Source: an uncultured Victivallales bacterium
GTDB taxonomy: Bacteria; Verrucomicrobiota; Lentisphaeria; Victivallales; UBA1829
Assembly: GCA_944391115.1 (NCBI GenBank)
Contig: CALXSJ010000002.1
Location: 248,001-312,000 of the forward strand
DNA: 64,000 nucleotides
Reading direction: 5' to 3'
The translations under genes were made by a program, and so were the position numbers. The notes under the pieces were generated by a model that ran no database searches, was not told where the DNA came from, and saw nothing but the letters and a program-made list of their open reading frames with translations. Positions 1 to 64,000 of this stretch are shown here, piece by piece. Position 1 is the first letter of the stretch. Every line of letters begins with the position of its first letter.

Positions 1-1
1 G

Positions 2-265
2 CCGGTCCGGGATGCGGCGATCCGCGGCGGGCGCGCCCGGTACCGCGCGGTTCTGATGACGGCCTATTCGTTTGTGATCGGCGTTTTCCCGATGGTGATC
101 GCGACCGGTGCGGGCGCAGGCAGCCGCCGGGCGATCGGCGTGACGACCTTCTGCGGCATGGTGCTGGCCACGCTGGTGGGCATCGTGTTCATTCCCGCGC
201 TCTATTCCATCTGCCAGACTCTGCGCGAAAAGGGGCATGGACTGTTCCGGAAGCATGGCGCCTGA
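2..265 (+). CDS. RND efflux transporter permease, C-terminal end (partial)
   Basis: This is the last 87 residues of an inner-membrane resistance-nodulation-division pump of the AcrB/HAE1 type, cut by the window edge. The visible part starts in the cytoplasmic loop (AAIRGGRARYRAVLMTA) before the last transmembrane helices. It then shows the conserved stretch FVIGVFPMVIATGAGAGSRR, where the GAGAGSRRAIG turn precedes the final two helices, and the terminal helix VGIVFIPALY. Such pumps export drugs, bile salts or other amphiphiles by proton antiport with a periplasmic adaptor and an outer-membrane channel; those partners would lie upstream of this window. The reading frame is open from base 2, so the internal ATG at 56 is not the start. 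Confidence 0.9.
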   Translation, partial: PVRDAAIRGGRARYRAVLMTAYSFVIGVFPMVIATGAGAGSRRAIGVTTFCGMVLATLVGIVFIPALYSICQTLREKGHGLFRKHGA

Positions 266-280
266 GTGTTTTGACGCACT

Positions 281-1150
281 TCAGAATTCCGGACATGTCC
301 GGTAGGGCTCCGGTTTTTTCTCCTCCGGCGCGGGCGGTCTCGCCTGTGCCGGGAACTGGTTCCGGTAGCTGCGGGGCGCGGCGCCGGTTTTCCGTTTGAA
401 ATAATTCGAGAAATAATACTGGTCGGAAAACGAGAGGCGCGCGGCGATCTCCTTGATGGAGAGTCTGGAGTACAGCAGCAGGCGTTTCGCGGTTTCGATC
501 TTCTTGTTCATCAGGTATTCATAGGGTGTGGTCTGGAACGCATGGCGGAAGGAGCGGATCAGATGCGCCTCGGAAAACCCCTTTTTTCCGGCGTAGTGTT
601 CCAGATTGAAGCCGTTTTCCAGAGATTCGTCCAGCGCGTTTTTCAGTTCTTCGACTTCCGGGGGGAGTTCCGTTGTCATGCCGTGCACGATGCGCGCGGC
701 CTCCTCGACGAACTGGTGGAAGATCAGAGCCGCCTGCCGGTTGGCGTCCGGGGAATTGTGATTGACCGCAAGCATGGATTCGAAATGCTTTTTCAGTCCC
801 GGACAGTTCGGGATGTAATAGACCTCCTCGAGAGAGTATGCGCGGAGCAGATAGTGCATCATGTCGCCGCTGATGACGAAGAAGAGTTTCTGCCACGGAT
901 TGCCGCGGTCCGGCCAGTAGGTGTGCGTGCTGTACTGGGACAGCACATAGACGCTGTCTTTTTCCGGATGGTAGGAGTGTCCGTTGATTTCCAGACCGCC
1001 CGCTCCGGAACTGACGTATTCGACGGTGCACTGCTGATAATTCGTGCGCGTGATGCTTCCCGTCCGGCTGTTTGCCGCGGCTGTCGTCGCCGCGAAAAAC
1101 TGGAAGGGAAAGGCTGTCTCCTGGGACGGATTTCGAGTCATTTCAGTCAA
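281..1150 (-). CDS. AraC-family transcriptional regulator
   Basis: A 289-residue regulator with an N-terminal cupin-like sensor (about residues 20-130, including GGLEINGHSYHPEKDSVYVL) and a C-terminal pair of helix-turn-helix motifs (about 180-270). The second HTH reads IKEIAARLSFSDQYYFSNYF followed by KRKTGAAPRSYR, the classic AraC signature. The reading frame opens with TTG at 1150, preceded by AAAGGA at suitable spacing; an ATG nine bases in (1141) is the alternative. It is divergent from the Gfo/Idh oxidoreductase gene, so it probably controls that gene in response to a sugar; this is inferred from position only. Its last codons contain a perfect 14-bp palindrome (289-302) that may also serve as a two-way transcript end with the RND gene. 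Confidence 0.88.
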   Translation of the reverse strand: MTEMTRNPSQETAFPFQFFAATTAAANSRTGSITRTNYQQCTVEYVSSGAGGLEINGHSYHPEKDSVYVLSQYSTHTYWPDRGNPWQKLFFVISGDMMHYLLRAYSLEEVYYIPNCPGLKKHFESMLAVNHNSPDANRQAALIFHQFVEEAARIVHGMTTELPPEVEELKNALDESLENGFNLEHYAGKKGFSEAHLIRSFRHAFQTTPYEYLMNKKIETAKRLLLYSRLSIKEIAARLSFSDQYYFSNYFKRKTGAAPRSYRNQFPAQARPPAPEEKKPEPYRTCPEF

Positions 1151-1212
1151 GATTGCTCATCCTTTGTCGTATTTTATTCATGGATTTTACCGGGATGAAT
1201 CCGTCTTTTTAT

Positions 1213-1240
1213 TTGATGTTTCCCATAAAGATACTACATT
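1213..1240 (+). promoter_or_regulatory. Putative sigma70-type promoter of the Gfo/Idh gene
   Basis: TTGATG at 1213-1218 and TACATT at 1235-1240 are separated by 16 bases. Transcription would start near 1247 and leave a leader of about 59 bases before the ATG at 1306. It lies between the divergent AraC gene and the oxidoreductase. Motif match only. Confidence 0.45.
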
Positions 1241-1263
1241 ATATCACGGATGAGGGAAAAAAG

Positions 1264-1283
1264 CAACCAACCAACCAACCAAC
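1264..1283 (+). repeat. Tetranucleotide repeat (CAAC)x5 in a 5' leader
   Basis: Five perfect tandem copies of CAAC lie between the predicted promoter (1213-1240) and the ribosome-binding site (1291-1297) of the oxidoreductase gene. Short tandem repeats of this kind can change length by slippage and so alter the leader. Here the number is small and no phase variation is shown. Confidence 0.8.
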
Positions 1284-1305
1284 TTATTTCAGAGGAGTTT
1301 TTGGA

Positions 1306-2472
1306 ATGGAAACATTGAAAGTGGGACTCATCGCGACAGGCGGGCGCGGGCACAACGGATGGCAGGCGCATCAGCCGGAAAAAGGCGTCACGATCGTTGC
1401 GGGGGCCGACATCGCGCCGGCGGCGCGCGAGGAGTTCAAGGAGAAGTTCCCTGAAGCCAAGGTGTTCGAAGATTACCGGGAACTTCTGAAAATGGATGAA
1501 ATCGGCGCTGTTTTCATTTCCACTCCCGATTACCTGCATGAGGAGATGGCGATTGACGCCCTCAAGGCCGGCAAGGCGATTTATCTGGAAAAACCCATGG
1601 CGATCACGATCGAAGGCTGCGACCGCATTCTCAGAACCGCCATGGAAACCGGATCCAAGCTTTTCATCGGCCACAACATGCGTCATTTTCCCGTCGTTCT
1701 CAAAATGCGGGAGATCATTCAGTCCGGCATCATCGGCGACATTCAGGTCGGCTGGACCCGCCATTTCATCGGTTACGGCGGCGACGCCTATTTCCGCGAC
1801 TGGCATTCCGAACAGCGTTATTCCAACGGGCTCCTGCTCCAGAAAGGCGCGCATGACATCGATGTCATGCACTGGCTGATGGGCACCTATACGAAATCCG
1901 TGGTCGGCATGGGCATGCTTTCCGTATACGACAAGTGCGGCAGACGCTCTCCCGAGACACCCGGGTGCGCGAAATGGGACGCCGCGCAGTATCCTCCGCT
2001 GGAGCAGACCGGATTCTCTCCGATCATCGACGTCGAGGACCACAACATGATTATGATGCAGATGGAGAACGGCGCGCAGGCAACCTATCTGCAGTGCCAT
2101 TACGCGCCGGACGCCGAGCGCAATTACACCTTCATCGGAACAAAAGGCAGAATTGAAAACATCGGCGACAGCGGAGACTGCTATGTGCATGTCTGGACCC
2201 GCCGCGGACCGCGTTCCACGCCGGACATCATCTATCATGTGAAACCCGCAGTCGGCGGACACGGCGGCGCGGACGGCCCGATCGTGGACAACTTCCTCGA
2301 CTTCGTCATGCACGGCGCCAAAACGAACACCTCCCCGGTTGCCGCCCGCAATTCCGTGGCGACAGGCGTGCTCGGCCATTACTCCATGCGGCACGGCTGC
2401 AACCGCCAGGACATTCCTCCGCTTCCCCGTGAGATCATCGAATATTTTGAAAACAACCAGGTGAAGAAATAA
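1306..2472 (+). CDS. Gfo/Idh/MocA-family oxidoreductase
   Basis: A 388-residue NAD(P)-dependent oxidoreductase. The N-terminal Rossmann fold begins METLKVGLIATGGRGHNG; the family-typical EKP motif appears in IYLEKPMAI near residue 95, and the C-terminal part is the alpha/beta substrate domain. Members oxidise or epimerise sugars, inositols or amino sugars with a tightly bound nucleotide; the substrate cannot be read from sequence. The ATG at 1306 was chosen because AGAGGAG lies 9 bases upstream and the Rossmann strand starts at once; the frame is open further upstream but overlaps the divergent promoter region. No secretion signal is present, so the enzyme is cytoplasmic. The divergent AraC regulator suggests sugar-induced expression. 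Confidence 0.9.
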   Translation: METLKVGLIATGGRGHNGWQAHQPEKGVTIVAGADIAPAAREEFKEKFPEAKVFEDYRELLKMDEIGAVFISTPDYLHEEMAIDALKAGKAIYLEKPMAITIEGCDRILRTAMETGSKLFIGHNMRHFPVVLKMREIIQSGIIGDIQVGWTRHFIGYGGDAYFRDWHSEQRYSNGLLLQKGAHDIDVMHWLMGTYTKSVVGMGMLSVYDKCGRRSPETPGCAKWDAAQYPPLEQTGFSPIIDVEDHNMIMMQMENGAQATYLQCHYAPDAERNYTFIGTKGRIENIGDSGDCYVHVWTRRGPRSTPDIIYHVKPAVGGHGGADGPIVDNFLDFVMHGAKTNTSPVAARNSVATGVLGHYSMRHGCNRQDIPPLPREIIEYFENNQVKK

Positions 2473-2502
2473 CGCTTTCCTCCCGGTTTTTTATCGGCAT
2501 GG

Positions 2503-2543
2503 AATCCCGGCGCAGGCATTTTCCCGCTGCCGGGATTTTTTTT
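2503..2543 (+). terminator. Rho-independent terminator
   Basis: Inverted repeat AATCCCGGC (2503-2511) and GCCGGGATT (2529-2537) runs straight into a tract of T residues (2536-2543). It follows the oxidoreductase stop codon by about 30 bases and separates it from the next transcription unit. Confidence 0.85.
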
Positions 2544-2617
2544 GCCGCGCAGGATGAAAAACCGTATTCCGGAAGCGGGATTTCCCGGATTTCAAAATGC
2601 AAATTCCGCCCCGGCGC

Positions 2618-2646
2618 TTGAAACTTTCCCGCGGAAAGAATAGATT
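2618..2646 (+). promoter_or_regulatory. Putative promoter of the S41 protease gene
   Basis: TTGAAA at 2618-2623 and TAGATT at 2641-2646 with a 17-base spacer. It lies just after the terminator and about 30 bases before the ATG at 2677, which has a G-rich ribosome-binding site at 2666-2670. Confidence 0.5.
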
Positions 2647-2676
2647 ACCGCATCATCATGCAACCTGGGGGCATCT

Positions 2677-3987
2677 ATGAAAAAAATCCTGTTTTTCCTT
2701 TTTCTTTTCGGCGTGTCTGCCGCCTGGTCCGCGGAGCCGGCCGCCGCGGGGACTGACACGTCTGGTGGAAAACGTGCCGCCGCGCCCGCCCTGCCGCTTC
2801 CATCCATCAGGGAAGCGATCGAAAAGGATCCGCATCTCTACAGGGATGTGCTGTTTTTCCTGCGCGCACTGGCCATTGTCCGGGAAAATTACGTGGACCG
2901 CGGGAAGGTGTCCGACGGGAAACTGCTGAAGGCCGCTTTGCGCGGCATGCTGCAGGAGCTGGACCCGTTCAGCATGTATGAAGGGCCGGAGCAGCTCAGG
3001 GCGCTCAAGGAGGACACGGCTGGGCGTTTTGCCGGAGTCGGAATGACCCTTTCCCGGCGTGGAAACGCCGTTCAGGTTGTCTCGCTTGTCGACGGCGCGC
3101 CCGCCCGGAAAGCGGGGATTCTCCCCGGCGACGTGTTGACCGAGGTGGATGGGCATTCTGTGGCGAAAATGAACTTCCGCGATTGTGTCGCAAGGCTGAA
3201 GGGGCCGCCGGGGACGCAGGTGAAGATCAAGGTTTACCGCCGGAGTTCCGATGCCGTTTTCGATTTCACGCTGACGCGCGCATTCATCAAAATCCCCTCG
3301 CTGCACGGCGTGAAAGTGATCGGAAATGAATTCGGCTACATCCGTATCTCCAGTTTTTCCAGGACGACGGCGGGGGATCTGGACAAGGCGCTGGCGGATT
3401 TCGCCGCGAAAAAGGTCCGGGGCATAGTCATTGATCTGCGGAACAATCCCGGCGGACTTCTGAGTGCTGCAATTGAAGTGTGCAGCCGTTTTCTGAAGAA
3501 AGGCGAGCTGGTGGTCTATACGGAGGGACAGTCCGAACGCTCGAAACAGCGTTTTTACGCGGGCGACGCGGTGAAGTATCCGGATATTCCGCTTGTCCTG
3601 CTGGTCAATGGAAACACCGCGAGCGCCGCGGAGATTTTCTCCGGCTGTCTTCAGGATCACCACCGGGCGGTTCTGCTCGGGACGAAGACTTTCGGAAAAG
3701 CTTCGGTCCAGACGGTCATTCCGCTTCCCGACAAGGGCGCGATGCGCCTGACGACCGGAAAATACTACACCCCGAGCCGCCGCGTCATCCATGAAAAGGG
3801 CATCATGCCGGATATTGCCGTGCCTGTGACGCCCGGTGCGGAGGCGCTTCTTGCGCTGCGGCTCAATACCGAACCCGGCGAGATCCTCGCGAAGGACGGC
3901 CGCGGCGTGAAGGATATCCAGCTCGAACGGGCGCTGGAGCTTCTCAAGGGAGTCGATCTCTTCCTGAAAAACCGGAACAGCCGCTGA
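2677..3987 (+). CDS. S41-family carboxy-terminal processing peptidase
   Basis: A 436-residue periplasmic serine protease of the CtpA/Prc group, which trims or degrades envelope proteins from their C-termini. A signal peptide occupies about residues 1-19. A PDZ domain (about 113-200, with GVGMTLSRRGNAVQVVSL and AGILPGDVLTEVDG) precedes the peptidase core. The catalytic Ser316 lies in NGNTASAAEIFSG and the general-base Lys341 in TFGKASVQTV; the oxyanion-side motif IDLRNNPGG is at 252-260. Length and order match the family. The following gene is a lipoprotein, so the pair may serve envelope quality control, an inference from position. Confidence 0.93.
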   Translation: MKKILFFLFLFGVSAAWSAEPAAAGTDTSGGKRAAAPALPLPSIREAIEKDPHLYRDVLFFLRALAIVRENYVDRGKVSDGKLLKAALRGMLQELDPFSMYEGPEQLRALKEDTAGRFAGVGMTLSRRGNAVQVVSLVDGAPARKAGILPGDVLTEVDGHSVAKMNFRDCVARLKGPPGTQVKIKVYRRSSDAVFDFTLTRAFIKIPSLHGVKVIGNEFGYIRISSFSRTTAGDLDKALADFAAKKVRGIVIDLRNNPGGLLSAAIEVCSRFLKKGELVVYTEGQSERSKQRFYAGDAVKYPDIPLVLLVNGNTASAAEIFSGCLQDHHRAVLLGTKTFGKASVQTVIPLPDKGAMRLTTGKYYTPSRRVIHEKGIMPDIAVPVTPGAEALLALRLNTEPGEILAKDGRGVKDIQLERALELLKGVDLFLKNRNSR

Positions 3988-4014
3988 TTTGCGGGAAAAT
4001 TTCGTCTTCCGGAC

Positions 4015-4043
4015 TTGTCTTTCCGGAAAAGAACGTGCATATT
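4015..4043 (+). promoter_or_regulatory. Putative promoter upstream of the lipoprotein gene
   Basis: TTGTCT (4015-4020), a 17-base spacer, then CATATT (4038-4043). It sits in the gap after the protease gene and could drive the lipoprotein, UDP-glucuronate decarboxylase and mur genes as one unit. The -10 is imperfect. Confidence 0.35.
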
Positions 4044-4082
4044 TCCATACCTGCATTTCAATAACGAGCCGAAAGGATGACA

Positions 4083-4655
4083 ATGAACAAAACAACCGCC
4101 ATGCTTCTTTCCCTTTGCACCCTGATTCTGGCCGCGGGTTGTGCGCGGACCGTGATTCCCGAGGAGGTGCTTCAGCTTCCCGAATACACCTCGGTCTATA
4201 CGGCCTACAATCTCTGGGCGAATGAGAAATCCGAAATTCCAAGCGCCAATATTCAGAAAGGCACCGTCATTCCGTTCGGCACCGAGATCACATTCGTGAA
4301 CGCCAACGAAAATGAGATCAATTTCAAGCGCGTCAGCGACGGAAAGGTCTTCAAGATCATATACGACAAAAACAAGAACATCATTCCCATTGAGATGTTC
4401 ATCAAGCGTCTTTTCGTTTTTGACAACGGAGAGACCCTTGCCGCGGGCATCCGTCCGGTCATTTATGAAAAGATCAAGCGCGGAATCGTGGAAAAGGGCA
4501 TGACGCGCAACGAAGTGCTTCTCGCGTTCGGCCCGCCGCCCGCCATGCGGACGCCGGTGGAGTCCGTCGACACCTGGACCTACTGGACGGACAACGGCGT
4601 TTCCAGAAAAATCGTGTTTTTCGGAAACCGGGTCGTCGAGATCATTGAAATCTGA
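4083..4655 (+). CDS. Putative lipoprotein with a BamE/SmpA-like C-terminal segment
   Basis: A 190-residue protein with a lipoprotein signal: MNKTTAMLLSLCTLILAAGC ends in the lipobox LAAGC, so Cys would be lipidated after cleavage. The ATG at 4083 was chosen because GAAAGGA (4071-4077) is correctly spaced; an ATG at 4077 overlaps that site. The C-terminal part, GIVEKGMTRNEVLLAFGPPP followed by a W/Y-rich strand and KIVFFGNRVVEI, has the helix-GxP-strand pattern of the SmpA/OmlA (BamE-like) fold. The middle part is not recognised. An outer-membrane-associated role is an inference from the lipobox. It sits 15 bases before the nucleotide-sugar decarboxylase gene. Confidence 0.75.
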   Translation: MNKTTAMLLSLCTLILAAGCARTVIPEEVLQLPEYTSVYTAYNLWANEKSEIPSANIQKGTVIPFGTEITFVNANENEINFKRVSDGKVFKIIYDKNKNIIPIEMFIKRLFVFDNGETLAAGIRPVIYEKIKRGIVEKGMTRNEVLLAFGPPPAMRTPVESVDTWTYWTDNGVSRKIVFFGNRVVEIIEI

Positions 4656-4670
4656 CGCGGAGCGCGGAAG

Positions 4671-5630
4671 ATGAACAATCAAACGGTTCTTGTCACCGGC
4701 GGAGGCGGCTTCATCGGCTCCCATCTCTGCGAGCGTCTTCTCGCGGAGGGAATGGATGTGATCTGTCTGGATAACTTTTTCACGGGGGCCAAGGACAATA
4801 TCCGCCATCTGCTCGCCAATCCCTCGTTTGAGCTGATCCGTCATGACATCACCGTGCCGATCAGTCTGGAGGTCAACGCGATCTTCAATCTGGCGTGTCC
4901 GGCGTCCCCGGTCCACTATCAGCATGATCCGGTGCAGACCGCCCGGACCAATGTGCTCGGCGCAATGAACATGCTGGAGCTCGCGCGGCGTCTCCGGATC
5001 CCGATCCTTCAGGCGTCCACATCCGAGGTCTACGGCGATCCGAAGGTGCATCCGCAGAAGGAGTCCTACTGGGGCAATGTGAATCCCATCGGCGTGCGGA
5101 GCTGCTATGACGAGGGAAAGCGGTGCGCCGAAACGCTGTTTTTCGACTACCGCAGGCAGTATGGACTGGACACCAAGGTCGTCCGCATCTTCAACACCTA
5201 CGGACCGCGGATGCACCCGAACGACGGGCGCGTCGTGAGCAACTTCATCATGCAGGCCCTGATGAAAAAGGACATCACGCTGTACGGAGACGGTTCCCAG
5301 ACCCGCAGCTTCTGCTATGTCTCCGATCTTGTGGAAGCGCTGGTGCGTGTCATGAAAACGCCGAAATCCTTCTCCGGTCCTGTGAATCTCGGAAATCCGC
5401 AGGAGTTCACCGTCCGTCAGCTTGCCGAAAAGGTGATCGAACTGACCGGAAGCCGGTCGAAGCTGGTGTTCCGGGAGCTGCCGCAGGACGATCCCGTCAA
5501 GCGCAGGCCGGATATCTCGCTGGCGAAGAAGGTTCTTGCCTGGAAGCCTGAAATCGCACTGGACGAGGGGCTGACCTGGACGATCGCCTATTTTTCCGAT
5601 CTGATCCGGAACCGGAACAGAAATCACTAG
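4671..5630 (+). CDS. UDP-glucuronate decarboxylase (UDP-xylose synthase), SDR family
   Basis: A 319-residue extended short-chain dehydrogenase. The NAD-binding motif [10 protein letters not shown] is at residues 9-18 and the catalytic pair Tyr146-x3-Lys150 lies in [12 protein letters not shown], a sequence typical of UDP-xylose synthases. Ser/Thr residues of [11 protein letters not shown] complete the active site. The enzyme oxidises UDP-glucuronate at C4, decarboxylates it and re-reduces it to UDP-xylose, a donor for polysaccharide or LPS glycosylation in the cytoplasm. It lies in a tight plus-strand run with the lipoprotein upstream and murF downstream. A dTDP-glucose dehydratase is the main alternative but fits the active-site context less well. 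Confidence 0.9.
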
Positions 5631-5659
5631 TGCAATCGGACATATGGGAGAGTGCAGGA

Positions 5660-7054
5660 ATGGCGCTGTTTTCCTTTGGTGAAATTTTAAATGTCTCCGG
5701 CGGAGAGTTCGTCAACGTTTCGGATTTCCACATCTCCGTCGATTCTCTTTCCACGGATTCCCGAATGCCGATGAAAAACGGTCTCTTCATCGCTCTTGCC
5801 GGAGAGAATTTCGACGGACACGACTATCTGCGCCAGGCGATTGCGGCAGGCGCGGTTCTGCTCTGCATTGAGAAAGGGAAAATCTCCCGGCTTCCTCCCG
5901 GCGTTCCCGCGATTCTGGTTGATTCCCCCCTGCTTGTCTATCAGAAGCTTGCGCATCTCTACCGGCGCCGTTTCAAGGGGCTCAAGGTGATCGCGCTGAC
6001 CGGTTCCAGCGGGAAAACCAGCACGAAAGAGACGCTCCGCGCTATCTTTTCGCACGTTTACGGAGCGGAGCATGTCCTTGCGACGGAGGGAAACACCAAC
6101 AACCAGATCGGCGTGCCGCAGAATCTCATGCGCCTGACGGACCGGCATAAAATCTGCATTCTGGAAATGGGCACCAATCATTTCGGGGAGATTGAGCCGA
6201 TCGCCCGGATTGCCGAGCCGGATGTTTCTCTGGTGGTCTCCATAGGAAGCTGCCATCTGGAGTATCTGAAAACTCTTGACGGCGTGGCGACGGAGAAGTC
6301 GCATATTCTTCTTGCTCTTTCCAAAGAGGGCACGGCGGTCATTCCGCAGACCTCCCCGGGAAACGGAATCCTGCGCGCCGCCGCCGGACATGCGGCGAAA
6401 ATCCTGACGTTCGGATATTCGGACAAGGCGACTCTGGAAGTCGTTTACAAGGGCGGAAACATTCGCGGAAGCTCATTTGAGCTCATCAATCATGAGAACG
6501 GCGAACATGCCGCCGTCGAATGGGGACTTTCCGGCAGACATCAGGCATGCAATGCCGCGGGAGCCGCTGCCGTGGGGGTCGCCTTCGGGATCCCGCTCTC
6601 GCAGATAGCCGAGGGGATCGCGGGAACTCGCCTTCCGGGATTGCGGATGCGCGTTGCGGAACATGCGGGCGCCACCTGGCTCAACGACGCCTACAACGCC
6701 AATCCGGACAGCATGCGCGCCTCCCTCGAATGGCTGGGCGAATTTGCCGATGAAAACCACCTTTTCCTTGTGCTCGGCGACATGGGGGAGATCGGGAAAA
6801 CCGCGCTGAAGGAACACCTCAAGGTTCTGACCTATGCCCGCCGGAGATTTCCCGAGGCGGAAATTGCCGCCGTCGGCGCGCACATGAGCAAAGCCGTCGC
6901 GGTGATGGAGCTTGTTTCCCGGAAAAACATCACGGCGTATCCTTCCGCTGCCGCCGCGACGGAGCCTGTCCGCGCACAGGTGCGGAAAGGGGATCTTGTT
7001 TTCCTGAAGGCGTCGCGCAGAACCGGACTCGAAATGATTGAGCCCGTGGAGTAG
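5660..7054 (+). CDS. murF: UDP-N-acetylmuramoyl-tripeptide--D-alanyl-D-alanine ligase
   Basis: A 464-residue Mur ligase that adds D-Ala-D-Ala to the UDP-MurNAc-tripeptide in the cytoplasm, the last soluble precursor step of peptidoglycan. The ATP-binding loop TGSSGKTS is at residues 114-121, followed by EGNTNNQIGVP and the central-domain motif ILEMGTNHFGEIEPI, both typical of MurF. The C-terminal domain carries WLNDAYNANPDSM. The frame is open from a GTG at 5630 that overlaps the previous stop codon; ATG 5660 was preferred because GCAGGA precedes it and the protein then starts like its relatives. murE follows 6 bases later, so the two are co-transcribed in the reverse of the pathway order. 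Confidence 0.94.
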   Translation: MALFSFGEILNVSGGEFVNVSDFHISVDSLSTDSRMPMKNGLFIALAGENFDGHDYLRQAIAAGAVLLCIEKGKISRLPPGVPAILVDSPLLVYQKLAHLYRRRFKGLKVIALTGSSGKTSTKETLRAIFSHVYGAEHVLATEGNTNNQIGVPQNLMRLTDRHKICILEMGTNHFGEIEPIARIAEPDVSLVVSIGSCHLEYLKTLDGVATEKSHILLALSKEGTAVIPQTSPGNGILRAAAGHAAKILTFGYSDKATLEVVYKGGNIRGSSFELINHENGEHAAVEWGLSGRHQACNAAGAAAVGVAFGIPLSQIAEGIAGTRLPGLRMRVAEHAGATWLNDAYNANPDSMRASLEWLGEFADENHLFLVLGDMGEIGKTALKEHLKVLTYARRRFPEAEIAAVGAHMSKAVAVMELVSRKNITAYPSAAAATEPVRAQVRKGDLVFLKASRRTGLEMIEPVE

Positions 7055-7060
7055 TGCGCC

Positions 7061-8569
7061 ATGGAAAAGACGCTGGGCGACTATCTTGCGGCGCTCGGTC
7101 CGCTGGTGCTTGACGCGGGCGCGGCCGATCCCGGACAACTGATCCGAGGCATTGCAAACAACTCCCGGAAAGTGCGGGAGGGGTTTCTTTTCTGCGCAAT
7201 CCGAGGCGCGAACGCCGACGGGCACGTTTTTATTCCCGATGCCGTCCGGAACGGAGCGGCCGTCGTTCTTGCCGCGGAGCGCGCTGCCGTTCCTCCCGGC
7301 GTGTCTTTCATTCAGGTTTCCGATTCCTATCATGCCTGGGGTGTCGTCTGCGCCGCGTTTTTCGGGAATCCGACGGAGCATCTGGACGTTTTCGCCGTTA
7401 CCGGCACCAACGGAAAAACCTCGATTGCCTTCATGCTGAAACGGATTCTCGCCGCGCACGGACACCGCTGCGGACTGATTTCCACTGTCGAATATGACGA
7501 TGGAAGCGGGATTGCCGAAGAGGCGGCGCGAACCACGCCGGAAGCGTTCACCATCCAGGAATATTTTGCGCGGATGGTGCGCAGCGGATGCGACTGCGCC
7601 GTGATCGAGGCGTCGAGCCACGGACTTCATCAGCACCGCCTCGGGAACGTTCGTTTCGCCGGCGCGCTCTTCACCAATCTGACCGGCGACCATCTGGATT
7701 ATCATCACACGATGGAAGCGTATTATCAGGCGAAGAAACTGCTGTTTGCGGAAATGCTCCGCCCCGGCGCACCCGCGGTCATCAACATCGACGACGAATG
7801 GGGCGCGCGCCTGGCCTCCGAATGCCGGGGACGGCGTGTCCTGACGCTTTCGAAAAAAGACCCTTCCGCTTCCGGATACCTTGATTTCATTCAGCTGCAC
7901 GCTTCCGGGAGCGGATTCACCCTGCGCATGAATCGCTCCGTATTCAAAAATCCCGCGCCGTCTGCGGGCGGCGTTTCCATCCGGATTCACTCCGCACTGA
8001 TCGGGGAACACAATGTTTTCAACATGGGGCTTGCCGCGCTTGCCGCCTGCGCCTCCGGAGTTTCCCCGGCGCTTGTCGCGGAAACGTTGTCCGCGCCGGA
8101 TATCGCGCCGCCGGGCCGCCTTGAGCCGTTCGATCTGCCCAACGGGGCGCGGGCGTTTGTCGATTATGCGCACACGGATGACGCGCTCTTCCGGGTGCTC
8201 GGTGCAATCCGCACTTTCTGCAGAGGCCGGATCATCACGGTGTTCGGCTGCGGCGGCGACCGCGACCGGACGAAACGTCCCCGGATGGCGAAGGTGGTTT
8301 CGGAGCTTTCCGATATCGCCGTCGTAACCAGCGACAATCCCCGGACCGAGGATCCGCTCGCAATCATCGCGGAAATCCTGAAGGGAATCCGGCCGGGAAC
8401 GGAATGTCTGACGGAACCCGACCGGGCGGAGGCGATCCGGAAAGCCGTCTCACTCGCGCGCAGCGGCGATGTCATCCTGATCGCGGGGAAAGGGCATGAG
8501 AACTATCAGGAGATCAACGGAGTCAGGCATCCGTTCGACGACAGGGAAATTCTCCGTAATTTATCATAA
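7061..8569 (+). CDS. murE: UDP-MurNAc-L-Ala-D-Glu--meso-2,6-diaminopimelate ligase
   Basis: A 502-residue Mur ligase. The ATP loop TGTNGKTS is at 114-121. The central-domain residues EASSHGLHQHRL and FTNLTGDHLDYHHTMEAY are present, including the lysine of AKKLLFAEM that is normally carbamylated. The DNPR motif at 425-428 (TSDNPRTEDP) is the established signature of meso-diaminopimelate specificity rather than lysine. The enzyme acts in the cytoplasm just before MurF. It is the last gene of a plus-strand run and converges on ispF; the space between holds hairpins that probably end both transcripts. Confidence 0.95.
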   Translation: MEKTLGDYLAALGPLVLDAGAADPGQLIRGIANNSRKVREGFLFCAIRGANADGHVFIPDAVRNGAAVVLAAERAAVPPGVSFIQVSDSYHAWGVVCAAFFGNPTEHLDVFAVTGTNGKTSIAFMLKRILAAHGHRCGLISTVEYDDGSGIAEEAARTTPEAFTIQEYFARMVRSGCDCAVIEASSHGLHQHRLGNVRFAGALFTNLTGDHLDYHHTMEAYYQAKKLLFAEMLRPGAPAVINIDDEWGARLASECRGRRVLTLSKKDPSASGYLDFIQLHASGSGFTLRMNRSVFKNPAPSAGGVSIRIHSALIGEHNVFNMGLAALAACASGVSPALVAETLSAPDIAPPGRLEPFDLPNGARAFVDYAHTDDALFRVLGAIRTFCRGRIITVFGCGGDRDRTKRPRMAKVVSELSDIAVVTSDNPRTEDPLAIIAEILKGIRPGTECLTEPDRAEAIRKAVSLARSGDVILIAGKGHENYQEINGVRHPFDDREILRNLS

Positions 8570-8571
8570 AA

Positions 8572-8723
8572 AGACGGAAAATGCGGGAGCATTTTTCCCG
8601 GGTTCAAGGGCCGTTGGCAGGACTGAGAGGAAAGCACGATCCCAAAATTGCCTTGCAATTTTTTATTTTGGAGACGGAAAAATGCGGGAGCATTTTTCCC
8701 GGGGTCAAGGGCCGTTGGCCCTT
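8572..8723 (+). repeat. Duplicated hairpin element between murE and ispF
   Basis: Two direct copies of about 47 bases lie 100 bases apart (8572-8618 and 8672-8719), starting AGACGGAAAA and running through GGGAGCATTTTTCCCG to CAAGGGCCGTTGGC. Each copy holds an inverted repeat; in the second it is perfect (arms 8676-8685 and 8690-8699, loop GGGA). The second copy adds two further hairpins: AAGGGCC/GGCCCTT (8707-8713, 8717-8723) and, just outside, TCGCGC/GCGCGA (8725-8730, 8734-8739). The element may be a duplicated bidirectional terminator or a REP-like intergenic repeat. Confidence 0.7.
8644..8669 (+). terminator. Rho-independent terminator after murE
   Basis: AAAATTGC (8644-8651), loop CTT, GCAATTTT (8655-8662), then a T-rich tract to 8669. 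It lies between the two copies of the duplicated hairpin element and would end the mur transcript. Confidence 0.75.
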
Positions 8724-8744
8724 GTCGCGCGCAGCGCGAAATCT

Positions 8745-9239
8745 TCACTTTTCCGCCGTCAGAAGCACGACAGCCCGCGCCTCCATGCCTTCCATGCGTC
8801 CGACAAAGCCCATGCCCTCGTTCGTTTTCGCCTTTACGGAGACGCGTTCCGTTGCGAGAGACAACGCGTCCGCGAGCGATTCGCGCATGGCGGTGATATG
8901 GGGCGCCAGCCTGGGCTTCTGCGTAATCAGCGTCAGGTCGACGTTTGAGATGTTCCAGGAGGAAAACGCTTCATGTGCAAGGGTCTTCCGCAGGAGTTCC
9001 ATGCTGTCCGCGCCCCGGTAGCGGGGATCCGTGTCGGGGAAGAAGTGTCCGATGTCGCCGAGCGCAAGTGCGCCGATCAGCGCGTCGATCAGCGCATGGA
9101 CGGCGACATCCGCGTCGCTGTGTCCCAGAAGCCCTTTTTCATGAGGCAGTTTCACGCCGCATAGAATCAGCTCCCGTCCCTCCGCAAAGCGGTGGACGTC
9201 GCAGCCGTATCCGATCCGAATATCTGAAATCATGCGCAT
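8745..9239 (-). CDS. ispF: 2-C-methyl-D-erythritol 2,4-cyclodiphosphate synthase
   Basis: A 164-residue enzyme of the non-mevalonate isoprenoid pathway; it cyclises CDP-methylerythritol phosphate to the cyclodiphosphate with release of CMP. The metal ligands appear as Asp14-x-His16 in IGYGCDVHRF, and the family motif LLGHSDADVAVHALIDALIGAL with GDIGHFFPDTDP is intact. The C-terminal NEGMGFVGRMEG matches the substrate loop. Two in-frame ATGs exist, 9239 and 9233; AAGGGGG lies better placed for the second, so the protein may begin MISDIRIG. It is followed on the other side by convergent murE and preceded by a small membrane-protein gene on the same strand. Confidence 0.95.
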   Translation of the reverse strand: MRMISDIRIGYGCDVHRFAEGRELILCGVKLPHEKGLLGHSDADVAVHALIDALIGALALGDIGHFFPDTDPRYRGADSMELLRKTLAHEAFSSWNISNVDLTLITQKPRLAPHITAMRESLADALSLATERVSVKAKTNEGMGFVGRMEGMEARAVVLLTAEK

Positions 9240-9246
9240 GTCCCCC

Positions 9247-9570
9247 TTAAATGACTGTATTCATCAGATAGTTCATGATGAGGAAGGAAAAGACGGCGAT
9301 GCCGCCCGCGAGAATGGCGCCGAGCCATGTCTTGATGATGAAGCCGATCAGGCACATTGCCGCGGCGTAGATGCTTGTCAGAATGGAAAGAATCAACCCG
9401 ACAACCATTGAAAGATGCAGCATTGCAAAATAGAAATGCGACCAGAAGGAGTGGATTCCCACATCGGGACGGAATCCGCCTGCGTCGAGATAAAGAAACA
9501 TCGCGGCGATTGCGGCGATCACTGTGGTGAGAATCGCCGGAAGCATGAACAGGGAAAACAACAGTTTCAT
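9247..9570 (-). CDS. Small integral membrane protein, unknown function
   Basis: A 107-residue, strongly hydrophobic protein with three likely transmembrane segments (about 4-27, 46-70 and 76-100) and few charged residues. It is not recognised as a family member. It lies between guaB and ispF on the same strand, 7 bases from ispF, so translation may be coupled. The protein would sit in the inner membrane; nothing in the sequence indicates its partner. Confidence 0.65.
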   Translation of the reverse strand: MKLLFSLFMLPAILTTVIAAIAAMFLYLDAGGFRPDVGIHSFWSHFYFAMLHLSMVVGLILSILTSIYAAAMCLIGFIIKTWLGAILAGGIAVFSFLIMNYLMNTVI

Positions 9571-9648
9571 TTCTCCATCTTCCTTCCGGCCTTCCGGCGT
9601 ATGAATATGACGCCGGACCGGTATGGTCCGGTCCGGCGAAACGACTGC

Positions 9649-11148
9649 TTACGCCTCCGGTGTGTAGTTCGGGGCGTCCTTGAGCATCAGGATGTCGTGG
9701 GGATGCGCCTCGCGGAGCGCCGCGCCGCTGATCCGGATGAACTTCGAGGTTTCGCGGAGCGTTTCCAGATTGCGTGCGCCGCAGTAGCCGAGCGAGTAGC
9801 GCAGGCCGCCCGCGAACTGGTGGATGACTTCCCAGAGCGGTCCGCGGTATGGCACCATGCCTTCGACACCCTGCGGGACGAGTTTCTTCGCATCATCCAC
9901 ATCGGCCTGTCCATAGCGTTCACGGCTTCCCTTGGAGGTTTTCATCGCCTCAAGGCTGCCCATGCCGCGGTAGACGACGAAGCGTCTGCCGTGATGGATG
10001 ATTTTTTCACCGGGACTTTCCATGGTTCCCGCCAGAACCGATCCCATCATGACGGAGGATGCGCCGATGGCAAGCGCCTTCGCCACGTCGCCGGACTGCT
10101 TGATTCCGCCGTCGGCGATGATCGGCACCCTGCCGCGCGCGGCTCTGACCGCCTGGTAAATCGCGGTCACCTGGGGCGTTCCGACGCCGGCGACGACGCG
10201 CGTCGTGCAGATGGAGCCGGGGCCGATGCCGACCTTGATCGCGTCCGCGCCCGCATCGACGAGCGCCTCCGCCGCGGCCTCGGTCGCGATGTTCCCCGCG
10301 ACGATGTCCAGTTCCGGATACTCTTTCTTGAACAGTTTGATCGTTTCGATCACGCCCTTGCTGTGTCCGTGCGCGGTGTCGATGACCAGCGCGTCCACAT
10401 CCGCGTCCGCGAGAGCCGCCGCGCGTTCGTAGTCATAGGGGCTGATCGCCGCAGCGACGCGCAGGCGGTGTTCGGAGTCGCGGTTGTAGGCGGGTTCCTC
10501 TTTTTCAATGAGGGTGCTGACATCCTGGAAACTGTAGAGTCCCTTCAGGTTTCCGTCCTTGTCGATGATCGGAAGCTTGCCGACCTTGTTTTTGCGCATG
10601 ATGTCGAACGCCTCGTCCAGCTGGGTGCCGGTCGGGGCGGTCACAAGGCTTGTGGTCATGACCTCCTTGAGTTTCCTGGTGTAGTCGGTGAGGAACTTGA
10701 TGTCGCGGGACGTGAGGATTCCCACCAGTTTTCCGTCCGCGTTGACGATCGGAAACCCGGAGAAGGAATACTGTTTTTCCGCCTTTTCCCGGAGCATTTC
10801 CCCAAGGGTGATCTCCTCGTTGAAAACGACAGGTTTGCGGATCAGCCCGTTGAGATACTGCTTGACCTTGCGGACCTCGTCCGCCTGTGCGGCGGGCGCA
10901 AGATTCTTGTGAATGACGCCGATGCCGCCCAGTTTCGCCATGGCGATGGCCATTTCGCTTTCGGTGACGGTGTCCATGGCGGCGCTGATGAAGGGCACGT
11001 TGAGCTTGATGTTCTTGGAGAAGTAGGTCGAGATGTCGGCCTGGTCCGGCAGAAAGTCGGCATATTGCGTCAGCAGGGAAATGTCGTCAAAGGTAAGACC
11101 TTCGAATTCGAACTTGGACATGAATTGATCCAGATAGCGATTGCCCAT
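9649..11148 (-). CDS. guaB: Inosine-5'-monophosphate dehydrogenase
   Basis: A 499-residue enzyme that oxidises IMP to XMP with NAD, the committed step of GMP synthesis. The TIM-barrel starts at [20 protein letters not shown]. Two CBS domains are inserted at about 105-220 ([19 protein letters not shown] and [20 protein letters not shown]). The catalytic Cys314 lies in GPGSICTTR, and the flap region has SRERYGQ. The ATG at 11148 was chosen because GGAGAAG is well placed and the N-terminus then matches the family; the frame is open further upstream only by chance. A predicted promoter and a structured 55-base leader lie directly upstream. Confidence 0.95.
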
Positions 11149-11173
11149 TTTACTTCTCCATGATTGAGGGTGG

Positions 11174-11204
11174 GCCGCTGGAAGCGGCAAATTTTTCATT
11201 TGCC
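11174..11204 (-). promoter_or_regulatory. Two mutually exclusive hairpins in the guaB leader
   Basis: Reading on the minus strand, the predicted guaB transcript starts with GGCAAAT-loop-ATTTGCC (11204-11198 and 11192-11186). This is followed by GCCGCT-TCC-AGCGGC (11188-11183 and 11179-11174). The two hairpins share three bases (11186-11188), so they cannot both form fully. They lie about 25 bases before the ribosome-binding site. A regulatory switch or an mRNA-stabilising 5' stem is possible; neither is shown. Confidence 0.45.
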
Positions 11205-11209
11205 ATCGT

Positions 11210-11237
11210 AATGTATCATGAAACGCTTTTTTTTCAA
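11210..11237 (-). promoter_or_regulatory. Putative guaB promoter
   Basis: On the minus strand TTGAAA (11237-11232) and TACATT (11215-11210) are 16 bases apart. The expected start, near 11203-11204, coincides with the first base of the leader hairpin. Confidence 0.5.
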
Positions 11238-11367
11238 CTTCGGAAGGGAAAAAACTTGATAAAAACTTCATGCGGAACATCCGCCCGGCATGGGCCTGAT
11301 TCCGCGTTCGGATATGCTTTCTCCGGATGTTCGGAGCGTGTTTTTCAAAATCCCGACTGCCCGGTTC

Positions 11368-11396
11368 TTGCATTTTCCTTCTGAGAACATTATATT
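11368..11396 (+). promoter_or_regulatory. Putative promoter of the GH78 gene
   Basis: TTGCAT (11368-11373), a 17-base spacer and TATATT (11391-11396). The ribosome-binding site GGAGGGG (11425-11431) and the ATG at 11437 follow. Confidence 0.5.
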
Positions 11397-11436
11397 CCGT
11401 CGCAGACTCGAAAATTCCGAACGCGGAGGGGCGATT

Positions 11437-13623
11437 ATGGGAAAGCAGCATTCATGGGAAGGCATCTGGATTTCCGCCGGGGAGAAGGGGCCGCTTCTGC
11501 GGCGATCCTTCGAATGGGAAAACGGTTCCGGGCAGGTTTATGCGCTGGTCGCCGGGCTGGGCTGGCATGAACTGTATGTCAACGGGAAAAAGGCCGACTC
11601 CCGTGTATTGAGTCCCGTTGTGACGCAGTATGAAAAGCGCGTTTCCTATATCCGCTATGATATTACGGCGCTGCTGAAGCCGGGGAAAAATGCGCTCGGA
11701 GTGATGCTCGGGAACGGCTGGTACAACTGCCGCTTTCCGAAAAATGTCTGGAATTTTGATTCCGCGTCCTGGATTGATGTGCCGAAACTTCTCTGCAACG
11801 TCGTCGCGGACGGCAGGGTGATCCTGAAAACGGATCGTTCCTGGAAGACTGCGGACGGTCCGATCCAGTTCAATTCCCTGCGGAACGGGGAATATTACGA
11901 CGCCCGGCGCGAAATCGACGGCTGGAGCTCTCCGGAGTTTGACGATTCCGCGTGGGCGGACGCGGTGCAGTGCGCGCCGCCGCCCGGCGTGCTCGTCGAG
12001 GAGGATATGGAGCCGTGCCGGGAGTGCGAATGTTTTCCGCAGGCCGGCGTGAAGACCCTTGCGGACGGTTCGCTGGTATACGACTTCGGAAGAAATCTGA
12101 CCGGCTGGGTGCGGATCCGCGTGCGCGGCGCCGCCGGAACCGTCCTGACGCTGCGGTATGCCGAATGCCTTGCGGAAAACGGTGACATCGATCAGGGCAA
12201 TATCAATCTCTACGTCCAGGAAGGCGAGTTCCAGACCGACCGCTACACGCTGCGCGGCGCGCCGGAAGGGGAAACCTGGAGCCCGCGCTTCACCTATCAC
12301 GGATTCCGTTACGTGAAAATATCGGGATGCGCGGCGGATACGGCGCTGGAAAGCGTGGAGGCGGTTTTCGTTCACAACGCGTTCGCCTCCATTGGGCTGA
12401 TCAAATGTTCGTCGGAGCTGCTGAACCGGCTTTTCAAGTGCGTGCGCCAGAGTTATCTTTCCAATTTCACCGGAATTCCGACGGATTGTCCGCACCGCGA
12501 AAAAAACGGATGGACCGGCGATGCGCAGCTTGCCTGCGAGGCCGGACTGTGGAATTACAACTCCGTCCGCGCATACAAGCATTTCATTCAGATGCTGGTT
12601 GACGCACAGCGTCCGAGCGGCCAGCTCCCCGGAATCGTTCCGACCGGCGGCTGGGGATACAACTGGGGAAGCGGCCCCGCGTGGGACAGCGCGCTTTTTG
12701 AAATTCCCTTCCGTGTCCTGCGCTATTTCGGCGACGATGAAATGATCCGGCTCCATTACGGGGCGATGCGGCGCTATCTGGATTTCTGCGCGGGCATGTC
12801 GGAGGATCATCTGGTGCGTTTCGGGCTCGGCGACTGGTGCATGCCGGACCGCGCGCCGGTGAACACCGTCGAACTGACTTCCAGCGCCTTCTACTACCGG
12901 GACGCATGGCTGTTTTCCCGTTTCGCCACACTGGTCGGGGAGGCGGAAAACGATGCGCTTCTCTACGGACGCCTTGCGGAGGACATCAAGGCGAGCTTCA
13001 ACCGGAAATTCTATCATGGCGACGGGGTCTTCGGAGACGGCTCCTGGACCGCTCTCGCCGCGCCGCTCCACTTCGGGCTTGCGCCGCAGGGCGAGGAGCA
13101 GAAGATCGCCGACCTGCTCGCCTCAAAAGTCGCCGCCGCGGGCTGCCGGGCGAACTTCGGAATTCTCGGCGCCAAATATGTCCCCCGCGTGCTCGCCGAC
13201 TACGGATATGCGGAGCTCGCCTGCCGGATTCTGATGCAGGAGGAATATCCCGGCTGGGGATACTGGATCCGGCACGGTGCGACGACATTGTGGGAGGACT
13301 GGAAGGGGGATACCTCCCGCAATCACATCATGTTCGGAGACGTCGGCGCGTGGATGTTCGAGTACCTCGCCGGCGTCCGCCCGCTGAAAAACGGGTTTTC
13401 CGAATTCCGCGTGGCGCCGAACGCCGTGTGCGGCCTGACGAATCTGATTATGACGCATGATACTCCCCGCGGCAGAATCGTGGTGGACTGGACGCGCGAG
13501 GAAAAGCGTTTCATCCTGACTCTGACGGTGCCGAAGGGAACGTCCGCGGAAGTGGTTCTTCCCGGCGGAGACCGCAGCCGCGCCGGGGAGGGGGTCCAGT
13601 TCTTCGAAGTGGATCTGGACTGA
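11437..13623 (+). CDS. Alpha-L-rhamnosidase, GH78 family
   Basis: A 728-residue glycoside hydrolase that removes terminal L-rhamnose from glycans or glycosides. The N-terminal beta domain has the family carbohydrate-binding motif WHELYVNGKKADSRVLSPVV. The (alpha/alpha)6 catalytic domain shows TGIPTDCPHREKNGWTGDAQ, the GH78 hallmark with acidic catalytic residues, and later YPGWGYWIRHGATTLWEDW. A C-terminal beta domain follows. No signal peptide is seen, so the enzyme probably acts on imported oligosaccharides in the cytoplasm. The ATG at 11437 has GGAGGGG six bases upstream; the longer open frame upstream overlaps the promoter. No regulator is adjacent on this side, but it converges on the pilin/DUF4838/AraC module. 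Confidence 0.92.
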   Translation: MGKQHSWEGIWISAGEKGPLLRRSFEWENGSGQVYALVAGLGWHELYVNGKKADSRVLSPVVTQYEKRVSYIRYDITALLKPGKNALGVMLGNGWYNCRFPKNVWNFDSASWIDVPKLLCNVVADGRVILKTDRSWKTADGPIQFNSLRNGEYYDARREIDGWSSPEFDDSAWADAVQCAPPPGVLVEEDMEPCRECECFPQAGVKTLADGSLVYDFGRNLTGWVRIRVRGAAGTVLTLRYAECLAENGDIDQGNINLYVQEGEFQTDRYTLRGAPEGETWSPRFTYHGFRYVKISGCAADTALESVEAVFVHNAFASIGLIKCSSELLNRLFKCVRQSYLSNFTGIPTDCPHREKNGWTGDAQLACEAGLWNYNSVRAYKHFIQMLVDAQRPSGQLPGIVPTGGWGYNWGSGPAWDSALFEIPFRVLRYFGDDEMIRLHYGAMRRYLDFCAGMSEDHLVRFGLGDWCMPDRAPVNTVELTSSAFYYRDAWLFSRFATLVGEAENDALLYGRLAEDIKASFNRKFYHGDGVFGDGSWTALAAPLHFGLAPQGEEQKIADLLASKVAAAGCRANFGILGAKYVPRVLADYGYAELACRILMQEEYPGWGYWIRHGATTLWEDWKGDTSRNHIMFGDVGAWMFEYLAGVRPLKNGFSEFRVAPNAVCGLTNLIMTHDTPRGRIVVDWTREEKRFILTLTVPKGTSAEVVLPGGDRSRAGEGVQFFEVDLD

Positions 13624-13694
13624 GGGGTTCCTCCGTCTGCCTTGAAAAATTTCCATGCCGCAGCCGGGAATCCCGGTCCTCCGCTTCCCCGGCT

Positions 13695-14474
13695 TTATCT
13701 TGCAGGGGTGATCAGAGGAGCGAATCCTTTTGAAAACAGATACATGGCGGAATTGCCGCACGAAATGGATTTCGCCATTTTTGTGAAGTCTTCCCGTCCG
13801 GAGGCTGCGGCATGCCCGTCCCAGAACCAGACATTGGCTTTGCCGTGATGGCGGAGATGAATGCCGCCATAGGTGGAAGCCGTCGAGGAAACGCCCGGGT
13901 TGACGACCGAATGCTGGCCGGGCTTGCCGCCGGCCGGATTGAGATACATGGAGTCGCCGAGACCGAAGGCCAGACTGGTTTTTGCGATTTTTCCGATTGC
14001 GACGAACCATGGGTTGTCACCGGACGGATTGGCGACGCTGTAAAGCGCGTCCGCGGAAAGAAACCAGCCGCGTATATACGGGCACGGCCCCCCGTAGAAA
14101 TGTTTCTGAATGGTATCCGCTTCATTTTCCTGAGCCGGACACCGCATGCTTCCCGGAGTTTTGAGATACCCCAGGCGCGCGGGATTTCCGTTCGGGGCGA
14201 TTTCCGATGCCGCCTTCTGGGAAACGAGGTCGAATCCTGCCAGAATTCCGCTCCATGCGTTGTTGCCGTTGTAGACATACGCGGTGTTCCCGTAATCTCC
14301 CGCATACATCAGGAATCCGCCCATGCCCGTGTTCTTGAGATTGTTGAGACACTGGACGGACCGGGCTTTTTCTTTCGCCTGATTCAGGGAGGGAAGAAGC
14401 AGCGAAGCGAGAATCGCGATGATCGCAATGACGGTGAGCAGTTCCACCAATGTGAAAAAATGATGTTTCGGCAT
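13695..14474 (-). CDS. Prepilin-type N-terminal cleavage/methylation protein with H-x9-DG motif
   Basis: A 259-residue pseudopilin-like protein. The leader [20 protein letters not shown] has the type IV prepilin peptidase site before Phe/Thr with Glu at position 5, followed by a long hydrophobic helix. The C-terminal part carries [14 protein letters not shown], the H-x9-DG processing-associated motif. Proteins of this build are very abundant in Lentisphaerota and Planctomycetota and are presumed to be processed and displayed in the envelope, perhaps with a type II secretion-like system; their function is unknown. It lies 15 bases downstream of the DUF4838 gene, so the two are probably one operon. 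Confidence 0.9.
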
Positions 14475-14489
14475 GAGGGCCTCTCTTGC

Positions 14490-16910
14490 TTATTTCAGTT
14501 TGACCAGCTTCAAATCATCCAGGAAAACCGCTTCCCCTCCGGTAAAATCATTCAGGAAAAGATAGCCGTTGATGCCGTTGGAATCCGGGCGCGTCTGCAC
14601 AAAGGCAATGTATTTCCGCCAATCTCCGGCAGGAAGCCGTTTTTCCGGAAGCATGTTCCACGCCTGATTATGGGTGTTTTTCGCGGGGAAAAGCCCGCAG
14701 CGGATGTTTGCGCGTCCGCCGGAATCCCCGCTGCGGATGCGGAAGGAGAAAAGATACCGGGAATCCGGCTCCGCCGGAAGCTGGAAGCGGACCAGGGAAT
14801 AATCGCCGGGGAGAACCTTCCACGCGAATTTTCCGGAAAAACTCTTTTCCGAAGTCCGGATCCCCGATCCTTTTTTCCGATGCCCCGGATGCAGATGGAA
14901 CACCGCCTCGTCCACCGGAGATTCCATTCCGCCGTTCGGGAAGAGATTCGGCGCGTTCCCCCCCGGATTCGTCAGCGCCTCCGCGACGGAACGGACCAGC
15001 GGTTCCGGCATCCTGCCGTCCGCGAGTTTTTTCAATTCGGCCTGCACGGGGGGCGCGTCGGCGAAATCCAGTGCGAAGGAGAGCAGCCAGAGCATGATTT
15101 CCGAAGCGGGCTCTTCGAAACGCAGGCGTTGGCTGTAGATTCTGGAACGGTAGTAATATCCCATGACGGGGTCGTTCCGGAATTCCTCCGCCAGACGGTT
15201 CCGCTTTCCGATCAGATGCGGAATCCGCTCGAAGGAACGCAGGACGGCAGCGGCGCTCTCCGCATCCTTGAGCGTATTCTCCGGCGGCAGATATTCCGCG
15301 CCGTACAGTTTCAGAATCGTTTCCATGTATTCGAAGTGCCGCAGGAGCAGCGCCGCGCGCTCCTTCTCCTGTGCCGTCCCCGCCCTGGAAACGACCTGCT
15401 GCATCAGCTCCCGCGCATGAGCGAGATCCTTTTCCGACACCGCATACATGTGCGATCTGTCGCCGTCCCAGGTCATGTAGACGCTGGTATAGGCGCTTTT
15501 GAACCATGGGGTTTTCCGGATTTCCGGTCCGCTCATCACGTTTTCCCAGAGAGTGTAATATTCCTTCAGATACGGAGCCGCCTCCTCTCCGACGCAGTTC
15601 CGGTACCAGTCGGAGAGCAGGGCGTCCACATCGGCGTTGACATCCCAGAGCAGTCTGGCGACCAGATACTCCTTCGGTCCCTCTTTTGCGTCGAAACACT
15701 CGTTTTCCCCGAAGTAGACCAGGGTGTTCTGCCGGCGGAGATAGCGCAGCATTTCCGCGTGCACCCGGAAGTAGATCCGCGGCAGCACGTAGCCGTGCCC
15801 CCAGGAATAATCCCAGACTCCGAGCGTCGCGGCCTTTTCCCGCCAGGAAGCGACGTATGCCTTCTGTCTTTTCATGATTTCCGGCACGACGCACTGGTAA
15901 AGATCCATGGTCAGGATCACGATGACGTTTTTATGCAGGCGGAAGGAGGGCGGCATCTTCGTTTCCACATACGCGCCCGCCGTGAAGAGGACGCCGGGGT
16001 ATTTTTCCGCCACCTTTTCCGCGACGGCGTTCACCCATCGGAAATAGACTTCCGATTTCTGATATTTCCGTCCGCCGTTCGCCCGGGCGCAGCTGCTGCA
16101 TTCGCAGAATCCCCCGACGTCGTTCTGGATCAGGGATATGCTTTTCTGACCCGGATGCTCCGCCAGCCAGGCGCAGATGTTTTCCGCGGCGGCCCGCGCC
16201 GTGTCCGGGTGGGAGTAGCAGGGTTGCCAGCGTCCGTTGGGATGCTCTTTCGGAGGGGATTTCAGTTTTTTCCCGTTCAGGAGCGGCATGATGTTCTCCG
16301 GCCATCCTTCCTTGTCATAGCGTTCGGCGGGAAAGACGTATTTCAGCAGAAGATGATTCATGTCAAGGGAATCCTTGAAGCGCGCCTTTGGATACCATGA
16401 CGGATGGGTCCTTTCCACAAATCTGCGCAGCGGAAAAGAGGGCGTCCGGACCGTTGCGGTCCGCGGGATTGCCATCTCCGTCCTGGGGGAATAACTCAGA
16501 CCGCACCGTTCCGGGAAAAGCCAGCGGACTCCGGCATATTCCTCCAGAAGCATGTTCAGTGCCCATTGGAGCGAAACCTCCGTGCATGTGATCCGGAGGG
16601 TCGCGCGGTCGGGAAAATCCAGCATGAAGCGGTCGTCTTCCAGCGGCGGCGAATTCCGGATGATTTGAAAGACGATTCTCTGCTGCCGCGGCGGTGTTTG
16701 GCCCGGAGAACAGACGGGAAGCGCATTCCCGCAGACCCGTCTGAGGATTTGATTGAACTGATTGATCCGTTCCGCATATTCCGCACCCGGAAGCTCGATT
16801 GCGGCATTCGGACGTCCTTCTCGGAAGATCCGGAAGACATCCTCCGCCGGCGGCATGGCTTCCGTGAAAAAGGCGGCGGAAAGAAGCAGGGCGGAAATGA
16901 GTCGTTTCAT
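14490..16910 (-). CDS. DUF4838-type secreted protein (glycosidase-like)
   Basis: An 806-residue protein with a signal peptide (MKRLISALLLSAAFFTEA). The N-terminal region (about 20-150) resembles the alpha/beta domain found before GH20/GH67-type barrels, ending in ALNMLLEEYAGVRWLFPE. The central barrel-like part contains QNDVGG followed by the cluster Cys269-x-Cys271-x2-Cys274. A C-terminal jelly-roll of about 150 residues (from FPNGGMESPVDEAVFHLHPG) looks like a carbohydrate-binding module. DUF4838 proteins are common in carbohydrate loci but no activity is established. The ATG at 16910 has AGGA eight bases upstream; the open frame extends further but lacks a signal there. It is divergent from an AraC gene that probably controls it. 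Confidence 0.82.
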   Translation of the reverse strand: MKRLISALLLSAAFFTEAMPPAEDVFRIFREGRPNAAIELPGAEYAERINQFNQILRRVCGNALPVCSPGQTPPRQQRIVFQIIRNSPPLEDDRFMLDFPDRATLRITCTEVSLQWALNMLLEEYAGVRWLFPERCGLSYSPRTEMAIPRTATVRTPSFPLRRFVERTHPSWYPKARFKDSLDMNHLLLKYVFPAERYDKEGWPENIMPLLNGKKLKSPPKEHPNGRWQPCYSHPDTARAAAENICAWLAEHPGQKSISLIQNDVGGFCECSSCARANGGRKYQKSEVYFRWVNAVAEKVAEKYPGVLFTAGAYVETKMPPSFRLHKNVIVILTMDLYQCVVPEIMKRQKAYVASWREKAATLGVWDYSWGHGYVLPRIYFRVHAEMLRYLRRQNTLVYFGENECFDAKEGPKEYLVARLLWDVNADVDALLSDWYRNCVGEEAAPYLKEYYTLWENVMSGPEIRKTPWFKSAYTSVYMTWDGDRSHMYAVSEKDLAHARELMQQVVSRAGTAQEKERAALLLRHFEYMETILKLYGAEYLPPENTLKDAESAAAVLRSFERIPHLIGKRNRLAEEFRNDPVMGYYYRSRIYSQRLRFEEPASEIMLWLLSFALDFADAPPVQAELKKLADGRMPEPLVRSVAEALTNPGGNAPNLFPNGGMESPVDEAVFHLHPGHRKKGSGIRTSEKSFSGKFAWKVLPGDYSLVRFQLPAEPDSRYLFSFRIRSGDSGGRANIRCGLFPAKNTHNQAWNMLPEKRLPAGDWRKYIAFVQTRPDSNGINGYLFLNDFTGGEAVFLDDLKLVKLK

Positions 16911-16941
16911 GAGAAGTCCTTTTTCTGTTCGATTTTTTAAT

Positions 16942-16969
16942 ATTATATGCAGGAAACAGGGATCGTAAA
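16942..16969 (-). promoter_or_regulatory. Putative promoter of the DUF4838-pilin operon
   Basis: On the minus strand TTTACG (16969-16964) and TATAAT (16947-16942) with a 16-base spacer. It lies about 30 bases before the start codon at 16910, in the gap shared with the divergent AraC gene. Confidence 0.5.
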
Positions 16970-17052
16970 TGCCTTTTTTTTTATATTTGATATCTGAAAT
17001 CACCAAAAATGGACGGGCTGTCTCCTTTCAAGTTTCCGGGCCTCCGGTACGC

Positions 17053-17080
17053 TTGAAAAAATATTTGCCGCAGTTATATT
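17053..17080 (+). promoter_or_regulatory. Putative promoter of the AraC gene at 17117
   Basis: TTGAAA (17053-17058), 16-base spacer, TATATT (17075-17080). The start codon follows after a leader of about 30 bases containing GGAGG. It is back-to-back with the DUF4838 promoter. Confidence 0.5.
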
Positions 17081-17116
17081 CCTGTAGAAAATGAGATTGA
17101 TTTCCGGAGGCGGCGC

Positions 17117-17899
17117 ATGGACAGTGTCATGAACTACCATTTTTTCGAAAATGAGATCAGGATTATTTCCTGTGCCTATTATCCCCGTCTTCTGTGGGAG
17201 GAGAGGCATCCGCCGAAATCCTACTGGTGTTTCTTCTGGAATGCGGAAGAGGACAAAAGCATCCGGTTTTCCGGGGAGGATCTGCCGTTCGGCGGGGAGC
17301 ATGGCGTGCTGATCCCTCCGTACGCAGCCTATCAGGTGAGTTCAGGCGGCCGGGAAATTCCGCTTCTGTATCTCTATTTCGAACTCAAGCCCGCTTATGA
17401 GACCGTGATATCCCGCCGGAAATCCGTGTTCCTGAACCGGACCGAGCGCGCGGAACTGCTGGAACTTTGCGCAATGATACTGGACGGGAATGCCGCGCCG
17501 TGGCGTTCCGCTCTTCCCTGCCGCATTGTCGCCGGCCTTCTGCTGAAGCTGGGACCGGCGGATTTTTCCTCGCCGGAACAGCCGGACAAAAGAATCCGGC
17601 AGGCGCTGGAAATCATCAACCGGGATTATGCGGAACATCTGGACAACCGGAAGATCTGCCGCCGGATCAACATGTCGCAGAACAACTTCCTCCGGCTGTT
17701 TCTGCGCGATGTCGGACAGACTCCGCACTCCTATCTCAACTATATCCGGATCCGGAATGCCCGTCGCCTGCTCCGGGAAGGCGGATTTTCCATTGATGAA
17801 ATCGCGGAAAAAACCGGATTCCGCAACCGGTATCATTTCACGCGCGTCTTTAAAAAATATACATTCGTCACACCCTGCGCATACAGAAATGAAAAGTGA
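17117..17899 (+). CDS. AraC-family transcriptional regulator
   Basis: A 260-residue regulator. The N-terminal half is a cupin-like sensor (HGVLIPPYAAYQVSSGGREI). The C-terminal double HTH spans about 165-258: the first with NRKICRRINMSQNNFLRLFL, the second with SIDEIAEKTGFRNRYHFTRV followed by FKKYTFVTPCAYR. The ATG at 17117 lies 7-8 bases after GGAGGCGG. It is transcribed away from the DUF4838-pilin pair and shares an intergenic region of about 200 bases with it, so local control of that operon is likely. The ligand is unknown. Confidence 0.9.
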   Translation: MDSVMNYHFFENEIRIISCAYYPRLLWEERHPPKSYWCFFWNAEEDKSIRFSGEDLPFGGEHGVLIPPYAAYQVSSGGREIPLLYLYFELKPAYETVISRRKSVFLNRTERAELLELCAMILDGNAAPWRSALPCRIVAGLLLKLGPADFSSPEQPDKRIRQALEIINRDYAEHLDNRKICRRINMSQNNFLRLFLRDVGQTPHSYLNYIRIRNARRLLREGGFSIDEIAEKTGFRNRYHFTRVFKKYTFVTPCAYRNEK

Positions 17900-18049
17900 C
17901 CGGCTTGCGTTTTCCGGAGATTTCCGGTCCGGCGGCGATTCTTCAAAAAAATCGAAAGGGAATCGGGAAACGCGCTTTCATATTTTCATATTTATGCTAT
18001 TGTTCCTTCGGTATCCATTGCTGAGCAATTTGTTTTGAGGAATCTTTTT

Positions 18050-20635
18050 ATGGCTTCTGACACCGGAGAAAAAACAACGACATTCAAATTGAGATATCTG
18101 ATCTGCGGAATTGCGCTGCTGCTTTTCCTGCTTTCCATATTTTCCTACAACCGTGCGGATCTGGCCGTGCTGGACGGCGGATCGGCGGAACCGCTCCGGA
18201 ACTGGGTCGGGCCGCTCGGAGCCAATCTCTCCCGCGTTCTTTTCCATGTTTTCGGGCTGGCGGTTTATCCGATCACCAGTCTTCTTATCATCTGTCTGGC
18301 GCGCGGCTTCATTCCTTATCCTCTGAAGCGGCGCGGCTACATCATGGCGCTCTGCGTGGCGATTCTGGGGATTGTGATTCTTCTGGCGCTGTTCCCGCAG
18401 GAATTCATTCTCCATACGGAGCGGCTCGGAATCGGGCACAGCGGGAAACCGGAGTTCGCCCTGTCAGGCGGTGCGCTCGGCGCCCTGATCGCTGCGCCGG
18501 AAACGGAGAATATTTCCGCCGGGATTCTCCGGCGCTTCATCGGAACGATCGGCACCATGGTGACCGCGCTCTGCCTGATTTTTTCAGGTCTTGTCTGGAT
18601 TTTCCTCCAGGATTGGAAGGATATGATTTTCGATGCGATCCGGGGAGGGGGCTCCGCGCCGGGCAGGAAGGGACGCAGGCTTCCGGATACGGAACGGGAG
18701 CCGATGTTCGAGGAAGAGGATGATTCCGCTTCTTCTGAGAAAGGGAAAAAGCCGAAATACCGTCCCGAATTCGAGGAGGACGCTCCGGCGGAACCGCCGG
18801 AAGGAGAGGAATCCCCGGAACCGGAAAAAAACGGGCGGCGCACTCTGTTCGGCCTGCTGAAAAATCGTCCGGCTGATCCGGAAGAGAAGGTGGATGCGCT
18901 TCCGGACGAAGAGGAGGAAAATCGGAAGGAACCGCCGCCTGCGGCGCGTCCGCGTTCCCATGCGGACAGCCTTGACGCGACGGACCGCGCCGCCGCGTCC
19001 GAACGCGACGACGCATTTGCGGACGAGAGAATGCGTCCTTCCGAAGTGACGCGTTCCAAGCTTCAGAAGCAGCATCAGGCGCCTTCCGTGCAGACCGCCA
19101 ATCCTGCGAATTACAATCTTCCGCCGGTACCCCTTCTCGACAAACCCCGGGACGTCCGGAGCGAGGACGACGAACATCTGAAGCAGGCCTGCGCGATCCT
19201 GCAGGCCACGCTGGACAGTTTTGAAATCAACGGCCGGGTCGCCGACACGGTCGTTGGCCCGCGCATCACCCGTTTCGACATTCAGCTGGAACCCGGCGTG
19301 AAGGTGGAGAAAGTCACCAACATCCAGAATAACATCGCCATGGAGATGAGCGCCGAAAGCATCCGCATTCTCGCGCCGATCCCCGGCAGGAACGCCGTCG
19401 GCATCGAACTGCCGAACAAGGTTTCCAACATGGTGTTCATCCGCGAACTGTTTGAATCCGAGGCATGGCGCAGTTCCAAGGCGGACATTCCGATCATCCT
19501 CGGCAAGGACGTCTCCGGCAAGGTGATTATCGCCGACCTGGCGAAGGCGCCGCATCTTCTGATCGCCGGATCGACCGGCAGCGGAAAGAGCGTCTGCATG
19601 AACACCCTCATCATGAGTCTTCTGTTCAAGTTCTCTCCCTTCAATCTGAAGCTGATTCTCGTCGATCCGAAGTTTGTCGAGCTGGAAATGTACCGGCCGC
19701 TGCCGCATCTGATCACACCGGTTGTGAACGACCCGAAAAAAGTGCCGTTCGCCCTGCGCTGGGGCGTCAACGAGATGGAGCACCGCTATCAGATGCTGGC
19801 GAAGGTCAAGGCGAAAAATCTCAATGCGTTCAATTCGCGGCCGCCCGATCCGGAACCGGTCTACGACGAGAACGGCGATCTGATTCCGCCGAAGCTTCCG
19901 CTGCTGGTGATTATTGTCGACGAACTGGCGGATATCATGATGACCGAGGCCAAGAGCGACGTGGAGACTTCGATCTGCCGGATTGCGCAGAAGGGGCGCG
20001 CCGCAGGCATCCACCTTGTCATTGCCACGCAGACGCCTCGAAAGGATATCATTACCGGAACAATCAAGGCGAACCTGCCGACGAAGATCGCATTCAAAGT
20101 GTCGACAGTAATGGACAGCCGCGTCATTCTCGACGCGATGGGTGCGGAAAAGCTCCTCGGGAAAGGCGATATGCTCTTCAAGGGGCCGAGCGGGGAAACC
20201 GAGCGCATCCAGGGATCTATGGTCTCCGATCCCGAAATCCAGAAGGTTGTCGACTTCGTCTCCAGCCAGGTGGAACAGCACTTCGACACCAAGGTCGTGC
20301 TGGAAAAACCGGAGGACGAGGAGGAGCCCGATGACGGGAAGAATTCCTTCCCGGACGAGGAGTTCGACGATGACGGCACGGCGGATTATGTCCGGACGGT
20401 CATTGCCAAATATCTGCAGCCCGGCGATGACGAGAACGTGAAGAAGGCGCTCGACATCATTATCCGCGAGGGCAAGGCGAGCACCTCCTATCTTCAGCGG
20501 CGCATGGGAATCGGTTACAACAAGGCGGCTGAAATCATCGACCGTCTGGAACAGCGCGGCATTGTCTCGGCGCCGCTTCCCGGCGGACAGAAACGCGACA
20601 TACTGGTTTTTGACGAATTGGGAAAACCGGATTGA
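18050..20635 (+). CDS. ftsK: DNA translocase FtsK/SpoIIIE
   Basis: An 861-residue septal DNA pump that moves chromosome termini into daughter cells. The N-terminus has about four transmembrane helices (residues 12-185). An acidic, Pro/Glu-rich linker (about 205-350) connects to the motor. Walker A, GSTGSGKS, is at 507-514 and Walker B is in LLVIIVDELADIMM. The C-terminal gamma winged helix (YLQRRMGIGYNKAAEIIDRL and EQRGIVSAPL) recognises oriented DNA motifs. ATG 18050 was chosen over the upstream TTG (18035) because GAGG lies nine bases before it. The stop codon overlaps the -35 element of the next gene. Confidence 0.95.
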   Translation: MASDTGEKTTTFKLRYLICGIALLLFLLSIFSYNRADLAVLDGGSAEPLRNWVGPLGANLSRVLFHVFGLAVYPITSLLIICLARGFIPYPLKRRGYIMALCVAILGIVILLALFPQEFILHTERLGIGHSGKPEFALSGGALGALIAAPETENISAGILRRFIGTIGTMVTALCLIFSGLVWIFLQDWKDMIFDAIRGGGSAPGRKGRRLPDTEREPMFEEEDDSASSEKGKKPKYRPEFEEDAPAEPPEGEESPEPEKNGRRTLFGLLKNRPADPEEKVDALPDEEEENRKEPPPAARPRSHADSLDATDRAAASERDDAFADERMRPSEVTRSKLQKQHQAPSVQTANPANYNLPPVPLLDKPRDVRSEDDEHLKQACAILQATLDSFEINGRVADTVVGPRITRFDIQLEPGVKVEKVTNIQNNIAMEMSAESIRILAPIPGRNAVGIELPNKVSNMVFIRELFESEAWRSSKADIPIILGKDVSGKVIIADLAKAPHLLIAGSTGSGKSVCMNTLIMSLLFKFSPFNLKLILVDPKFVELEMYRPLPHLITPVVNDPKKVPFALRWGVNEMEHRYQMLAKVKAKNLNAFNSRPPDPEPVYDENGDLIPPKLPLLVIIVDELADIMMTEAKSDVETSICRIAQKGRAAGIHLVIATQTPRKDIITGTIKANLPTKIAFKVSTVMDSRVILDAMGAEKLLGKGDMLFKGPSGETERIQGSMVSDPEIQKVVDFVSSQVEQHFDTKVVLEKPEDEEEPDDGKNSFPDEEFDDDGTADYVRTVIAKYLQPGDDENVKKALDIIIREGKASTSYLQRRMGIGYNKAAEIIDRLEQRGIVSAPLPGGQKRDILVFDELGKPD

Positions 20636-20659
20636 TTTCCCGGCAAACCGTGTTATAAT
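20632..20659 (+). promoter_or_regulatory. Promoter of the RodZ-like gene, overlapping the ftsK stop
   Basis: TTGATT (20632-20637), a 16-base spacer and a consensus TATAAT (20654-20659). The ftsK stop codon TGA (20633-20635) lies inside the -35 element. Transcription would start near 20666, which rules out the GTG at 20665 as the start of the next gene. Confidence 0.6.
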
Positions 20660-20694
20660 TATACGTGAAAACAGAAAACATGCGACGGTGCATC

Positions 20695-21813
20695 ATGGCA
20701 GACGGAAACAACAAACTGAATGCGGAACTCAGAAAAGTCGAAGACGATCTTTTTGCCGCGGAGGATTTCTCCGGAAAGACTCCCGTTCCGCTCGACGACG
20801 TTCTGAAACCGCTTCCCGTCCCGGACGAGGACTTGAATCCCGTTGCGGCGGGATTTGTGCCTGTCAAGGAGGATTTTTCCCGTGCGGTTCCTGATGAACC
20901 GCATTCCGCCCCCGCGATCAGAACTTTTTCCGAGAGCCGTCCTCTGCCGAAGCGCGATGTATTCAGCGAACCAGTGAAACCCGCGGAACCGCTTCCTGCC
21001 GATTCCGCCTCTGCGGAAGAGCCGCTTCCTGTGCCGGAAGAGCCTGCGGTTTCCGTCTCCCGTCCTCTTGAGGAGATGCCTGCTCCCGTTCCGGAGCCGC
21101 CCGCCGCGCCGCCTGTTTCTTCCGTTCCGGAGCCGCCCGCCGCGCCGCCAGTTTCTTCCGTTCCGGAGCCGCCCGCCGCGCCGCCTGTTTCTCCTGCTCC
21201 GAAGCGGCAGGAACCAAAACCCGTTTCCCTGCGGCAGAATCCGGTTTCGCACCGGCAGACTGCCGTTCCCGACATGGAGCACGCTTCGCTCGGGACAATT
21301 CTCCGGCAGGCCAGGAATGCCGCCGGACTGACTGCGGAACAGGCGGCGGATGTGACGAAAATCCGCCTGGACTACATCGTCGGAATTGAGAACGATGATT
21401 TCAAACGTCTGCCTCCGGTGGTGTTTATCCGCGCCTATTCCCGGACGCTCGCCGTGCTTTACAAACTGGATCAGGCCGCGCTGGACGCCGTCATGCGCCG
21501 GGTTGACGAGCTGGAGCCTCCGGCGGATGTGCCCAGACAGCTTTTGCAGAAGCTGGAGAAGGATGTTCAGGTCAGTGAAGAGGAGACAAAGAAGCTGAAG
21601 CGGATGATCCTCTATGCCGGCCTGGCTGTTGCGCTGATTGTATCCCTTACCGTCACCTGCATTGTCGCTGCGGCGGTCGGTCGGGCCAGGAACACGGCGG
21701 AAATACCGTCCGCTTCCGGTCAGACTGTTCCTGCCGTTCAGACCGCGGATCTCGAAAAACTGCTGCCGCAGCAGGTGCCGGAGGTCAGAGTTCTGGAGAT
21801 TCCCGGAAAATGA
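20695..21813 (+). CDS. RodZ-like membrane protein with cytoplasmic HTH domain
   Basis: A protein of 372 residues from ATG 20695, or 377 from ATG 20680; neither start has a strong ribosome-binding site. It has a long acidic, Pro-rich N-terminus, then a helix-turn-helix of the Cro/RodZ type (about 200-262: LGTILRQARNAAGLTAEQAA and VVFIRAYSRTLAVLYKLD), one transmembrane helix (about 304-329) and a short outer tail. RodZ links MreB to the cell wall machinery and helps set rod shape. Canonical RodZ starts with the HTH, so the extra N-terminal 200 residues, with three tandem 12-residue repeats, are unusual. The position next to ftsK suits a cell-shape or division role. Confidence 0.7.
   Translation: MADGNNKLNAELRKVEDDLFAAEDFSGKTPVPLDDVLKPLPVPDEDLNPVAAGFVPVKEDFSRAVPDEPHSAPAIRTFSESRPLPKRDVFSEPVKPAEPLPADSASAEEPLPVPEEPAVSVSRPLEEMPAPVPEPPAAPPVSSVPEPPAAPPVSSVPEPPAAPPVSPAPKRQEPKPVSLRQNPVSHRQTAVPDMEHASLGTILRQARNAAGLTAEQAADVTKIRLDYIVGIENDDFKRLPPVVFIRAYSRTLAVLYKLDQAALDAVMRRVDELEPPADVPRQLLQKLEKDVQVSEEETKKLKRMILYAGLAVALIVSLTVTCIVAAAVGRARNTAEIPSASGQTVPAVQTADLEKLLPQQVPEVRVLEIPGK
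21088..21195 (+). repeat. Three tandem 36-bp repeats inside the RodZ-like gene
   Basis: Copies at 21088-21123, 21124-21159 and 21160-21195 encode VPEPPAAPPVSS with almost no base changes (the third ends SP). They lengthen a Pro-rich disordered linker in steps of 12 residues and could vary in number between strains. Confidence 0.9.
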
Positions 21814-21912
21814 CTCTGCTGCCGCGGGGGAGGAGGAAATTCCGTTTCCGGCGGCTGCGCTTCTGAGGATCCTTTCCGCAAGGGGAAAAGATTCTGAAAA
21901 CAGGAAGGAAAA

Positions 21913-22659
21913 ATGGAAAAAACATCGGATGACTGTGCTCCGGGAGAGAAGGCTGCCGTGCTGCCGGAGTCTTCCCGGACTGTGCGATCCTGCGTTCCCG
22001 TCCCGAAGATTGAGGAGGACTGCTATGACTGGTGGGCCCGGCACGAGGAAAAATGCCGCACGGCCTGTTCCTTTCGCGCGGAGGTTGTGTTTCTGGGGGA
22101 TTCCCTGACTCATTTCTGGTCCGGCGAGTCCGGCCCTGATTACGGGGAGGGTCTCTGGAAGGAGCTGTACGGGGGATTGCCGGTTTTGAATCTGGGGTTC
22201 GGCTTCGACCGGACGCAGAACGTGCTCTGGCGCGTGGCGCACGGGGAACTCGCAGACCAGTCACCGTCGCTTTTCGTCGTCAATATCGGGACGAACCAGT
22301 TTTCCATTACTCCTTCTTACAGCGGCGATACGCCGGAAGAGGCCGCGCACGGGATTGTATGCGTGGCGGAGGAGCTTCACCGGAGAGCGCCGGATGCGCT
22401 TGTCCTGCTGATGGCGCTGTTTCCGCGCGGGAACAAGGTGCGAGAGATCCGGGAAACCAACCGGATTGTGCGTGCCGCGCTTCCGGCGATGCCGTTTGCG
22501 GAATGGGTGGATCTCGGCGGGATTTTCGGAGATGAGAACGGATGTCCGCGGGAGTGGTTCTATCAGGCGGACTTGTGCCATCTCAAGCGTGCGGGGTATC
22601 AGGTCTGGGGGAACGCTATTGCGCCCTGGGTTGCGCGGAGCGTTTCGAAGAAGAATTGA
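21913..22659 (+). CDS. SGNH/GDSL-family hydrolase (PAF-acetylhydrolase-like)
   Basis: A 248-residue esterase-like protein. The nucleophile Ser64 lies in VVFLGDSLTHFW (block I), Asn is in VVNIGTNQF (block III) and the Asp220-x2-His223 pair is in DLCHLKRAGY (block V). The order and spacing fit the SGNH fold, in the subgroup like platelet-activating-factor acetylhydrolase. No signal peptide is seen; residues 1-30 are extra. Likely substrates are acylated sugars, but this is not shown. It follows the RodZ-like gene by 100 bases on the same strand. Confidence 0.82.
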   Translation: MEKTSDDCAPGEKAAVLPESSRTVRSCVPVPKIEEDCYDWWARHEEKCRTACSFRAEVVFLGDSLTHFWSGESGPDYGEGLWKELYGGLPVLNLGFGFDRTQNVLWRVAHGELADQSPSLFVVNIGTNQFSITPSYSGDTPEEAAHGIVCVAEELHRRAPDALVLLMALFPRGNKVREIRETNRIVRAALPAMPFAEWVDLGGIFGDENGCPREWFYQADLCHLKRAGYQVWGNAIAPWVARSVSKKN

Positions 22660-22769
22660 ACCGGACAAGAGCGAGGGGGGGAGAGGCGGTTTTCTCCGCC
22701 GGCATTTGAATCCCCGTTTCTGACGTTTTGTCCGGCTTGTACATGATAGCGGAGAACAGGAGGTTTTCA

Positions 22770-23141
22770 GTGAAATTCAGAATGGTCCATAATAATTTCA
22801 ACGTCCTTGATCTTGAGAAGAGCCTGAAATTCTACCGTGAAGCTTTTGATATGCATGAAGTCCGGCGGATCGAGGCGAAGGACGGAAGTTTCATCATCGT
22901 CTATCTGGAGGAAGGGAACAGTTCACATCAACTGGAACTGACATGGCTCCGGGATCGCAAGGAGCCGTACAATCTCGGGGATAACGAATTCCATCTGGCG
23001 TTCAAGGTCGATGATTATGAAGCCGCCCACGCCCGTCACGAGAAAATGGGCTGCATCTGTTACGAAAATCCTGAAATGGGGATTTACTTTTGCGAAGACC
23101 CGGATTCATACTGGGTCGAGGTCATACCGGAGAAATTTTAG
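22770..23141 (+). CDS. Glyoxalase-fold (VOC superfamily) protein, glyoxalase I-like
   Basis: A 123-residue protein with two beta-alpha-beta3 modules. The four metal ligands expected for glyoxalase I are present: His7 (MVHNNFNVLD), Glu56 (SSHQLELTW), His75 (EFHLAFKV) and Glu117 (YWVEVIPEKF), with spacing very close to the Escherichia coli enzyme. Glyoxalase I converts the methylglyoxal-glutathione hemithioacetal to lactoylglutathione. The GTG at 22770 was taken as start because AGGAGG (22759-22764) is ideally placed. It is the last GC-rich gene before the AT-rich restriction-modification cassette. Confidence 0.85.
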   Translation: MKFRMVHNNFNVLDLEKSLKFYREAFDMHEVRRIEAKDGSFIIVYLEEGNSSHQLELTWLRDRKEPYNLGDNEFHLAFKVDDYEAAHARHEKMGCICYENPEMGIYFCEDPDSYWVEVIPEKF

Positions 23142-23276
23142 AAGCTTTTAGGGAATTGTTCTTTAATGACAGTACATTCATTTGTGTCTGAGGGTCATTT
23201 TGAAGAAAAGTTATTTTTTCGATGATTTATTATCTGATTATTCATACTCCATAAGATAATTTGTTTTTTTTGATTT

Positions 23277-24014
23277 ATGGATTATTTTACTTTGAATAAA
23301 AACTTGATGTTTGGAAATGAAATTATGACACCACAGCAATCAACAAATTCAACTTTATACAATTGGCTGCCTCCTGATATTTTAAAGGCATATTCTGTTT
23401 ACAACTACAATCATGCTGCTGAAATTTTATCTCAGTCGTTTCCTGAGGAACTAAACGAAATCTTAGAAACCTTGAGAACTCTAACTATTTCAATTGGAGA
23501 GATTAAACAAGCAGGCGGAAATGAATCTCCTATCCCTCCTAAATTTTCTACGGCTTTAGAGCCTAAAGGGTGGCGTGAAATCCGTATTTCAGGCGATTTA
23601 CTTATTAAATTTTTTCCTCGTCGAGGAACAAAGAAAGGCTTTTTTTCCAATAAGCCATCTGATGAAAAAGTTATTGAAAATTATATCGATGGTCACAATA
23701 TTGATTTTGTGAAGGGGCGAGTCGCTATTGATATTGAATGGAACAGCAAAGATCAAACTTTTGATAGAGATCTCTTTGCAATGCGTACGTATTACGAATG
23801 CGATATTATCAGTGTGGGTATTATCATTACACGTGATGTATCCTTAAATGCTATTTTCAGAAAATATGGATTATTATCAAAATATGGCGCCAGTACCACT
23901 TGGATGGGGAAATTGTTACCTCGATTAAATTCCCGCAGACATGGAGGTTGCCCTATTTTAGCAATTGGAATAAAACCAGCTATTGTATCAGGAGATGAGA
24001 GAAATGAAAAGTGA
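23277..24014 (+). CDS. Type II restriction endonuclease, BglII/BstYI-like
   Basis: A 245-residue protein resembling the BglII/BstYI endonuclease family. The core HNIDFVKGRVAIDIEWNSKD has an acidic residue (Asp143), then Asp152-x-Glu154-x-Asn156 and Lys158. This fits the atypical PD-(D/E)xK site of that family, where a Gln or Asn stands near the catalytic Glu. Further support is DRDLFAMRTYYECDIISVGI. Homodimeric members cut within GATC-centred sites such as AGATCT or RGATCY; the exact site here is an inference. The start is uncertain (23277, or ATG 23307 or 23325, none with a good ribosome-binding site). The gene is AT-rich, unlike its neighbours, and overlaps its methyltransferase by 11 bases. 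Confidence 0.78.
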   Translation: MDYFTLNKNLMFGNEIMTPQQSTNSTLYNWLPPDILKAYSVYNYNHAAEILSQSFPEELNEILETLRTLTISIGEIKQAGGNESPIPPKFSTALEPKGWREIRISGDLLIKFFPRRGTKKGFFSNKPSDEKVIENYIDGHNIDFVKGRVAIDIEWNSKDQTFDRDLFAMRTYYECDIISVGIIITRDVSLNAIFRKYGLLSKYGASTTWMGKLLPRLNSRRHGGCPILAIGIKPAIVSGDERNEK

Positions 24015-24681
24015 AATTCCTCTTGAACAGACGATTGATAGCTTTTTGACATTCTGTAATCATCAAAAATTTAAGACAATTTTAGCAGACCCTCCGTGGC
24101 AGTTTAAAAATCGTACGGGCAAAGTTGCTCCAGAACATAAAAGGCTTAATCGTTATCCGACAATGACTCTGGAAGATATTATGAAACTTCCAGTTAGCCA
24201 TGTAACGGAGTCTTGTTGTCATTTATATTTATGGGTTCCCAATGCTCTTTTGCCTGATGGTTTAGCCGTAATGCAGGCTTGGGGATTTGAATATAAAACA
24301 AACCTTATCTGGGAAAAAATTCGCCATGATGGTTTTCCTGATGGGCGAGGAGTTGGTTTTTATTTCAGAAATGTAACGGAGATTCTTCTCTTCGGCATAA
24401 AAGGGAAAGGTTATAGAACTCTTGCCCCGGCTCGTAGCCAAGTTAATTTGATTAGACGTATGAAGCAAGAACATTCCAGAAAACCGGATGTTTTTTATTC
24501 ATTGATCGAAACTTGTAGTGAAGGACCGTATTTGGAGATGTTTGCTCGAGGTATTCGGAAAAACTGGTTCCTATGGGGGAATCAAGCTAATGACAATTAT
24601 GTTCCAGATTGGACTACTTATAAGAATAATTCTTCAGTATTGTCTGCGATCAATGACGATTTATTCTGTATGCAGGAATGA
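24004..24681 (+). CDS. MT-A70-family adenine-N6 DNA methyltransferase
   Basis: A 225-residue methyltransferase that should protect host DNA by methylating adenine in the site cut by the adjacent nuclease. The catalytic motif Asp29-Pro-Pro-Trp32 (TILADPPWQF) is present. The MT-A70 features LYLWVPNALLPDGLAVMQAW and the substrate loop with RKPDVFYSLIE also appear, followed by ELFARG-like YLEMFARG. ATG 24004 was chosen over 23995 because AGGAG (23990-23994) fits it. The 11-base overlap with the nuclease gene suggests translational coupling. Both genes share low G+C content, which points to joint acquisition. No control protein is seen. Confidence 0.88.
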   Translation: MKSEIPLEQTIDSFLTFCNHQKFKTILADPPWQFKNRTGKVAPEHKRLNRYPTMTLEDIMKLPVSHVTESCCHLYLWVPNALLPDGLAVMQAWGFEYKTNLIWEKIRHDGFPDGRGVGFYFRNVTEILLFGIKGKGYRTLAPARSQVNLIRRMKQEHSRKPDVFYSLIETCSEGPYLEMFARGIRKNWFLWGNQANDNYVPDWTTYKNNSSVLSAINDDLFCMQE

Positions 24682-24893
24682 AGGAATACAAATCTTTATG
24701 AAGAGGTTACCGACAACTGTCGGCTGGAAAGAGTCTCGGAAAAGCATTGGACATTTTTCATCGCAGCTTGTTTTTTCAATCCTTATCCGCATGCAGAGCT
24801 GGGCCATGTAATTCCTCCGCATTCGGACATGTCTGACGGCAAAAGCCGTTCCCTCAGTCCTGAAAGATTCTGCAATATCTTTTGTTTGAGAAC
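24682..24893. other. Gene-free junction after the restriction-modification cassette
   Basis: No gene is seen. Base composition returns from AT-rich to the host level across this stretch. A small inverted repeat CCGACA/TGTCGG (24710-24715, 24718-24723) follows the methyltransferase, without a T tract. No flanking direct repeats, tRNA or integrase were found that would mark an insertion site. Confidence 0.5.
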
Positions 24894-24922
24894 TTGAAGA
24901 AATGCCGTCGAAAGTGTATCTT
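24894..24922 (+). promoter_or_regulatory. Putative promoter of the DUF1015-kds-lpt operon
   Basis: TTGAAG (24894-24899), 17-base spacer, TATCTT (24917-24922). The ribosome-binding site AGGAGAA (24947-24953) and ATG 24963 follow. Confidence 0.5.
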
Positions 24923-24962
24923 TCCCCCTGATGATGTTTTTAATTCAGGAGAACAGACCGCC

Positions 24963-26195
24963 ATGGCAAAATTTTTACCGTTTCATGCGCTGATGCCGCC
25001 GCCGGAAAAGGTCGCGGCCGTCGCCGCCGTCCCCTATGATGTGGTGAATACCGAGGAGGCCGCCGCTCTTGCAGACGGCAACCCGTTGAGTTTTCTGCGT
25101 GTTTCACGCCCCGAAATCGAACTCGCCCCCGGAACCGATCTCTATTCCGACGAAGTCTATGCGCGGGCGGCGGCGAATTTCAAACGTCTCCGCCGGGAAG
25201 CGCCGCTTGCCGAAGATCCCGAGGCGAATCTTTATGTGTATTCCCTGAAAATGGGTGAGCACACCCAGGTCGGCATCGCCGGAGCCGCTTCCGCCGCGGA
25301 GTATGATGCGGGAGTGATCAAAAAGCACGAAAAGACCCGCAGGGACAAGGAGGATGACCGCGCACGCCATGTCATGGAGCTGCGCAATCATTCCGGGCCG
25401 GTCTTCCTGACCTACCGCGACTCCGCTTCCATTGACGCGATGGTCCATGACATCATGAAGGCCAGACCGTATTTCAGCTTTACGGCGCCGGACGGCATCG
25501 AGCACAAACTCTGGAAGGCCGGAGCGGAAAAAAGCCGGGAACTCTCCCGGATTTTCGAAACGGAGGTGCCCTGCTTCTACATTGCCGACGGACACCATCG
25601 CGCGGCGTCCGCCTCCCGCGCGGCGGCCGCCTGCAGGGCCGCGAATCCCGCGCACCGCGGAGATGAGGATTACAACTATTTCCTTGCCGTCACGTTTCCC
25701 GCGTCCCAGCTGCGCATCCTGCCGTACAATCGCGTCGTTCACGATCTCAATGGTCTTTCCTCCGATGAATTTCTCCGGAAGGTCGGAGAAAAATTCACCA
25801 TTGCCCCGTCGGACAGTCCGTCTCCGGCGGAAAGCGGAGCGTTCTGCATGTATTTCGAAGGCAAATGGCATCTTCTGCGCCCGCGTTTCGACATCTCGAA
25901 TCTGGGAGTGATCGAACGTCTGGACGTGAGCATTCTTCAGGACAATATTCTTGCGCCGCTTCTCGGCATTGACGATCCGCGCACCAGCAGGCGCATCGAC
26001 TTCATCGGCGGAATCCGCGGAACGAAGGAGCTTGAAAAACTGGTGGATTCCGGAAAGGGAGCGGTCGCGTTCTCGATGTATCCGACGACTTTGCCGCAGC
26101 TGATGGCGATTGCCGACGCGGATGCGATCATGCCGCCGAAATCGACCTGGTTCGAGCCGAAGCTGCGCGACGGTCTCGTCACCCATAACTTCTGA
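24963..26195 (+). CDS. DUF1015-family protein
   Basis: A 410-residue cytoplasmic protein of the DUF1015 family, whose function is not established. Family features include the start FLPFHALMPPPEKV, VAAVPYDVVNTEEA, NPLSFLRVSRPEIEL and the histidine-rich FYIADGHHRAASA. The motif HEKTRRDKEDDRARHVMELR, typical of the family, is present. ATG 24963 was chosen because AGGAGAA precedes it by nine bases and the family N-terminus begins there. It heads a close plus-strand run into kdsB, 15 bases away, so it belongs to the Kdo/LPS operon by position. Confidence 0.88.
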   Translation: MAKFLPFHALMPPPEKVAAVAAVPYDVVNTEEAAALADGNPLSFLRVSRPEIELAPGTDLYSDEVYARAAANFKRLRREAPLAEDPEANLYVYSLKMGEHTQVGIAGAASAAEYDAGVIKKHEKTRRDKEDDRARHVMELRNHSGPVFLTYRDSASIDAMVHDIMKARPYFSFTAPDGIEHKLWKAGAEKSRELSRIFETEVPCFYIADGHHRAASASRAAAACRAANPAHRGDEDYNYFLAVTFPASQLRILPYNRVVHDLNGLSSDEFLRKVGEKFTIAPSDSPSPAESGAFCMYFEGKWHLLRPRFDISNLGVIERLDVSILQDNILAPLLGIDDPRTSRRIDFIGGIRGTKELEKLVDSGKGAVAFSMYPTTLPQLMAIADADAIMPPKSTWFEPKLRDGLVTHNF

Positions 26196-26210
26196 TCCGG
26201 AGGGTTCCTG

Positions 26211-26963
26211 ATGGCGATGAAAAGCATAGCGGTGATTCCCGCGCGGTATGCAAGCACGCGGTTCCCCGGCAAGGTTCTGGCAGATCTCGGCGGGAAACCG
26301 ATTCTTCAGCATGTATGGGAGCGCACGAAACGCTCAAAAGCGGATTCCGTGCTGATTGCCGTTGACGATCCGAAGGTGTTTGACGCGGCGCGCGCGTTCG
26401 GCGCCGACGTCGTGATGACCTCTCCGGATCATCCCTCCGGTTCCGACCGGATCTGGGAGGCGGTGCGGGGACGCGATGCCGGGATTGTCATCAATGTGCA
26501 GGGCGATGAGCCGTTTGTCAAGCCGCAGGTCATTGATTCGCTGATCGGCGCGATGTCCGATCCCGGAGCGCCGGACATGGCGACTGTCGCGGTTCCGTGT
26601 CCCCGCGCGGAGTTCGCGGACAATCCGAACATGGTGAAGGTCGTCATGACCGCGGACGGTTTTGCCCTTTACTTCAGCCGCTCGATGATTCCGTTCCTCC
26701 GGACCGGAGGCGCGGAGATGGAAACATTCCGGCACTGGGGAATTTACGCCTACCGGCGGGAAGCCCTCGCGCGTTTCGTCTCGCTGCCGGAGGGAAATCT
26801 CGAAAAATGCGAGAAACTCGAACAGCTTCGCGCGCTGGAGAACGGCATGCGGATCAAGGTCATCAAAACGGTCTATCAGAGCGTCGGGATCGACACGCCG
26901 GAAGAGCTTGAGAAAGCCGGGCGTTTTCTGGCGGAACTCAAACGCAGGGGAGAGGAACAATGA
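26211..26963 (+). CDS. kdsB: 3-deoxy-manno-octulosonate cytidylyltransferase
   Basis: A 250-residue enzyme that couples Kdo to CMP, activating it for lipid A glycosylation. The nucleotide-binding motif IPARYASTRFPGKVLADLGG is at the N-terminus, followed by the family sequences SPDHPSGSDRIWEAV and VINVQGDEPFV. The C-terminal VYQSVGIDTPEELEKA is also typical. GGAGGG lies five bases before the ATG. Its stop overlaps the start of kdsA in an ATGA junction. Confidence 0.95.
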   Translation: MAMKSIAVIPARYASTRFPGKVLADLGGKPILQHVWERTKRSKADSVLIAVDDPKVFDAARAFGADVVMTSPDHPSGSDRIWEAVRGRDAGIVINVQGDEPFVKPQVIDSLIGAMSDPGAPDMATVAVPCPRAEFADNPNMVKVVMTADGFALYFSRSMIPFLRTGGAEMETFRHWGIYAYRREALARFVSLPEGNLEKCEKLEQLRALENGMRIKVIKTVYQSVGIDTPEELEKAGRFLAELKRRGEEQ

Positions 26964-27781
26964 AAACGGCGAAAGTCGGAAATTTTGAAGTCGGAGGGGA
27001 GAAGTTCACGCTGATCGGCGGCCCCTGCGTGGCGGAAGGTCCCGAAATCTGTCTGGAGATCGCCTCATTCCTGAAAGATCTCTGCATGTCCCGGGGCGTT
27101 TCCTATATTTTCAAGGCTTCCTTTGACAAGGCAAACCGTTCTTCCGGGAGCTCATTCCGGGGAAAAGGCATGGAATACGGGCTTGAGATCCTTTCCGGAA
27201 TCAAGTCGAAACTGCGTCTTCCCGTTCTGACCGACATTCATGAATCGGAGCAGGCGCAGGCTGTGGCGAAGGTTGTGGACGTGATCCAGATCCCGGCGTT
27301 TCTCTGCCGGCAGACCGACCTCCTGGTCGCCGCCGCCCGCACGGGACTGCCCGTGAACGTGAAGAAAGGCCAGTTCATGGCGCCGGAGGATATGAAGGGC
27401 GCGGTCGGCAAACTCGAGGGGGCGGGCTGTGCCGGGATCATGCTGACCGAGCGGGGATCCTCGTTCGGGTATCATAACCTTGTCGTGGATATGCGTTCGC
27501 TTCAGACGATGGGATCGTTCGGGTATCCGGTGATTTTCGACGCGACGCATTCGGTGCAGCTTCCCGGCGGGCTCGGCAGCGCTTCCGGCGGACAGCGCGA
27601 ATTCATTGCCGCGCTGTCCCGCGCGGCGGCGGGCGTCGGGATCAACGGAATCTTCATGGAGGTGCATCCGGAACCGGAGAAGGCGCTTTCGGACGGACCG
27701 AACAGTCTCGATTTTGCGAATGCGGAAAAAGTGCTTGACCAGGTGCTTGCCATTTATGAACTTACACGAAAAATGCGCTGA
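26960..27781 (+). CDS. kdsA: 3-deoxy-8-phosphooctulonate synthase
   Basis: A 273-residue TIM-barrel enzyme that condenses phosphoenolpyruvate with arabinose 5-phosphate to Kdo 8-phosphate. Characteristic motifs are IGGPCVAEGPE, FKASFDKANRSSGSSFRGKG, PVLTDIHE, KKGQFMAPEDM and VIFDATHSVQLPG. The start overlaps the kdsB stop by four bases. Its 3' end overlaps kdsC by 26 bases in another frame, giving tight coupling of three successive Kdo steps. Confidence 0.95.
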   Translation: MKTAKVGNFEVGGEKFTLIGGPCVAEGPEICLEIASFLKDLCMSRGVSYIFKASFDKANRSSGSSFRGKGMEYGLEILSGIKSKLRLPVLTDIHESEQAQAVAKVVDVIQIPAFLCRQTDLLVAAARTGLPVNVKKGQFMAPEDMKGAVGKLEGAGCAGIMLTERGSSFGYHNLVVDMRSLQTMGSFGYPVIFDATHSVQLPGGLGSASGGQREFIAALSRAAAGVGINGIFMEVHPEPEKALSDGPNSLDFANAEKVLDQVLAIYELTRKMR

Positions 27782-28280
27782 AATCAAGGCGGTTGTCCTG
27801 GACGTGGACGGCGTTCTGACCGACGGACGGATCGGTTACGGCGGCGGTTCGGAAAATGAGATCAAGTTTTTCCACGTGCGCGACGGCCATGGAATCGTGC
27901 TTGCCCGCCGCGCGGGACTTCTGGTCGGGATTCTCTCCGGACGGCAGTCCGTTGCGAACCGTATCCGGGCGGCGGAGCTGAAACTGGATTTTCTGTATGA
28001 AAAAATCCTTGACAAGGATGCCGGCTTCACGACGCTTCTGCATGACCGCTCCCTTGCCCCGGAGCAGTGCATGTACATCGGCGACGACATTGTGGACGCG
28101 CCGCCGATGAAACGCTGCGGCTTTGCCGTGGCCGTCGGAGACGCCGTGCCCGAACTGGACAGGGTCTGCGACATGCGGACGAAACATGCGGGCGGCCGCG
28201 GCGCCGTGCGCGAGGCGATTGAATTTCTACTGAAAGAGCAAGGCAAATGGGACGCTTTAATGGAACGTTATTTTTCCTGA
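27756..28280 (+). CDS. kdsC: 3-deoxy-D-manno-octulosonate 8-phosphate phosphatase
   Basis: A 174-residue HAD-superfamily phosphatase of the KdsC type that removes phosphate from Kdo 8-phosphate. The nucleophile motif Asp16-x-Asp18 is in VVLDVDGVLTDG. Motif II lies in GILSGRQS, the conserved Lys in ILDKDAGF and the acidic motif IV in YIGDDIVDAPPM. The short length without a cap domain suits the tetrameric KdsC subgroup. ATG 27756 lies within the end of kdsA. lptC begins before the kdsC stop, as in many LPS operons. Confidence 0.93.
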   Translation: MNLHEKCAEIKAVVLDVDGVLTDGRIGYGGGSENEIKFFHVRDGHGIVLARRAGLLVGILSGRQSVANRIRAAELKLDFLYEKILDKDAGFTTLLHDRSLAPEQCMYIGDDIVDAPPMKRCGFAVAVGDAVPELDRVCDMRTKHAGGRGAVREAIEFLLKEQGKWDALMERYFS

Positions 28281-28846
28281 TCGCCGGACTGACCGTGTTT
28301 GCGGCGCTGCTGCCGGAACACGCGGCGGGGGCCGAAGATACCGGCGCCGCGGTTTCGCTGACCAACTTCGCGCTGCCCGAATACCGGAAGAAGGACAACC
28401 GTCTTCAGTTCATCATCTATGGCGACCGGGCGACCAATCTGGGCGCATTCATCAATCTGGAGAATCCGCTGATGGACATCATCAGTGAAAACATCCGCAA
28501 TATCAACGAGGTGGTTCCGCTCGGCGGCGTGAAACTCTATCCTCTGAACGCTCCGGCCGCGGAAGTCAACCGGTTCTGGGCGGACAAGAAACATTGCCGC
28601 GCCCTGATTTTTTCGACGGCTGCGGAATACAACAAGAATACGAAAGTGCTCCGCGGCGATACGCCGGCCTTTTTCCGTTCCCGCGAAATGGACATCGACG
28701 GCGTGGGGTTTGACGCCGATTATGAAAACAAGCTGATTCATATCCGCAGCAAGGTCCGGATGGTGATCCGTCCGGAATACCGGCGCGGCGGAATGGGCGG
28801 CGGCGTGAAGAAAACCAATCAACCAGCAAAGGATCAGACAAAATGA
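28247..28846 (+). CDS. lptC: LptC-like LPS export protein
   Basis: A 199-residue protein with an N-terminal membrane or signal segment (TLFFLIAGLTVFAALLPEHA) and a beta-rich region. The pattern LPEYRKKDNRLQFIIYGDRA and later VGFDADYENKLIHIRSKVRM fits the beta-jellyroll of LptC/LptA proteins. LptC anchors the periplasmic LPS bridge to the LptBFG transporter. Sequence identity in this family is low, so the call rests heavily on position: kdsC-lptC-lptA-lptB is the usual order. It overlaps kdsC by 34 bases and lptA by 4. Confidence 0.75.
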   Translation: MGRFNGTLFFLIAGLTVFAALLPEHAAGAEDTGAAVSLTNFALPEYRKKDNRLQFIIYGDRATNLGAFINLENPLMDIISENIRNINEVVPLGGVKLYPLNAPAAEVNRFWADKKHCRALIFSTAAEYNKNTKVLRGDTPAFFRSREMDIDGVGFDADYENKLIHIRSKVRMVIRPEYRRGGMGGGVKKTNQPAKDQTK

Positions 28847-29469
28847 CTCGAACCTTTTTTTCCCTGAAGAAAACGGCGCTCGTTCTGTCCGCCGCACTTG
28901 CGGCCGCGTTCTGCGTGGAGGTGCAGGCGCAGTTTACCGACATGATGAAGAACAGAGCGCGGAAAAGCCGCTCGGAGAAATCCAATATTCCGACGAGAGT
29001 GAATTCCGATGCCATGGATATCGATATCGGAAAGGATACAATTACACTGCTGGGGAACGTCGAGGTGGACGATCCCGAAATGAACATCAAGTGCCGGAAA
29101 ATGATGATTTTCCTGGAGAAAAAGCAGGACACGGGAAAAACTGCCGCTCAGCCGGCTTCCGGGGATGGGGGGGCCATGGATCCCGCGGGAGGAAAACAGG
29201 TCTCGCATATTGAGTGCATCGGCGATGTTGTCATTACGCGGACATCCGCGGACGAAGTCGCCGGAAGCAAGGTGCAGAAGGCATTTGCGGGGAAGGCGGT
29301 TTATGATGTGCGCAAGGATATGATTACGCTGACGGAGAACCGCCCCGTGGTCGTCAACGGCGCCCAGCGCCTGTCCGGGGAAAAAATCGAGATCGACGTT
29401 AAAAACGAACGCATTATCATCACCGGCGGCGCGATCGGACAGGCCGATGGCGGACTGTTCAAGAAATAA
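28843..29469 (+). CDS. lptA: LptA-like periplasmic LPS transport protein (OstA fold)
   Basis: A 208-residue secreted protein with a signal peptide ending near VQAQ. The OstA-type repeats are visible as VNSDAMDIDIGKDTITLLGN plus VEVDDPEMNIKCRKMMIFLE, then HIECIGDVVITR and GKAVYDVRKDMITLTENRPVV. LptA oligomers form the periplasmic bridge that carries LPS from LptC to the outer-membrane LptDE. An insertion rich in Gly, Ala and Lys (about residues 90-125) interrupts the fold. It starts in an ATGA overlap with lptC and is followed by lptB after about 15 bases. Confidence 0.85.
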   Translation: MTRTFFSLKKTALVLSAALAAAFCVEVQAQFTDMMKNRARKSRSEKSNIPTRVNSDAMDIDIGKDTITLLGNVEVDDPEMNIKCRKMMIFLEKKQDTGKTAAQPASGDGGAMDPAGGKQVSHIECIGDVVITRTSADEVAGSKVQKAFAGKAVYDVRKDMITLTENRPVVVNGAQRLSGEKIEIDVKNERIIITGGAIGQADGGLFKK

Positions 29470-29484
29470 GGCGGGGGAATGGCT

Positions 29485-30219
29485 ATGGCTGACGAAGAAG
29501 TGCTGTTGGATGCGCGCGGGCTGATGAAAGCCTATTACGGCCGGCGCGTCGTCAATAATGTGAACATCAATGTCCGGCGCGGCGAAGTCGTCGGGCTTCT
29601 CGGTCCGAACGGAGCCGGAAAAACCACAAGTTTCTATATGATAACCGGACTCATCAAGCCGGATGCCGGGACAATTTTCTTCAAGGGGGTTGACGTCTCG
29701 CATCAGCCGATGTATGTCCGCGCCCGGATGGGGATGGGATACCTTGCGCAGGATCCCTCGATTTTCCGGAAGCTGACCGTGGAGCAGAACATCATGGCGA
29801 TTCTTGAGACGCTGGCGATTTCCGCGAAGGAGCGGAAAGAACGTCTGCATCGTCTCCTGAACGAGCTGGAGCTTGCGCATCTTGCCAAGCAGAAGGCAAT
29901 GACGCTCAGCGGCGGCGAGCGCAGACGCCTGGAAATCACCCGCGCGCTGGTGACGAATCCCGCTTTCATCCTGCTTGACGAACCGTTCAGCGGTGTCGAT
30001 CCGATTGCCGTTTATGACGTTCAGCAGATCATTGCGCAGCTGAAACAGCGCAATATGGGAATCCTGATTACCGATCACAGCGTGCGTGAGACGCTTTCAT
30101 GCGTGGACCGTGCGTACCTGATGGCGCAGGGAACCATCGTCTGCGAAGGCGACAGCAATTTCCTTGTCAATGATCCCAAGGCACGCGAGGTTTATCTCGG
30201 GCCGCAGTTTACCATGTAA
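29485..30219 (+). CDS. lptB: LPS export ABC transporter ATP-binding protein
   Basis: A 244-residue ABC ATPase that powers LPS extraction with LptF/LptG. Walker A is in GPNGAGKTTSFYM, the signature motif in MTLSGGERRRLEI, Walker B in FILLDEPFSGVDP, and the switch His in ITDHSVRETLSC. The sequence IAVYDVQQIIAQLKQRNMGI is typical of LptB. ATG 29485 is preferred to ATG 29479 because the GGGGG ribosome-binding site would be too close to the first one. lptF and lptG are not in the window. Confidence 0.95.
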   Translation: MADEEVLLDARGLMKAYYGRRVVNNVNINVRRGEVVGLLGPNGAGKTTSFYMITGLIKPDAGTIFFKGVDVSHQPMYVRARMGMGYLAQDPSIFRKLTVEQNIMAILETLAISAKERKERLHRLLNELELAHLAKQKAMTLSGGERRRLEITRALVTNPAFILLDEPFSGVDPIAVYDVQQIIAQLKQRNMGILITDHSVRETLSCVDRAYLMAQGTIVCEGDSNFLVNDPKAREVYLGPQFTM

Positions 30220-30243
30220 AGCAAATGGAACCGGAGTGAAACA

Positions 30244-31104
30244 ATGGGCGCAAAGGACTCTCTCAGAATTTTGACGATCGGAAACAGTTTTACGGACAGC
30301 CTCACATTCTGCTTCGCGGAAGTGGTCGAGTCCGCCGGATGCGGTCTGCTGTTCGACCGCGCCAATCACGGCGGATGCGAACTCCGCCGGCACTGGAGCT
30401 ATATCGAGTTCGAGGAACGGGACGCCGTGGTCAGAATGTATCAGGAACCACGCGTCAAGCTGCGCAGCATTCTTCAGCGGGAACCCTGGGACATCGTCAC
30501 GATTCAGCAGGCAAGTCATGAAAGCTGGAATCCGGACTCCTATCAGCCCTATGCGTCGAACATTTACGCCCATGTGAAGAAATATGCGCCGCAGGCGGAG
30601 GTCGTGATCCAGCAGACATGGGCCTACCGCGCGGATGATCCCCGCATCATGCCGGGCGGGGCGTGGGGATTCGATCAGACCGGCATGTATGAACGTCTGA
30701 CGGGAGCCTACCGCAAACTCGCCTCCGAACTCAATCTCCGCGTGATTCCCACCGGGTACGCTGTTCAGCTTGCCAGACAGGAGCAGCCGTTCCATTTCAA
30801 GAATTACGATCCGGCGCTTCTCGATTCGCTTCACTGGCCGGATCTGCCGCAGCAGGCCGGTTCGCTGGTCGGGCGGATGTGGTGGTGCAAGGACGAGAAC
30901 GGGAAACTGAAAATCGGACGCGACACCATTCATCTCAATGCGCGCGGGCAGTATCTCCAGGCCTGCGTCTGGTTCGCATTCCTTTACGGCCGTCCGGCTT
31001 CGGAAATCACGTTTGTGCCGGATGTGATCGACAACGCCGACGCGGCATTCCTGCGCGGAATCGCGCAGAAGGCCGTGGACGGATTCGAACAGGTTGTGAA
31101 ATAA
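30244..31104 (+). CDS. DUF4886 (SGNH-like) hydrolase
   Basis: A 286-residue protein of the DUF4886/SGNH type. The nucleophile Ser15 is in ILTIGNSFTDSL, and the Asp-x2-His pair lies near the C-terminus in DTIHLNARGQYLQACVWFAF. Members are found in carbohydrate loci and are presumed carbohydrate esterases; no substrate is known. There is no signal peptide, so a cytoplasmic role on imported glycans is likely. GGAG precedes the ATG by seven bases. It lies 24 bases after lptB but is functionally distinct and may be transcribed with the next gene. Confidence 0.82.
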   Translation: MGAKDSLRILTIGNSFTDSLTFCFAEVVESAGCGLLFDRANHGGCELRRHWSYIEFEERDAVVRMYQEPRVKLRSILQREPWDIVTIQQASHESWNPDSYQPYASNIYAHVKKYAPQAEVVIQQTWAYRADDPRIMPGGAWGFDQTGMYERLTGAYRKLASELNLRVIPTGYAVQLARQEQPFHFKNYDPALLDSLHWPDLPQQAGSLVGRMWWCKDENGKLKIGRDTIHLNARGQYLQACVWFAFLYGRPASEITFVPDVIDNADAAFLRGIAQKAVDGFEQVVK

Positions 31105-31165
31105 CGTTTTCTGCCGCTGCCGGGGGAATCCGGCGTGTTTGGAGCGTATCTTTTTTTTGAGTTTG

Positions 31166-31181
31166 ATTGAAACGTTTCAAT
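31166..31181 (+). promoter_or_regulatory. Palindromic LacI/GntR-type operator
   Basis: The perfect palindrome ATTGAAACGTTTCAAT has the AACGTT core typical of LacI-family operators. It lies about 20 bases before the start codon at 31200, where a bound repressor would block transcription or elongation. A related but imperfect palindrome, AAAACGTTTT, is at 42360-42369 before the GH127 gene. Confidence 0.6.
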
Positions 31182-31199
31182 GAAAAACGGGGAGAAACA

Positions 31200-33878
31200 A
31201 TGAACCGCGAAGACATTTGCGCCTTTGCGCAGATTCCGCAGCCGTCGCGCAAGCCGCCGGCTTTCGTCGATGACTTGAAACGTCCGTTGTCCTGCCACTT
31301 TTCCCGGGGAACCGGGTGTCCTGCCGGCGCCGCGCAGGACTGCATGAAAAACGGAGCGGAGCTGAAGATTGAATTTCCGGATGCGGAAGGCCTTCTGGAA
31401 ACGGCATATCAGTCTCTCCGGCGTGTTTTGACAGCGAAAGGCGTTCCCGAAAAAACGGGCGGATACCCGATCACCTTCCGGCATGACGCGGCATTCGGGC
31501 GCGAGGAATATTCCGTCGAAGTTTCCGCGGATTCCTGTTCGGTTGCGGCCGCCGACGCCGACGGCATGCGCCGGGGAATTTATTTTCTGGAGGACCGGAT
31601 CTGCGAAGCGGAGGGGCCTTCCGCGACAGCCGGTTCCTGGAGGCGCCGTCCCTTTGTGAAACACCGTATTTCGCGCTGTTTCTTCGGCCCGACCTACCGG
31701 CCTCCCTTCTTCATCGACGAGCTGACCAACGACATCAACTACTACCCGGATGAATATCTGAACAAGCTTGCGCATGAAGGGATCAACGGGCTGTGGCTTA
31801 CGATGTATTTCCGGGACCTGCCTTCGGATATTTTTCCGGGACGTGGAAAGGATGCGGAAAAACGGTTTGAAAAACTGCGTCAGACCGTAAAACGCTGTGC
31901 CCGCTTCGGCATTCGGATTTACGTTTTTTTCAGCGAGCCGAAAGGGTTTGGAAAAACCTCTTATTCCATTCCGAAGGAGGATGCCTCGGCGCATCCGGAA
32001 CTGATCGGGGACACGTTGAATGACTACGGCTTTTTCTGTACCTCGACCCCTCTTGGAAGGCAGTACATCGCCGAATCCCTGACACGCCTCTTCTCCGCGG
32101 TTCCCGGCCTGGGCGGGGTCATCAACATCATGTTCGGCGAGGACAACGGCGCATGCGTCAGCCATATGCTGTATGACGAGGAGTTCTGCCATTGTCCCCG
32201 CTGCTCCGCACGCAATCCGGCGGATATCTACCGGGAACTTGCCGAAGTCATGTCGAATGCGATTCACAAAGCCAGTCCGGACGCGGAATTCATCGGCTGG
32301 TTTTATGCGCCCGGCCAGCGCGATGGTTCGGCGTTCATGCACCGGCTGGAGAATGCCGCATCCAAATGGCCGGACGACTGCGGGATCATGTTCAATTTCG
32401 AGTCCGGCGGGATTGTCGAGCAGCTTGGCAGGGGACGGCATGTCTTTGATTATTCTCTCGCCTACATCGGTCCTTCGGAGCTCTTCCGCCGGATTGCCTC
32501 GCGCAGCAGGAAGGCCGCGGCGAAACTTCAGGTGGGCTGTTCGCACGAGGATGCCTCCGTGCCTTTTCTCCCCGTTCCGGGGAATCTGTATGAGAAATAC
32601 AAAACGATGCACGATCTTGGCGTCTATGCCGTGATGCAGTGCTGGTACTTCGGCAACTATCCCGGACTGATGAACAAGGCGGCCGGAGAACTTTCCTTTG
32701 AACCGTTCCCGGAGTCCGAGGATGAATTCCTGACGATGCTGGCACGGCCCGACTGGCGGAAAAACACGCCGGAAGTTGTCGAGGCCTGGAAATGTTTTTC
32801 TTCCGGATACCGGCATTTCCCCGGCAATATCGCGTTCGAATGGTATGGCCCGCTTCACCATTCCATTGTCTGGCCGCTGCATCTCTTTCCTGTGGATGAA
32901 CCGATTTCCCCGAGCTGGATTCTGGAAAACTTTCCCGAGGTGAGCGGCGACAGGATCGGGGAATGCCTGATTTTTCAGCATACGCTGGCGGAAGCTCTGA
33001 CACTCTGCCGGGAAATGTACAGGCTCTGGCAGAAGGGCGCCGGCATTCTGGAGTCCCTGCGCGGCGAATACTCTGACGATCCCGCCCGGTCCGCCGACAT
33101 CGATCTTGCTTCCGCGATTGCCCTTCAGATGCGCAGCACTGTAAATCTGCTCAGCTTCTACTCCCTGCGCGAGGAGATGTTCTTTGACGGCAAGGACAAT
33201 CTGGAAGCGATGCGGGAGATCGTTCTGGACGAGATCCGGAACTCCGAAGCGATGAAACGTCTCTGCGAACGGGATTCCCGGCTCGGCTACCACTCCGAGG
33301 CGGAGGGATATCTCTTCTTTCCGGAGAAGCTTTCCGCGCGCATTGCGCTGCTGAAACAGCTGCTTGCCGCTGATTTTCCGAAATTCCGCATGGACGATCC
33401 CCGCCTTGCCGAATACACTGGGAAAAATCCGGCGGGCCCCAAAGCCGTCTGTGGCAGAGGCCTGCCGCGCGAGACATGGGAAAAGGTCGGGGAGAGCGGA
33501 ATCTCCTGGCGTTCGTATTATGAGGAGAAGACGCTCGGCATTCAGGTTGCCGGAAGCGAAGGAAAACCATTCACGGTGGAGATTGAACCGTGCCGTCTCT
33601 GGCCGCCGCTGCGCATCGACTTTTCCGCGGACGGAGCGCCGACTCTGTATTCCTTTATTCTCCGGGAGATTCCGGAATTGGAATATGTCCGGAAGGACGG
33701 CATCCTGACAATCCGGATTCCGATGGAGGTGTTCGACGGTTTCCGCCGCAGAAATTTCCCGATGCGGATCAATGTGTGGAGCGGAAGCGAAGGCTGGGTG
33801 AAACGCGAACCCTGGCCGAGCCGTCTGCTGCACCGGGATTACAACCCCCGGTGTGCGGGCTGGCTGATTTTCGAGTGA
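31200..33878 (+). CDS. Putative glycosidase-like protein with GH20/GH67-type N-terminal fold
   Basis: An 892-residue cytoplasmic protein (no signal peptide) not assigned to a known family. The region at about 50-150 with AADADGMRRGIYFLEDRI matches the alpha/beta domain that precedes GH20, GH67 and related barrels. A barrel-like region follows: HEGINGLWLTMYFRDLPSDI, RIYVFFSEPKGF, INIMFGEDNGACVSHM and then Cys330-x-Cys332-x2-Cys335. The same Cys-x-Cys-x2-Cys cluster occurs in the DUF4838 protein of this window. The C-terminal third is helical, then beta-rich. ATG 31200 has GGGGAG upstream. A LacI-type palindrome lies just before it, so expression is probably sugar-controlled. Substrate unknown. 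Confidence 0.7.
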   Translation: MNREDICAFAQIPQPSRKPPAFVDDLKRPLSCHFSRGTGCPAGAAQDCMKNGAELKIEFPDAEGLLETAYQSLRRVLTAKGVPEKTGGYPITFRHDAAFGREEYSVEVSADSCSVAAADADGMRRGIYFLEDRICEAEGPSATAGSWRRRPFVKHRISRCFFGPTYRPPFFIDELTNDINYYPDEYLNKLAHEGINGLWLTMYFRDLPSDIFPGRGKDAEKRFEKLRQTVKRCARFGIRIYVFFSEPKGFGKTSYSIPKEDASAHPELIGDTLNDYGFFCTSTPLGRQYIAESLTRLFSAVPGLGGVINIMFGEDNGACVSHMLYDEEFCHCPRCSARNPADIYRELAEVMSNAIHKASPDAEFIGWFYAPGQRDGSAFMHRLENAASKWPDDCGIMFNFESGGIVEQLGRGRHVFDYSLAYIGPSELFRRIASRSRKAAAKLQVGCSHEDASVPFLPVPGNLYEKYKTMHDLGVYAVMQCWYFGNYPGLMNKAAGELSFEPFPESEDEFLTMLARPDWRKNTPEVVEAWKCFSSGYRHFPGNIAFEWYGPLHHSIVWPLHLFPVDEPISPSWILENFPEVSGDRIGECLIFQHTLAEALTLCREMYRLWQKGAGILESLRGEYSDDPARSADIDLASAIALQMRSTVNLLSFYSLREEMFFDGKDNLEAMREIVLDEIRNSEAMKRLCERDSRLGYHSEAEGYLFFPEKLSARIALLKQLLAADFPKFRMDDPRLAEYTGKNPAGPKAVCGRGLPRETWEKVGESGISWRSYYEEKTLGIQVAGSEGKPFTVEIEPCRLWPPLRIDFSADGAPTLYSFILREIPELEYVRKDGILTIRIPMEVFDGFRRRNFPMRINVWSGSEGWVKREPWPSRLLHRDYNPRCAGWLIFE

Positions 33879-33970
33879 CGGGAGTTTGACGGAGTGTGTC
33901 CGATGCCGGCGGTTCCGCGCTGATCTGTCCCGTATCCTCCCGGAAAAGAGCACGGAAATGATTTTCCTGT

Positions 33971-33998
33971 TTGCAATGCGGCGGATGCAGCATATATT
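33971..33998 (+). promoter_or_regulatory. Putative promoter of a small protein gene
   Basis: TTGCAA (33971-33976), 16-base spacer, TATATT (33993-33998). It lies 25 bases before the ATG at 34023. Confidence 0.45.
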
Positions 33999-34022
33999 AC
34001 GCGTTCAGAGGAGGATTGCGGA

Positions 34023-34418
34023 ATGACCCGGTTGATCGGAACAGGAGAACGCACGGCGGTTTGCGCACCGCTGTTCTTCATCGTTCTGTTTGCCTGTTTC
34101 ACGGTTTTTTCTCCGCATCTTGTTCAACAGACGCCGGGATTCTTCCCGGGGGGTGCCGTGTCTCAGGGGAGGCGGGACTCCATTTCCGGCGTACTGCCCG
34201 CACAGGAGCAGTTCCATATTCTCCGGGCTGATGTTTCCTCCAGGACCGTTTTCCGGATACAGCCTCTCTCCGGCCCGTCCCCCGCCGGATCCGCAGAGGA
34301 TATTCCGCTGCTTTTCTTCGCTTCCGCGGGGCGGTTGTTTTTCCGGACCGCCCTTCTGTCTTTTTGTCCCCGTTGTTTCGGAAAACACTGTCCTGTCCGG
34401 GCGGGGCCCGTTTCCTGA
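34023..34418 (+). CDS. Hypothetical small protein with N-terminal membrane segment
   Basis: A 131-residue reading frame with an excellent ribosome-binding site (AGAGGAGG at 34007-34014) and a promoter-like sequence upstream. Residues 13-36 form one hydrophobic segment (VCAPLFFIVLFACFTVFSPH) that could be a signal or anchor. The rest is Pro- and Ser-rich with a C-terminal CPRC motif. Frames on the opposite strand are also open here, so the coding call is moderate. No family is recognised. Confidence 0.5.
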   Translation: MTRLIGTGERTAVCAPLFFIVLFACFTVFSPHLVQQTPGFFPGGAVSQGRRDSISGVLPAQEQFHILRADVSSRTVFRIQPLSGPSPAGSAEDIPLLFFASAGRLFFRTALLSFCPRCFGKHCPVRAGPVS

Positions 34419-34534
34419 GCCACGCACGCTTCCATTCCGCATGCCGCGTCTTTGAGATGGATTTCAAGACGCGGGGCGCATCTTCCTGTTCCTGACAGGA
34501 AACACACTCTCATTCTAAAAAAAGGACAGATTCC

Positions 34535-34672
34535 ATGGATTCATGGTTCATGCATTTGATTCAGTTTGCCGGCTTCGGACTGCTCGGCCTTTTCGCTCTG
34601 CTTGTTGTTTTTCTGATTGTCAGTGAGCTGAGGAGCAAATCGCGCAGCCGCAGAAGCGCCCGCCGGAGGTAA
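34535..34672 (+). CDS. Single-span small membrane protein with Arg-rich tail (45 aa)
   Basis: A short gene starting MDSWFMHLIQFAGFGLLGLF and continuing with a hydrophobic run (ALLVVFLIVSEL), then a basic tail SKSRSRRSARRR. The ribosome-binding site AAAGGA lies 7-9 bases before the ATG. One transmembrane helix with the basic end in the cytoplasm is predicted. Such proteins often modulate larger membrane proteins, but no partner is evident. A 9-bp inverted repeat (34444-34452 with 34466-34474) lies upstream. Confidence 0.6.
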   Translation: MDSWFMHLIQFAGFGLLGLFALLVVFLIVSELRSKSRSRRSARRR

Positions 34673-34728
34673 TCCCGGAATGCCCTGTGCCGCCATGACT
34701 GCGGGAAAGACGGCACGGGGCGTTGTTT

Positions 34729-35247
34729 TCAGAAATTATTTTCCGGAAATTGTTTCCTGCGGTGTCCGCCGTTTTCCGGTCCCGGGGATGCATGTTCCGC
34801 TTCCAGCATCAGCAGCCTGCGTTTCAGGGAAAGTCCTCCCGCATAACCGACAAGTCTGCCGTCGGAACCGATGACTCTGTGGCATGGGATGATGACGGGA
34901 ATGGGGTTGCGGTGGCTGGCGAGCCCGACCGCGCGCATTCCTCCCGGAATGCCGATGGAAATTGCGATTTCCCGGTAGGAGGCGGTCTTTCCGTATGGAA
35001 TTTCCAGGAGGCGCTTCCAGACCCTTTTCATGAATGGCGTTCCCTCCGGGTCAAGCGGCAGGTCGAAGTCTTTTCTTTTCCCAGTGAAATATTCCTCCAG
35101 CTGGCGGAAGGCTTCCTTCAGAAGCGGCGTCTCCGGTTCCGGGGATTCCCCGCGGGGAGGGGGATCCGCAAAGGCAATGGCGGCAATCGCGTTGTTCCGT
35201 TCCGTGACAGTGAGACAGCCGAAAGATGTTTTTCTGCATGATTCCAA
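34729..35247 (-). CDS. ogt: Methylated-DNA--protein-cysteine methyltransferase
   Basis: A 172-residue suicide repair protein that takes the methyl group from O6-methylguanine onto its active Cys. The active site is in PVIIPCHRVIGSDGRLVGYA; the HTH-arginine finger region appears as GGMRAVGLASHRNPIP, and the N-terminal RNase H-like part is present. The start is TTG at 35247, supported by GGGAGGA eight bases upstream; no ATG in frame gives a full-length protein. It stands alone, convergent with the small membrane protein gene. Confidence 0.93.
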   Translation of the reverse strand: MESCRKTSFGCLTVTERNNAIAAIAFADPPPRGESPEPETPLLKEAFRQLEEYFTGKRKDFDLPLDPEGTPFMKRVWKRLLEIPYGKTASYREIAISIGIPGGMRAVGLASHRNPIPVIIPCHRVIGSDGRLVGYAGGLSLKRRLLMLEAEHASPGPENGGHRRKQFPENNF

Positions 35248-35547
35248 GATGAATCCTCCCGTTTTTTCATACTATAAACGGCAGTCCGTGAAAAATCCTG
35301 TTGTTTTTCTGTTTTCCACGATAAAATCCGGGACTCCGGTGAAAAGGGACGTATCACGCTGAATTGCCATGAAGGACCGTTGCGGCTGCCGAATACCGGG
35401 CAAAGGGATGCAGCCGTTCTGTCGCCGGGGAAATGATCCATTTCCTTTATGCAGCGGAATAATTTCCACGCATCCGATTCCGTGCCTGCAGATGGTCTGC
35501 CGGAATATCTTGCGGAATCGCCGGTGCGGAACCGGAGGAGAACGGTG
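35248..35547. other. Intergenic region between ogt and the GH36 gene
   Basis: About 300 bases without a recognised gene. It should hold the ogt promoter (a TATAGT-like -10 lies near 35270 on the minus strand, without a convincing -35) and the 3' end of the GH36 transcript. No strong terminator hairpin was seen. Confidence 0.4.
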
Positions 35548-37668
35548 TCATTTCCGCTTCAGCAGGAAAACCATGCCCTGAAAATCTGAAAGATGTCCCA
35601 CATCCAGCGAAGTGCCCGCACGGAATGAAACTCCGGACGGCGCAAAGGAATCCTCGAGACTCCATTCCCCGTCCAGCGGAAGCGAGAGGTTTTCCGGCGT
35701 ATCTGCAAAAGTGTGGACAATCACCAGCATCCTGCCGTCGCCTGTTCTCGTGAAAATCTGGCTTCCGGAAGGATGGGTATAGGAAAGTCCGGTCCTGCGG
35801 ATCAGATGATTCTCCCCCCGCTTCAGAACTGGAACGGCTTTGCGGTAAAGTTCACATGCGCGGTCCATCCATCGGAGCTGCTGTTCCGTCAGATGAATGA
35901 TGTCGCCGGAGATGCAGAGACGTCCGAAGAAGGCGGAAGAAAGCAGATAACAGAAGCGGTTTTCATCGTCCTCCGCATGAAGCACCGCCCAGATCTGATT
36001 ATTGCGCATCGGAATCAGGCCGGCCGTGTTGGCCGCGATCAGCGGAATTTCCACCCCTTCATGCGCATCGGAAAAACTTCCCATTGAGGCAAGACGCATC
36101 CATGCCGGACTCAGACGGTGTCCGCCGGAAGAACAGATCTCAAGAACCAGATCCGGAAGCTCGCGGCGAATCGTGCGGAAGAAAGCCTCCACACACTCCA
36201 TATGCTGACGCAGAGCTTCCGAAGGGGATTCCGCGCCGTCGCATCCGAATCCGGTCGGGGCATTGTAATCCACTTTCATATAACCGATTCCGTTTTCCTT
36301 CAGGAAACGGATGACCTTGTCCGTCAGGTGAGCTGTGACCGCGGGATTCCGGAAATCCAGAAAAGCCCGTTCGCCGGAACGCAGAATCCTGCCGTCAAGA
36401 TGCAGCAGCATTTCCGGATGTTCCCGGTAGAAAACGCTGTTGCCGGTTGCCACTTCGAACTCAAACCAGATTCCGGGGATGAATCCTTTTTCCCGCAGGA
36501 GATCCATGAAGTTCCGGAACCCGCCCGGATATTTTTCCGGAGACGGCTCCCAGTCTCCCACGCCGCCAAGTCCCTTGCCGAACCATCCGGCATCCAGAAC
36601 GAAATACCGGATTCCGCGATTTTGCAGGCGTTCCGCGACCGGAAGCAGATTCTCCAGATAAGGTTTTCCCCATGTGGTGCACCAGTCGTTGAAGAGAATG
36701 GGAAGATCCTCTTCGGACGCCGGAACTGCTCCTTCGCCGAAACGGGTCAGGCGGTTCTGCAAGGCCTCCGCTCCGCCTGCGGCGCAGGTCACCGCGGCGG
36801 CAGGAGCATGCAGTGTTTCGCCGGGACGCAGTGTTTTTTTCCACTGTCCGAATTCGCGGTCAACCAGTCCGCCCGAAAGGCAGAAGAAATCCCGGTTGCG
36901 CGAAATCTCCATTTCCCAGGATCCGAAAACATCCAGGGCGGCGCCCCAGACCACTCCCGCCTTCCGGTCGATCAGTCCCGCCTGCGGGAAAAATTCCCGG
37001 ACCGGCATGGAACCCTGTTCGCCGAAACGCAGCGAGCGCAAACCGTAGCCGGACCATGACATTTCCAGTCCCAGTTCCTCGGCCGGACGCTGTTCCAGGC
37101 GTCCTTCATTGCTCCAGTTCGAACGCCAGCGCAGAACCTCGTAGGCCTCACAGCCGTCATCCGTCTGAAACGGCGAGAGCATGCCCAGCGAGAAGGATGC
37201 GAGATATTCCAGGTCAACCGGAGCGGTTCCCCGGTTCGTAATGGAGGTTGCGATACGCACATAGGAATCTCCATCCGAATGGCGGACCGTCTGAACCAGC
37301 TCCAGGCCCCGTTCATCAGACATGACCAGTTTCACGCCGTCCTCCAGCGGAAGCAGTTCATAATTCCGGAGAAGCTTCACGCTCTCCGAATTCAGCATGG
37401 AACATCCGGCGGAAAATCCGTTCTGCCATGCATCGCCCGCAATCTTGAACTGGATCGCATTGCCGACATCATATGCCGGAATTTTCATATTCAGCGCTTT
37501 GACAAATCCCCGGAGAGCCGGCGTATCCGCATCCAGGAATTCCCGGTGGGGCTTCATCTGTTTTTCCATTCCGGCGGGGACCATGGCAAATGCGATTTTC
37601 CCGTTGGATTCATACCAGAATGCGGTCATATCGCCAAACGTCTGTTTTTTTACAAGTTGCATCGGCAT
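35548..37668 (-). CDS. Alpha-galactosidase, GH36 family
   Basis: A 706-residue glycoside hydrolase that removes terminal alpha-galactose, for example from raffinose-type sugars or galactomannan. An N-terminal beta-supersandwich precedes the TIM barrel. The barrel shows FVLDAGWFGKGLGGVGDWEP, the nucleophile Asp467 in GYMKVDYN and the acid/base Asp534 in GSFSDAHEG; EICSSGGHRLSP lies between. A C-terminal beta domain follows. There is no signal peptide, so it probably works in the cytoplasm. ATG 37668 has AAAGGA about 11 bases upstream; a second ATG at 37662 is possible. It is transcribed in the same direction as the 647-residue barrel protein, but 680 bases away. Confidence 0.9.
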   Translation of the reverse strand: MPMQLVKKQTFGDMTAFWYESNGKIAFAMVPAGMEKQMKPHREFLDADTPALRGFVKALNMKIPAYDVGNAIQFKIAGDAWQNGFSAGCSMLNSESVKLLRNYELLPLEDGVKLVMSDERGLELVQTVRHSDGDSYVRIATSITNRGTAPVDLEYLASFSLGMLSPFQTDDGCEAYEVLRWRSNWSNEGRLEQRPAEELGLEMSWSGYGLRSLRFGEQGSMPVREFFPQAGLIDRKAGVVWGAALDVFGSWEMEISRNRDFFCLSGGLVDREFGQWKKTLRPGETLHAPAAAVTCAAGGAEALQNRLTRFGEGAVPASEEDLPILFNDWCTTWGKPYLENLLPVAERLQNRGIRYFVLDAGWFGKGLGGVGDWEPSPEKYPGGFRNFMDLLREKGFIPGIWFEFEVATGNSVFYREHPEMLLHLDGRILRSGERAFLDFRNPAVTAHLTDKVIRFLKENGIGYMKVDYNAPTGFGCDGAESPSEALRQHMECVEAFFRTIRRELPDLVLEICSSGGHRLSPAWMRLASMGSFSDAHEGVEIPLIAANTAGLIPMRNNQIWAVLHAEDDENRFCYLLSSAFFGRLCISGDIIHLTEQQLRWMDRACELYRKAVPVLKRGENHLIRRTGLSYTHPSGSQIFTRTGDGRMLVIVHTFADTPENLSLPLDGEWSLEDSFAPSGVSFRAGTSLDVGHLSDFQGMVFLLKRK

Positions 37669-37989
37669 TGGGATCGTTTTCCTTTCAAGTTCAGTCTGAC
37701 TGGTTTGCTGCAGGGAAATTTCCGCAGTTCAAATTCATGGTTTCCCCGCTCTCTTTTCATCGATGTATTTCTGTCCGTTGTTCTCCGGATTAACTTACCT
37801 TGCGGGACATTCTTTTTCAAGGGGATATTCTGGAAAATAATTTTTTCCGCATTGCGGAGTTTTCCGCCGGACTGCGGAACAGAATACTGCTGTCGCAGAT
37901 GCAGAGCGGACAAAAGTCAAAGAAAAGAAATTCCGACTTGCCGCTCCATGGGAATCGGCCAAAAGAACGGCGGAGCATTCTGAGACTTT
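37669..37989. other. Gene-free leader region upstream of the GH36 gene
   Basis: No gene, clear promoter or stable terminator is recognised. Short frames on both strands look like noise. It is likely the leader and control region of the GH36 gene. Confidence 0.35.
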
Positions 37990-38130
37990 TCAGAACTCTT
38001 CCCTTCCCCTCCAGACGACAAACTTTTCAAGTCTTGAAAGGGCGGCAATTTCGTCCTGCACAGATTCGAGCTTGCGACCTCTGCTCACGACCTGTCGTAA
38101 AAAATAACGGTAAGCGCGAAACGCAGCCAT
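37990..38130 (-). CDS. Candidate 46-aa basic helical protein
   Basis: An ATG-started frame of 46 codons reading MAAFRAYRYFLRQVVSRGRK then LESVQDEIAALSRLEKFVVW, with a charged end. The composition (alternating charged and aliphatic residues, coiled-coil-like spacing) is more protein-like than chance frames, but the ribosome-binding site is weak (GAAG close to the ATG) and an in-frame stop directly precedes it. It may be a real small protein or the relic of a longer gene. Confidence 0.3.
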   Translation of the reverse strand: MAAFRAYRYFLRQVVSRGRKLESVQDEIAALSRLEKFVVWRGREEF

Positions 38131-38347
38131 TTATCTTCAAAGGCATTTGAGAGCCGTAACAGTTCCCCGGGATGCAGAAGTCGGGTTCAAGTTTCCGCGA
38201 TCCAATCACCCTCGGACCTCCTCAGAAAATTTAACTGCAGCTCTCATCGTCCACTGATGCCGGCTATGTTATCCCGCAGCCGGTTTTCGGGACAGATTGC
38301 CGAGTGAAAGGAAAAAAGAGAATCTTGACAGGACGCAAAGGTCGCAT
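38131..38347. other. Gene-free stretch after the 647-aa gene
   Basis: About 217 bases with no recognised gene. On the minus strand a strong ribosome-binding sequence (GAGGAGG) precedes a GTG at 38209, opening a 60-codon frame that overlaps the 46-aa candidate. Neither frame resembles a known protein. Confidence 0.3.
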
Positions 38348-40291
38348 TCAAATCTTCGTATGCGCCGCAGTCCAGAGCAATGCTTCCAGGATGTTTGCCG
38401 CCGCCCAGCCATTGTAAGAGTACCAGAGCGATGAGGGACGGCCATCACTGTAATAGAAATCAGTCAAGCCATCACTGGGGCAGAAACGTTCCGTCGTCAC
38501 GCCATAACGGCCATATCCTGTGACCTCCGGATAGAGTTCCAGACTGTTCATGATCCAGGCCATGCCGTCTTCCGCCCGCATCCGGTGCAGCTCGTTGCCG
38601 GTCCGCTCGGCAAGATAATAAAGTTCCGGCGTTATGAGCACGCCCATCGGATGAATGTGCGGGTTCGAAACACTGGTTACAGAACCTCCGCAGGAATTCC
38701 AGGAACTGCCCGCGAGCGGCATGATTTCCGGTACAGCCCGGAAACCGTAACGCCACAAATACTCATAGTGAGCGCCATCTTCAAGCATCTCAAGCAGAGA
38801 TGCTTCTCCGGTCGTCTCGTGAAGCAGGCGCACAAGTTTCATAAATGCGATATTTCCTTCCTGGTCAGGGGCTTTCCAGGTATCCATCGGTGTGCCGCAG
38901 ACATTGAGCTCCCGCACAAACTTGTGATAGAATCCGGCGGCTTTGCATGCCGCGTCACGGTAATGTTCCTTCCCCGTAAATGCGAAAGCCGCGGCCATGG
39001 CGGCTCCGATCCAGCACCCGGCAAACCCCTGCCAGTCAGCCACTTCCCGCCGGTCCGTGTAATAGGCATAGCCGCAGCAGCCGTCCTCACGCTGCAACGC
39101 GGCATGATTGTCGGCAACTTCTGTCGCACGTTCCAGCCAGCCTTCCGGAATTGCATGATTGTGCTGCCGAAGGTGGATCAATGTCAGAAAGAGGTAGTAA
39201 AGCGCATGTCCGTTTGTATAGGCGCTGTGCCGATCATGAGTGATCTTCAGGAAATCCCACCAGCCGTTGACTCTGCTCCCGCGCACTTCGCAAACAAGGT
39301 CATAGAACATGCCCGAAGCCGGATTGTAACCGGCGAGAATCTCATTGAAAAGATCATATCCCGATTTCCGGCCGCGGAAAAAATCTTTTGGCAATTTCAG
39401 CACATCCATTGCAGTGATAAAGGGATACGCCAGAACAGAGCCGCCCGTCCAGCCGATTTCAAACAGTGCGCGCCATGGTTTCAGCTCCGGTTGGCGCGGC
39501 GGATGCGCCTCCTGATTCGTATAGTGCCCGAACTCGTCCGACCAGTTTTGTTCGATGAAGGCGGTCAATATGGCACGTGCGGCCTCTTCAAACGTCTTTT
39601 CAAATTTCGGGCACTCGCGGTAGTGGCGGTAGAGCGATTCGATGATGGTGCGCACACGGTTCCGGCCGCCGTCATTGAAATGGAAAAAGTATCCGGAACA
39701 CTTGGCGGCGGTCACGGGCTGACTGGTTGACTTGGATCGTCCGTCATAATAGTCGCAGTATTTGTTTACGAAGGTGAACGGAAGATTCGCATAGCCCAGC
39801 GTTGCTCCGAAGCGGTTCGGCAGTTCGGCAAAGAGCCCATTGCGAACGAGATGATGATCGGCATCATGACAATAGGGATCTATCGCTATCGCCCCGATTT
39901 CTCCTTGTTTTCCGACCGCAATGGAAACCGGGTGGCTTGCGCGATCGGCACGAAACTCCCAGAACGGCGAAGAGTAGATTGCCTCGGGATGTTTCCTTGT
40001 CAGATTCGGATATTGCCCCGGTTTCGCATTCGCAAGGTTGTTGTCGCCATGAATGCAGCACGGGATCAGATGCCATGCCTCCGCCTCGCCGAGAGTTCCT
40101 TCAATCTTGACTCGGGCGGGATAATGCGCGGAGAATTCAAGCTCGTATCTGGTCATTCCCTGATCGGGGAAGCAGACGAGATTCAGCGAGATGTCGGTAT
40201 TTTCAAATTTCACACCGCAACCGGGATCGACGATCCCGGCCGATTTCCATCCGCCATTCCGGGACTGATAAAAAAGCTCGATCTTCATCAT
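38348..40291 (-). CDS. Uncharacterised protein, probable (alpha/alpha)-barrel carbohydrate enzyme
   Basis: A 647-residue protein without a signal peptide. The first 200 residues are beta-rich. The rest is helical with aromatic and Gly-rich turns spaced as in (alpha/alpha)6 or 7 toroids (ALFEIGWTGGSVLAYPFITA, DGCCGYAYYTDRREVADWQG, GTPMDTWKAPDQEGNIAF, SYNGWAAANILEALLW). Such folds are shared by GH88, GH105, GH127 and polysaccharide lyases, but no family motif was recognised. It starts 23 bases after the small secreted protein gene, so they form one operon. No clear ribosome-binding site is seen at the paired ATGs, which suggests coupled translation. Confidence 0.65.
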   Translation of the reverse strand: MMKIELFYQSRNGGWKSAGIVDPGCGVKFENTDISLNLVCFPDQGMTRYELEFSAHYPARVKIEGTLGEAEAWHLIPCCIHGDNNLANAKPGQYPNLTRKHPEAIYSSPFWEFRADRASHPVSIAVGKQGEIGAIAIDPYCHDADHHLVRNGLFAELPNRFGATLGYANLPFTFVNKYCDYYDGRSKSTSQPVTAAKCSGYFFHFNDGGRNRVRTIIESLYRHYRECPKFEKTFEEAARAILTAFIEQNWSDEFGHYTNQEAHPPRQPELKPWRALFEIGWTGGSVLAYPFITAMDVLKLPKDFFRGRKSGYDLFNEILAGYNPASGMFYDLVCEVRGSRVNGWWDFLKITHDRHSAYTNGHALYYLFLTLIHLRQHNHAIPEGWLERATEVADNHAALQREDGCCGYAYYTDRREVADWQGFAGCWIGAAMAAAFAFTGKEHYRDAACKAAGFYHKFVRELNVCGTPMDTWKAPDQEGNIAFMKLVRLLHETTGEASLLEMLEDGAHYEYLWRYGFRAVPEIMPLAGSSWNSCGGSVTSVSNPHIHPMGVLITPELYYLAERTGNELHRMRAEDGMAWIMNSLELYPEVTGYGRYGVTTERFCPSDGLTDFYYSDGRPSSLWYSYNGWAAANILEALLWTAAHTKI

Positions 40292-40313
40292 GATGCCAGT
40301 TGGAATTTTGATG

Positions 40314-40874
40314 TCACTTCGTCTGGAAACTGTCGATGGAGAACTGCGTCTTTTCCGGGATAAGAAGATGCCGGATCTGATTCTCCTGCGTGTAAATCAC
40401 AAACAGTTCTTTTTTCCTGCGTGGAGCCGGATCCGGTCCCAGGGTTGTGTTGTTAATGTGGAGGATGGTGTTGTTTTTGATAACGGGCAGAATCCTGTCG
40501 GTCACTTCTTTCCATTCCTTTCCGGAGCCATAGAAGGCACGCAGCACCTTGAATTCCTGCGAGGGCTCAACGTTGGCGGCCACAATCCCGAACTGGTGCT
40601 CCGGAATCGCAACGGTCTTTTCCGCGCCTCCATCTGTGAATACGACCGTCAGCATTTTTTTCTTGCCCGGGGCCGGATCCGGTCCGAACTCCTTATTCGA
40701 CGGACGGATCGTCAGAAACGCCCCCGGCACTCCGCCGGCATGCTTCAGAAACGCCGCGGTCACATCGTTGACCTGATTTCCATTCCCATAAGCGGCTTTC
40801 ACAATTTTGAGCTCTCCGGCAGAAAGTCCAGCCGCGAAAACGACTGCGAACAGCGTTGCAGACAACTTGTTCAT
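40314..40874 (-). CDS. Secreted protein made of two DUF3395-like repeats
   Basis: A 186-residue exported protein: signal peptide of about 20 residues, then two copies of one domain (about 21-95 and 107-178). Each copy has the pattern A-(Y/F)-Y-G-x-G, DVT or EVT, GPDPAP, a basic pair, a hydrophobic strand and IPE. The joining segment VAANVEPSQEF is closely matched in the esterase at 50758 (VAANTPLSQEF). The motifs resemble DUF3395, known from the C-terminus of DnaJC11-type proteins; this link is an inference from motif order. ATG 40874 was chosen over 40883 because AGGA is then nine bases away. Role unknown; its operon partner is the barrel protein. Confidence 0.7.
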   Translation of the reverse strand: MNKLSATLFAVVFAAGLSAGELKIVKAAYGNGNQVNDVTAAFLKHAGGVPGAFLTIRPSNKEFGPDPAPGKKKMLTVVFTDGGAEKTVAIPEHQFGIVAANVEPSQEFKVLRAFYGSGKEWKEVTDRILPVIKNNTILHINNTTLGPDPAPRRKKELFVIYTQENQIRHLLIPEKTQFSIDSFQTK

Positions 40875-40883
40875 GATCTCCAT

Positions 40884-41309
40884 TCCTTTTCTCTTGTTAT
40901 GGTTTTCCCACAGGACAACCGTGAAATTATTTTTATTCAGCCGTAAAAAGTTCAGACGGAAGACGAGTGCCCGTTTCTGTCTGTTTCATAATTCTGACAG
41001 ACAACATGCGCGGCCCCTACTTGTTTTTTCTGCTATATATATTGGCACAAAATGATTGAAATGTCAAGAGAGATTTGAAAAATAATTAAATATTTTTTTT
41101 GATTTTCATTGAAATATATGAAGATATGAGTCTAAATTCCATGACGGTGTATTTTATGAAAAATAAAGTTGCTCTAAAAAGTAAAATGCATAATGAATTG
41201 ATGATGAAAAATATGGAATGATAAAACCGCATCTTGGAAATGTTGCAAAATCATATGAAAATTATTTTGATATTTTTCATAATCTGAAGGTGTATTATAA
41301 AGCCTTTCC
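40884..41309. other. AT-rich gene-free stretch
   Basis: From about 41030 to 41350 the sequence is conspicuously AT-rich compared with its surroundings. No gene is recognised. On the minus strand a TTGACA (41067-41062) lies upstream of a TATATA run near 41040, with wider than usual spacing; it may be the promoter of the secreted di-domain protein. Confidence 0.45.
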
Positions 41310-41800
41310 CCTATTGCTGCAATGGAATAATAAGCAGAATAAATACACTGCATTCTGTCCCGCATTTTACAGCAAGTCATGCTGCTCCTTGAAAAAGAAG
41401 CGATTCGTCGCTTCAGTCCCCGGGACATTCCCGCTGTCAGGCGGATCACGTGTTCCAGCGTCTGTGCGGAAGGAGACAATGTACTGTGGAATTCCCGGCT
41501 GCCGCGCAGTGGCGGTTCAAATCGAAAGATGAGATGATGACCGGGAATACGTTTCAAATGTTTCCTGAGGTCCTGGGAAATTCGTTCGGAATACTTGATG
41601 CTGGTGATTTCCAGATTCCGATATTCCCCGGAAAAACGGGTTGCTTTTCCCGGGATGGCGGATACGTCTCCGCGGGAGACCGGATAGACCGTCCCGTTGA
41701 TGCCCAGGCGGCCGGTCCGTCCGGTGACAATGACCAGTTCCGGGAATCATGCCAGCGCAAAATCCCTGTGCGGCCATGCGGATTCGTCACGATTTTCCAT
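41310..41800 (-). pseudogene. AraC-family regulator relic: cupin sensor with in-frame stop, HTH lost
   Basis: Read on the minus strand from ATG 41800, the frame gives MENRDESAWPHRDFALA, a TGA stop at codon 18 (41749-41747), then FPELVIVTGRTGRLGINGTV, YPVSRGDVSAIPGKATRF and HLIFRFEPPLRG. This is a well-kept AraC-type cupin sensor. After about LTAGM (near 41430) similarity is found only in shifted frames and ends at the AT-rich stretch; no HTH follows. The stop and the missing DNA-binding domain mark it as a pseudogene. Confidence 0.65.
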
Positions 41801-41984
41801 CCCCCATCTTGAGTTTGACAGACAGAATTTTCCGCAGGAAACGGCAGTCTCCCGGAATAGGAACAATCTTTTCCCTCATAATGGTGATAATTTACCTTTA
41901 TTCGGTGATTTTATCAAGGTTTTTGGATCAGAATATGCTATATTAAACGCAAAACGGAAACAACCGGAGCCGAAGTAAAGTCAA

Positions 41985-42323
41985 GTCAAGGCGGGGAAAA
42001 GATGAAATTTCCAAAAGCGGTTGTTGGCCGTTGATCCATGCCGTTCCGGTGTGTGCCGCCAATCTTCCGAGCAATCTCTTCGGCGGTTCCGTCTGACCGG
42101 CGAAGGATCGGAATCTGGAGGATTCCGGCGGATTCCCGGTGATGTGTTTCAAGCGGACATCGAATCCATCTCCGCCGCGAAATCCGCGGGATTCGGAGCA
42201 CTGGAAGGAGCCCTCTTGAAAAGCTCTGGAAATCTTTCTGCCGCGCGGGGAAACCGTGAAGCCGAATCCGGAAAACAGAACGCCTTGCAATGAGATGCTT
42301 GAACATTGCAGGATGTTTCTCAT
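41985..42323 (-). pseudogene. AraC-family regulator relic: frameshifted HTH domain
   Basis: On the minus strand, three frames in turn carry pieces of an AraC DNA-binding domain: ADFAAEMDSMSA (about 42150-42190), then RLKHITGNPPESS (about 42120-42158), then SDGTAEEIARKIGGTHRNGM plus DQRPTTAFG (about 42010-42100). The order and spacing match the two HTH motifs of the family, so at least two frameshifts are needed. An ATG at 42323 with GGAGG upstream may be the old start, but no sensor domain is recognisable. It is divergent from the GH127 gene, the usual place for its regulator. Confidence 0.5.
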
Positions 42324-42420
42324 GGCGCCTCCAATCCGGGGATGACGGAGAATCCTGAAAAAACGTTTTCGGAACTGCAAAAATCCGATTGCTGAAAGAA
42401 TACGGAATCTATAAGAGAAG

Positions 42421-44700
42421 ATGAAACAAAGCGTTTTATTTTCACTCGCAGAGGTCCGGCTGCACCCGGGAATACTGAAGGAGCGCCAGGAAACCGACTG
42501 TTGCTACCTGCTTGAACTCCTGGACCCGGAACGGCTGCTTGCCCCCTGGTATGCGCAGGCGCACCTTCCTTCCCCTCCGCCATACGGCGGCTGGGAAGCG
42601 CGGGATATTGCCGGACATTCCGGCGGTCACTATTTGTCGGCGCTGGCCGCCTGTTACGCCGCAACCGGCAGCCGGCGCGCCCTGGAACGGGCGCAACAGT
42701 TCGTTTCCGGAATTGAACGCTGCCAGCGGAAACACGGCGACGGCTATGCGGGCGCCGTGGACAAACGCTGTTTCGAAAAGCTCCGGCATGGCGAAATCCA
42801 TGCGGGCGGATTCATGCTGAACGACGTCTGGGTGCCTCTCTACACACTCCACAAGATGATGGCGGGGCTGCGTGACGCGGATCAGCTCTGCCGCATCGCC
42901 GCTGCGCGGGAAATCGCCTGTAAACAGACGCGCTATCTGATGAAAGTGTGGGAAAGTCTGGACGACGATCAGATGCAGGAGATTCTGAAGTGCGAACACG
43001 GGGGGATTGCCGAAACGCTGATTGATCTGGCGGAAACGACCGGCGACCGGAAAATTCTTGACTTCGCCTGCCGCGCATTCTGCCAGAAAAGTGTGCTTGA
43101 TCCATTGCGTGCAGGACGCGACGAACTCGACGGAATGCACGGCAACACCATGATTCCCAAGGTGATCGGCCTTGCCAAACTTTACAATGCAACCGGAGAT
43201 GAAAGCGCCCGGAAAGCCGCGGAGTTCTTCTTCGACCGGGTTGTGAACTTCCGCAGTTTCGCGAACGGCGGCAACGGAGAAAGCGAACACTTCTTCGCGA
43301 TCGGCACGGAAAAGGACCATCTGACGGCTTTCACGACCGAAACCTGCAACTCGTACAACATGATCAAGCTGGCCGAACTTCTTTTCGAATGGGAGCCGCG
43401 CGCCTGCATCATGGATTTCGTCGAACGGGCGCTGCTGAATCACGTTGCCGCGAACATCGGCCGCAAACCGGGGGAATTCGGTTACTTCCTTTCCATGGCG
43501 CCGGTGGCGGTGAAGGTGTTTTCAACGCCGGAGGACTCCTTCTGGTGCTGTGTCGGCACCGGGATGGAGAGTCCGATGCGGTACGCCCGCACGTTCTATG
43601 CTCGTTCGGGAAATACCTTGTGGATCAACCACTATTTCCCATCCGAACTCATCTGGCGGGAACAGGACCTGAAAGTGACCGCGGCCGGAGGATTTCCGGA
43701 ATCGGGACTTGCGACGTTCCAATTGCAGTTCAACCCGGGTATTTCCTCCCGGAAACTTGCACTGAAACTCCGTCGGCCGTGCTGGGCGTCCACGATGCGG
43801 ATCGCCCTGAATGGTGCGGTCATTTCCGTTTCCGCCGGTGCGGACGGGTATTTCACGATTGAACGGCTCTGGCACGACGGCGACCGCCTCGCGGTATCGC
43901 TGCCGATGGAGTTCCGGAGCGAACCTCTGCCCGGCACCGACCGCCGCGCGTTCTTCCGCGGCCCGGTACTGCTGGCGGGAGTCCTGCCTTCCGCAGCAGG
44001 GGAAGCGGATCCCGCCCGTGAACGCTTCAGCGATCATCTGAAGGCGCGAGGCAAAACCGATGAATTTCCTCCTCATCTGATCGCGGACCGTCTGATCAAG
44101 GATCCGCATGAGGCGGAGGCCGCCCCGGCAATGAAACTCGACTGGAGGCCGCTCTATCAGGTCTACGAGGAGCATTACGGCGTCTACTTCCGGGTGATGG
44201 ACCGCAGGCGCTACCGGGCGTGCGAAGAAGAACTGCGCCGCCTCTCCGAACGTGAAAAAGCACGGCGCCTGGCTGTTGTTGACGAAGTCTTCCCCGGTTT
44301 TCAGCAGTCTGAAGTCGAACACGCGCTGCGGGAGTCCCGTTCCGATACAGGGGATTTCCAGCGCCGCAAGTTCCGCCGGGCGCTCCCGGGGGGTGAATTC
44401 AGTTATGAAATGGGATGTGATCCCGATCTGCCGCTTGAACTTGAGCTCCTCTACTGGGGCGCGGAATGGAGCGGCGCCCGCATTGCGATTCTGGTCGACG
44501 GAGTCATGATCGCGGAACAGCAGACACACACGCTTTGCCCCGGAGAATGGAGCCCGATCCATTATCCGGTTCCGAAAGAACTTACGGCGGGGAAAAACTT
44601 GATCCGCCTGACGGTCCGCCATCTCGAAGGCGGTGACGGCGGACGCGTGTTCCATCTGTCCATCATTCGAAAATCATCGGTTCAGGAGGAAAATCGATGA
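42421..44700 (+). CDS. Beta-L-arabinofuranosidase, GH127 family
   Basis: A 759-residue glycoside hydrolase of the GH127 (formerly DUF1680) type, which frees L-arabinofuranose from beta-linked arabino-oligosaccharides. Family motifs are WEARDIAGHSGGHYLSALAA, TTETCNSYNMIKLAELLFEW and SFWCCVGTGMESPMRYA. Glu307, Cys309, Cys376 and Cys377 correspond to the zinc and nucleophile cluster known in the family, where a Cys is the nucleophile. C-terminal beta domains follow. No signal peptide is present. The start has only a weak AGAGAAG site. The stop codon overlaps a small frame with a strong ribosome-binding site, and a GH43 gene follows. Arabinose from this enzyme could feed araA/araD at 62-64 kb. 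Confidence 0.92.
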   Translation: MKQSVLFSLAEVRLHPGILKERQETDCCYLLELLDPERLLAPWYAQAHLPSPPPYGGWEARDIAGHSGGHYLSALAACYAATGSRRALERAQQFVSGIERCQRKHGDGYAGAVDKRCFEKLRHGEIHAGGFMLNDVWVPLYTLHKMMAGLRDADQLCRIAAAREIACKQTRYLMKVWESLDDDQMQEILKCEHGGIAETLIDLAETTGDRKILDFACRAFCQKSVLDPLRAGRDELDGMHGNTMIPKVIGLAKLYNATGDESARKAAEFFFDRVVNFRSFANGGNGESEHFFAIGTEKDHLTAFTTETCNSYNMIKLAELLFEWEPRACIMDFVERALLNHVAANIGRKPGEFGYFLSMAPVAVKVFSTPEDSFWCCVGTGMESPMRYARTFYARSGNTLWINHYFPSELIWREQDLKVTAAGGFPESGLATFQLQFNPGISSRKLALKLRRPCWASTMRIALNGAVISVSAGADGYFTIERLWHDGDRLAVSLPMEFRSEPLPGTDRRAFFRGPVLLAGVLPSAAGEADPARERFSDHLKARGKTDEFPPHLIADRLIKDPHEAEAAPAMKLDWRPLYQVYEEHYGVYFRVMDRRRYRACEEELRRLSEREKARRLAVVDEVFPGFQQSEVEHALRESRSDTGDFQRRKFRRALPGGEFSYEMGCDPDLPLELELLYWGAEWSGARIAILVDGVMIAEQQTHTLCPGEWSPIHYPVPKELTAGKNLIRLTVRHLEGGDGGRVFHLSIIRKSSVQEENR

Positions 44701-44813
44701 AAAAAAACAATGTTTGTCCGGAGGCGGGTAAAGCGGAGAAGCGCACCATTTCTCCGGTGACGGACCCGCCGTCGTTCAAGGTTCATGCAGCACAACCGGA
44801 CGGCAGATTCTGA
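44697..44813 (+). CDS. Small 38-aa frame with strong ribosome-binding site, possible gene relic
   Basis: The start codon overlaps the GH127 stop in an ATGA junction and has AGGAGG correctly placed, so ribosomes should start here. The product begins MKKNNVCPEAGKAEKRTISP and ends after 38 residues. Its Lys-rich start resembles leaders of long-leader pilin-like proteins in this phylum, but the FTLIELL helix is missing. It may be a real small protein, a coupling leader, or the stump of a deleted pilin-type gene; the last two are inferences. Confidence 0.4.
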   Translation: MKKNNVCPEAGKAEKRTISPVTDPPSFKVHAAQPDGRF

Positions 44814-44955
44814 AAACGGAAAAGGGCAATCGCCGGAGCGTGCCGATGCGTTTCCGGCTGAAGATTGGTCCGAGCGGGAAAAACAACGATATTACTGTCA
44901 AATTCCGGGACGGCAGCGTCCTGTGGAAGTTGCAACCAAAAAAAAGGAATCCTTC

Positions 44956-46578
44956 ATGATGCAAAATCCAATTCTGTCCGGCTTCCATGCCGATCCCTGC
45001 ATCTGCCGCCGCGGCGGAGATTATTTCATTGCAGTTTCCTCCTTCGAATGGTATCCCGGCATCCCGGTCTATCACTCCAGAGACTTGAAAAACTGGGAGC
45101 TGCATACTCATATCCTGACTGCCGAAAGCCAGTTTCAGCTGATCGGCCTGCCGTCGGGCTGCGGGGTATGGGCTCCGTGTCTCACATGGTGCGAGCAGGA
45201 CGGGTTATTCTATCTGGTCTACGGTGTGATGAACGCCATGGACGGGGGCTATTTCGACATTGACAATTTTGTGATTACCGCTCCGGACATCCGCGGACCC
45301 TGGAGCGAACCGGTCTATCTGCATTCGGCCGGGTTTGATGCGTCGCTTTTTCATGACGAGGACAATCGCAAGTGGCTCACCTCGCTCGAATGGGAAACCC
45401 GGGAAGGATATGAGCAGCCGGGAGCCATCTGTCTCGTGGAGTATTCTCCGGAACGGAAAAAGATTGTCGGCACACCCCGGCGGATTTATTGCGGCGGCAC
45501 CGATCGCGGCTGCATCGAGGCTCCGCACATAACCCGGCACAACGGATACTATTATCTGATGTGCGCCGAAGGAGGGACCGGCTACAACCACTGCGTCTCG
45601 ATGGCGCGCAGCAGGCGGATAGAGGGACCGTATACGCCGGATCCGGCCAATCCGATTCTGACGGCCTCTCCGGACAATGTCAACGAGCGTCATGTCCTTG
45701 ATTTTCTCAAGCCATGGCATTTCAATCCGGCTTCCGCGCTTCAGAAATGCGGACACGGCAGCTACGTCGAAACGCCGGACGGGGAAATCTATCTTGTACA
45801 CCTCTGTGCGCGGCCGCTTCTGCCTGAACTCCGCTGTGTTCTGGGGCGGGAAACCGCCATGCAGAAAATGGTCTGGACGGAGGACGGATGGCTGAGACTG
45901 GAAGGCGGCGGCAATCTGGCGAAGGCGGAATTTCCGCCGAGCAAACTTCCCGAACATAAATTTCCATCCCCTCCCGAATGTGATCATTTTGACGGGGAGC
46001 ATCTGCCGATCTACTATTACGCGCCGCGCCGCGCTCCGGAACTCTTCTGCGATCTGAAACAGAGGCCGGGATATCTGCGAATCTATGGACAGGAATCGCT
46101 CTGCTCCACCCGGAAAGCCAGCCTGATCGCCCGCAAGCTCGATTCCCTGAACCGGACGATTTCCTGCAAAATGGAATTTTCAGCCACTGTCTATCAGCAC
46201 AGCGCGGGACTGGTCCTCTACTATAACAATTTGAATTACATCTTCTTCCGCAAAACTTTCTGTGCGAAGCGCGGAAAGGAGATTCTGCTCGTGACGCAGA
46301 TTACCAACGGGATCAAGCATGATTTTTACGACTGGTCCCATACGGTTGAACCCGGCCCGCTTTCCCTTCAGCTGCAGCTTTCCGGGCGTATGATGCAATG
46401 CCGTTATGCACAGAATGGAGAGGATTTCCGCGATCATGGCGAAAAGATGGATATCTCCGTGCTTTCGGATGATTATGTGACCCAGGGGCAATTCACGGGG
46501 ACCTTTGCAGGCATTGCCTGCGTGGATGCGCTTTGTCACAGCAATGCTGCCGATTTTGATTGCTTTGAAATCAAATAA
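44956..46578 (+). CDS. GH43-family beta-xylosidase/alpha-L-arabinofuranosidase
   Basis: A 540-residue glycoside hydrolase with a five-bladed propeller. The catalytic base Asp13 is in NPILSGFHADPCICRRG; the family sequence VSSFEWYPGIPVYHSRDLKN follows; the pKa-modulating Asp lies in GFDASLFHDED and the acid Glu in GCIEAPHITR. The C-terminal 190 residues form a beta-sandwich typical of the xylosidase subgroup. ATG 44956 (or 44959) was chosen for the AAGGA upstream and the family N-terminus. No signal peptide is seen. It forms an operon with the GH127 gene, so both probably process arabinose- or xylose-containing oligosaccharides in the cytoplasm. Confidence 0.9.
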   Translation: MMQNPILSGFHADPCICRRGGDYFIAVSSFEWYPGIPVYHSRDLKNWELHTHILTAESQFQLIGLPSGCGVWAPCLTWCEQDGLFYLVYGVMNAMDGGYFDIDNFVITAPDIRGPWSEPVYLHSAGFDASLFHDEDNRKWLTSLEWETREGYEQPGAICLVEYSPERKKIVGTPRRIYCGGTDRGCIEAPHITRHNGYYYLMCAEGGTGYNHCVSMARSRRIEGPYTPDPANPILTASPDNVNERHVLDFLKPWHFNPASALQKCGHGSYVETPDGEIYLVHLCARPLLPELRCVLGRETAMQKMVWTEDGWLRLEGGGNLAKAEFPPSKLPEHKFPSPPECDHFDGEHLPIYYYAPRRAPELFCDLKQRPGYLRIYGQESLCSTRKASLIARKLDSLNRTISCKMEFSATVYQHSAGLVLYYNNLNYIFFRKTFCAKRGKEILLVTQITNGIKHDFYDWSHTVEPGPLSLQLQLSGRMMQCRYAQNGEDFRDHGEKMDISVLSDDYVTQGQFTGTFAGIACVDALCHSNAADFDCFEIK

Positions 46579-46966
46579 TTTTCTGAAAATTCTGATCGAA
46601 GAAAAATGAAAACTGTGAAATGGACAGACTTTTCCTGTCCATTTCATGGTTCGTGCACTTCAGGATGCCGGCTCAGACAGCCTGTTTCCGCCAATGGCGC
46701 CGGAGTTTGGGAAAGAGAACTTCCGGAATGGGTCCGGTATATCCTTTTTCTTTCTTTCCCCGGGGAAAAAATGTCTCATTTCTGCCTGAAAACAAGCTGT
46801 CCGAGAAAATCACCCGCAGGAGAAACACTCTCTTTGACGCGATCCGGAAAAGGATCTTTTTCCAAGGCGCTTTCCTTCCTCCGCATGTTACGCAGAATCC
46901 AGTTGTCTTTTATCGTATTCCGGATAGTTTTCAAGAAAATTATTTGATTATTTTTCAGAAAAAGTA
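46579..46966. other. Gene-free region between GH43 and the LacI locus
   Basis: Nearly 400 bases with no convincing gene. A 12-bp hairpin lies at the start (46616-46646). Short frames on both strands are low in quality and lack ribosome-binding sites. Confidence 0.4.
46616..46646 (+). terminator. Strong hairpin after the GH43 gene
   Basis: TGAAATGGACAG (46616-46627) pairs fully with CTGTCCATTTCA (46635-46646) around a 7-base loop. It lies 38 bases after the stop codon. There is no T tract, so it may stabilise the transcript end or stop transcription with Rho. Confidence 0.5.
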
Positions 46967-46994
46967 TTGACATTTTCAGATTTTATATTATAAT
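46967..46994 (+). promoter_or_regulatory. Consensus sigma70 promoter of the LacI-family gene
   Basis: TTGACA (46967-46972) and TATAAT (46989-46994) are both perfect consensus hexamers, 16 bases apart. The ribosome-binding site AAAGGGAAAG follows and the ATG is at 47024. This is the strongest promoter match in the window. Confidence 0.75.
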
Positions 46995-47023
46995 TAATAG
47001 CATAGAAAGCAAAGGGAAAGCAA

Positions 47024-48049
47024 ATGTCAATTACGGAAATAGCCAGAACAGCAAATGTAAGCGTCAGTACGATTTCGCGCTTTTTCAACAAGCCGGAATC
47101 GCTGTCGCCGCAGATTGCCGCCAGGATCGAAAAAGTCGTGGCGGAGACCAATTACCGTCCGCGGATCGTGCGGCCGGGTCCCAAGGTTGCCAGCCGCGTC
47201 GGAATCCGGACGGGTGTGATCGCTCTGGTTTCGCTCCACAACTTTTCTCTTGAGCAGATGTGGCGTTTACCTGTCCTCCCGATTCTGATCGGGAGCGTTC
47301 AGTCAACACTGCTGCGGCGTCAGCTCTCGCTGTTTCTCGGGAATCTTGACGAGACTGGACGGCTGCCGGAGTGCGTTTCAACGCGGCGGTGCGACGGAGT
47401 CATCTTCTTTTCGAAGCCGACGACGTCGAAGGCGGCGGCGGGTTTCCGCAAGTCACTGCCTGATCTGCCTACGGTCTGGTGCTTCCGCGAACATGCGGAC
47501 GAAGAGCATCGGTTCGACCACATTTTCTACGACAATGCCGCAGTCGGGCCGATGGCGGCCGAATATCTCGCTTCACGCGGCCACAGGAAGGTGGCGTTCT
47601 TCAATGCCAATCCGAGTCATACCGCCTTCAGCGTCAGAGAGAACGGATTCTGCGAACGGGCGCGGACGCTCGGCATGGAGCCGCGGATCTTCAAAGTGAA
47701 ACAATCCGAACGCGAAATGCGGAAAAACTATCAGAAACTCGCTGCGGAATTTCTCCGGAATGCGGACGGCATCACTGGTGCATTCTTCTGCGTCGACCAC
47801 GATATGCTCGGGATCCATCTCGAGCTGCTGGCGGCCGGATATCCCGCTAGGAGTCTCGACATGGTCGGCTGCAATGCCGACGAAGTCGCTCTGCAATATA
47901 TTTCCCCGCGCCCCGCGACCATCGACATCAAGATCGCCCAGATCGGGCAGATGGCGGTGGATCAGCTGCTTCGCCGCATCAACGGCGAGAGCTGCGGAGC
48001 CGTCAATGAGATTTTTGTAAAACCTGAACTGATCAAAGGAGAACAGTGA
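47024..48049 (+). CDS. LacI-family transcriptional regulator
   Basis: A 341-residue repressor-type protein. The N-terminal HTH (residues 2-24, [20 protein letters not shown]) and hinge region precede a periplasmic-binding-protein-like sensor, with [30 protein letters not shown] and [20 protein letters not shown] marking the two lobes. It heads the plus-strand locus 47-61.8 kb and lies directly before a pilin-like gene (the ATG follows its stop at once), so it probably controls that locus and itself. The AACGTT-centred palindrome at 31166-31181 is a candidate site for this or another LacI protein. Ligand unknown. Confidence 0.92.
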
Positions 48050-48050
48050 C

Positions 48051-48812
48051 ATGAAACGGGTTGGAAACAAACGCAGAAATTTTACATTGATCGAATTGCT
48101 GGTGGTAATCGCGATCATCGCAATCCTTGCGAGCATGCTGCTGCCGGCGCTGAGCCAGGCACGGGAATCGGCCCGCAAAATCACCTGTTCCGGAAATTTG
48201 AAGCAAATCGGGGTATACGCACAAATGTACAGCCTCGATTATAGTGATATCATTCTGCCATGGTATGGCAAGCCGAATGCCAGACCATGGAGCCAGCTGC
48301 TTTTCGAAGGATATATGAATCCCCCGAACGGGTATGATACGAGAGGGATAAAGAGTGCGATGATTTTCCACTGTCCTTCCGATCCGCGCATCATGACTAA
48401 CAAGCCGGGTATTTACGCGCGTTCCTATTCTTATAACAACCGCGACAGCCGGAATACCACAAAAAGTCCGGAAGGATATCTCTCGGACTGGACTTCCGAG
48501 CGCATCTATGTGAGAAGGCTCGGAACACTGAAAAATCCCTCGCATGTCTTTATTATCGTGGAACGCCCGATGCAACCGCCGGACAGAGCCTTTCTTGATC
48601 AGTCATCTTACAGCAGCACTCCTTCTCCTTATGTGCAGCAGCAGGAGTTGACCGGAGAGGGCGCTCCCTTTGTTGCGAGGACAACTCACAGAAATTTCTG
48701 GAATTATCTTCTCGTCGACGGACATGTCGAAACTTTGCAGCCTCTTGCAACAATCGGAACCGGCACGGTAAATGAACCCAAGGGATACTGGACTGTCGTC
48801 TCAGGGGATTGA
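48051..48812 (+). CDS. Prepilin-type N-terminal cleavage/methylation protein with H-x9-DG motif
   Basis: A 253-residue pseudopilin-like protein. The leader [20 protein letters not shown] has the prepilin peptidase site and Glu5; [20 protein letters not shown] completes the helix. The C-terminal [17 protein letters not shown] is the H-x9-DG motif. GGAG lies upstream of the ATG, one base after the LacI stop. It sits at the head of a polysaccharide locus, as the other such protein sits beside DUF4838. A role in surface attachment or secretion of the locus enzymes is only an inference. Confidence 0.9.
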
Positions 48813-48844
48813 ACGGGCGCAGGCAAACAGGGGAAACGCAAAAA

Positions 48845-50758
48845 ATGCTGCACATTTCGGATTATCTGGTCATTCTCTTCTATCTGCTTTTCATGCTGGC
48901 GCTCGGTCCGGTATTCAAATCCTTCAGCCGCAATACGAGCGACTACTTCCGCGGAGGCGGGAATATGGCGTGGTGGATTGCGGCGGCGAGCATGTTCATG
49001 ACCGGCTTTTCGGCGTGGACCTACACGGGCGCGGCGGGCAAAATCTATTACAGCGGACTCTTCTTCCTGACGCTCACGGTTGCGAACTTCTTCGGATCCG
49101 TGTTCACGGTATTCTTCACCGCGCATAAATTCCGGCAGATGCGCGTCATCACCGGCGCCGAGGCCGTGCGCAACCGCTTCGGCAGGATCAATGAACAGGT
49201 CATCACCTGGCTTCCGATGCCGTTCAACATCATCTTCGGCGGAATTTCGCTCTATACAATCGCGCTCTTCATGAGCTGCGTATTCCCGAATGAGCTGCGG
49301 TGGCTGAACCAGGGCGCATTCAACGACTTTGCGACCGGTCTTGGAATCGACGGCGGCATGCTGTTCCTCATCATCGTCCTGACGACGATCATCGTCGTGA
49401 TGACCATGCTCGGCGGCTCATGGGCGGCGACGGCGGGAGACTTCATCCAGATGCTGATCCTTGTCGTCGTTTCGCTTGCGGTGGTGCTGCTGATCCTCTA
49501 CTCCGACAATCTCGGCGGAACCGGCAAATCCATCGGCGGGCTCTCGGGACTTTTCAAGGCGGTGGGCTCGAAACCGGAACTGGTCGACTGGAACCAGTTC
49601 AGCCGCTGGTGGATCCTGATTCCCTACCTGATTACGCTGATCCTGAATCAGACGATTCTTGCCAACAGCCTTGCCTCGGGGGCAGCGCGTTTTGTGTTTG
49701 TCAAGACCGGCAGGGACGCTCAGAAAATCTGTGCAATCTCCTGGCTCGCGGCGCTGCCGCACACCTTCATCGTGATGATTCCGCCGCTTGCCTGCGCGGT
49801 GCTCTTCACGCTGCCGGAACTTCAGGCGCTCTATCCGAAGATGACGAATCCGCAGGAGGCGAGCTTCATCCACATCGCTTCGCTCGCATTGCCGCAGGGG
49901 CTGCTCGGGCTGCTGGTCTGCGGAATCTTCGCCGCTACGCTGACGAGCATGAATTCCGGACTCAACGCGACCGCCGGCTCGATCATCCGCAACATCTATC
50001 TGCCGCTGATCAATCCGCATGCCAGCGAGGAGAAACAGCTCAAGCTCGGAAGAGTGTTCACCGCGGTGCTCGGAATCCTGTATGCGCTCGTGGCGATCTT
50101 CTTCGCGACACTGAAAAGCCTGCCGCTCTATGAACTCGTGCTGATCACGGCGACCTGCACGGGAATTCCGCAGGCGGTTCCGATGATGCTCGGCATGTTT
50201 CACAAGAAGGCGCCGGACTGGGCGGCGTGGAGTACGCTCGCGGTCGGCTTCACCTTCTCGCTGCTGCTGGTGTTCGTGCTCTCGAAGGAGAATCTGGCGT
50301 CCTGGTTTTCCGCCTATCAGCTCAACGCCAGCGAGCTGAACGACCTGAAACTTGCGATCACCACCGGAATCCTGATCGCGGTCTGCGTGCTCTGGTTCTA
50401 CGGCACGATGCTCTTCCCCGACAGGCGCAGCGCCGAGGTAAAGAAGCGCGTGGATCATTTCTTCCATGACATGAACCGTCCGATCGACCCGGAAACCGAG
50501 TGCGCCGCGGCGGAATACAACAGCGATACGCGCCAGTACTTCACGGTCGGCATGCTGGCGCTGGTTTACGGTATCTCGATCCTGTTTCTGCTGATCTTCG
50601 ACAATGCCCCGGCGGGCCGAATTGCAATTCTCGGCTGCGGCGGCTTCGTCACCGCTCTCGGCGCCTGGCTGATCTGCTGCGGCAAACGCAAATCCAGATG
50701 CAGCGGGAAAAAAAGCGCGGCGGAAGCAGAACTGAAACTTCAAGAGGAGGAAGCATAA
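48845..50758 (+). CDS. Sodium:solute symporter (SSS family)
   Basis: A 637-residue inner-membrane transporter with about 13-14 transmembrane helices. Family features are NTSDYFRGGGNMAWWIAAAS, MTGFSAWTYTGAAGKIYYSG, the Na-binding region and FAATLTSMNSGLNATAGSII. Members import sugars, uronates or organic acids with sodium. ATG 48845 has AGGGGAAA upstream. Being between the regulator and the lyases, it probably imports mono- or disaccharides made by them. Its stop codon overlaps the start of the esterase gene by one base. Confidence 0.92.
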   Translation: MLHISDYLVILFYLLFMLALGPVFKSFSRNTSDYFRGGGNMAWWIAAASMFMTGFSAWTYTGAAGKIYYSGLFFLTLTVANFFGSVFTVFFTAHKFRQMRVITGAEAVRNRFGRINEQVITWLPMPFNIIFGGISLYTIALFMSCVFPNELRWLNQGAFNDFATGLGIDGGMLFLIIVLTTIIVVMTMLGGSWAATAGDFIQMLILVVVSLAVVLLILYSDNLGGTGKSIGGLSGLFKAVGSKPELVDWNQFSRWWILIPYLITLILNQTILANSLASGAARFVFVKTGRDAQKICAISWLAALPHTFIVMIPPLACAVLFTLPELQALYPKMTNPQEASFIHIASLALPQGLLGLLVCGIFAATLTSMNSGLNATAGSIIRNIYLPLINPHASEEKQLKLGRVFTAVLGILYALVAIFFATLKSLPLYELVLITATCTGIPQAVPMMLGMFHKKAPDWAAWSTLAVGFTFSLLLVFVLSKENLASWFSAYQLNASELNDLKLAITTGILIAVCVLWFYGTMLFPDRRSAEVKKRVDHFFHDMNRPIDPETECAAAEYNSDTRQYFTVGMLALVYGISILFLLIFDNAPAGRIAILGCGGFVTALGAWLICCGKRKSRCSGKKSAAEAELKLQEEEA

Positions 50759-52986
50759 TGAGACGAATCCATCTATGTCTGATCGCGGCGGCGCTTTGCG
50801 TCACCTTCGCAATGTCGGCGCTTGAGATTCAGAGCGCGAAATTCGGTTCCGGCGACCGCTGGGCGGACGTGACCGAGGCATTCCGGAAGCTGAAGATCGG
50901 CGACGACCTTTATTTCGGCTGGCTGGAAGGAAACACGATGGCGGGAAGGGATCCTGCGCCCGGCGTTGCCAAGAAACTCATCGTGCATTACAAGGACAAC
51001 GACGGCACGGAAAAAACTGCGGAACTCAACGAGCGCACCTTCGGCGGGGTCGCGGCGAACACGCCGCTTTCGCAGGAGTTTCAGCTCGGCAGCGCCTGGT
51101 TCGGCGATAACGGCAAATACCTCAATGTCACGGAGAAAATGCGCGGAATCGTCGCCTCCAACCGGGAAGTGTCGCTCGATTTTCCGACGCTTGGCATCGA
51201 CGGCAGGGAGGATCCGGCTCCGGGAAGAGTGAAATCGATCCTTATTTTCTATGGTTTTGAGGGGAAAACATGCTGCGCAGTCTACAAGGAGCGCGCGAAA
51301 TTCAAGGGCAGCGCCATCTCCGGAGCTTACGATCCGCTTCCGGAAGCGCGTAACGTTCACTCGCCGTTCCGCGGAATGGAGCTTGACAAGGCGGTCTGGC
51401 AGTGGTCGATCGACATCCCCGGCTCGATCAGTCATGAGACCGGCAAACCATCGAAGGCATTCCTCTACATTCCGGAAAGAACTTCGCGCATACGCGGTCT
51501 CGTGATCGGCCAGTATAACATGCTTGAGCGCCCGATCATGGAGCATCCGAAATTCCGGGATTACATGCAGAAACTTGACTATGGCTGCATCTGGATCGCC
51601 CCCACCTATTTTTCGGGCAAGCCGTGGAACGGAAATCTGGATCCGCGCAATCCGAAGCATACGAAACCGCTCGAAGCGATGTTCCGCAAATTCGCAGAGA
51701 TCACCGGCTATCCGGAGATTGCAACGGCTCCGTTCGTCGGAATCGGCCATTCCGCGATGGCGGATTTCCCCTATCAGCTCGCGGCGTGGAAGCCGGAACG
51801 GACGATCTCGGGAATCTCGTTTGACGGGACCTCTCCCGGCGTTCTCCACAACCGCGCCTTCGGCACAAATCCGACTCTCACGCCGGATGACCTCAAACGC
51901 ATGGAAGGAATTCCGTTTCTGCAGCGTACCGGAGGCTACGGCCCGGTCGGAAACGATCGTCCGCTGATTGTCCGCAGCAAGGTGCCCGGCATTGTGCTTA
52001 CGGAGATTTCCGATCCCGGTTCCACCCACTTCGACATCAATGACGCGATCATTGATTACATGGGAAAATATCTCGTGAAGGCGGACAAGGCGCGCGGCGT
52101 CGGCACTCTGCCGCTCCGGAAAGTCTCACCCTCGGACGGATGGAAGATCGACTTCTGGCAGGGCGACAACCCGCCGCGCGTCCCGGCTGCCCCGGCAGGA
52201 TCTTTCAAAGCGGCGAAGAGCGGCCACTGGGGACCCGAGTATAACTGGGTCTTCGATGAGGAGCACGCGAAATTCCACGAGGCGCACGAGGCGCTCTACC
52301 GCGGGAAAAAGCGTCAGGAGGTCGGTTATGTGCAGGATGGAAAAATGCTGCCCCGGCGCGGCGACCATTTCCAGGTGCACCCGAAATTCCAGCCCGAAAA
52401 GGACGGACTCTCTTTCAAGATCAAGGGCGGATTCGCGGATTCCCTCACCGGCCGCGACGGCAGGGCCGTGACCGGACTTGTCCATGGAAACGATCCGGAA
52501 AACGTGCGGATTTATCCCTCCAGCGGCCCGGCGGTGCGGCTTGACGATGAAACCATTGCGGTGCGCTTTGACCGTTTCGGCTTCAACAGGAGCGGCCGCT
52601 CGCATTCGTTCACGCTCAATGCGATCCATCCCGGGGATGATGTCTACCGCCGCAGCGTTCTGCAGTCGGCAATGGGATTCCCCGCCGAAAACAAACGCGG
52701 CATCCGGCAGTTCATCACGTTTCCGGAGATCCCGGATGTGCAGGCCGGAACGAAATCGATTCCGCTCAAAGCCGTCTGCAACACAGGCATGCCGGTGGAG
52801 TATTTTGTCGATCACGGTCCTGCGTATCTGAAAGATCAGGAGCTCATTTTCACGGAGATTCCGCCGAATTCGAAATTCCCGGTCGAAGTCAAAGTCACAG
52901 CCTGGCAGTACGGCTGCGGAAGCGGCGCCAAACCGGAATTCCGGTCGGCCCGCCCGGTCACACGCACATTCCACATCGTCAAATAG
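50758..52986 (+). CDS. Secreted alpha/beta-hydrolase with two N-terminal DUF3395-like repeats
   Basis: A 742-residue exported protein. A signal peptide (about 1-20) is followed by two repeats of the domain seen in the protein at 40314: first about 22-95 (KFGSGDRWADVTEAF, RDPAPGVAKKLIVHY), second about 108-182 (AWFGDNGKYLNVTEKM, EDPAPGRVKSILIFYG). Next comes an alpha/beta-hydrolase with the nucleophile elbow GIGHSAMADF (Ser332). About 350 further residues are beta-rich and unassigned. Likely a carbohydrate esterase of the locus; the substrate is unknown. The start overlaps the symporter stop by one base and has GAGGAGG upstream. Confidence 0.75.
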   Translation: MRRIHLCLIAAALCVTFAMSALEIQSAKFGSGDRWADVTEAFRKLKIGDDLYFGWLEGNTMAGRDPAPGVAKKLIVHYKDNDGTEKTAELNERTFGGVAANTPLSQEFQLGSAWFGDNGKYLNVTEKMRGIVASNREVSLDFPTLGIDGREDPAPGRVKSILIFYGFEGKTCCAVYKERAKFKGSAISGAYDPLPEARNVHSPFRGMELDKAVWQWSIDIPGSISHETGKPSKAFLYIPERTSRIRGLVIGQYNMLERPIMEHPKFRDYMQKLDYGCIWIAPTYFSGKPWNGNLDPRNPKHTKPLEAMFRKFAEITGYPEIATAPFVGIGHSAMADFPYQLAAWKPERTISGISFDGTSPGVLHNRAFGTNPTLTPDDLKRMEGIPFLQRTGGYGPVGNDRPLIVRSKVPGIVLTEISDPGSTHFDINDAIIDYMGKYLVKADKARGVGTLPLRKVSPSDGWKIDFWQGDNPPRVPAAPAGSFKAAKSGHWGPEYNWVFDEEHAKFHEAHEALYRGKKRQEVGYVQDGKMLPRRGDHFQVHPKFQPEKDGLSFKIKGGFADSLTGRDGRAVTGLVHGNDPENVRIYPSSGPAVRLDDETIAVRFDRFGFNRSGRSHSFTLNAIHPGDDVYRRSVLQSAMGFPAENKRGIRQFITFPEIPDVQAGTKSIPLKAVCNTGMPVEYFVDHGPAYLKDQELIFTEIPPNSKFPVEVKVTAWQYGCGSGAKPEFRSARPVTRTFHIVK

Positions 52987-53000
52987 GAGATTTCCCGCCC

Positions 53001-56000
53001 ATGTTCAGGCAATATGCTCTCTCCCTTCTTCTGGGGCTCTGTTTCAGCGGAAGCGCAGCGGAACTCAAACTGAACGATCCCGCCGCTGTCCCGCTTGACG
53101 AACCCGCGGCGCTGTCCGCGCCGAAGGGGCCGAAAGGCTGGTATCTGCATGGTCTTGTGCAGAAACATGACTCTGCCTGGGATCTGCGCAGCGTATACGC
53201 CTTGCGGTTCGAAATGCGCAACACCGGCACAAAGCCGTTTGAAGGCGCCGCCACGCTGCATGTTGCCGAGTTTAAGGGGCGGCGCGACCGGTTCGACCGC
53301 ACCGAGGCGGCTTTCCGGCTGCCCGTTTCACCGGAGTGGCAGAGCGTGGAACTGCCGCTCTCCTCGTTTGATTTTGCGCGCGGCGAGAATTATACGCTGA
53401 AATTTATCGGCAGGATCTCCTTTTCAACGAAGAGCGGCAGGGCGGAGATCCGCAATGTGCGGTTCGTCGAAGCTCCGTTCGTGAAGCTGGCTGCGGAAAT
53501 CCGCTCGAAAGCCGCTGAAAACGGGGTGGCGGTGTACACGTTCACGATCAAAAACACGGCCGAGCGGAAACAGACGTTCCGCCTGACGCTTCCGAAGCGC
53601 GGATGGGAGGGGATGAGCGCGAAACTCTCGCATGACATGGTCGGACTCGCCCCCGGCGAAAGCGCCGAAGTGAAACTGACGGTCACGGTTCCGGACCGGC
53701 TTCCGGCCGGAGCCAATGAGATTACACGGGTCGAAGTCTCGCCGCTCACACCCGGCGCGGCGCCGGAGGCGATGGAATTCATCACGGTTCAGCGCGTGCC
53801 CTCTCCGTTCCTGATGCGCGATGAGGCGGGCTGGAAAGAGATCGCCTCCAATGTCAGAAAGTATGACTGGGCTAAAAAGGAGTTCGCCAAGGCGAAGGCG
53901 CTCGCGGACGGCTGGACGCCTCCGGCGAAATCCGGCGTCATGTCCGACCAGGGGACGATGGGGGTGGTCCGAACCCGTTACGAGGAGAAGCTCCGCAGCT
54001 GCCTCATCCTGTACAAGCTGACCGGAGAAGGAAAATACCTGAAAAAGATCCGCGACTTTCTGCTGATGTTCAGCAATCCTGTTGACGGCTATCCGGTTCT
54101 GCTGCACGCGACCAGCCAGGGACAGCCGCAGGAGGGCGGCACCTTTGAACTCGTGGCGAATTCCTATGACATCATCCGCGACAAACTTACAGAGGCGGAG
54201 CGCGAACAGATCGAACATACGATGCGGCTTTACGTCGACACGATCATCGACCGCATGGGCGACGGCGCGATCACGAACTGGACGATCTTCAATCAGGTTC
54301 CCGCAGCGGGCTGTGCTCTCATCCTGCACGATCTTGTGCGGTTCAACACGCTCCTTTACGCGCCGACCGGACTGATTGACCAGTTCGTCTGCGGCACGAT
54401 GAGCGACGGCTGGTGGTTCGAGATGTCCGTCACCTACAATCTGCACTGCGCGCAGTGCTTCACGAAACTCGGGCTGATGGCGAAGCCCTTCGGAATCGAT
54501 CTTCTGAACACGCAGTTCCCGATCTCGCTGTCAAATCTTTCCGGCCGCCGTCCGTTCGAACTGGAAAATTATCAGGGGATGGTATTCACCAAATACGGTC
54601 CGATCACGCGCAACAGCATCGGCTTCAAGGAGATGTGGGACGGGGTTCTCAATTATCCGGACTATCGCGGCATCATGATCGGCATGGGCGACGGACATGA
54701 ATTTTCCGTCGGCGGTGATGTGTTTGAACTGGCATACTACGCCTACCGCGATCCGCGTTATGTGGCGATTCTGAAGCGAAACACCGGGCGCGACCTCGTA
54801 TACGCGGTTGCAGAACTGCCGGAGAAAACACCGGCATTTCACCGGAAATCCTCCCGCAGCGACAATGCCGGAATCGCACTTCTGCGCTCGCAGTCCGGCT
54901 CCGACCGCGAGCAGATTCAGCTCGGCTTCAAGTATGGAACACACGGCGGCTATCACGGCCACTTCGACCGCCTGAGCCTGCTGAGTCTGATGCGCTACGG
55001 GCGCGGCTTCTGGAATCCGGAGTCGACCTGGTACGGGTATCCGAGTTTCATGTACAAGTTCTGGGTTCAGCCATCGCTTTCGCACAACATGGTCGTGGTC
55101 GACGGCAAGATGCAGGAACCCTCGGAGTGCCGTCCGCTGATGTTCCATGCGGGCCGTCACCTTCAGGCGGTTGCGGCCGACGGTTTCGCCCGCTGGAGCA
55201 ACCCGCCCTTCCTCGGCGGCTACGACAAGGTCAGGGAAATCAAGGAGGGTACCGAACGTTTCGTCCCAATTCCGGAAAACCACCCGCCGTTCACGCAGAC
55301 CACCTGCTATACGGAACCTGTTTTTGCACGCCGCATGCAGCTCGTGACCGACAACTACGTCCTCGTCGCCGACTATCTGAAGAGTGAAAAGATGCACACG
55401 TTCGACAATCTGCTGCATCTGCGCGGCGCGAAACCGCTCGAAGGGCTTGAGAAAACCGGTCACCGGGAGCAGTTCGATGCGTCAGCGCTCTCCTCCGGGC
55501 AGTTTATTGTCAATGTCGAGGAGTTTGAGATGACCGCTCCGGCGAAACTCACAAGCCGTCACCATTTCAACCGGAAACGGGCGGACGGGAAGAACACGCG
55601 CAACCGCCTGGAGCTGACCGATGACTACTATCATGAACCGGGTGAACTCTTCATCGAAGCCTGGCAGCTCTGGCCGCAGAAAGCGCAGCTGCTGCTCGGC
55701 GACTATCCGGAATCGCAGTCCATCAACAAGCGCCTGAAATACCGCGTTCTCGGGGATGGAAAAGAACTCGCCTCGGGGATGTTCCATGCGTGGATCCTCG
55801 GCCGCGGCTCGATCAATGTCGATGTGACCGGCGTCAAAGCCCTGACGCTCGAAACCCGCAAGGACTGGGTTCGGCGCGATGCCGCCGATACGCTTTTCTG
55901 GGGCAACGCCGTCCTGCGAACCGCCGACGGCAGGACAATTCCGCTCTCGTCACTCAGGAGGATTGCGGCCGGACTCAAGGCGCAGCCTGAATCGGGCAGA

Positions 56001-56414
56001 GACTACTACGGCGGCCCGGTACGGCTGGCGGGAATGCCCTGTTCCGATACGATCCCGGCGGAACCCAAGAACGACAAGCAGCCAGCCGCATTGACATTCG
56101 ATCTTTCCGGCTTGAACGCCGTCCGGCTGACCGCCGTGATCGGCGGCGACTTTCCCGCCGGACAGGAGGAGAACCTGCGCAAAGTCACGAGTGTCCGCAC
56201 CGTTGGAAACGAGGCGAAATTCCTGACTGTTCTCGAACCGCACGAGGGAACCTCCCGCGTGAAGTCCGCCCGTGCGCTGGACGAGAACACCATCGAAATC
56301 AAGCTTGTCGACGGAAAGGTCGAGCTCCTGAAGCTCCGCAATTTCTACGACGTGCAGGCAAAACCTTCCGTTGAACTCTACCGCAACGGCAGTCTGCTGG
56401 AAAAAACGGAGTGA
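53001..56414 (+). CDS. Heparinase II/III-type polysaccharide lyase, large multidomain
   Basis: A 1137-residue secreted protein (signal peptide FRQYALSLLLGLCFSGSAAE). Two beta domains of about 100 residues each lead to an alpha/alpha toroid (about 280-560). A beta-sandwich then follows with the heparinase II/III signature YGTHGGYHGHFDRLSL (near residue 645) and SLSHNMVVVDGKMQ. Such enzymes cleave uronate-containing chains (heparin-like, alginate, hyaluronan or other) by beta-elimination; which one cannot be read here. Extra C-terminal beta domains make it longer than typical. AGGAGA lies nine bases before the ATG, and the stop overlaps the next gene. Confidence 0.85.
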   Translation: MFRQYALSLLLGLCFSGSAAELKLNDPAAVPLDEPAALSAPKGPKGWYLHGLVQKHDSAWDLRSVYALRFEMRNTGTKPFEGAATLHVAEFKGRRDRFDRTEAAFRLPVSPEWQSVELPLSSFDFARGENYTLKFIGRISFSTKSGRAEIRNVRFVEAPFVKLAAEIRSKAAENGVAVYTFTIKNTAERKQTFRLTLPKRGWEGMSAKLSHDMVGLAPGESAEVKLTVTVPDRLPAGANEITRVEVSPLTPGAAPEAMEFITVQRVPSPFLMRDEAGWKEIASNVRKYDWAKKEFAKAKALADGWTPPAKSGVMSDQGTMGVVRTRYEEKLRSCLILYKLTGEGKYLKKIRDFLLMFSNPVDGYPVLLHATSQGQPQEGGTFELVANSYDIIRDKLTEAEREQIEHTMRLYVDTIIDRMGDGAITNWTIFNQVPAAGCALILHDLVRFNTLLYAPTGLIDQFVCGTMSDGWWFEMSVTYNLHCAQCFTKLGLMAKPFGIDLLNTQFPISLSNLSGRRPFELENYQGMVFTKYGPITRNSIGFKEMWDGVLNYPDYRGIMIGMGDGHEFSVGGDVFELAYYAYRDPRYVAILKRNTGRDLVYAVAELPEKTPAFHRKSSRSDNAGIALLRSQSGSDREQIQLGFKYGTHGGYHGHFDRLSLLSLMRYGRGFWNPESTWYGYPSFMYKFWVQPSLSHNMVVVDGKMQEPSECRPLMFHAGRHLQAVAADGFARWSNPPFLGGYDKVREIKEGTERFVPIPENHPPFTQTTCYTEPVFARRMQLVTDNYVLVADYLKSEKMHTFDNLLHLRGAKPLEGLEKTGHREQFDASALSSGQFIVNVEEFEMTAPAKLTSRHHFNRKRADGKNTRNRLELTDDYYHEPGELFIEAWQLWPQKAQLLLGDYPESQSINKRLKYRVLGDGKELASGMFHAWILGRGSINVDVTGVKALTLETRKDWVRRDAADTLFWGNAVLRTADGRTIPLSSLRRIAAGLKAQPESGRDYYGGPVRLAGMPCSDTIPAEPKNDKQPAALTFDLSGLNAVRLTAVIGGDFPAGQEENLRKVTSVRTVGNEAKFLTVLEPHEGTSRVKSARALDENTIEIKLVDGKVELLKLRNFYDVQAKPSVELYRNGSLLEKTE

Positions 56415-56416
56415 AA

Positions 56417-57382
56417 ATGTGTTATCTGTTTTCCCATTTTCAATATCGTGACCGTCAGGCGGAACTGGAGCAGATCCAGTTTTCCGTCAGCCTGGATGGT
56501 TTCAGATGGACGCTTCTCAATGGAGGAAAACCGGTCCTTGAGAATTATGACGATGACGGCGGTCTGCGCGATCCGTTCCTCTTCCGGAAGAACGATGGCA
56601 CGTTTGTGATGCTCGCAACCGATCTCTGCATTGCCCGGAGAAACAATAGCTGGGCGGATGCAATCGCAAACGGAAGCCGGCGCATTCTGATCTGGGATTC
56701 GACGGATCTCGTGCACTGGAGCGGAAAGCGTTCCGTGGAGATGCCGCTTCCGGATGCCACCTGCGCATGGGCGCCCGAAGTGATCGCGGAAGATGACGGC
56801 GCACTGGTGATCTGGTCTGCGAAGCGTCCCGGCATTCCCTTCAAGGTCTACGGCGCGCACACGCGCGATTTCGAACATTTCGATCCTCCGTTTGTCTTCT
56901 GCGAATGGGAATCGGATGTGATTGACGCCACACTCGTCCCGTACGGAGGGGAATTTCTCCGTTTTGTCAAACGGGAAAAAACGGGGACAATCGGAATGCA
57001 GAAGGCCTCCGGCCTGCGCGGACCATGGACGGAGGTGACAAGCTTCAGCCTCGGAGACGTCCGCGGAGTGGAAGGGCCGATCTGTTATTTTCTTGAAGAC
57101 GGCCGCGCCGTTCTGCTGCTGGACGGATACGGAATGAATCCTCCCGCCTATCGCGCATTTCTGTCGGACAATCCCGCGTCGGGAGTCTTCCGGAGTGCCG
57201 AAGGTCTGTTTCATTCGCCGGTCCGCCTGAAGCACGGGTCGGTTCTCCGGATTGACAGGGAAGAATACAACCGCCTGCTGCTGGCGTATCCGCCCGGAGA
57301 AACGGGACGGCAAAAGGAAGCGGCAGGCATATTGTGCAATCCGGAGAATGCGGATTCAACTGATCCCGTCCGCCGGAATTGA
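56417..57382 (+). CDS. GH43-like five-bladed propeller glycosidase
   Basis: A 321-residue protein with the propeller pattern of GH43/GH32-type enzymes: GGLRDPFLFRKNDGTFVMLA (candidate catalytic Asp), ILIWDSTDLVHWS, CAWAPEVIAEDDGALVIWSA and GVEGPICYFLEDG (candidate acid Glu). No signal peptide is present. ATG 56417 was taken because GGAG (56408-56411) fits it; a GTG at 56411 overlaps the lyase stop. Its lyase neighbours suggest it trims side-chain sugars such as arabinose or xylose from the same polymer. The subfamily is not determined. Confidence 0.8.
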   Translation: MCYLFSHFQYRDRQAELEQIQFSVSLDGFRWTLLNGGKPVLENYDDDGGLRDPFLFRKNDGTFVMLATDLCIARRNNSWADAIANGSRRILIWDSTDLVHWSGKRSVEMPLPDATCAWAPEVIAEDDGALVIWSAKRPGIPFKVYGAHTRDFEHFDPPFVFCEWESDVIDATLVPYGGEFLRFVKREKTGTIGMQKASGLRGPWTEVTSFSLGDVRGVEGPICYFLEDGRAVLLLDGYGMNPPAYRAFLSDNPASGVFRSAEGLFHSPVRLKHGSVLRIDREEYNRLLLAYPPGETGRQKEAAGILCNPENADSTDPVRRN

Positions 57383-57408
57383 ACGGATATCAACAACAGG
57401 GGACTGCT

Positions 57409-59715
57409 ATGAATAAACTCATTCTGAAACTCATTCCTGCCATTCTTTTCCTGAGCGCTTCCGCCTGTGCGGGAAATCCGGATGGAAAGGTGATCGACTC
57501 CATCCGGCTGGGGGATGCGGAAAGCGAACGCTCCCATCGCTTTTCCGGAAAGGAAACGGCTGTCGTCAAAAATCCCGCCGGCATTGCAGGGCGCAGGATC
57601 CTGAAGGGGGAAAAGGAAAGCTGGCAGAGCGCTCCGATGCGTTTCCGATTGAAGGTTGATCCGGACAGGAGAAACTACATCACGGTCAAATTCTGGGGCG
57701 GCGACGTGACCCATGACCACCTCGTGATGTTCATCGACAACAAACAGATGGGCTACATGCATCTCGGCGACTACGACATTCTCGATTATGAACAGTGCGA
57801 ACCGCGCGACGCACCGCACTCGACAAATCCGAATCCGCAGTATGCGGGCCGTTTCACCTACACAACCTTCGTGCTTCCGGAAGTCGCGACGAAGGGGAAG
57901 TCCGAAATCGACGTCGCCATCCGCGCCACCGGGAAGATCTGGGGATACGGCACCAACTTCAGCCAGTTCCAGAAGAACATCTCGCAGGACAGCCGCGGAA
58001 TCTACGCTGTCTACACCCATTCCGAACCGTACTTCCGCCCCGATACGGAAGTCGCGGTCAAACCGCCGACTCCCCGCAGAAATATTCCGGAAATCGATCT
58101 TGAGGCCGTCAAGCGGCGTGTCGAGCGGGAACTTTCCAAAACCCTCAGAGGCGATCCGGCCCGTGAATCGTGGCGGCTTCCTTTTGTCGCCGAGGCATAT
58201 CATGTTCCATGGTGCAGCGCGTACCGCAATCTGAAGGTGATAAAATATGTGACGGCCGCGCTCGATGCGCTCGCACGCCGCTTTGTCAAGGAGCCGGACA
58301 AGGTCATCACCCGCGGCAGCTGGACCGGCTGCTCCGACCAGGCAACCGCGCTCATTCTGCTTGAGGAGGCGATCCGGCCCGTGCTTGATGAGAGGATCGA
58401 CAACGGCGCGGGCAAGCCGGTCAAACGGCGCGACCTCTGGTGCGACCTCTTCGAGGCAAGCACCTTCCAGCTTGTGCGCGACCGCCGCTGGCTCGCGAAT
58501 CAGAGCCAGATCGTCGACAACAGCGGCCACCGCAACAACCGTGCCGTCCATATTCTCGACGATTCACGCGGTGTTCCTCTCGAAGTCACGCTGAAATTCG
58601 TGAAGGAGGCGCTCGGAATCCTGCCGTGGAGCAACGGAATCAACCCCGATCTCTCCAACTCGAACCCGCGCAACACCCCCGGCAGAAATTACTATGAACT
58701 CACAAAGAAATTCCTCTCCAAGGAGTGGGGATATGTCGGCAACTACGGCGAGAGCACCATCTGGACCTCGGCCGACATCTACGAGGGAACCATCGACCGC
58801 CGCACAGGCAAGGGCGATCCGGAGATTTTCCGGACGATGGAGCAGGCCGCGCTTGCGCGCACCATCTTCCGCTATCCCGGCGTGACAGTCGACAACCATC
58901 CGGTCATGCGGCTTGAAGTCTACATCGACTGGCGAAACGCCCATTTCCCCGGAGAACCGGCCTATGTCGGCAAAGGACTTGACCTGCGCACGATCTATTA
59001 CACGGGCAACGAAAAACTCCTCGGCTGTTTCAAGGAGATGCTCGCCGACGGATACTTCCAGGAAAACGTCGTTGCAAGTCTCAAGTCCCGCAAACGCCCC
59101 GACTTCATCGGGCTGCTGCATCTGCCCGTGCGTTATACGGAAATCCGGAAGAAACTGGACAAGATTGATTCCGGCATGCCGATGCGCGGCGGGGATTTTG
59201 TTTTCACAGACGAGGAGATCGGTGTTGTGGCGCTCAGGAACGGGTCGGACGTTTTCTTCGCCGAGCTCTACTGGCGCGCCCAGCGCGGCATCAACAACCT
59301 CGCGAAGATTCACCTGGTCACCCCGTCGGCGGAACACATCGCGACGGTCCATCAGGAGCAGGAGTTCATCCCCTCCGGCAAGTTCAGCATCGAACCGGAC
59401 TGGGTGGTCTACGGCTTTCTCCCGAACCGCTTCGATTATCCCGGCGGCTATTACCGCCAGCTCAAGGCCGGAATCCGGATCCCGCAGGCGGAACATTCCG
59501 AGGACCGCACCTGCATCGGCAAAGCCGAGTTCTATCGCTGCGGCTACGGCCCTTACGAAATCGCGATGAACGCCACACGGAAGAACAAAACCTACCGCTT
59601 CACGGTTCCCGAAGGCAGCTACCGCATTCTGCCGGACGGCCCGACAGTGAAGGGAGGAAGCATCCTCACGGTCAAACCCGGCACAACCGTCGTGCTCTGC
59701 CGACAGGAAAAATAA
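57409..59715 (+). CDS. Secreted protein of unknown function in the lyase locus
   Basis: A 768-residue protein with a signal peptide (MNKLILKLIPAILFLSASAC; the Cys could also be a lipobox). Residues about 25-230 are beta-rich with ITVKFWGGDVTHDHLVMFID and resemble a carbohydrate-binding sandwich. The central helical part (YHVPWCSAYRNLKVIKYVTA, GSWTGCSDQATALILLEEAI, NSGHRNNRAVHI, WGYVGNYGESTIWTSADIYE) has the Trp/His/Asn-rich turns of an alpha toroid. The C-terminal part is beta-rich. This architecture resembles toroid-sandwich lyases, but no known family signature was found. It lies between two heparinase-type lyases, 26 and 16 bases from its neighbours, and could be a new lyase or hydrolase. 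Confidence 0.7.
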   Translation: MNKLILKLIPAILFLSASACAGNPDGKVIDSIRLGDAESERSHRFSGKETAVVKNPAGIAGRRILKGEKESWQSAPMRFRLKVDPDRRNYITVKFWGGDVTHDHLVMFIDNKQMGYMHLGDYDILDYEQCEPRDAPHSTNPNPQYAGRFTYTTFVLPEVATKGKSEIDVAIRATGKIWGYGTNFSQFQKNISQDSRGIYAVYTHSEPYFRPDTEVAVKPPTPRRNIPEIDLEAVKRRVERELSKTLRGDPARESWRLPFVAEAYHVPWCSAYRNLKVIKYVTAALDALARRFVKEPDKVITRGSWTGCSDQATALILLEEAIRPVLDERIDNGAGKPVKRRDLWCDLFEASTFQLVRDRRWLANQSQIVDNSGHRNNRAVHILDDSRGVPLEVTLKFVKEALGILPWSNGINPDLSNSNPRNTPGRNYYELTKKFLSKEWGYVGNYGESTIWTSADIYEGTIDRRTGKGDPEIFRTMEQAALARTIFRYPGVTVDNHPVMRLEVYIDWRNAHFPGEPAYVGKGLDLRTIYYTGNEKLLGCFKEMLADGYFQENVVASLKSRKRPDFIGLLHLPVRYTEIRKKLDKIDSGMPMRGGDFVFTDEEIGVVALRNGSDVFFAELYWRAQRGINNLAKIHLVTPSAEHIATVHQEQEFIPSGKFSIEPDWVVYGFLPNRFDYPGGYYRQLKAGIRIPQAEHSEDRTCIGKAEFYRCGYGPYEIAMNATRKNKTYRFTVPEGSYRILPDGPTVKGGSILTVKPGTTVVLCRQEK

Positions 59716-59731
59716 ACGGGGAAGTGCGATC

Positions 59732-61786
59732 ATGAAACGACTGCTTGCAATGCTCCTGATTCTCGGCGCCGCTCTCGCTTGTGCGGCAGCGGAGGACGCT
59801 CCCCGCCTGCTGTTCACGGAAAAGAACATTGCCCGCCTGAAAAATCCGGAAGGACGTGGAAAGGTCATCGCGCTGGCCGGACGGAAAGGCGTGAGCGGCA
59901 TCGTGGCATGGTCGCTTGCCTACCGCGTGACCGGCGACAGAACGTATGCCGGAAAAGTGCGCGCGAAACTCCTGAAAGAGTGTGTTTCTTCCAACACCCG
60001 CCCCTGGAGCGGTCTCGGCGGTGCGCACAAGTGCTTCGAGACGGGTGTCGGATTCGACAGCATCCGCGATTTTCTGACGCCGGAAGAGCGCAGATCCATC
60101 GCTTCCGGCATCGTCGCGCGCGGCATCGAACCGATGCTCGGAGAATGGCTCCTTGGCAAAACCCGCACGACCACCCTCGACTCGATGGGGCACAACTGGT
60201 GGAGTGCCTGCGTCTTTCTGCCGGGCGTTGCGGCATTGGCGGTTTCCGATGAGGAGCCGCGCGTTCTGCCTTGCCTTGAGCGGATCAAAGCAGCGACAGA
60301 GGAGTGGTTCGGTTACCGGGGAAGCATTCTGAACAACAAGCCCGCCACGTTTGACCGGGAGGGCGGATTTTACGAAAGCGTCGGTTACGGGAACTACGCG
60401 CTCTCGACTTATCTGATGTTCCACACCGCCTGGAAAAACGCGCGGCGCGATGCTCTCCCGGAGATTCCGCTGCTCGACAAGGCCGGTGATTTTTTTCTGA
60501 ACTGCTGCTATCCCTCCGCAAAGGGGCTTTTCTCATTGAACTTCGGCGACTCTTCGCTGCATGCGGACGGCAGTCAGCCGCTGGTCTGGCTCCATGTGAA
60601 CGGATTCGGCAAATCCCGCCATCTTTGGTACTTGAAACGGACGGAGAACTCCTCTTACAAGGAGGCGATTTCCCGGAATTCTCCGTTCGGACTGGTCTTT
60701 TTCCCGACTGCGGAGGAACTGGCGAAGGCGCCCGCCGTCCCCGATCTGCCGACCTCCATGCTCTACCCGGACATGGGCTGGGCGGTCATGCGCGACTCAT
60801 GGAAGGACGATGCCACGCTGCTCGCCGTGAAGTCCGGCTTCACGTGGAATCACGCCCACGCCGATGCCGGTTCGTTCCTGCTTTTCCACCGCGGTGAAAA
60901 TCTGCTGATCGATTCCGGCAACTGCTGGTATCCGCATCCGCAGTATGATGCCTACTACCGTCAGAGCACGGCGCACAATGTCGTGCTGTTCAACGGCGAA
61001 GGCGAGAATCCGGAGGACACCTACCATGGCTCGAAGTTCCCCGGAACGGTCAATCATCTGGTCGACGCCGGTCCGCTGAAATACGTGCTGGCCGACGCGA
61101 CCGGCCCGCTTTCGCAGAACTTCATCCGCAATTACCGCAGCTTTCTCTGGATTGATGACGTGATTCTCGTAATCGACGACCTCAAGACATTTCACTCCGG
61201 CAGGTTTGAATGGCTGATCCACACAGGCGGCACCGCCGTACGCAAAGGGCTGGATCTGAATGTCCGGAAGGGGAATGCCGGCATCGCGGTCCGGCCGCTC
61301 TTTCCGGAACGGTTCGCCGAAGGTTTTGAACACGATTTTCCCGAGCGGGTCCGCCTGGTCGAAAAACGGGGACTTGCCGACCACGCCCAGAATCAACCGA
61401 TTCCCTACTATGCAATTGTTCCGCCGGGAGAGGCGAGAGTCATGAAATTCATCACGGCAATCGTGCTCAATCCGGATGACGCGCCCGCAATTGAACGGCT
61501 CGAAGCCGTCAACGCCATCGGGGTGCGCATCACCCGCGGAGAAAAATCCACCGAAGTGTGGCTGAATCTGCTTGCCGATGGGCGGATGCGGCACCGCAAT
61601 TCCAACAACACGCTTGCCGGATGGGATACTGACGCTTATCTGCTGGCCGTCACCAGCAGGAAGGGCGAAGAACAAAGATACTTCTGCGCAAACGGCAGTT
61701 ATCTGCGGAAAGCAAACAAAATCCTGATCGATTCTCTGAAAAAAATCTTTGCCGTCCATGAAAACGGCAAAGTGACCGTTTACTGA
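59732..61786 (+). CDS. Heparinase II/III-family polysaccharide lyase
   Basis: A 684-residue secreted protein (signal peptide MKRLLAMLLILGAALACAAA). The alpha/alpha toroid (about 25-330) includes SMGHNWWSACVFLPGVAALA and FYESVGYGNYALSTYLM with candidate catalytic Asn, His and Tyr. The beta-sandwich carries the family block FTWNHAHADAGSFLLFHRGE near residues 370-390 and STAHNVVLFNGE. It would cut uronate-linked polysaccharide, probably finishing oligomers made by the larger lyase. It is the last gene of the locus. Confidence 0.88.
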   Translation: MKRLLAMLLILGAALACAAAEDAPRLLFTEKNIARLKNPEGRGKVIALAGRKGVSGIVAWSLAYRVTGDRTYAGKVRAKLLKECVSSNTRPWSGLGGAHKCFETGVGFDSIRDFLTPEERRSIASGIVARGIEPMLGEWLLGKTRTTTLDSMGHNWWSACVFLPGVAALAVSDEEPRVLPCLERIKAATEEWFGYRGSILNNKPATFDREGGFYESVGYGNYALSTYLMFHTAWKNARRDALPEIPLLDKAGDFFLNCCYPSAKGLFSLNFGDSSLHADGSQPLVWLHVNGFGKSRHLWYLKRTENSSYKEAISRNSPFGLVFFPTAEELAKAPAVPDLPTSMLYPDMGWAVMRDSWKDDATLLAVKSGFTWNHAHADAGSFLLFHRGENLLIDSGNCWYPHPQYDAYYRQSTAHNVVLFNGEGENPEDTYHGSKFPGTVNHLVDAGPLKYVLADATGPLSQNFIRNYRSFLWIDDVILVIDDLKTFHSGRFEWLIHTGGTAVRKGLDLNVRKGNAGIAVRPLFPERFAEGFEHDFPERVRLVEKRGLADHAQNQPIPYYAIVPPGEARVMKFITAIVLNPDDAPAIERLEAVNAIGVRITRGEKSTEVWLNLLADGRMRHRNSNNTLAGWDTDAYLLAVTSRKGEEQRYFCANGSYLRKANKILIDSLKKIFAVHENGKVTVY

Positions 61787-61798
61787 AAAATTCCTTCC

Positions 61799-61827
61799 GC
61801 CCTTCCCGTTCCGCGGACGGGAAGGGC
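61799..61827. terminator. Bidirectional hairpin between the lyase locus and araA
   Basis: GCCCTTCCCGT (61799-61809) pairs with ACGGGAAGGGC (61817-61827) around a 7-base loop. On the minus strand it is followed shortly by a run of T (complement of 61788-61792). It separates the convergent lyase and araDA operons. Confidence 0.6.
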
Positions 61828-61984
61828 AATCTGCTCGAGAACAGCATGATCCCTTCCGGTTTTCTGCTCTTGACCGGAGTCTCCCGCTCAGTATAATCAG
61901 GAGATTTCACCTTGCCGCCAGGCAGACTCTTCCGGTTCCATGGAGATCATATCATACGAAAATTCCCCGATCCCGCCGGAAGAT

Positions 61985-63391
61985 TCAGGAAATTTGAACC
62001 AGTTCGATCTTTGCGATTCGGGCGAAATCCGCAATGTTTTCCATTGTCAGAGCCTGCGAATAGATCGCATGGTGCGCGCCGCCGGCTTCAATCCAGCGGC
62101 GGACTCCGTTTTTGAAATCCGGCTTCGGAATCCAGATCGTTCGTGCGACCGGCAGTTCAGGCAGATCCGCATCCGGCTCAACCGTCTCCACCTGATTGGC
62201 CAGCAGACGGAAGCGGTCGCCGAGATCAATCAGGGATACATTCACGGCGGGACCGGGCGGAGACTGAAACACCAGACGCGCCGGCGGCGCTTTGCCGCCG
62301 ATCCCCAGCGGATGAACCTCCAGACTCGGTTTTCCGGCGGCGATCGACGGACAAACCTCCAGCATGTGCGAGCCCAGCACTCGTTCGCGCCCGCTCTCCA
62401 GATGATATGTGTAATCTTCCATAAACGAGGTCCGCCTGTTATCCGCCATCACTTTCATGATCCGCAGCATGGCAGCCCCCTTCCAATCCCCTTCGGCGCC
62501 GAAACCGAAGCCGTCCGCCATCAACCTCTGGCAGGCCAGTCCCGGCAGCTGATGCAATCCGTGCAGATCCTCGAACGTTGTCGTCAGAGCTTTTGCTCCC
62601 GTGCTCGCCAGAAATGCCCGCAGTCCCAGCTCCTGCCGGGCGGCGTCGCGAATCGAAGCCATGGCTTCCTCCCCGCGATCCGGCACCGCATAGAGATCAA
62701 AATACTCCTGCACCAGAGCGTCCGTTTCCCGATCGCCGACTTCATTAATGAATTTGACCACATCTCCGACACCCCAGGTGTTGACGGAAAAACCGAGATC
62801 GATCTGGGCGGAAACCTTGTTGCCCTCCGTGACGGCGACCTCGCGCATGTTGTCGCCGATGCGTGCAACGCGCAGATTCTGCGCCTCCCTCCATCCCTTT
62901 GCCGCCTGAATCCAGCTGCGGATTTCATTCAGAGCTTCAGGGTCTTCATAATAGCCGGCCACAACCTTGCGCGGAATCTTCAGACGGGTGCAGATATAGC
63001 CGAATTCCCGGTCGCCATGCGCGGCCTGATTGAGATTCATGAAATCCATGTCGATTGACGCCCACGGCAGCAGGCGGTTCGCCTGCGTGGCGAAATGCAG
63101 CAGCGGCTTCTGGAGCAGTTTCAGGCCGTTGATCCACATCTTCGCGGGGCTGAAGGTATGCATCCAGGCAATGATGCCGATACAGTCGTCATCATTGTTT
63201 GCGGCGCGAACCGCGGAGATGATTTCCTGCGGATTGCGTACCGTCGGCATCCAGACGATCTCGGCAGCGAGCTGTCCGGACTGATTCAAGGAGGCGACGA
63301 TTGCCCGGGCGTTCGCAGCAACCTGCCGCAAGGTCTCTTCTCCATAGAGATCCTGACTCCCGGTGACGAAATAAACCTTAGTTCTGTCCAT
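61985..63391 (-). CDS. araA: L-arabinose isomerase
   Basis: A 468-residue enzyme that converts L-arabinose to L-ribulose with Mn. The family start YFVTGSQDLYGEETL, GIIAWMHTFSPAKMWI and the catalytic residues in GFGFGAEGDWKGAAMLR, FMEDYTYHLESG, LGSHMLEVCPSIA and GGAHHAIYSQAL are all present. ATG 63391 was chosen because it matches the family N-terminus; ATGs at 63400 and 63409 are possible. The start lies 14 bases inside the end of araD, so translation is coupled. Confidence 0.95.
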   Translation of the reverse strand: MDRTKVYFVTGSQDLYGEETLRQVAANARAIVASLNQSGQLAAEIVWMPTVRNPQEIISAVRAANNDDDCIGIIAWMHTFSPAKMWINGLKLLQKPLLHFATQANRLLPWASIDMDFMNLNQAAHGDREFGYICTRLKIPRKVVAGYYEDPEALNEIRSWIQAAKGWREAQNLRVARIGDNMREVAVTEGNKVSAQIDLGFSVNTWGVGDVVKFINEVGDRETDALVQEYFDLYAVPDRGEEAMASIRDAARQELGLRAFLASTGAKALTTTFEDLHGLHQLPGLACQRLMADGFGFGAEGDWKGAAMLRIMKVMADNRRTSFMEDYTYHLESGRERVLGSHMLEVCPSIAAGKPSLEVHPLGIGGKAPPARLVFQSPPGPAVNVSLIDLGDRFRLLANQVETVEPDADLPELPVARTIWIPKPDFKNGVRRWIEAGGAHHAIYSQALTMENIADFARIAKIELVQIS

Positions 63392-64000
63392 AATAGGCAT
63401 TTGCTCCATGTTTGCGGTTGTAATGCTTGTCAATGATCGACTGTTTCAGCGGCATGGCATCGGGATTGACGGATTCCGTCAGCAGCGCCATGCGGGCAAG
63501 TTCCTCCAGAATGCGTGCGTTGTAAAGCGCTTTCGCGGCATCCTTTCCCCAGGTGAACGGCCCGTGCCCGCCCACGAGGACCATTTCCACCTCCCGCGGA
63601 TTGAGCTGCCCGCTCCGGAAACAGTCGGTGATCTGCAATCCGGTTTCGGTTTCGTAATCATTCCGGATCCGGTCATCCGCCATCCATTCGGTGCAGGGAA
63701 CAGCGCACGGCAGATGGTCCGCGTGAGTTGTGCCGTAAAGCGGAATCGCCCGGCGTGCCTGCGCCCATGCTGTGGCATATGGCGAATGGGTATGGACAAT
63801 CCCGCCGATCGAATCGAATTCCCGGTAGAGCACAGCATGGGTCGGAGTGTCGCTGGAAGGACGCATCTTCCCCTCGACAACCCTGCCGGCAAAATCCACG
63901 ATCACGATCATTTCCGCAGTGAGCCTGTCATATTCCACGCCGGAGGGCTTGATCGCAAACACCCCCCGTGCCCGATCCGCGCAACTGACATTCCCGAAGG
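63378..64000 (-). CDS. araD: L-ribulose-5-phosphate 4-epimerase (5' end outside the window)
   Basis: At least 207 residues of an AraD-type epimerase, which makes D-xylulose 5-phosphate. The frame is open to the window edge and upstream residues FGNVSCADRARGVFAIKPSG match the family, so the GTG at 63962 is not the start. Zinc ligands lie in IVHTHSPYATAWA and the downstream VGGHGPFTWG. HADHLPCAVPC is also typical. With araA it forms the araDA order; the kinase (araB) is not in view and may lie upstream. Confidence 0.94.
   Translation of the reverse strand, partial: FGNVSCADRARGVFAIKPSGVEYDRLTAEMIVIVDFAGRVVEGKMRPSSDTPTHAVLYREFDSIGGIVHTHSPYATAWAQARRAIPLYGTTHADHLPCAVPCTEWMADDRIRNDYETETGLQITDCFRSGQLNPREVEMVLVGGHGPFTWGKDAAKALYNARILEELARMALLTESVNPDAMPLKQSIIDKHYNRKHGANAYYGQN

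Follow-up and report, generated by a model that had tools for sequence, protein, structure and literature searches.

A two-gene restriction–modification cassette of a BglII/BstYI-family nuclease and an MT-A70 methyltransferase, predicted to act at RGATCY, in an uncultured Victivallales bacterium

Nph3I, the restriction–modification (R-M) system of the Nitratiruptor phage NrS-3, pairs a nuclease of Pfam family PF09195 (R.Nph3I, NRS3_08) with a methyltransferase (M.Nph3I, NRS3_07) that follows it on the same strand with no gene between them. R.Nph3I cuts all four variants of RGATCY and is fully blocked by N6-methyladenine (m6A), while M.Nph3I makes RG(m6A)TCY with an in vitro preference for GGATCC, which was methylated to more than 95%, whereas the remaining variants reached 32 ± 6% (PMC10734518). 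In SMRT data, RGATCY carries m6A at almost 100% in both phage and host DNA (PMC10734518, PMC9723563). Among tested REBASE enzymes, M.Dor12838I of Desulfomicrobium orale, also an RGATCY m6A enzyme, is named as the closest to the Nitratiruptor methyltransferases (PMC9723563). The two phage-borne Nph3I genes do not overlap, and a gene annotated as a transcriptional regulator follows the methyltransferase. In the deposited annotation of NrS-3 (L244, 3486–4073), R.Nph3I (there NrS3_08) bears the name 'methyltransferase'; that it is the nuclease is taken from the literature (PMC10734518).

Unlike R.Nph3I, the commercial enzymes BglII (AGATCT) and BstYI (RGATCY) are not blocked by adenine methylation of GATC (PMC10287943; for BstYI also PMC10734518), and M.BglII is an N4-cytosine enzyme, as 'possibly' is M.BstYI (PMC2890505). 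A further system, RMC of Acinetobacter baumannii A118, which we liken by description, has a BglII/BstYI-type nuclease, m6A at RGATCY and protection by Dam methylation; its methyltransferase is described as a DNA adenine methylase, and a helix-turn-helix regulator gene lies between the two genes (PMC10287943). In open-licence PMC, two papers contain both the terms MT-A70 and BglII, and to judge by title and abstract they concern other subjects.

The cassette and its two products

The window, by which we mean the whole stretch of 64,000 nt that was analysed, carries at 23241–24681 what by its sequence is a complete AT-rich two-gene type II R-M cassette, a further member of a known R-M type whose closest tested relative resides in a deep-sea phage. 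Two overlapping open reading frames lie on the + strand: a nuclease frame open from 23277 to 24014, and a methyltransferase frame from the ATG at 24004 to the end of the stop codon at 24681. The nuclease most likely starts at the ATG at 23325 rather than at the open-frame limit of 23277, because an 85%-identical relative in the genome G024 has that start alone. This gives a type II restriction endonuclease of the BglII/BstYI family of 229 aa (23325–24014, + strand), so assigned by PF09195, its match to BstYI and a structural model. The second gene (24004–24681, + strand) is predicted to encode an MT-A70 adenine-N6 DNA methyltransferase of 225 aa with DPPW at residues 29–32, on the basis of PF05063, PADLOC and its identity to M.Nph3I. 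By their coordinates the two frames share 11 bases (24004–24014, + strand), an overlap that may couple their translation.

By blastn, the unit common to the window and G024 spans 23241–24679. Its 5' part, ahead of the likely nuclease start (23241–23324, + strand), presumably contains the promoter and ribosome-binding region, and a block of 31 nt at 23258–23288 (+ strand) is identical in the two genomes; a scan for promoters and terminators returned hits at chance level only. The G+C content is 0.34–0.40 within the cassette against about 0.54–0.65 outside, with a graded edge, and taken as a whole the pair stands at 0.37, the remainder of the window at 0.57. An earlier reading of this DNA, made from the sequence alone, had described an AT-rich pair of a BglII/BstYI-like nuclease and an MT-A70 methyltransferase that overlap by 11 bases and are poorer in G+C than their surroundings, and our analysis bears out this description.

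The nuclease matches PF09195 (Endonuc-BglII) at 8.1e-44 with 149.7 bits (cut-off 26) and BstYI (1sdo) by phmmer at 6.2e-4; a search of NCBIfam gave no match, and in PHROGs the methyltransferase was matched and the nuclease was not. An AlphaFold model built from 36 aligned sequences has a mean pLDDT of 92.2, and in Foldseek BstYI was its sole match below an E value of 0.001. In structural comparison, the model aligns with BstYI at a VIA Z of 17.9 (2.9 Å, 168 residues), with BglII at 17.5 (2.1 Å, 147 residues), with BamHI at 15.0 (3.3 Å, 162 residues) and with OkrAI at 13.1, the next family below these reaching only 5.2. Profile and model thus agree in placing the protein in the BglII/BstYI/BamHI fold, at 21–26% identity to BstYI and BglII over the 147–168 residues. 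BglII and BstYI are dimers.

The frame is full length, with neither stop nor frameshift, and encodes the conserved active-site residues of its family, as an endonuclease gene of a type II R-M system should. Across 136 aligned nucleases, all of them beside an MT-A70 gene and some being near-copies or the same record twice, D127, E138, W139, N140, K142, D143, D147-R148-D149 and C209-P210 are invariant (136/136), and position 136 is D in 111 and E in 25. The phmmer alignment sets D-F-V-K-D-R-V-A-I-E-V-Q of BstYI against D127-F-V-K-G-R-V-A-I-D136-I-E138, so that BstYI reads E-V-Q where the window clade reads (D/E)-x-E-W-N-x-K-D. E138 may thus stand where BstYI has a glutamine, which in view of the weak sequence alignment is a lead only.

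The methyltransferase matches PF05063 (MT-A70) at 5.9e-29 with 101.6 bits (cut-off 23.9) and PADLOC MTase_II at 2.2e-85, and D29-P30-P31-W32 is invariant in 9 of 9 methyltransferases compared. A DNA methyltransferase gene thus adjoins the nuclease gene, as in type II R-M systems generally, and its MT-A70 family sets it apart from the BglII system proper, which has an N4-cytosine methyltransferase (PMC2890505). Because the closest solved structures belong to the MT-A70 family (MT-A70/METTL3), some of them named mRNA m6A methyltransferase, and a prophage MT-A70 enzyme is reported, with a partner protein, to methylate 16S rRNA (PMC10810198), RNA must be considered as a substrate in place of DNA. 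We regard this as most improbable: M.Nph3I, whose action on DNA has been tested, resembles the window enzyme far more closely than those proteins do, and in 79 of the best 80 nuclease loci described below the window enzyme or one of its kin has a restriction nuclease for a neighbour.

The likely target site and its protection

It is the methyltransferase that points to a target. Aligned over 207 columns, the window enzyme and M.Nph3I are 65% identical, and from this identity, not from the BglII-like label of the nuclease, RG(m6A)TCY is predicted as its product; the label alone would predict no m6A guard, because GATC adenine methylation leaves BglII and BstYI unblocked. By analogy with Nph3I, RGATCY with m6A at the inner adenine is the likely target of the window pair, and the outer bases are likely the same as well. 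The prediction of adenine methylation in a GATC-centred site, already made in the sequence-only reading, is thereby strengthened, since M.Nph3I makes RG(m6A)TCY (PMC10734518). M.Nph3I itself would be MT-A70-like by its 65% identity to the window enzyme; the term 'MT-A70' does not occur in PMC10734518.

The nuclease is the more distant of the two proteins. It is 39% identical to R.Nph3I, which is shorter (195 aa) and belongs to another clade across a long branch, so the site might differ in its outer bases. The same R-M system could accordingly recognise the GATC core in another context, such as AGATCT only, GGATCC only or any GATC. In favour of such a shift are the separate clade of the window nuclease, its extra residues at about 86–122, and fold neighbours that cut AGATCT, RGATCY and GGATCC. 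M.Nph3I, moreover, itself favoured GGATCC in vitro (PMC10734518). We nevertheless consider a different site unlikely, since the two enzymes of a system must share their site and the window methyltransferase is not only close to M.Nph3I but still 61–70% identical to the methyltransferase partners of the other nuclease subtype.

Our preferred reading is that of a complete minimal type II R-M system, gained horizontally, with predicted cutting at RGATCY and guarding as RG(m6A)TCY, to which we assign a probability of about 0.83. Acting presumably as a dimer, as BglII and BstYI do, the nuclease would cut RGATCY (R = A/G, Y = C/T), and the MT-A70 enzyme would methylate the inner adenine; the resulting RG(m6A)TCY would block the nuclease, so that unmodified incoming DNA is cut and host DNA is spared. 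Both genes would belong to a single operon in which the nuclease precedes the methyltransferase and the start of the latter falls inside the end of the former, and the pair would restrict phages. Cutting, m6A and blocking are in print for Nph3I; for the window pair, we infer a shared site, activity, phage restriction and translational coupling. Judged by its sequence, the cassette is probably active. Several points weigh against this reading: the nuclease is distant from R.Nph3I, RGATCY is avoided no more than in a congener that lacks the system, the sole RGATCY site of the cassette, an AGATCT at 23768–23773 (no strand assigned), lies within the nuclease gene, and viral kin of the methyltransferase are often found without a nuclease (50 of the best 80 are paired). 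The genome of the window, like those of its relatives, is moreover a draft.

Site avoidance was rejected as a clue to the target in either direction. Palindrome counts were pooled over 80 loci from genomes, 80 from viral contigs (51 that have a nuclease and 29 that lack one), 32 intended controls and the window, the controls being unclean in that L097, L108, L109 and L111 come from system-holding genomes and L092–L094 overlap L130–L132. Neither this pool nor the comparison of the window's own genome with a congener revealed a depletion specific to the system: the observed/expected ratio of RGATCY is 0.897 in 262.5 kb of the former and 0.875 in 227 kb of the latter, which lacks the system. AGATCT is depleted in both, with 58 observed against 138.4 expected in the own genome (both strands, 262.5 kb) and 60 against 119.3 in the congener (227 kb). 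The earlier statement that the sites occur freely is loose in view of the depletion of AGATCT; avoidance does not, however, exceed that of a congener without the system, which fits recent gain only weakly.

Pairing and spread of the two genes

The nuclease and the methyltransferase travel together. We searched 61 genomes, namely the window's own and those of 60 relatives, of which many are incomplete drafts, and found the nuclease in 9 and the methyltransferase in 10; in all nine nuclease genomes the methyltransferase adjoins in the same order, and the tenth methyltransferase genome, G039, has only a 42% relative. In a wider genome collection, a methyltransferase lies just downstream on the same strand in 79 of the best 80 nuclease loci, that is, those nearest the window nuclease, and in the exception (L227) the contig ends 3 nt after the nuclease match. 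When pairs from all sources are pooled, 111 of 140 show the order nuclease then methyltransferase; 87 of these 111 co-directional pairs overlap, 20 are separated by gaps of 0–30 nt and 4 by wider ones, by our own rule for choosing start codons. The distance matrices of the two proteins correlate over 136 pairs at r = 0.80, the best of 300 permutations reaching 0.19.

No third gene is conserved with the pair: when the 490 proteins of 70 aa or more encoded no further than 3 kb from 86 loci were clustered, the largest family occurred in 7 loci, and a third partner was rejected on this ground, with the size threshold of the clustering being such that a small control gene could escape it. A second, shorter, Nph3I-like nuclease subtype is found with the same kind of MT-A70 methyltransferase in the host order, at L138 (G020), L139 (G043, its nuclease clipped by the contig end) and L140 (G044).

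Viral contigs present a more varied picture. From 106 confirmed relatives of the methyltransferase the best 80 were kept, and 50 of these 80 have a nuclease no more than 1.5 kb away (convergent in 25, nuclease-first in 21, methyltransferase-first in 3 and divergent in 1). Of the other 30, 6 are clipped, whereas 24 extend for 1.5 kb or more to either side; one of the 24, L036, has a nuclease 1.6 kb away. Nuclease-less MT-A70 methyltransferases that are close kin of paired ones, among them those of the viral loci L017, L041, L043, L050, L053 and L061, are scattered over the tree. In a tree of 84 methyltransferases, the orphan state must have changed about 15 times, with 10 or more of these changes forced by well supported branches, a count that is blind to gain versus loss and in which some orphan rows are near-copies. 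Such scatter fits repeated loss of the nuclease.

It could be asked, then, whether the window nuclease is itself silent or dead, with the methyltransferase acting alone as an epigenetic or protective enzyme. The 24 well-flanked viral loci and the repeated changes of orphan state lend this some plausibility, as does an adenine methyltransferase of Methylococcus capsulatus, likened here by description, that is predicted for RGATCY and has no nuclease near it (PMC13390346). The window nuclease, however, is intact and keeps every residue invariant in the 136 sequences, and we hold an orphan role to be very unlikely here.

Named mobile elements with the nuclease are few. It occurs in 5 of 50,697 named phage records, one Mesorhizobium phage accounting for two of them, and these five alone reach a methyltransferase identity of at least 60% among 351 records with any match; among named plasmids, 13 of 72,556 records have it. 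On the Comamonas plasmid pZM22-2 (L246, 2737–5785), a recombinase family gene, the nuclease/methyltransferase pair and an abortive infection family gene stand in a row.

Origin of the cassette and its junctions

Horizontal gain of the cassette is well supported by its distribution, because the three congeners (drafts, 94–96% complete) lack both genes in our searches and a relative from another genus has the pair elsewhere at 83% DNA identity. This nearest copy, in G024 of the same family, resembles the window only over 23241–24679, the rest of its 7.7-kb contig having no match here; its nuclease and methyltransferase are 85% and 89% identical to ours, and its DUF1015 protein only 71%. The pattern is best read as transfer. 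In G025, the identities of the two copies (70% and 69%) do not exceed that of DUF1015 (72%), and G020 combines the Nph3I-like nuclease subtype (39%) with a 67% methyltransferase; several cassette histories are therefore suggested within one host family.

Base composition is less informative. Of the chromosomal loci with enough flank among the best of the genome collection, 77 of 78 have a pair that is AT-richer than its surroundings, as do 8 of 8 other holders in the host order but only 27 of 49 viral loci; the window's G+C gap of −0.204 ranks fourth of 139. Since low G+C is usual in chromosomal copies, it cannot by itself date the gain, and we rejected it as a clock. The sequence-only reading of a recent mobile gain is thus upheld as regards transfer, while low G+C supports it less than had been supposed. 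Relatives that all carried the genes at host G+C would have spoken against gain; in our sample of 60 relatives, which includes many incomplete drafts, 52 showed no nuclease, and the 8 other holders have the pair AT-richer than its flanks.

To the left of the cassette, Pfam identifies FtsK, a RodZ-like HTH_25 protein, a GDSL hydrolase and a glyoxalase, and to the right DUF1015, a KdsB-like cytidylyltransferase, a KdsA-like DAHP_synth_1 protein, a KdsC-like HAD hydrolase and one ORF without a Pfam match. The Kds names are our reading of the Pfam matches, and such genes would fit the Kdo (LPS) pathway. None of these nine neighbouring ORFs (18035–28846) is by Pfam an integrase, transposase, phage or plasmid gene, in agreement with the earlier statement that no phage or integrase gene is near. 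No flanking repeat was found within 22700–25000, nor a second copy of the cassette edges in the own genome. An integrase-borne element (prophage or integrative element) was rejected on the lack of integrase and transposase genes in the nine ORFs and of terminal repeats.

These neighbours bear on whether the cassette mainly serves itself, as a selfish addiction module or a phage or plasmid relic, and is not a selected host defence. The absence of a conserved third gene around the pair would suit this explanation, as would related pairs in named phages, in a plasmid read and in 50 of the best 80 viral contigs; the nine neighbours, with no phage or plasmid gene among them, do not. Selfish and defensive roles are not mutually exclusive, nothing in the data separates them, and we consider a mainly self-serving cassette doubtful, if a more serious contender than a changed site. 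The reading of a complete, horizontally gained R-M system is the one we retain.

The cassette sits at a variable junction. The congener G001 has an intact block from FtsK to glyoxalase, with homology as far as window position 23136, but its DUF1015 gene is on another contig; in G002 and G003, no two of glyoxalase, FtsK and DUF1015 share a contig. Homology upstream of DUF1015 starts at 24858–24863 in G001–G003, preceded there by 8.9–15 kb of other DNA. This leaves unmatched DNA of about 104 nt on the left, an AT-rich stretch from the end of glyoxalase homology to the cassette (23137–23240), and of 176 nt on the right, from the cassette end to the conserved region upstream of DUF1015 (24682–24857); neither stretch, to which no strand is assigned, has a second copy in the own genome. 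The search for an empty site in related genomes that the earlier reading had proposed found none, and a clean empty site was rejected, as left and right flanks are not together in any of the three congeners. Glyoxalase and LPS genes do flank the cassette, as had been claimed, but a simple insertion between two neighbours is not demonstrable.

The stretch 24682–24753 weakly resembles the DNA that follows a glyoxalase gene in G002. In this comparison, one of 21 made, the score of 42 was reached by 1 of 200 shuffles; the likeness may be a trace of the old junction, but we place no reliance on it. When the left flank was compared in the same run, 0 of 200 shuffles were recorded against the DNA that follows glyoxalase in G019 (L153), and 1 of 200 against the end of glyoxalase. 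The glyoxalase gene (22770–23141) has relatives of 90–96% protein identity in two genomes of another genus (two copies in G012, one in G019) and of 77% in G010, was not found in G024 and G026, and has varying surroundings among congeners; it may be mobile itself.

More broadly, and tentatively, at rather less than even odds, MT-A70 methyltransferases and BglII-fold nucleases may form a distinct and widespread m6A-guarded RGATCY lineage that moves as a bare two-gene cassette among chromosomes, plasmids and phages, with many of the closely related 'orphan' phage MT-A70 methyltransferases as leftovers of repeated nuclease loss. The nuclease fold would then have been coupled to methyltransferases of different kinds, namely an N4-cytosine enzyme in BglII, an MT-A70 enzyme in this cassette and a further adenine methylase in A. 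baumannii, and every such coupling would need a matching change in the methylation sensitivity of the nuclease. The window extends a tested phage R-M type to the chromosomes of Victivallales-related bacteria, and the pairing data indicate that the nuclease and its MT-A70 partner are a common mobile unit. The authors of the Nph3I work themselves raise the question of differing m6A blocking (PMC10734518), and this family is well suited to asking how one fold came to be blocked by m6A, as in R.Nph3I, or not, as in BglII and BstYI.
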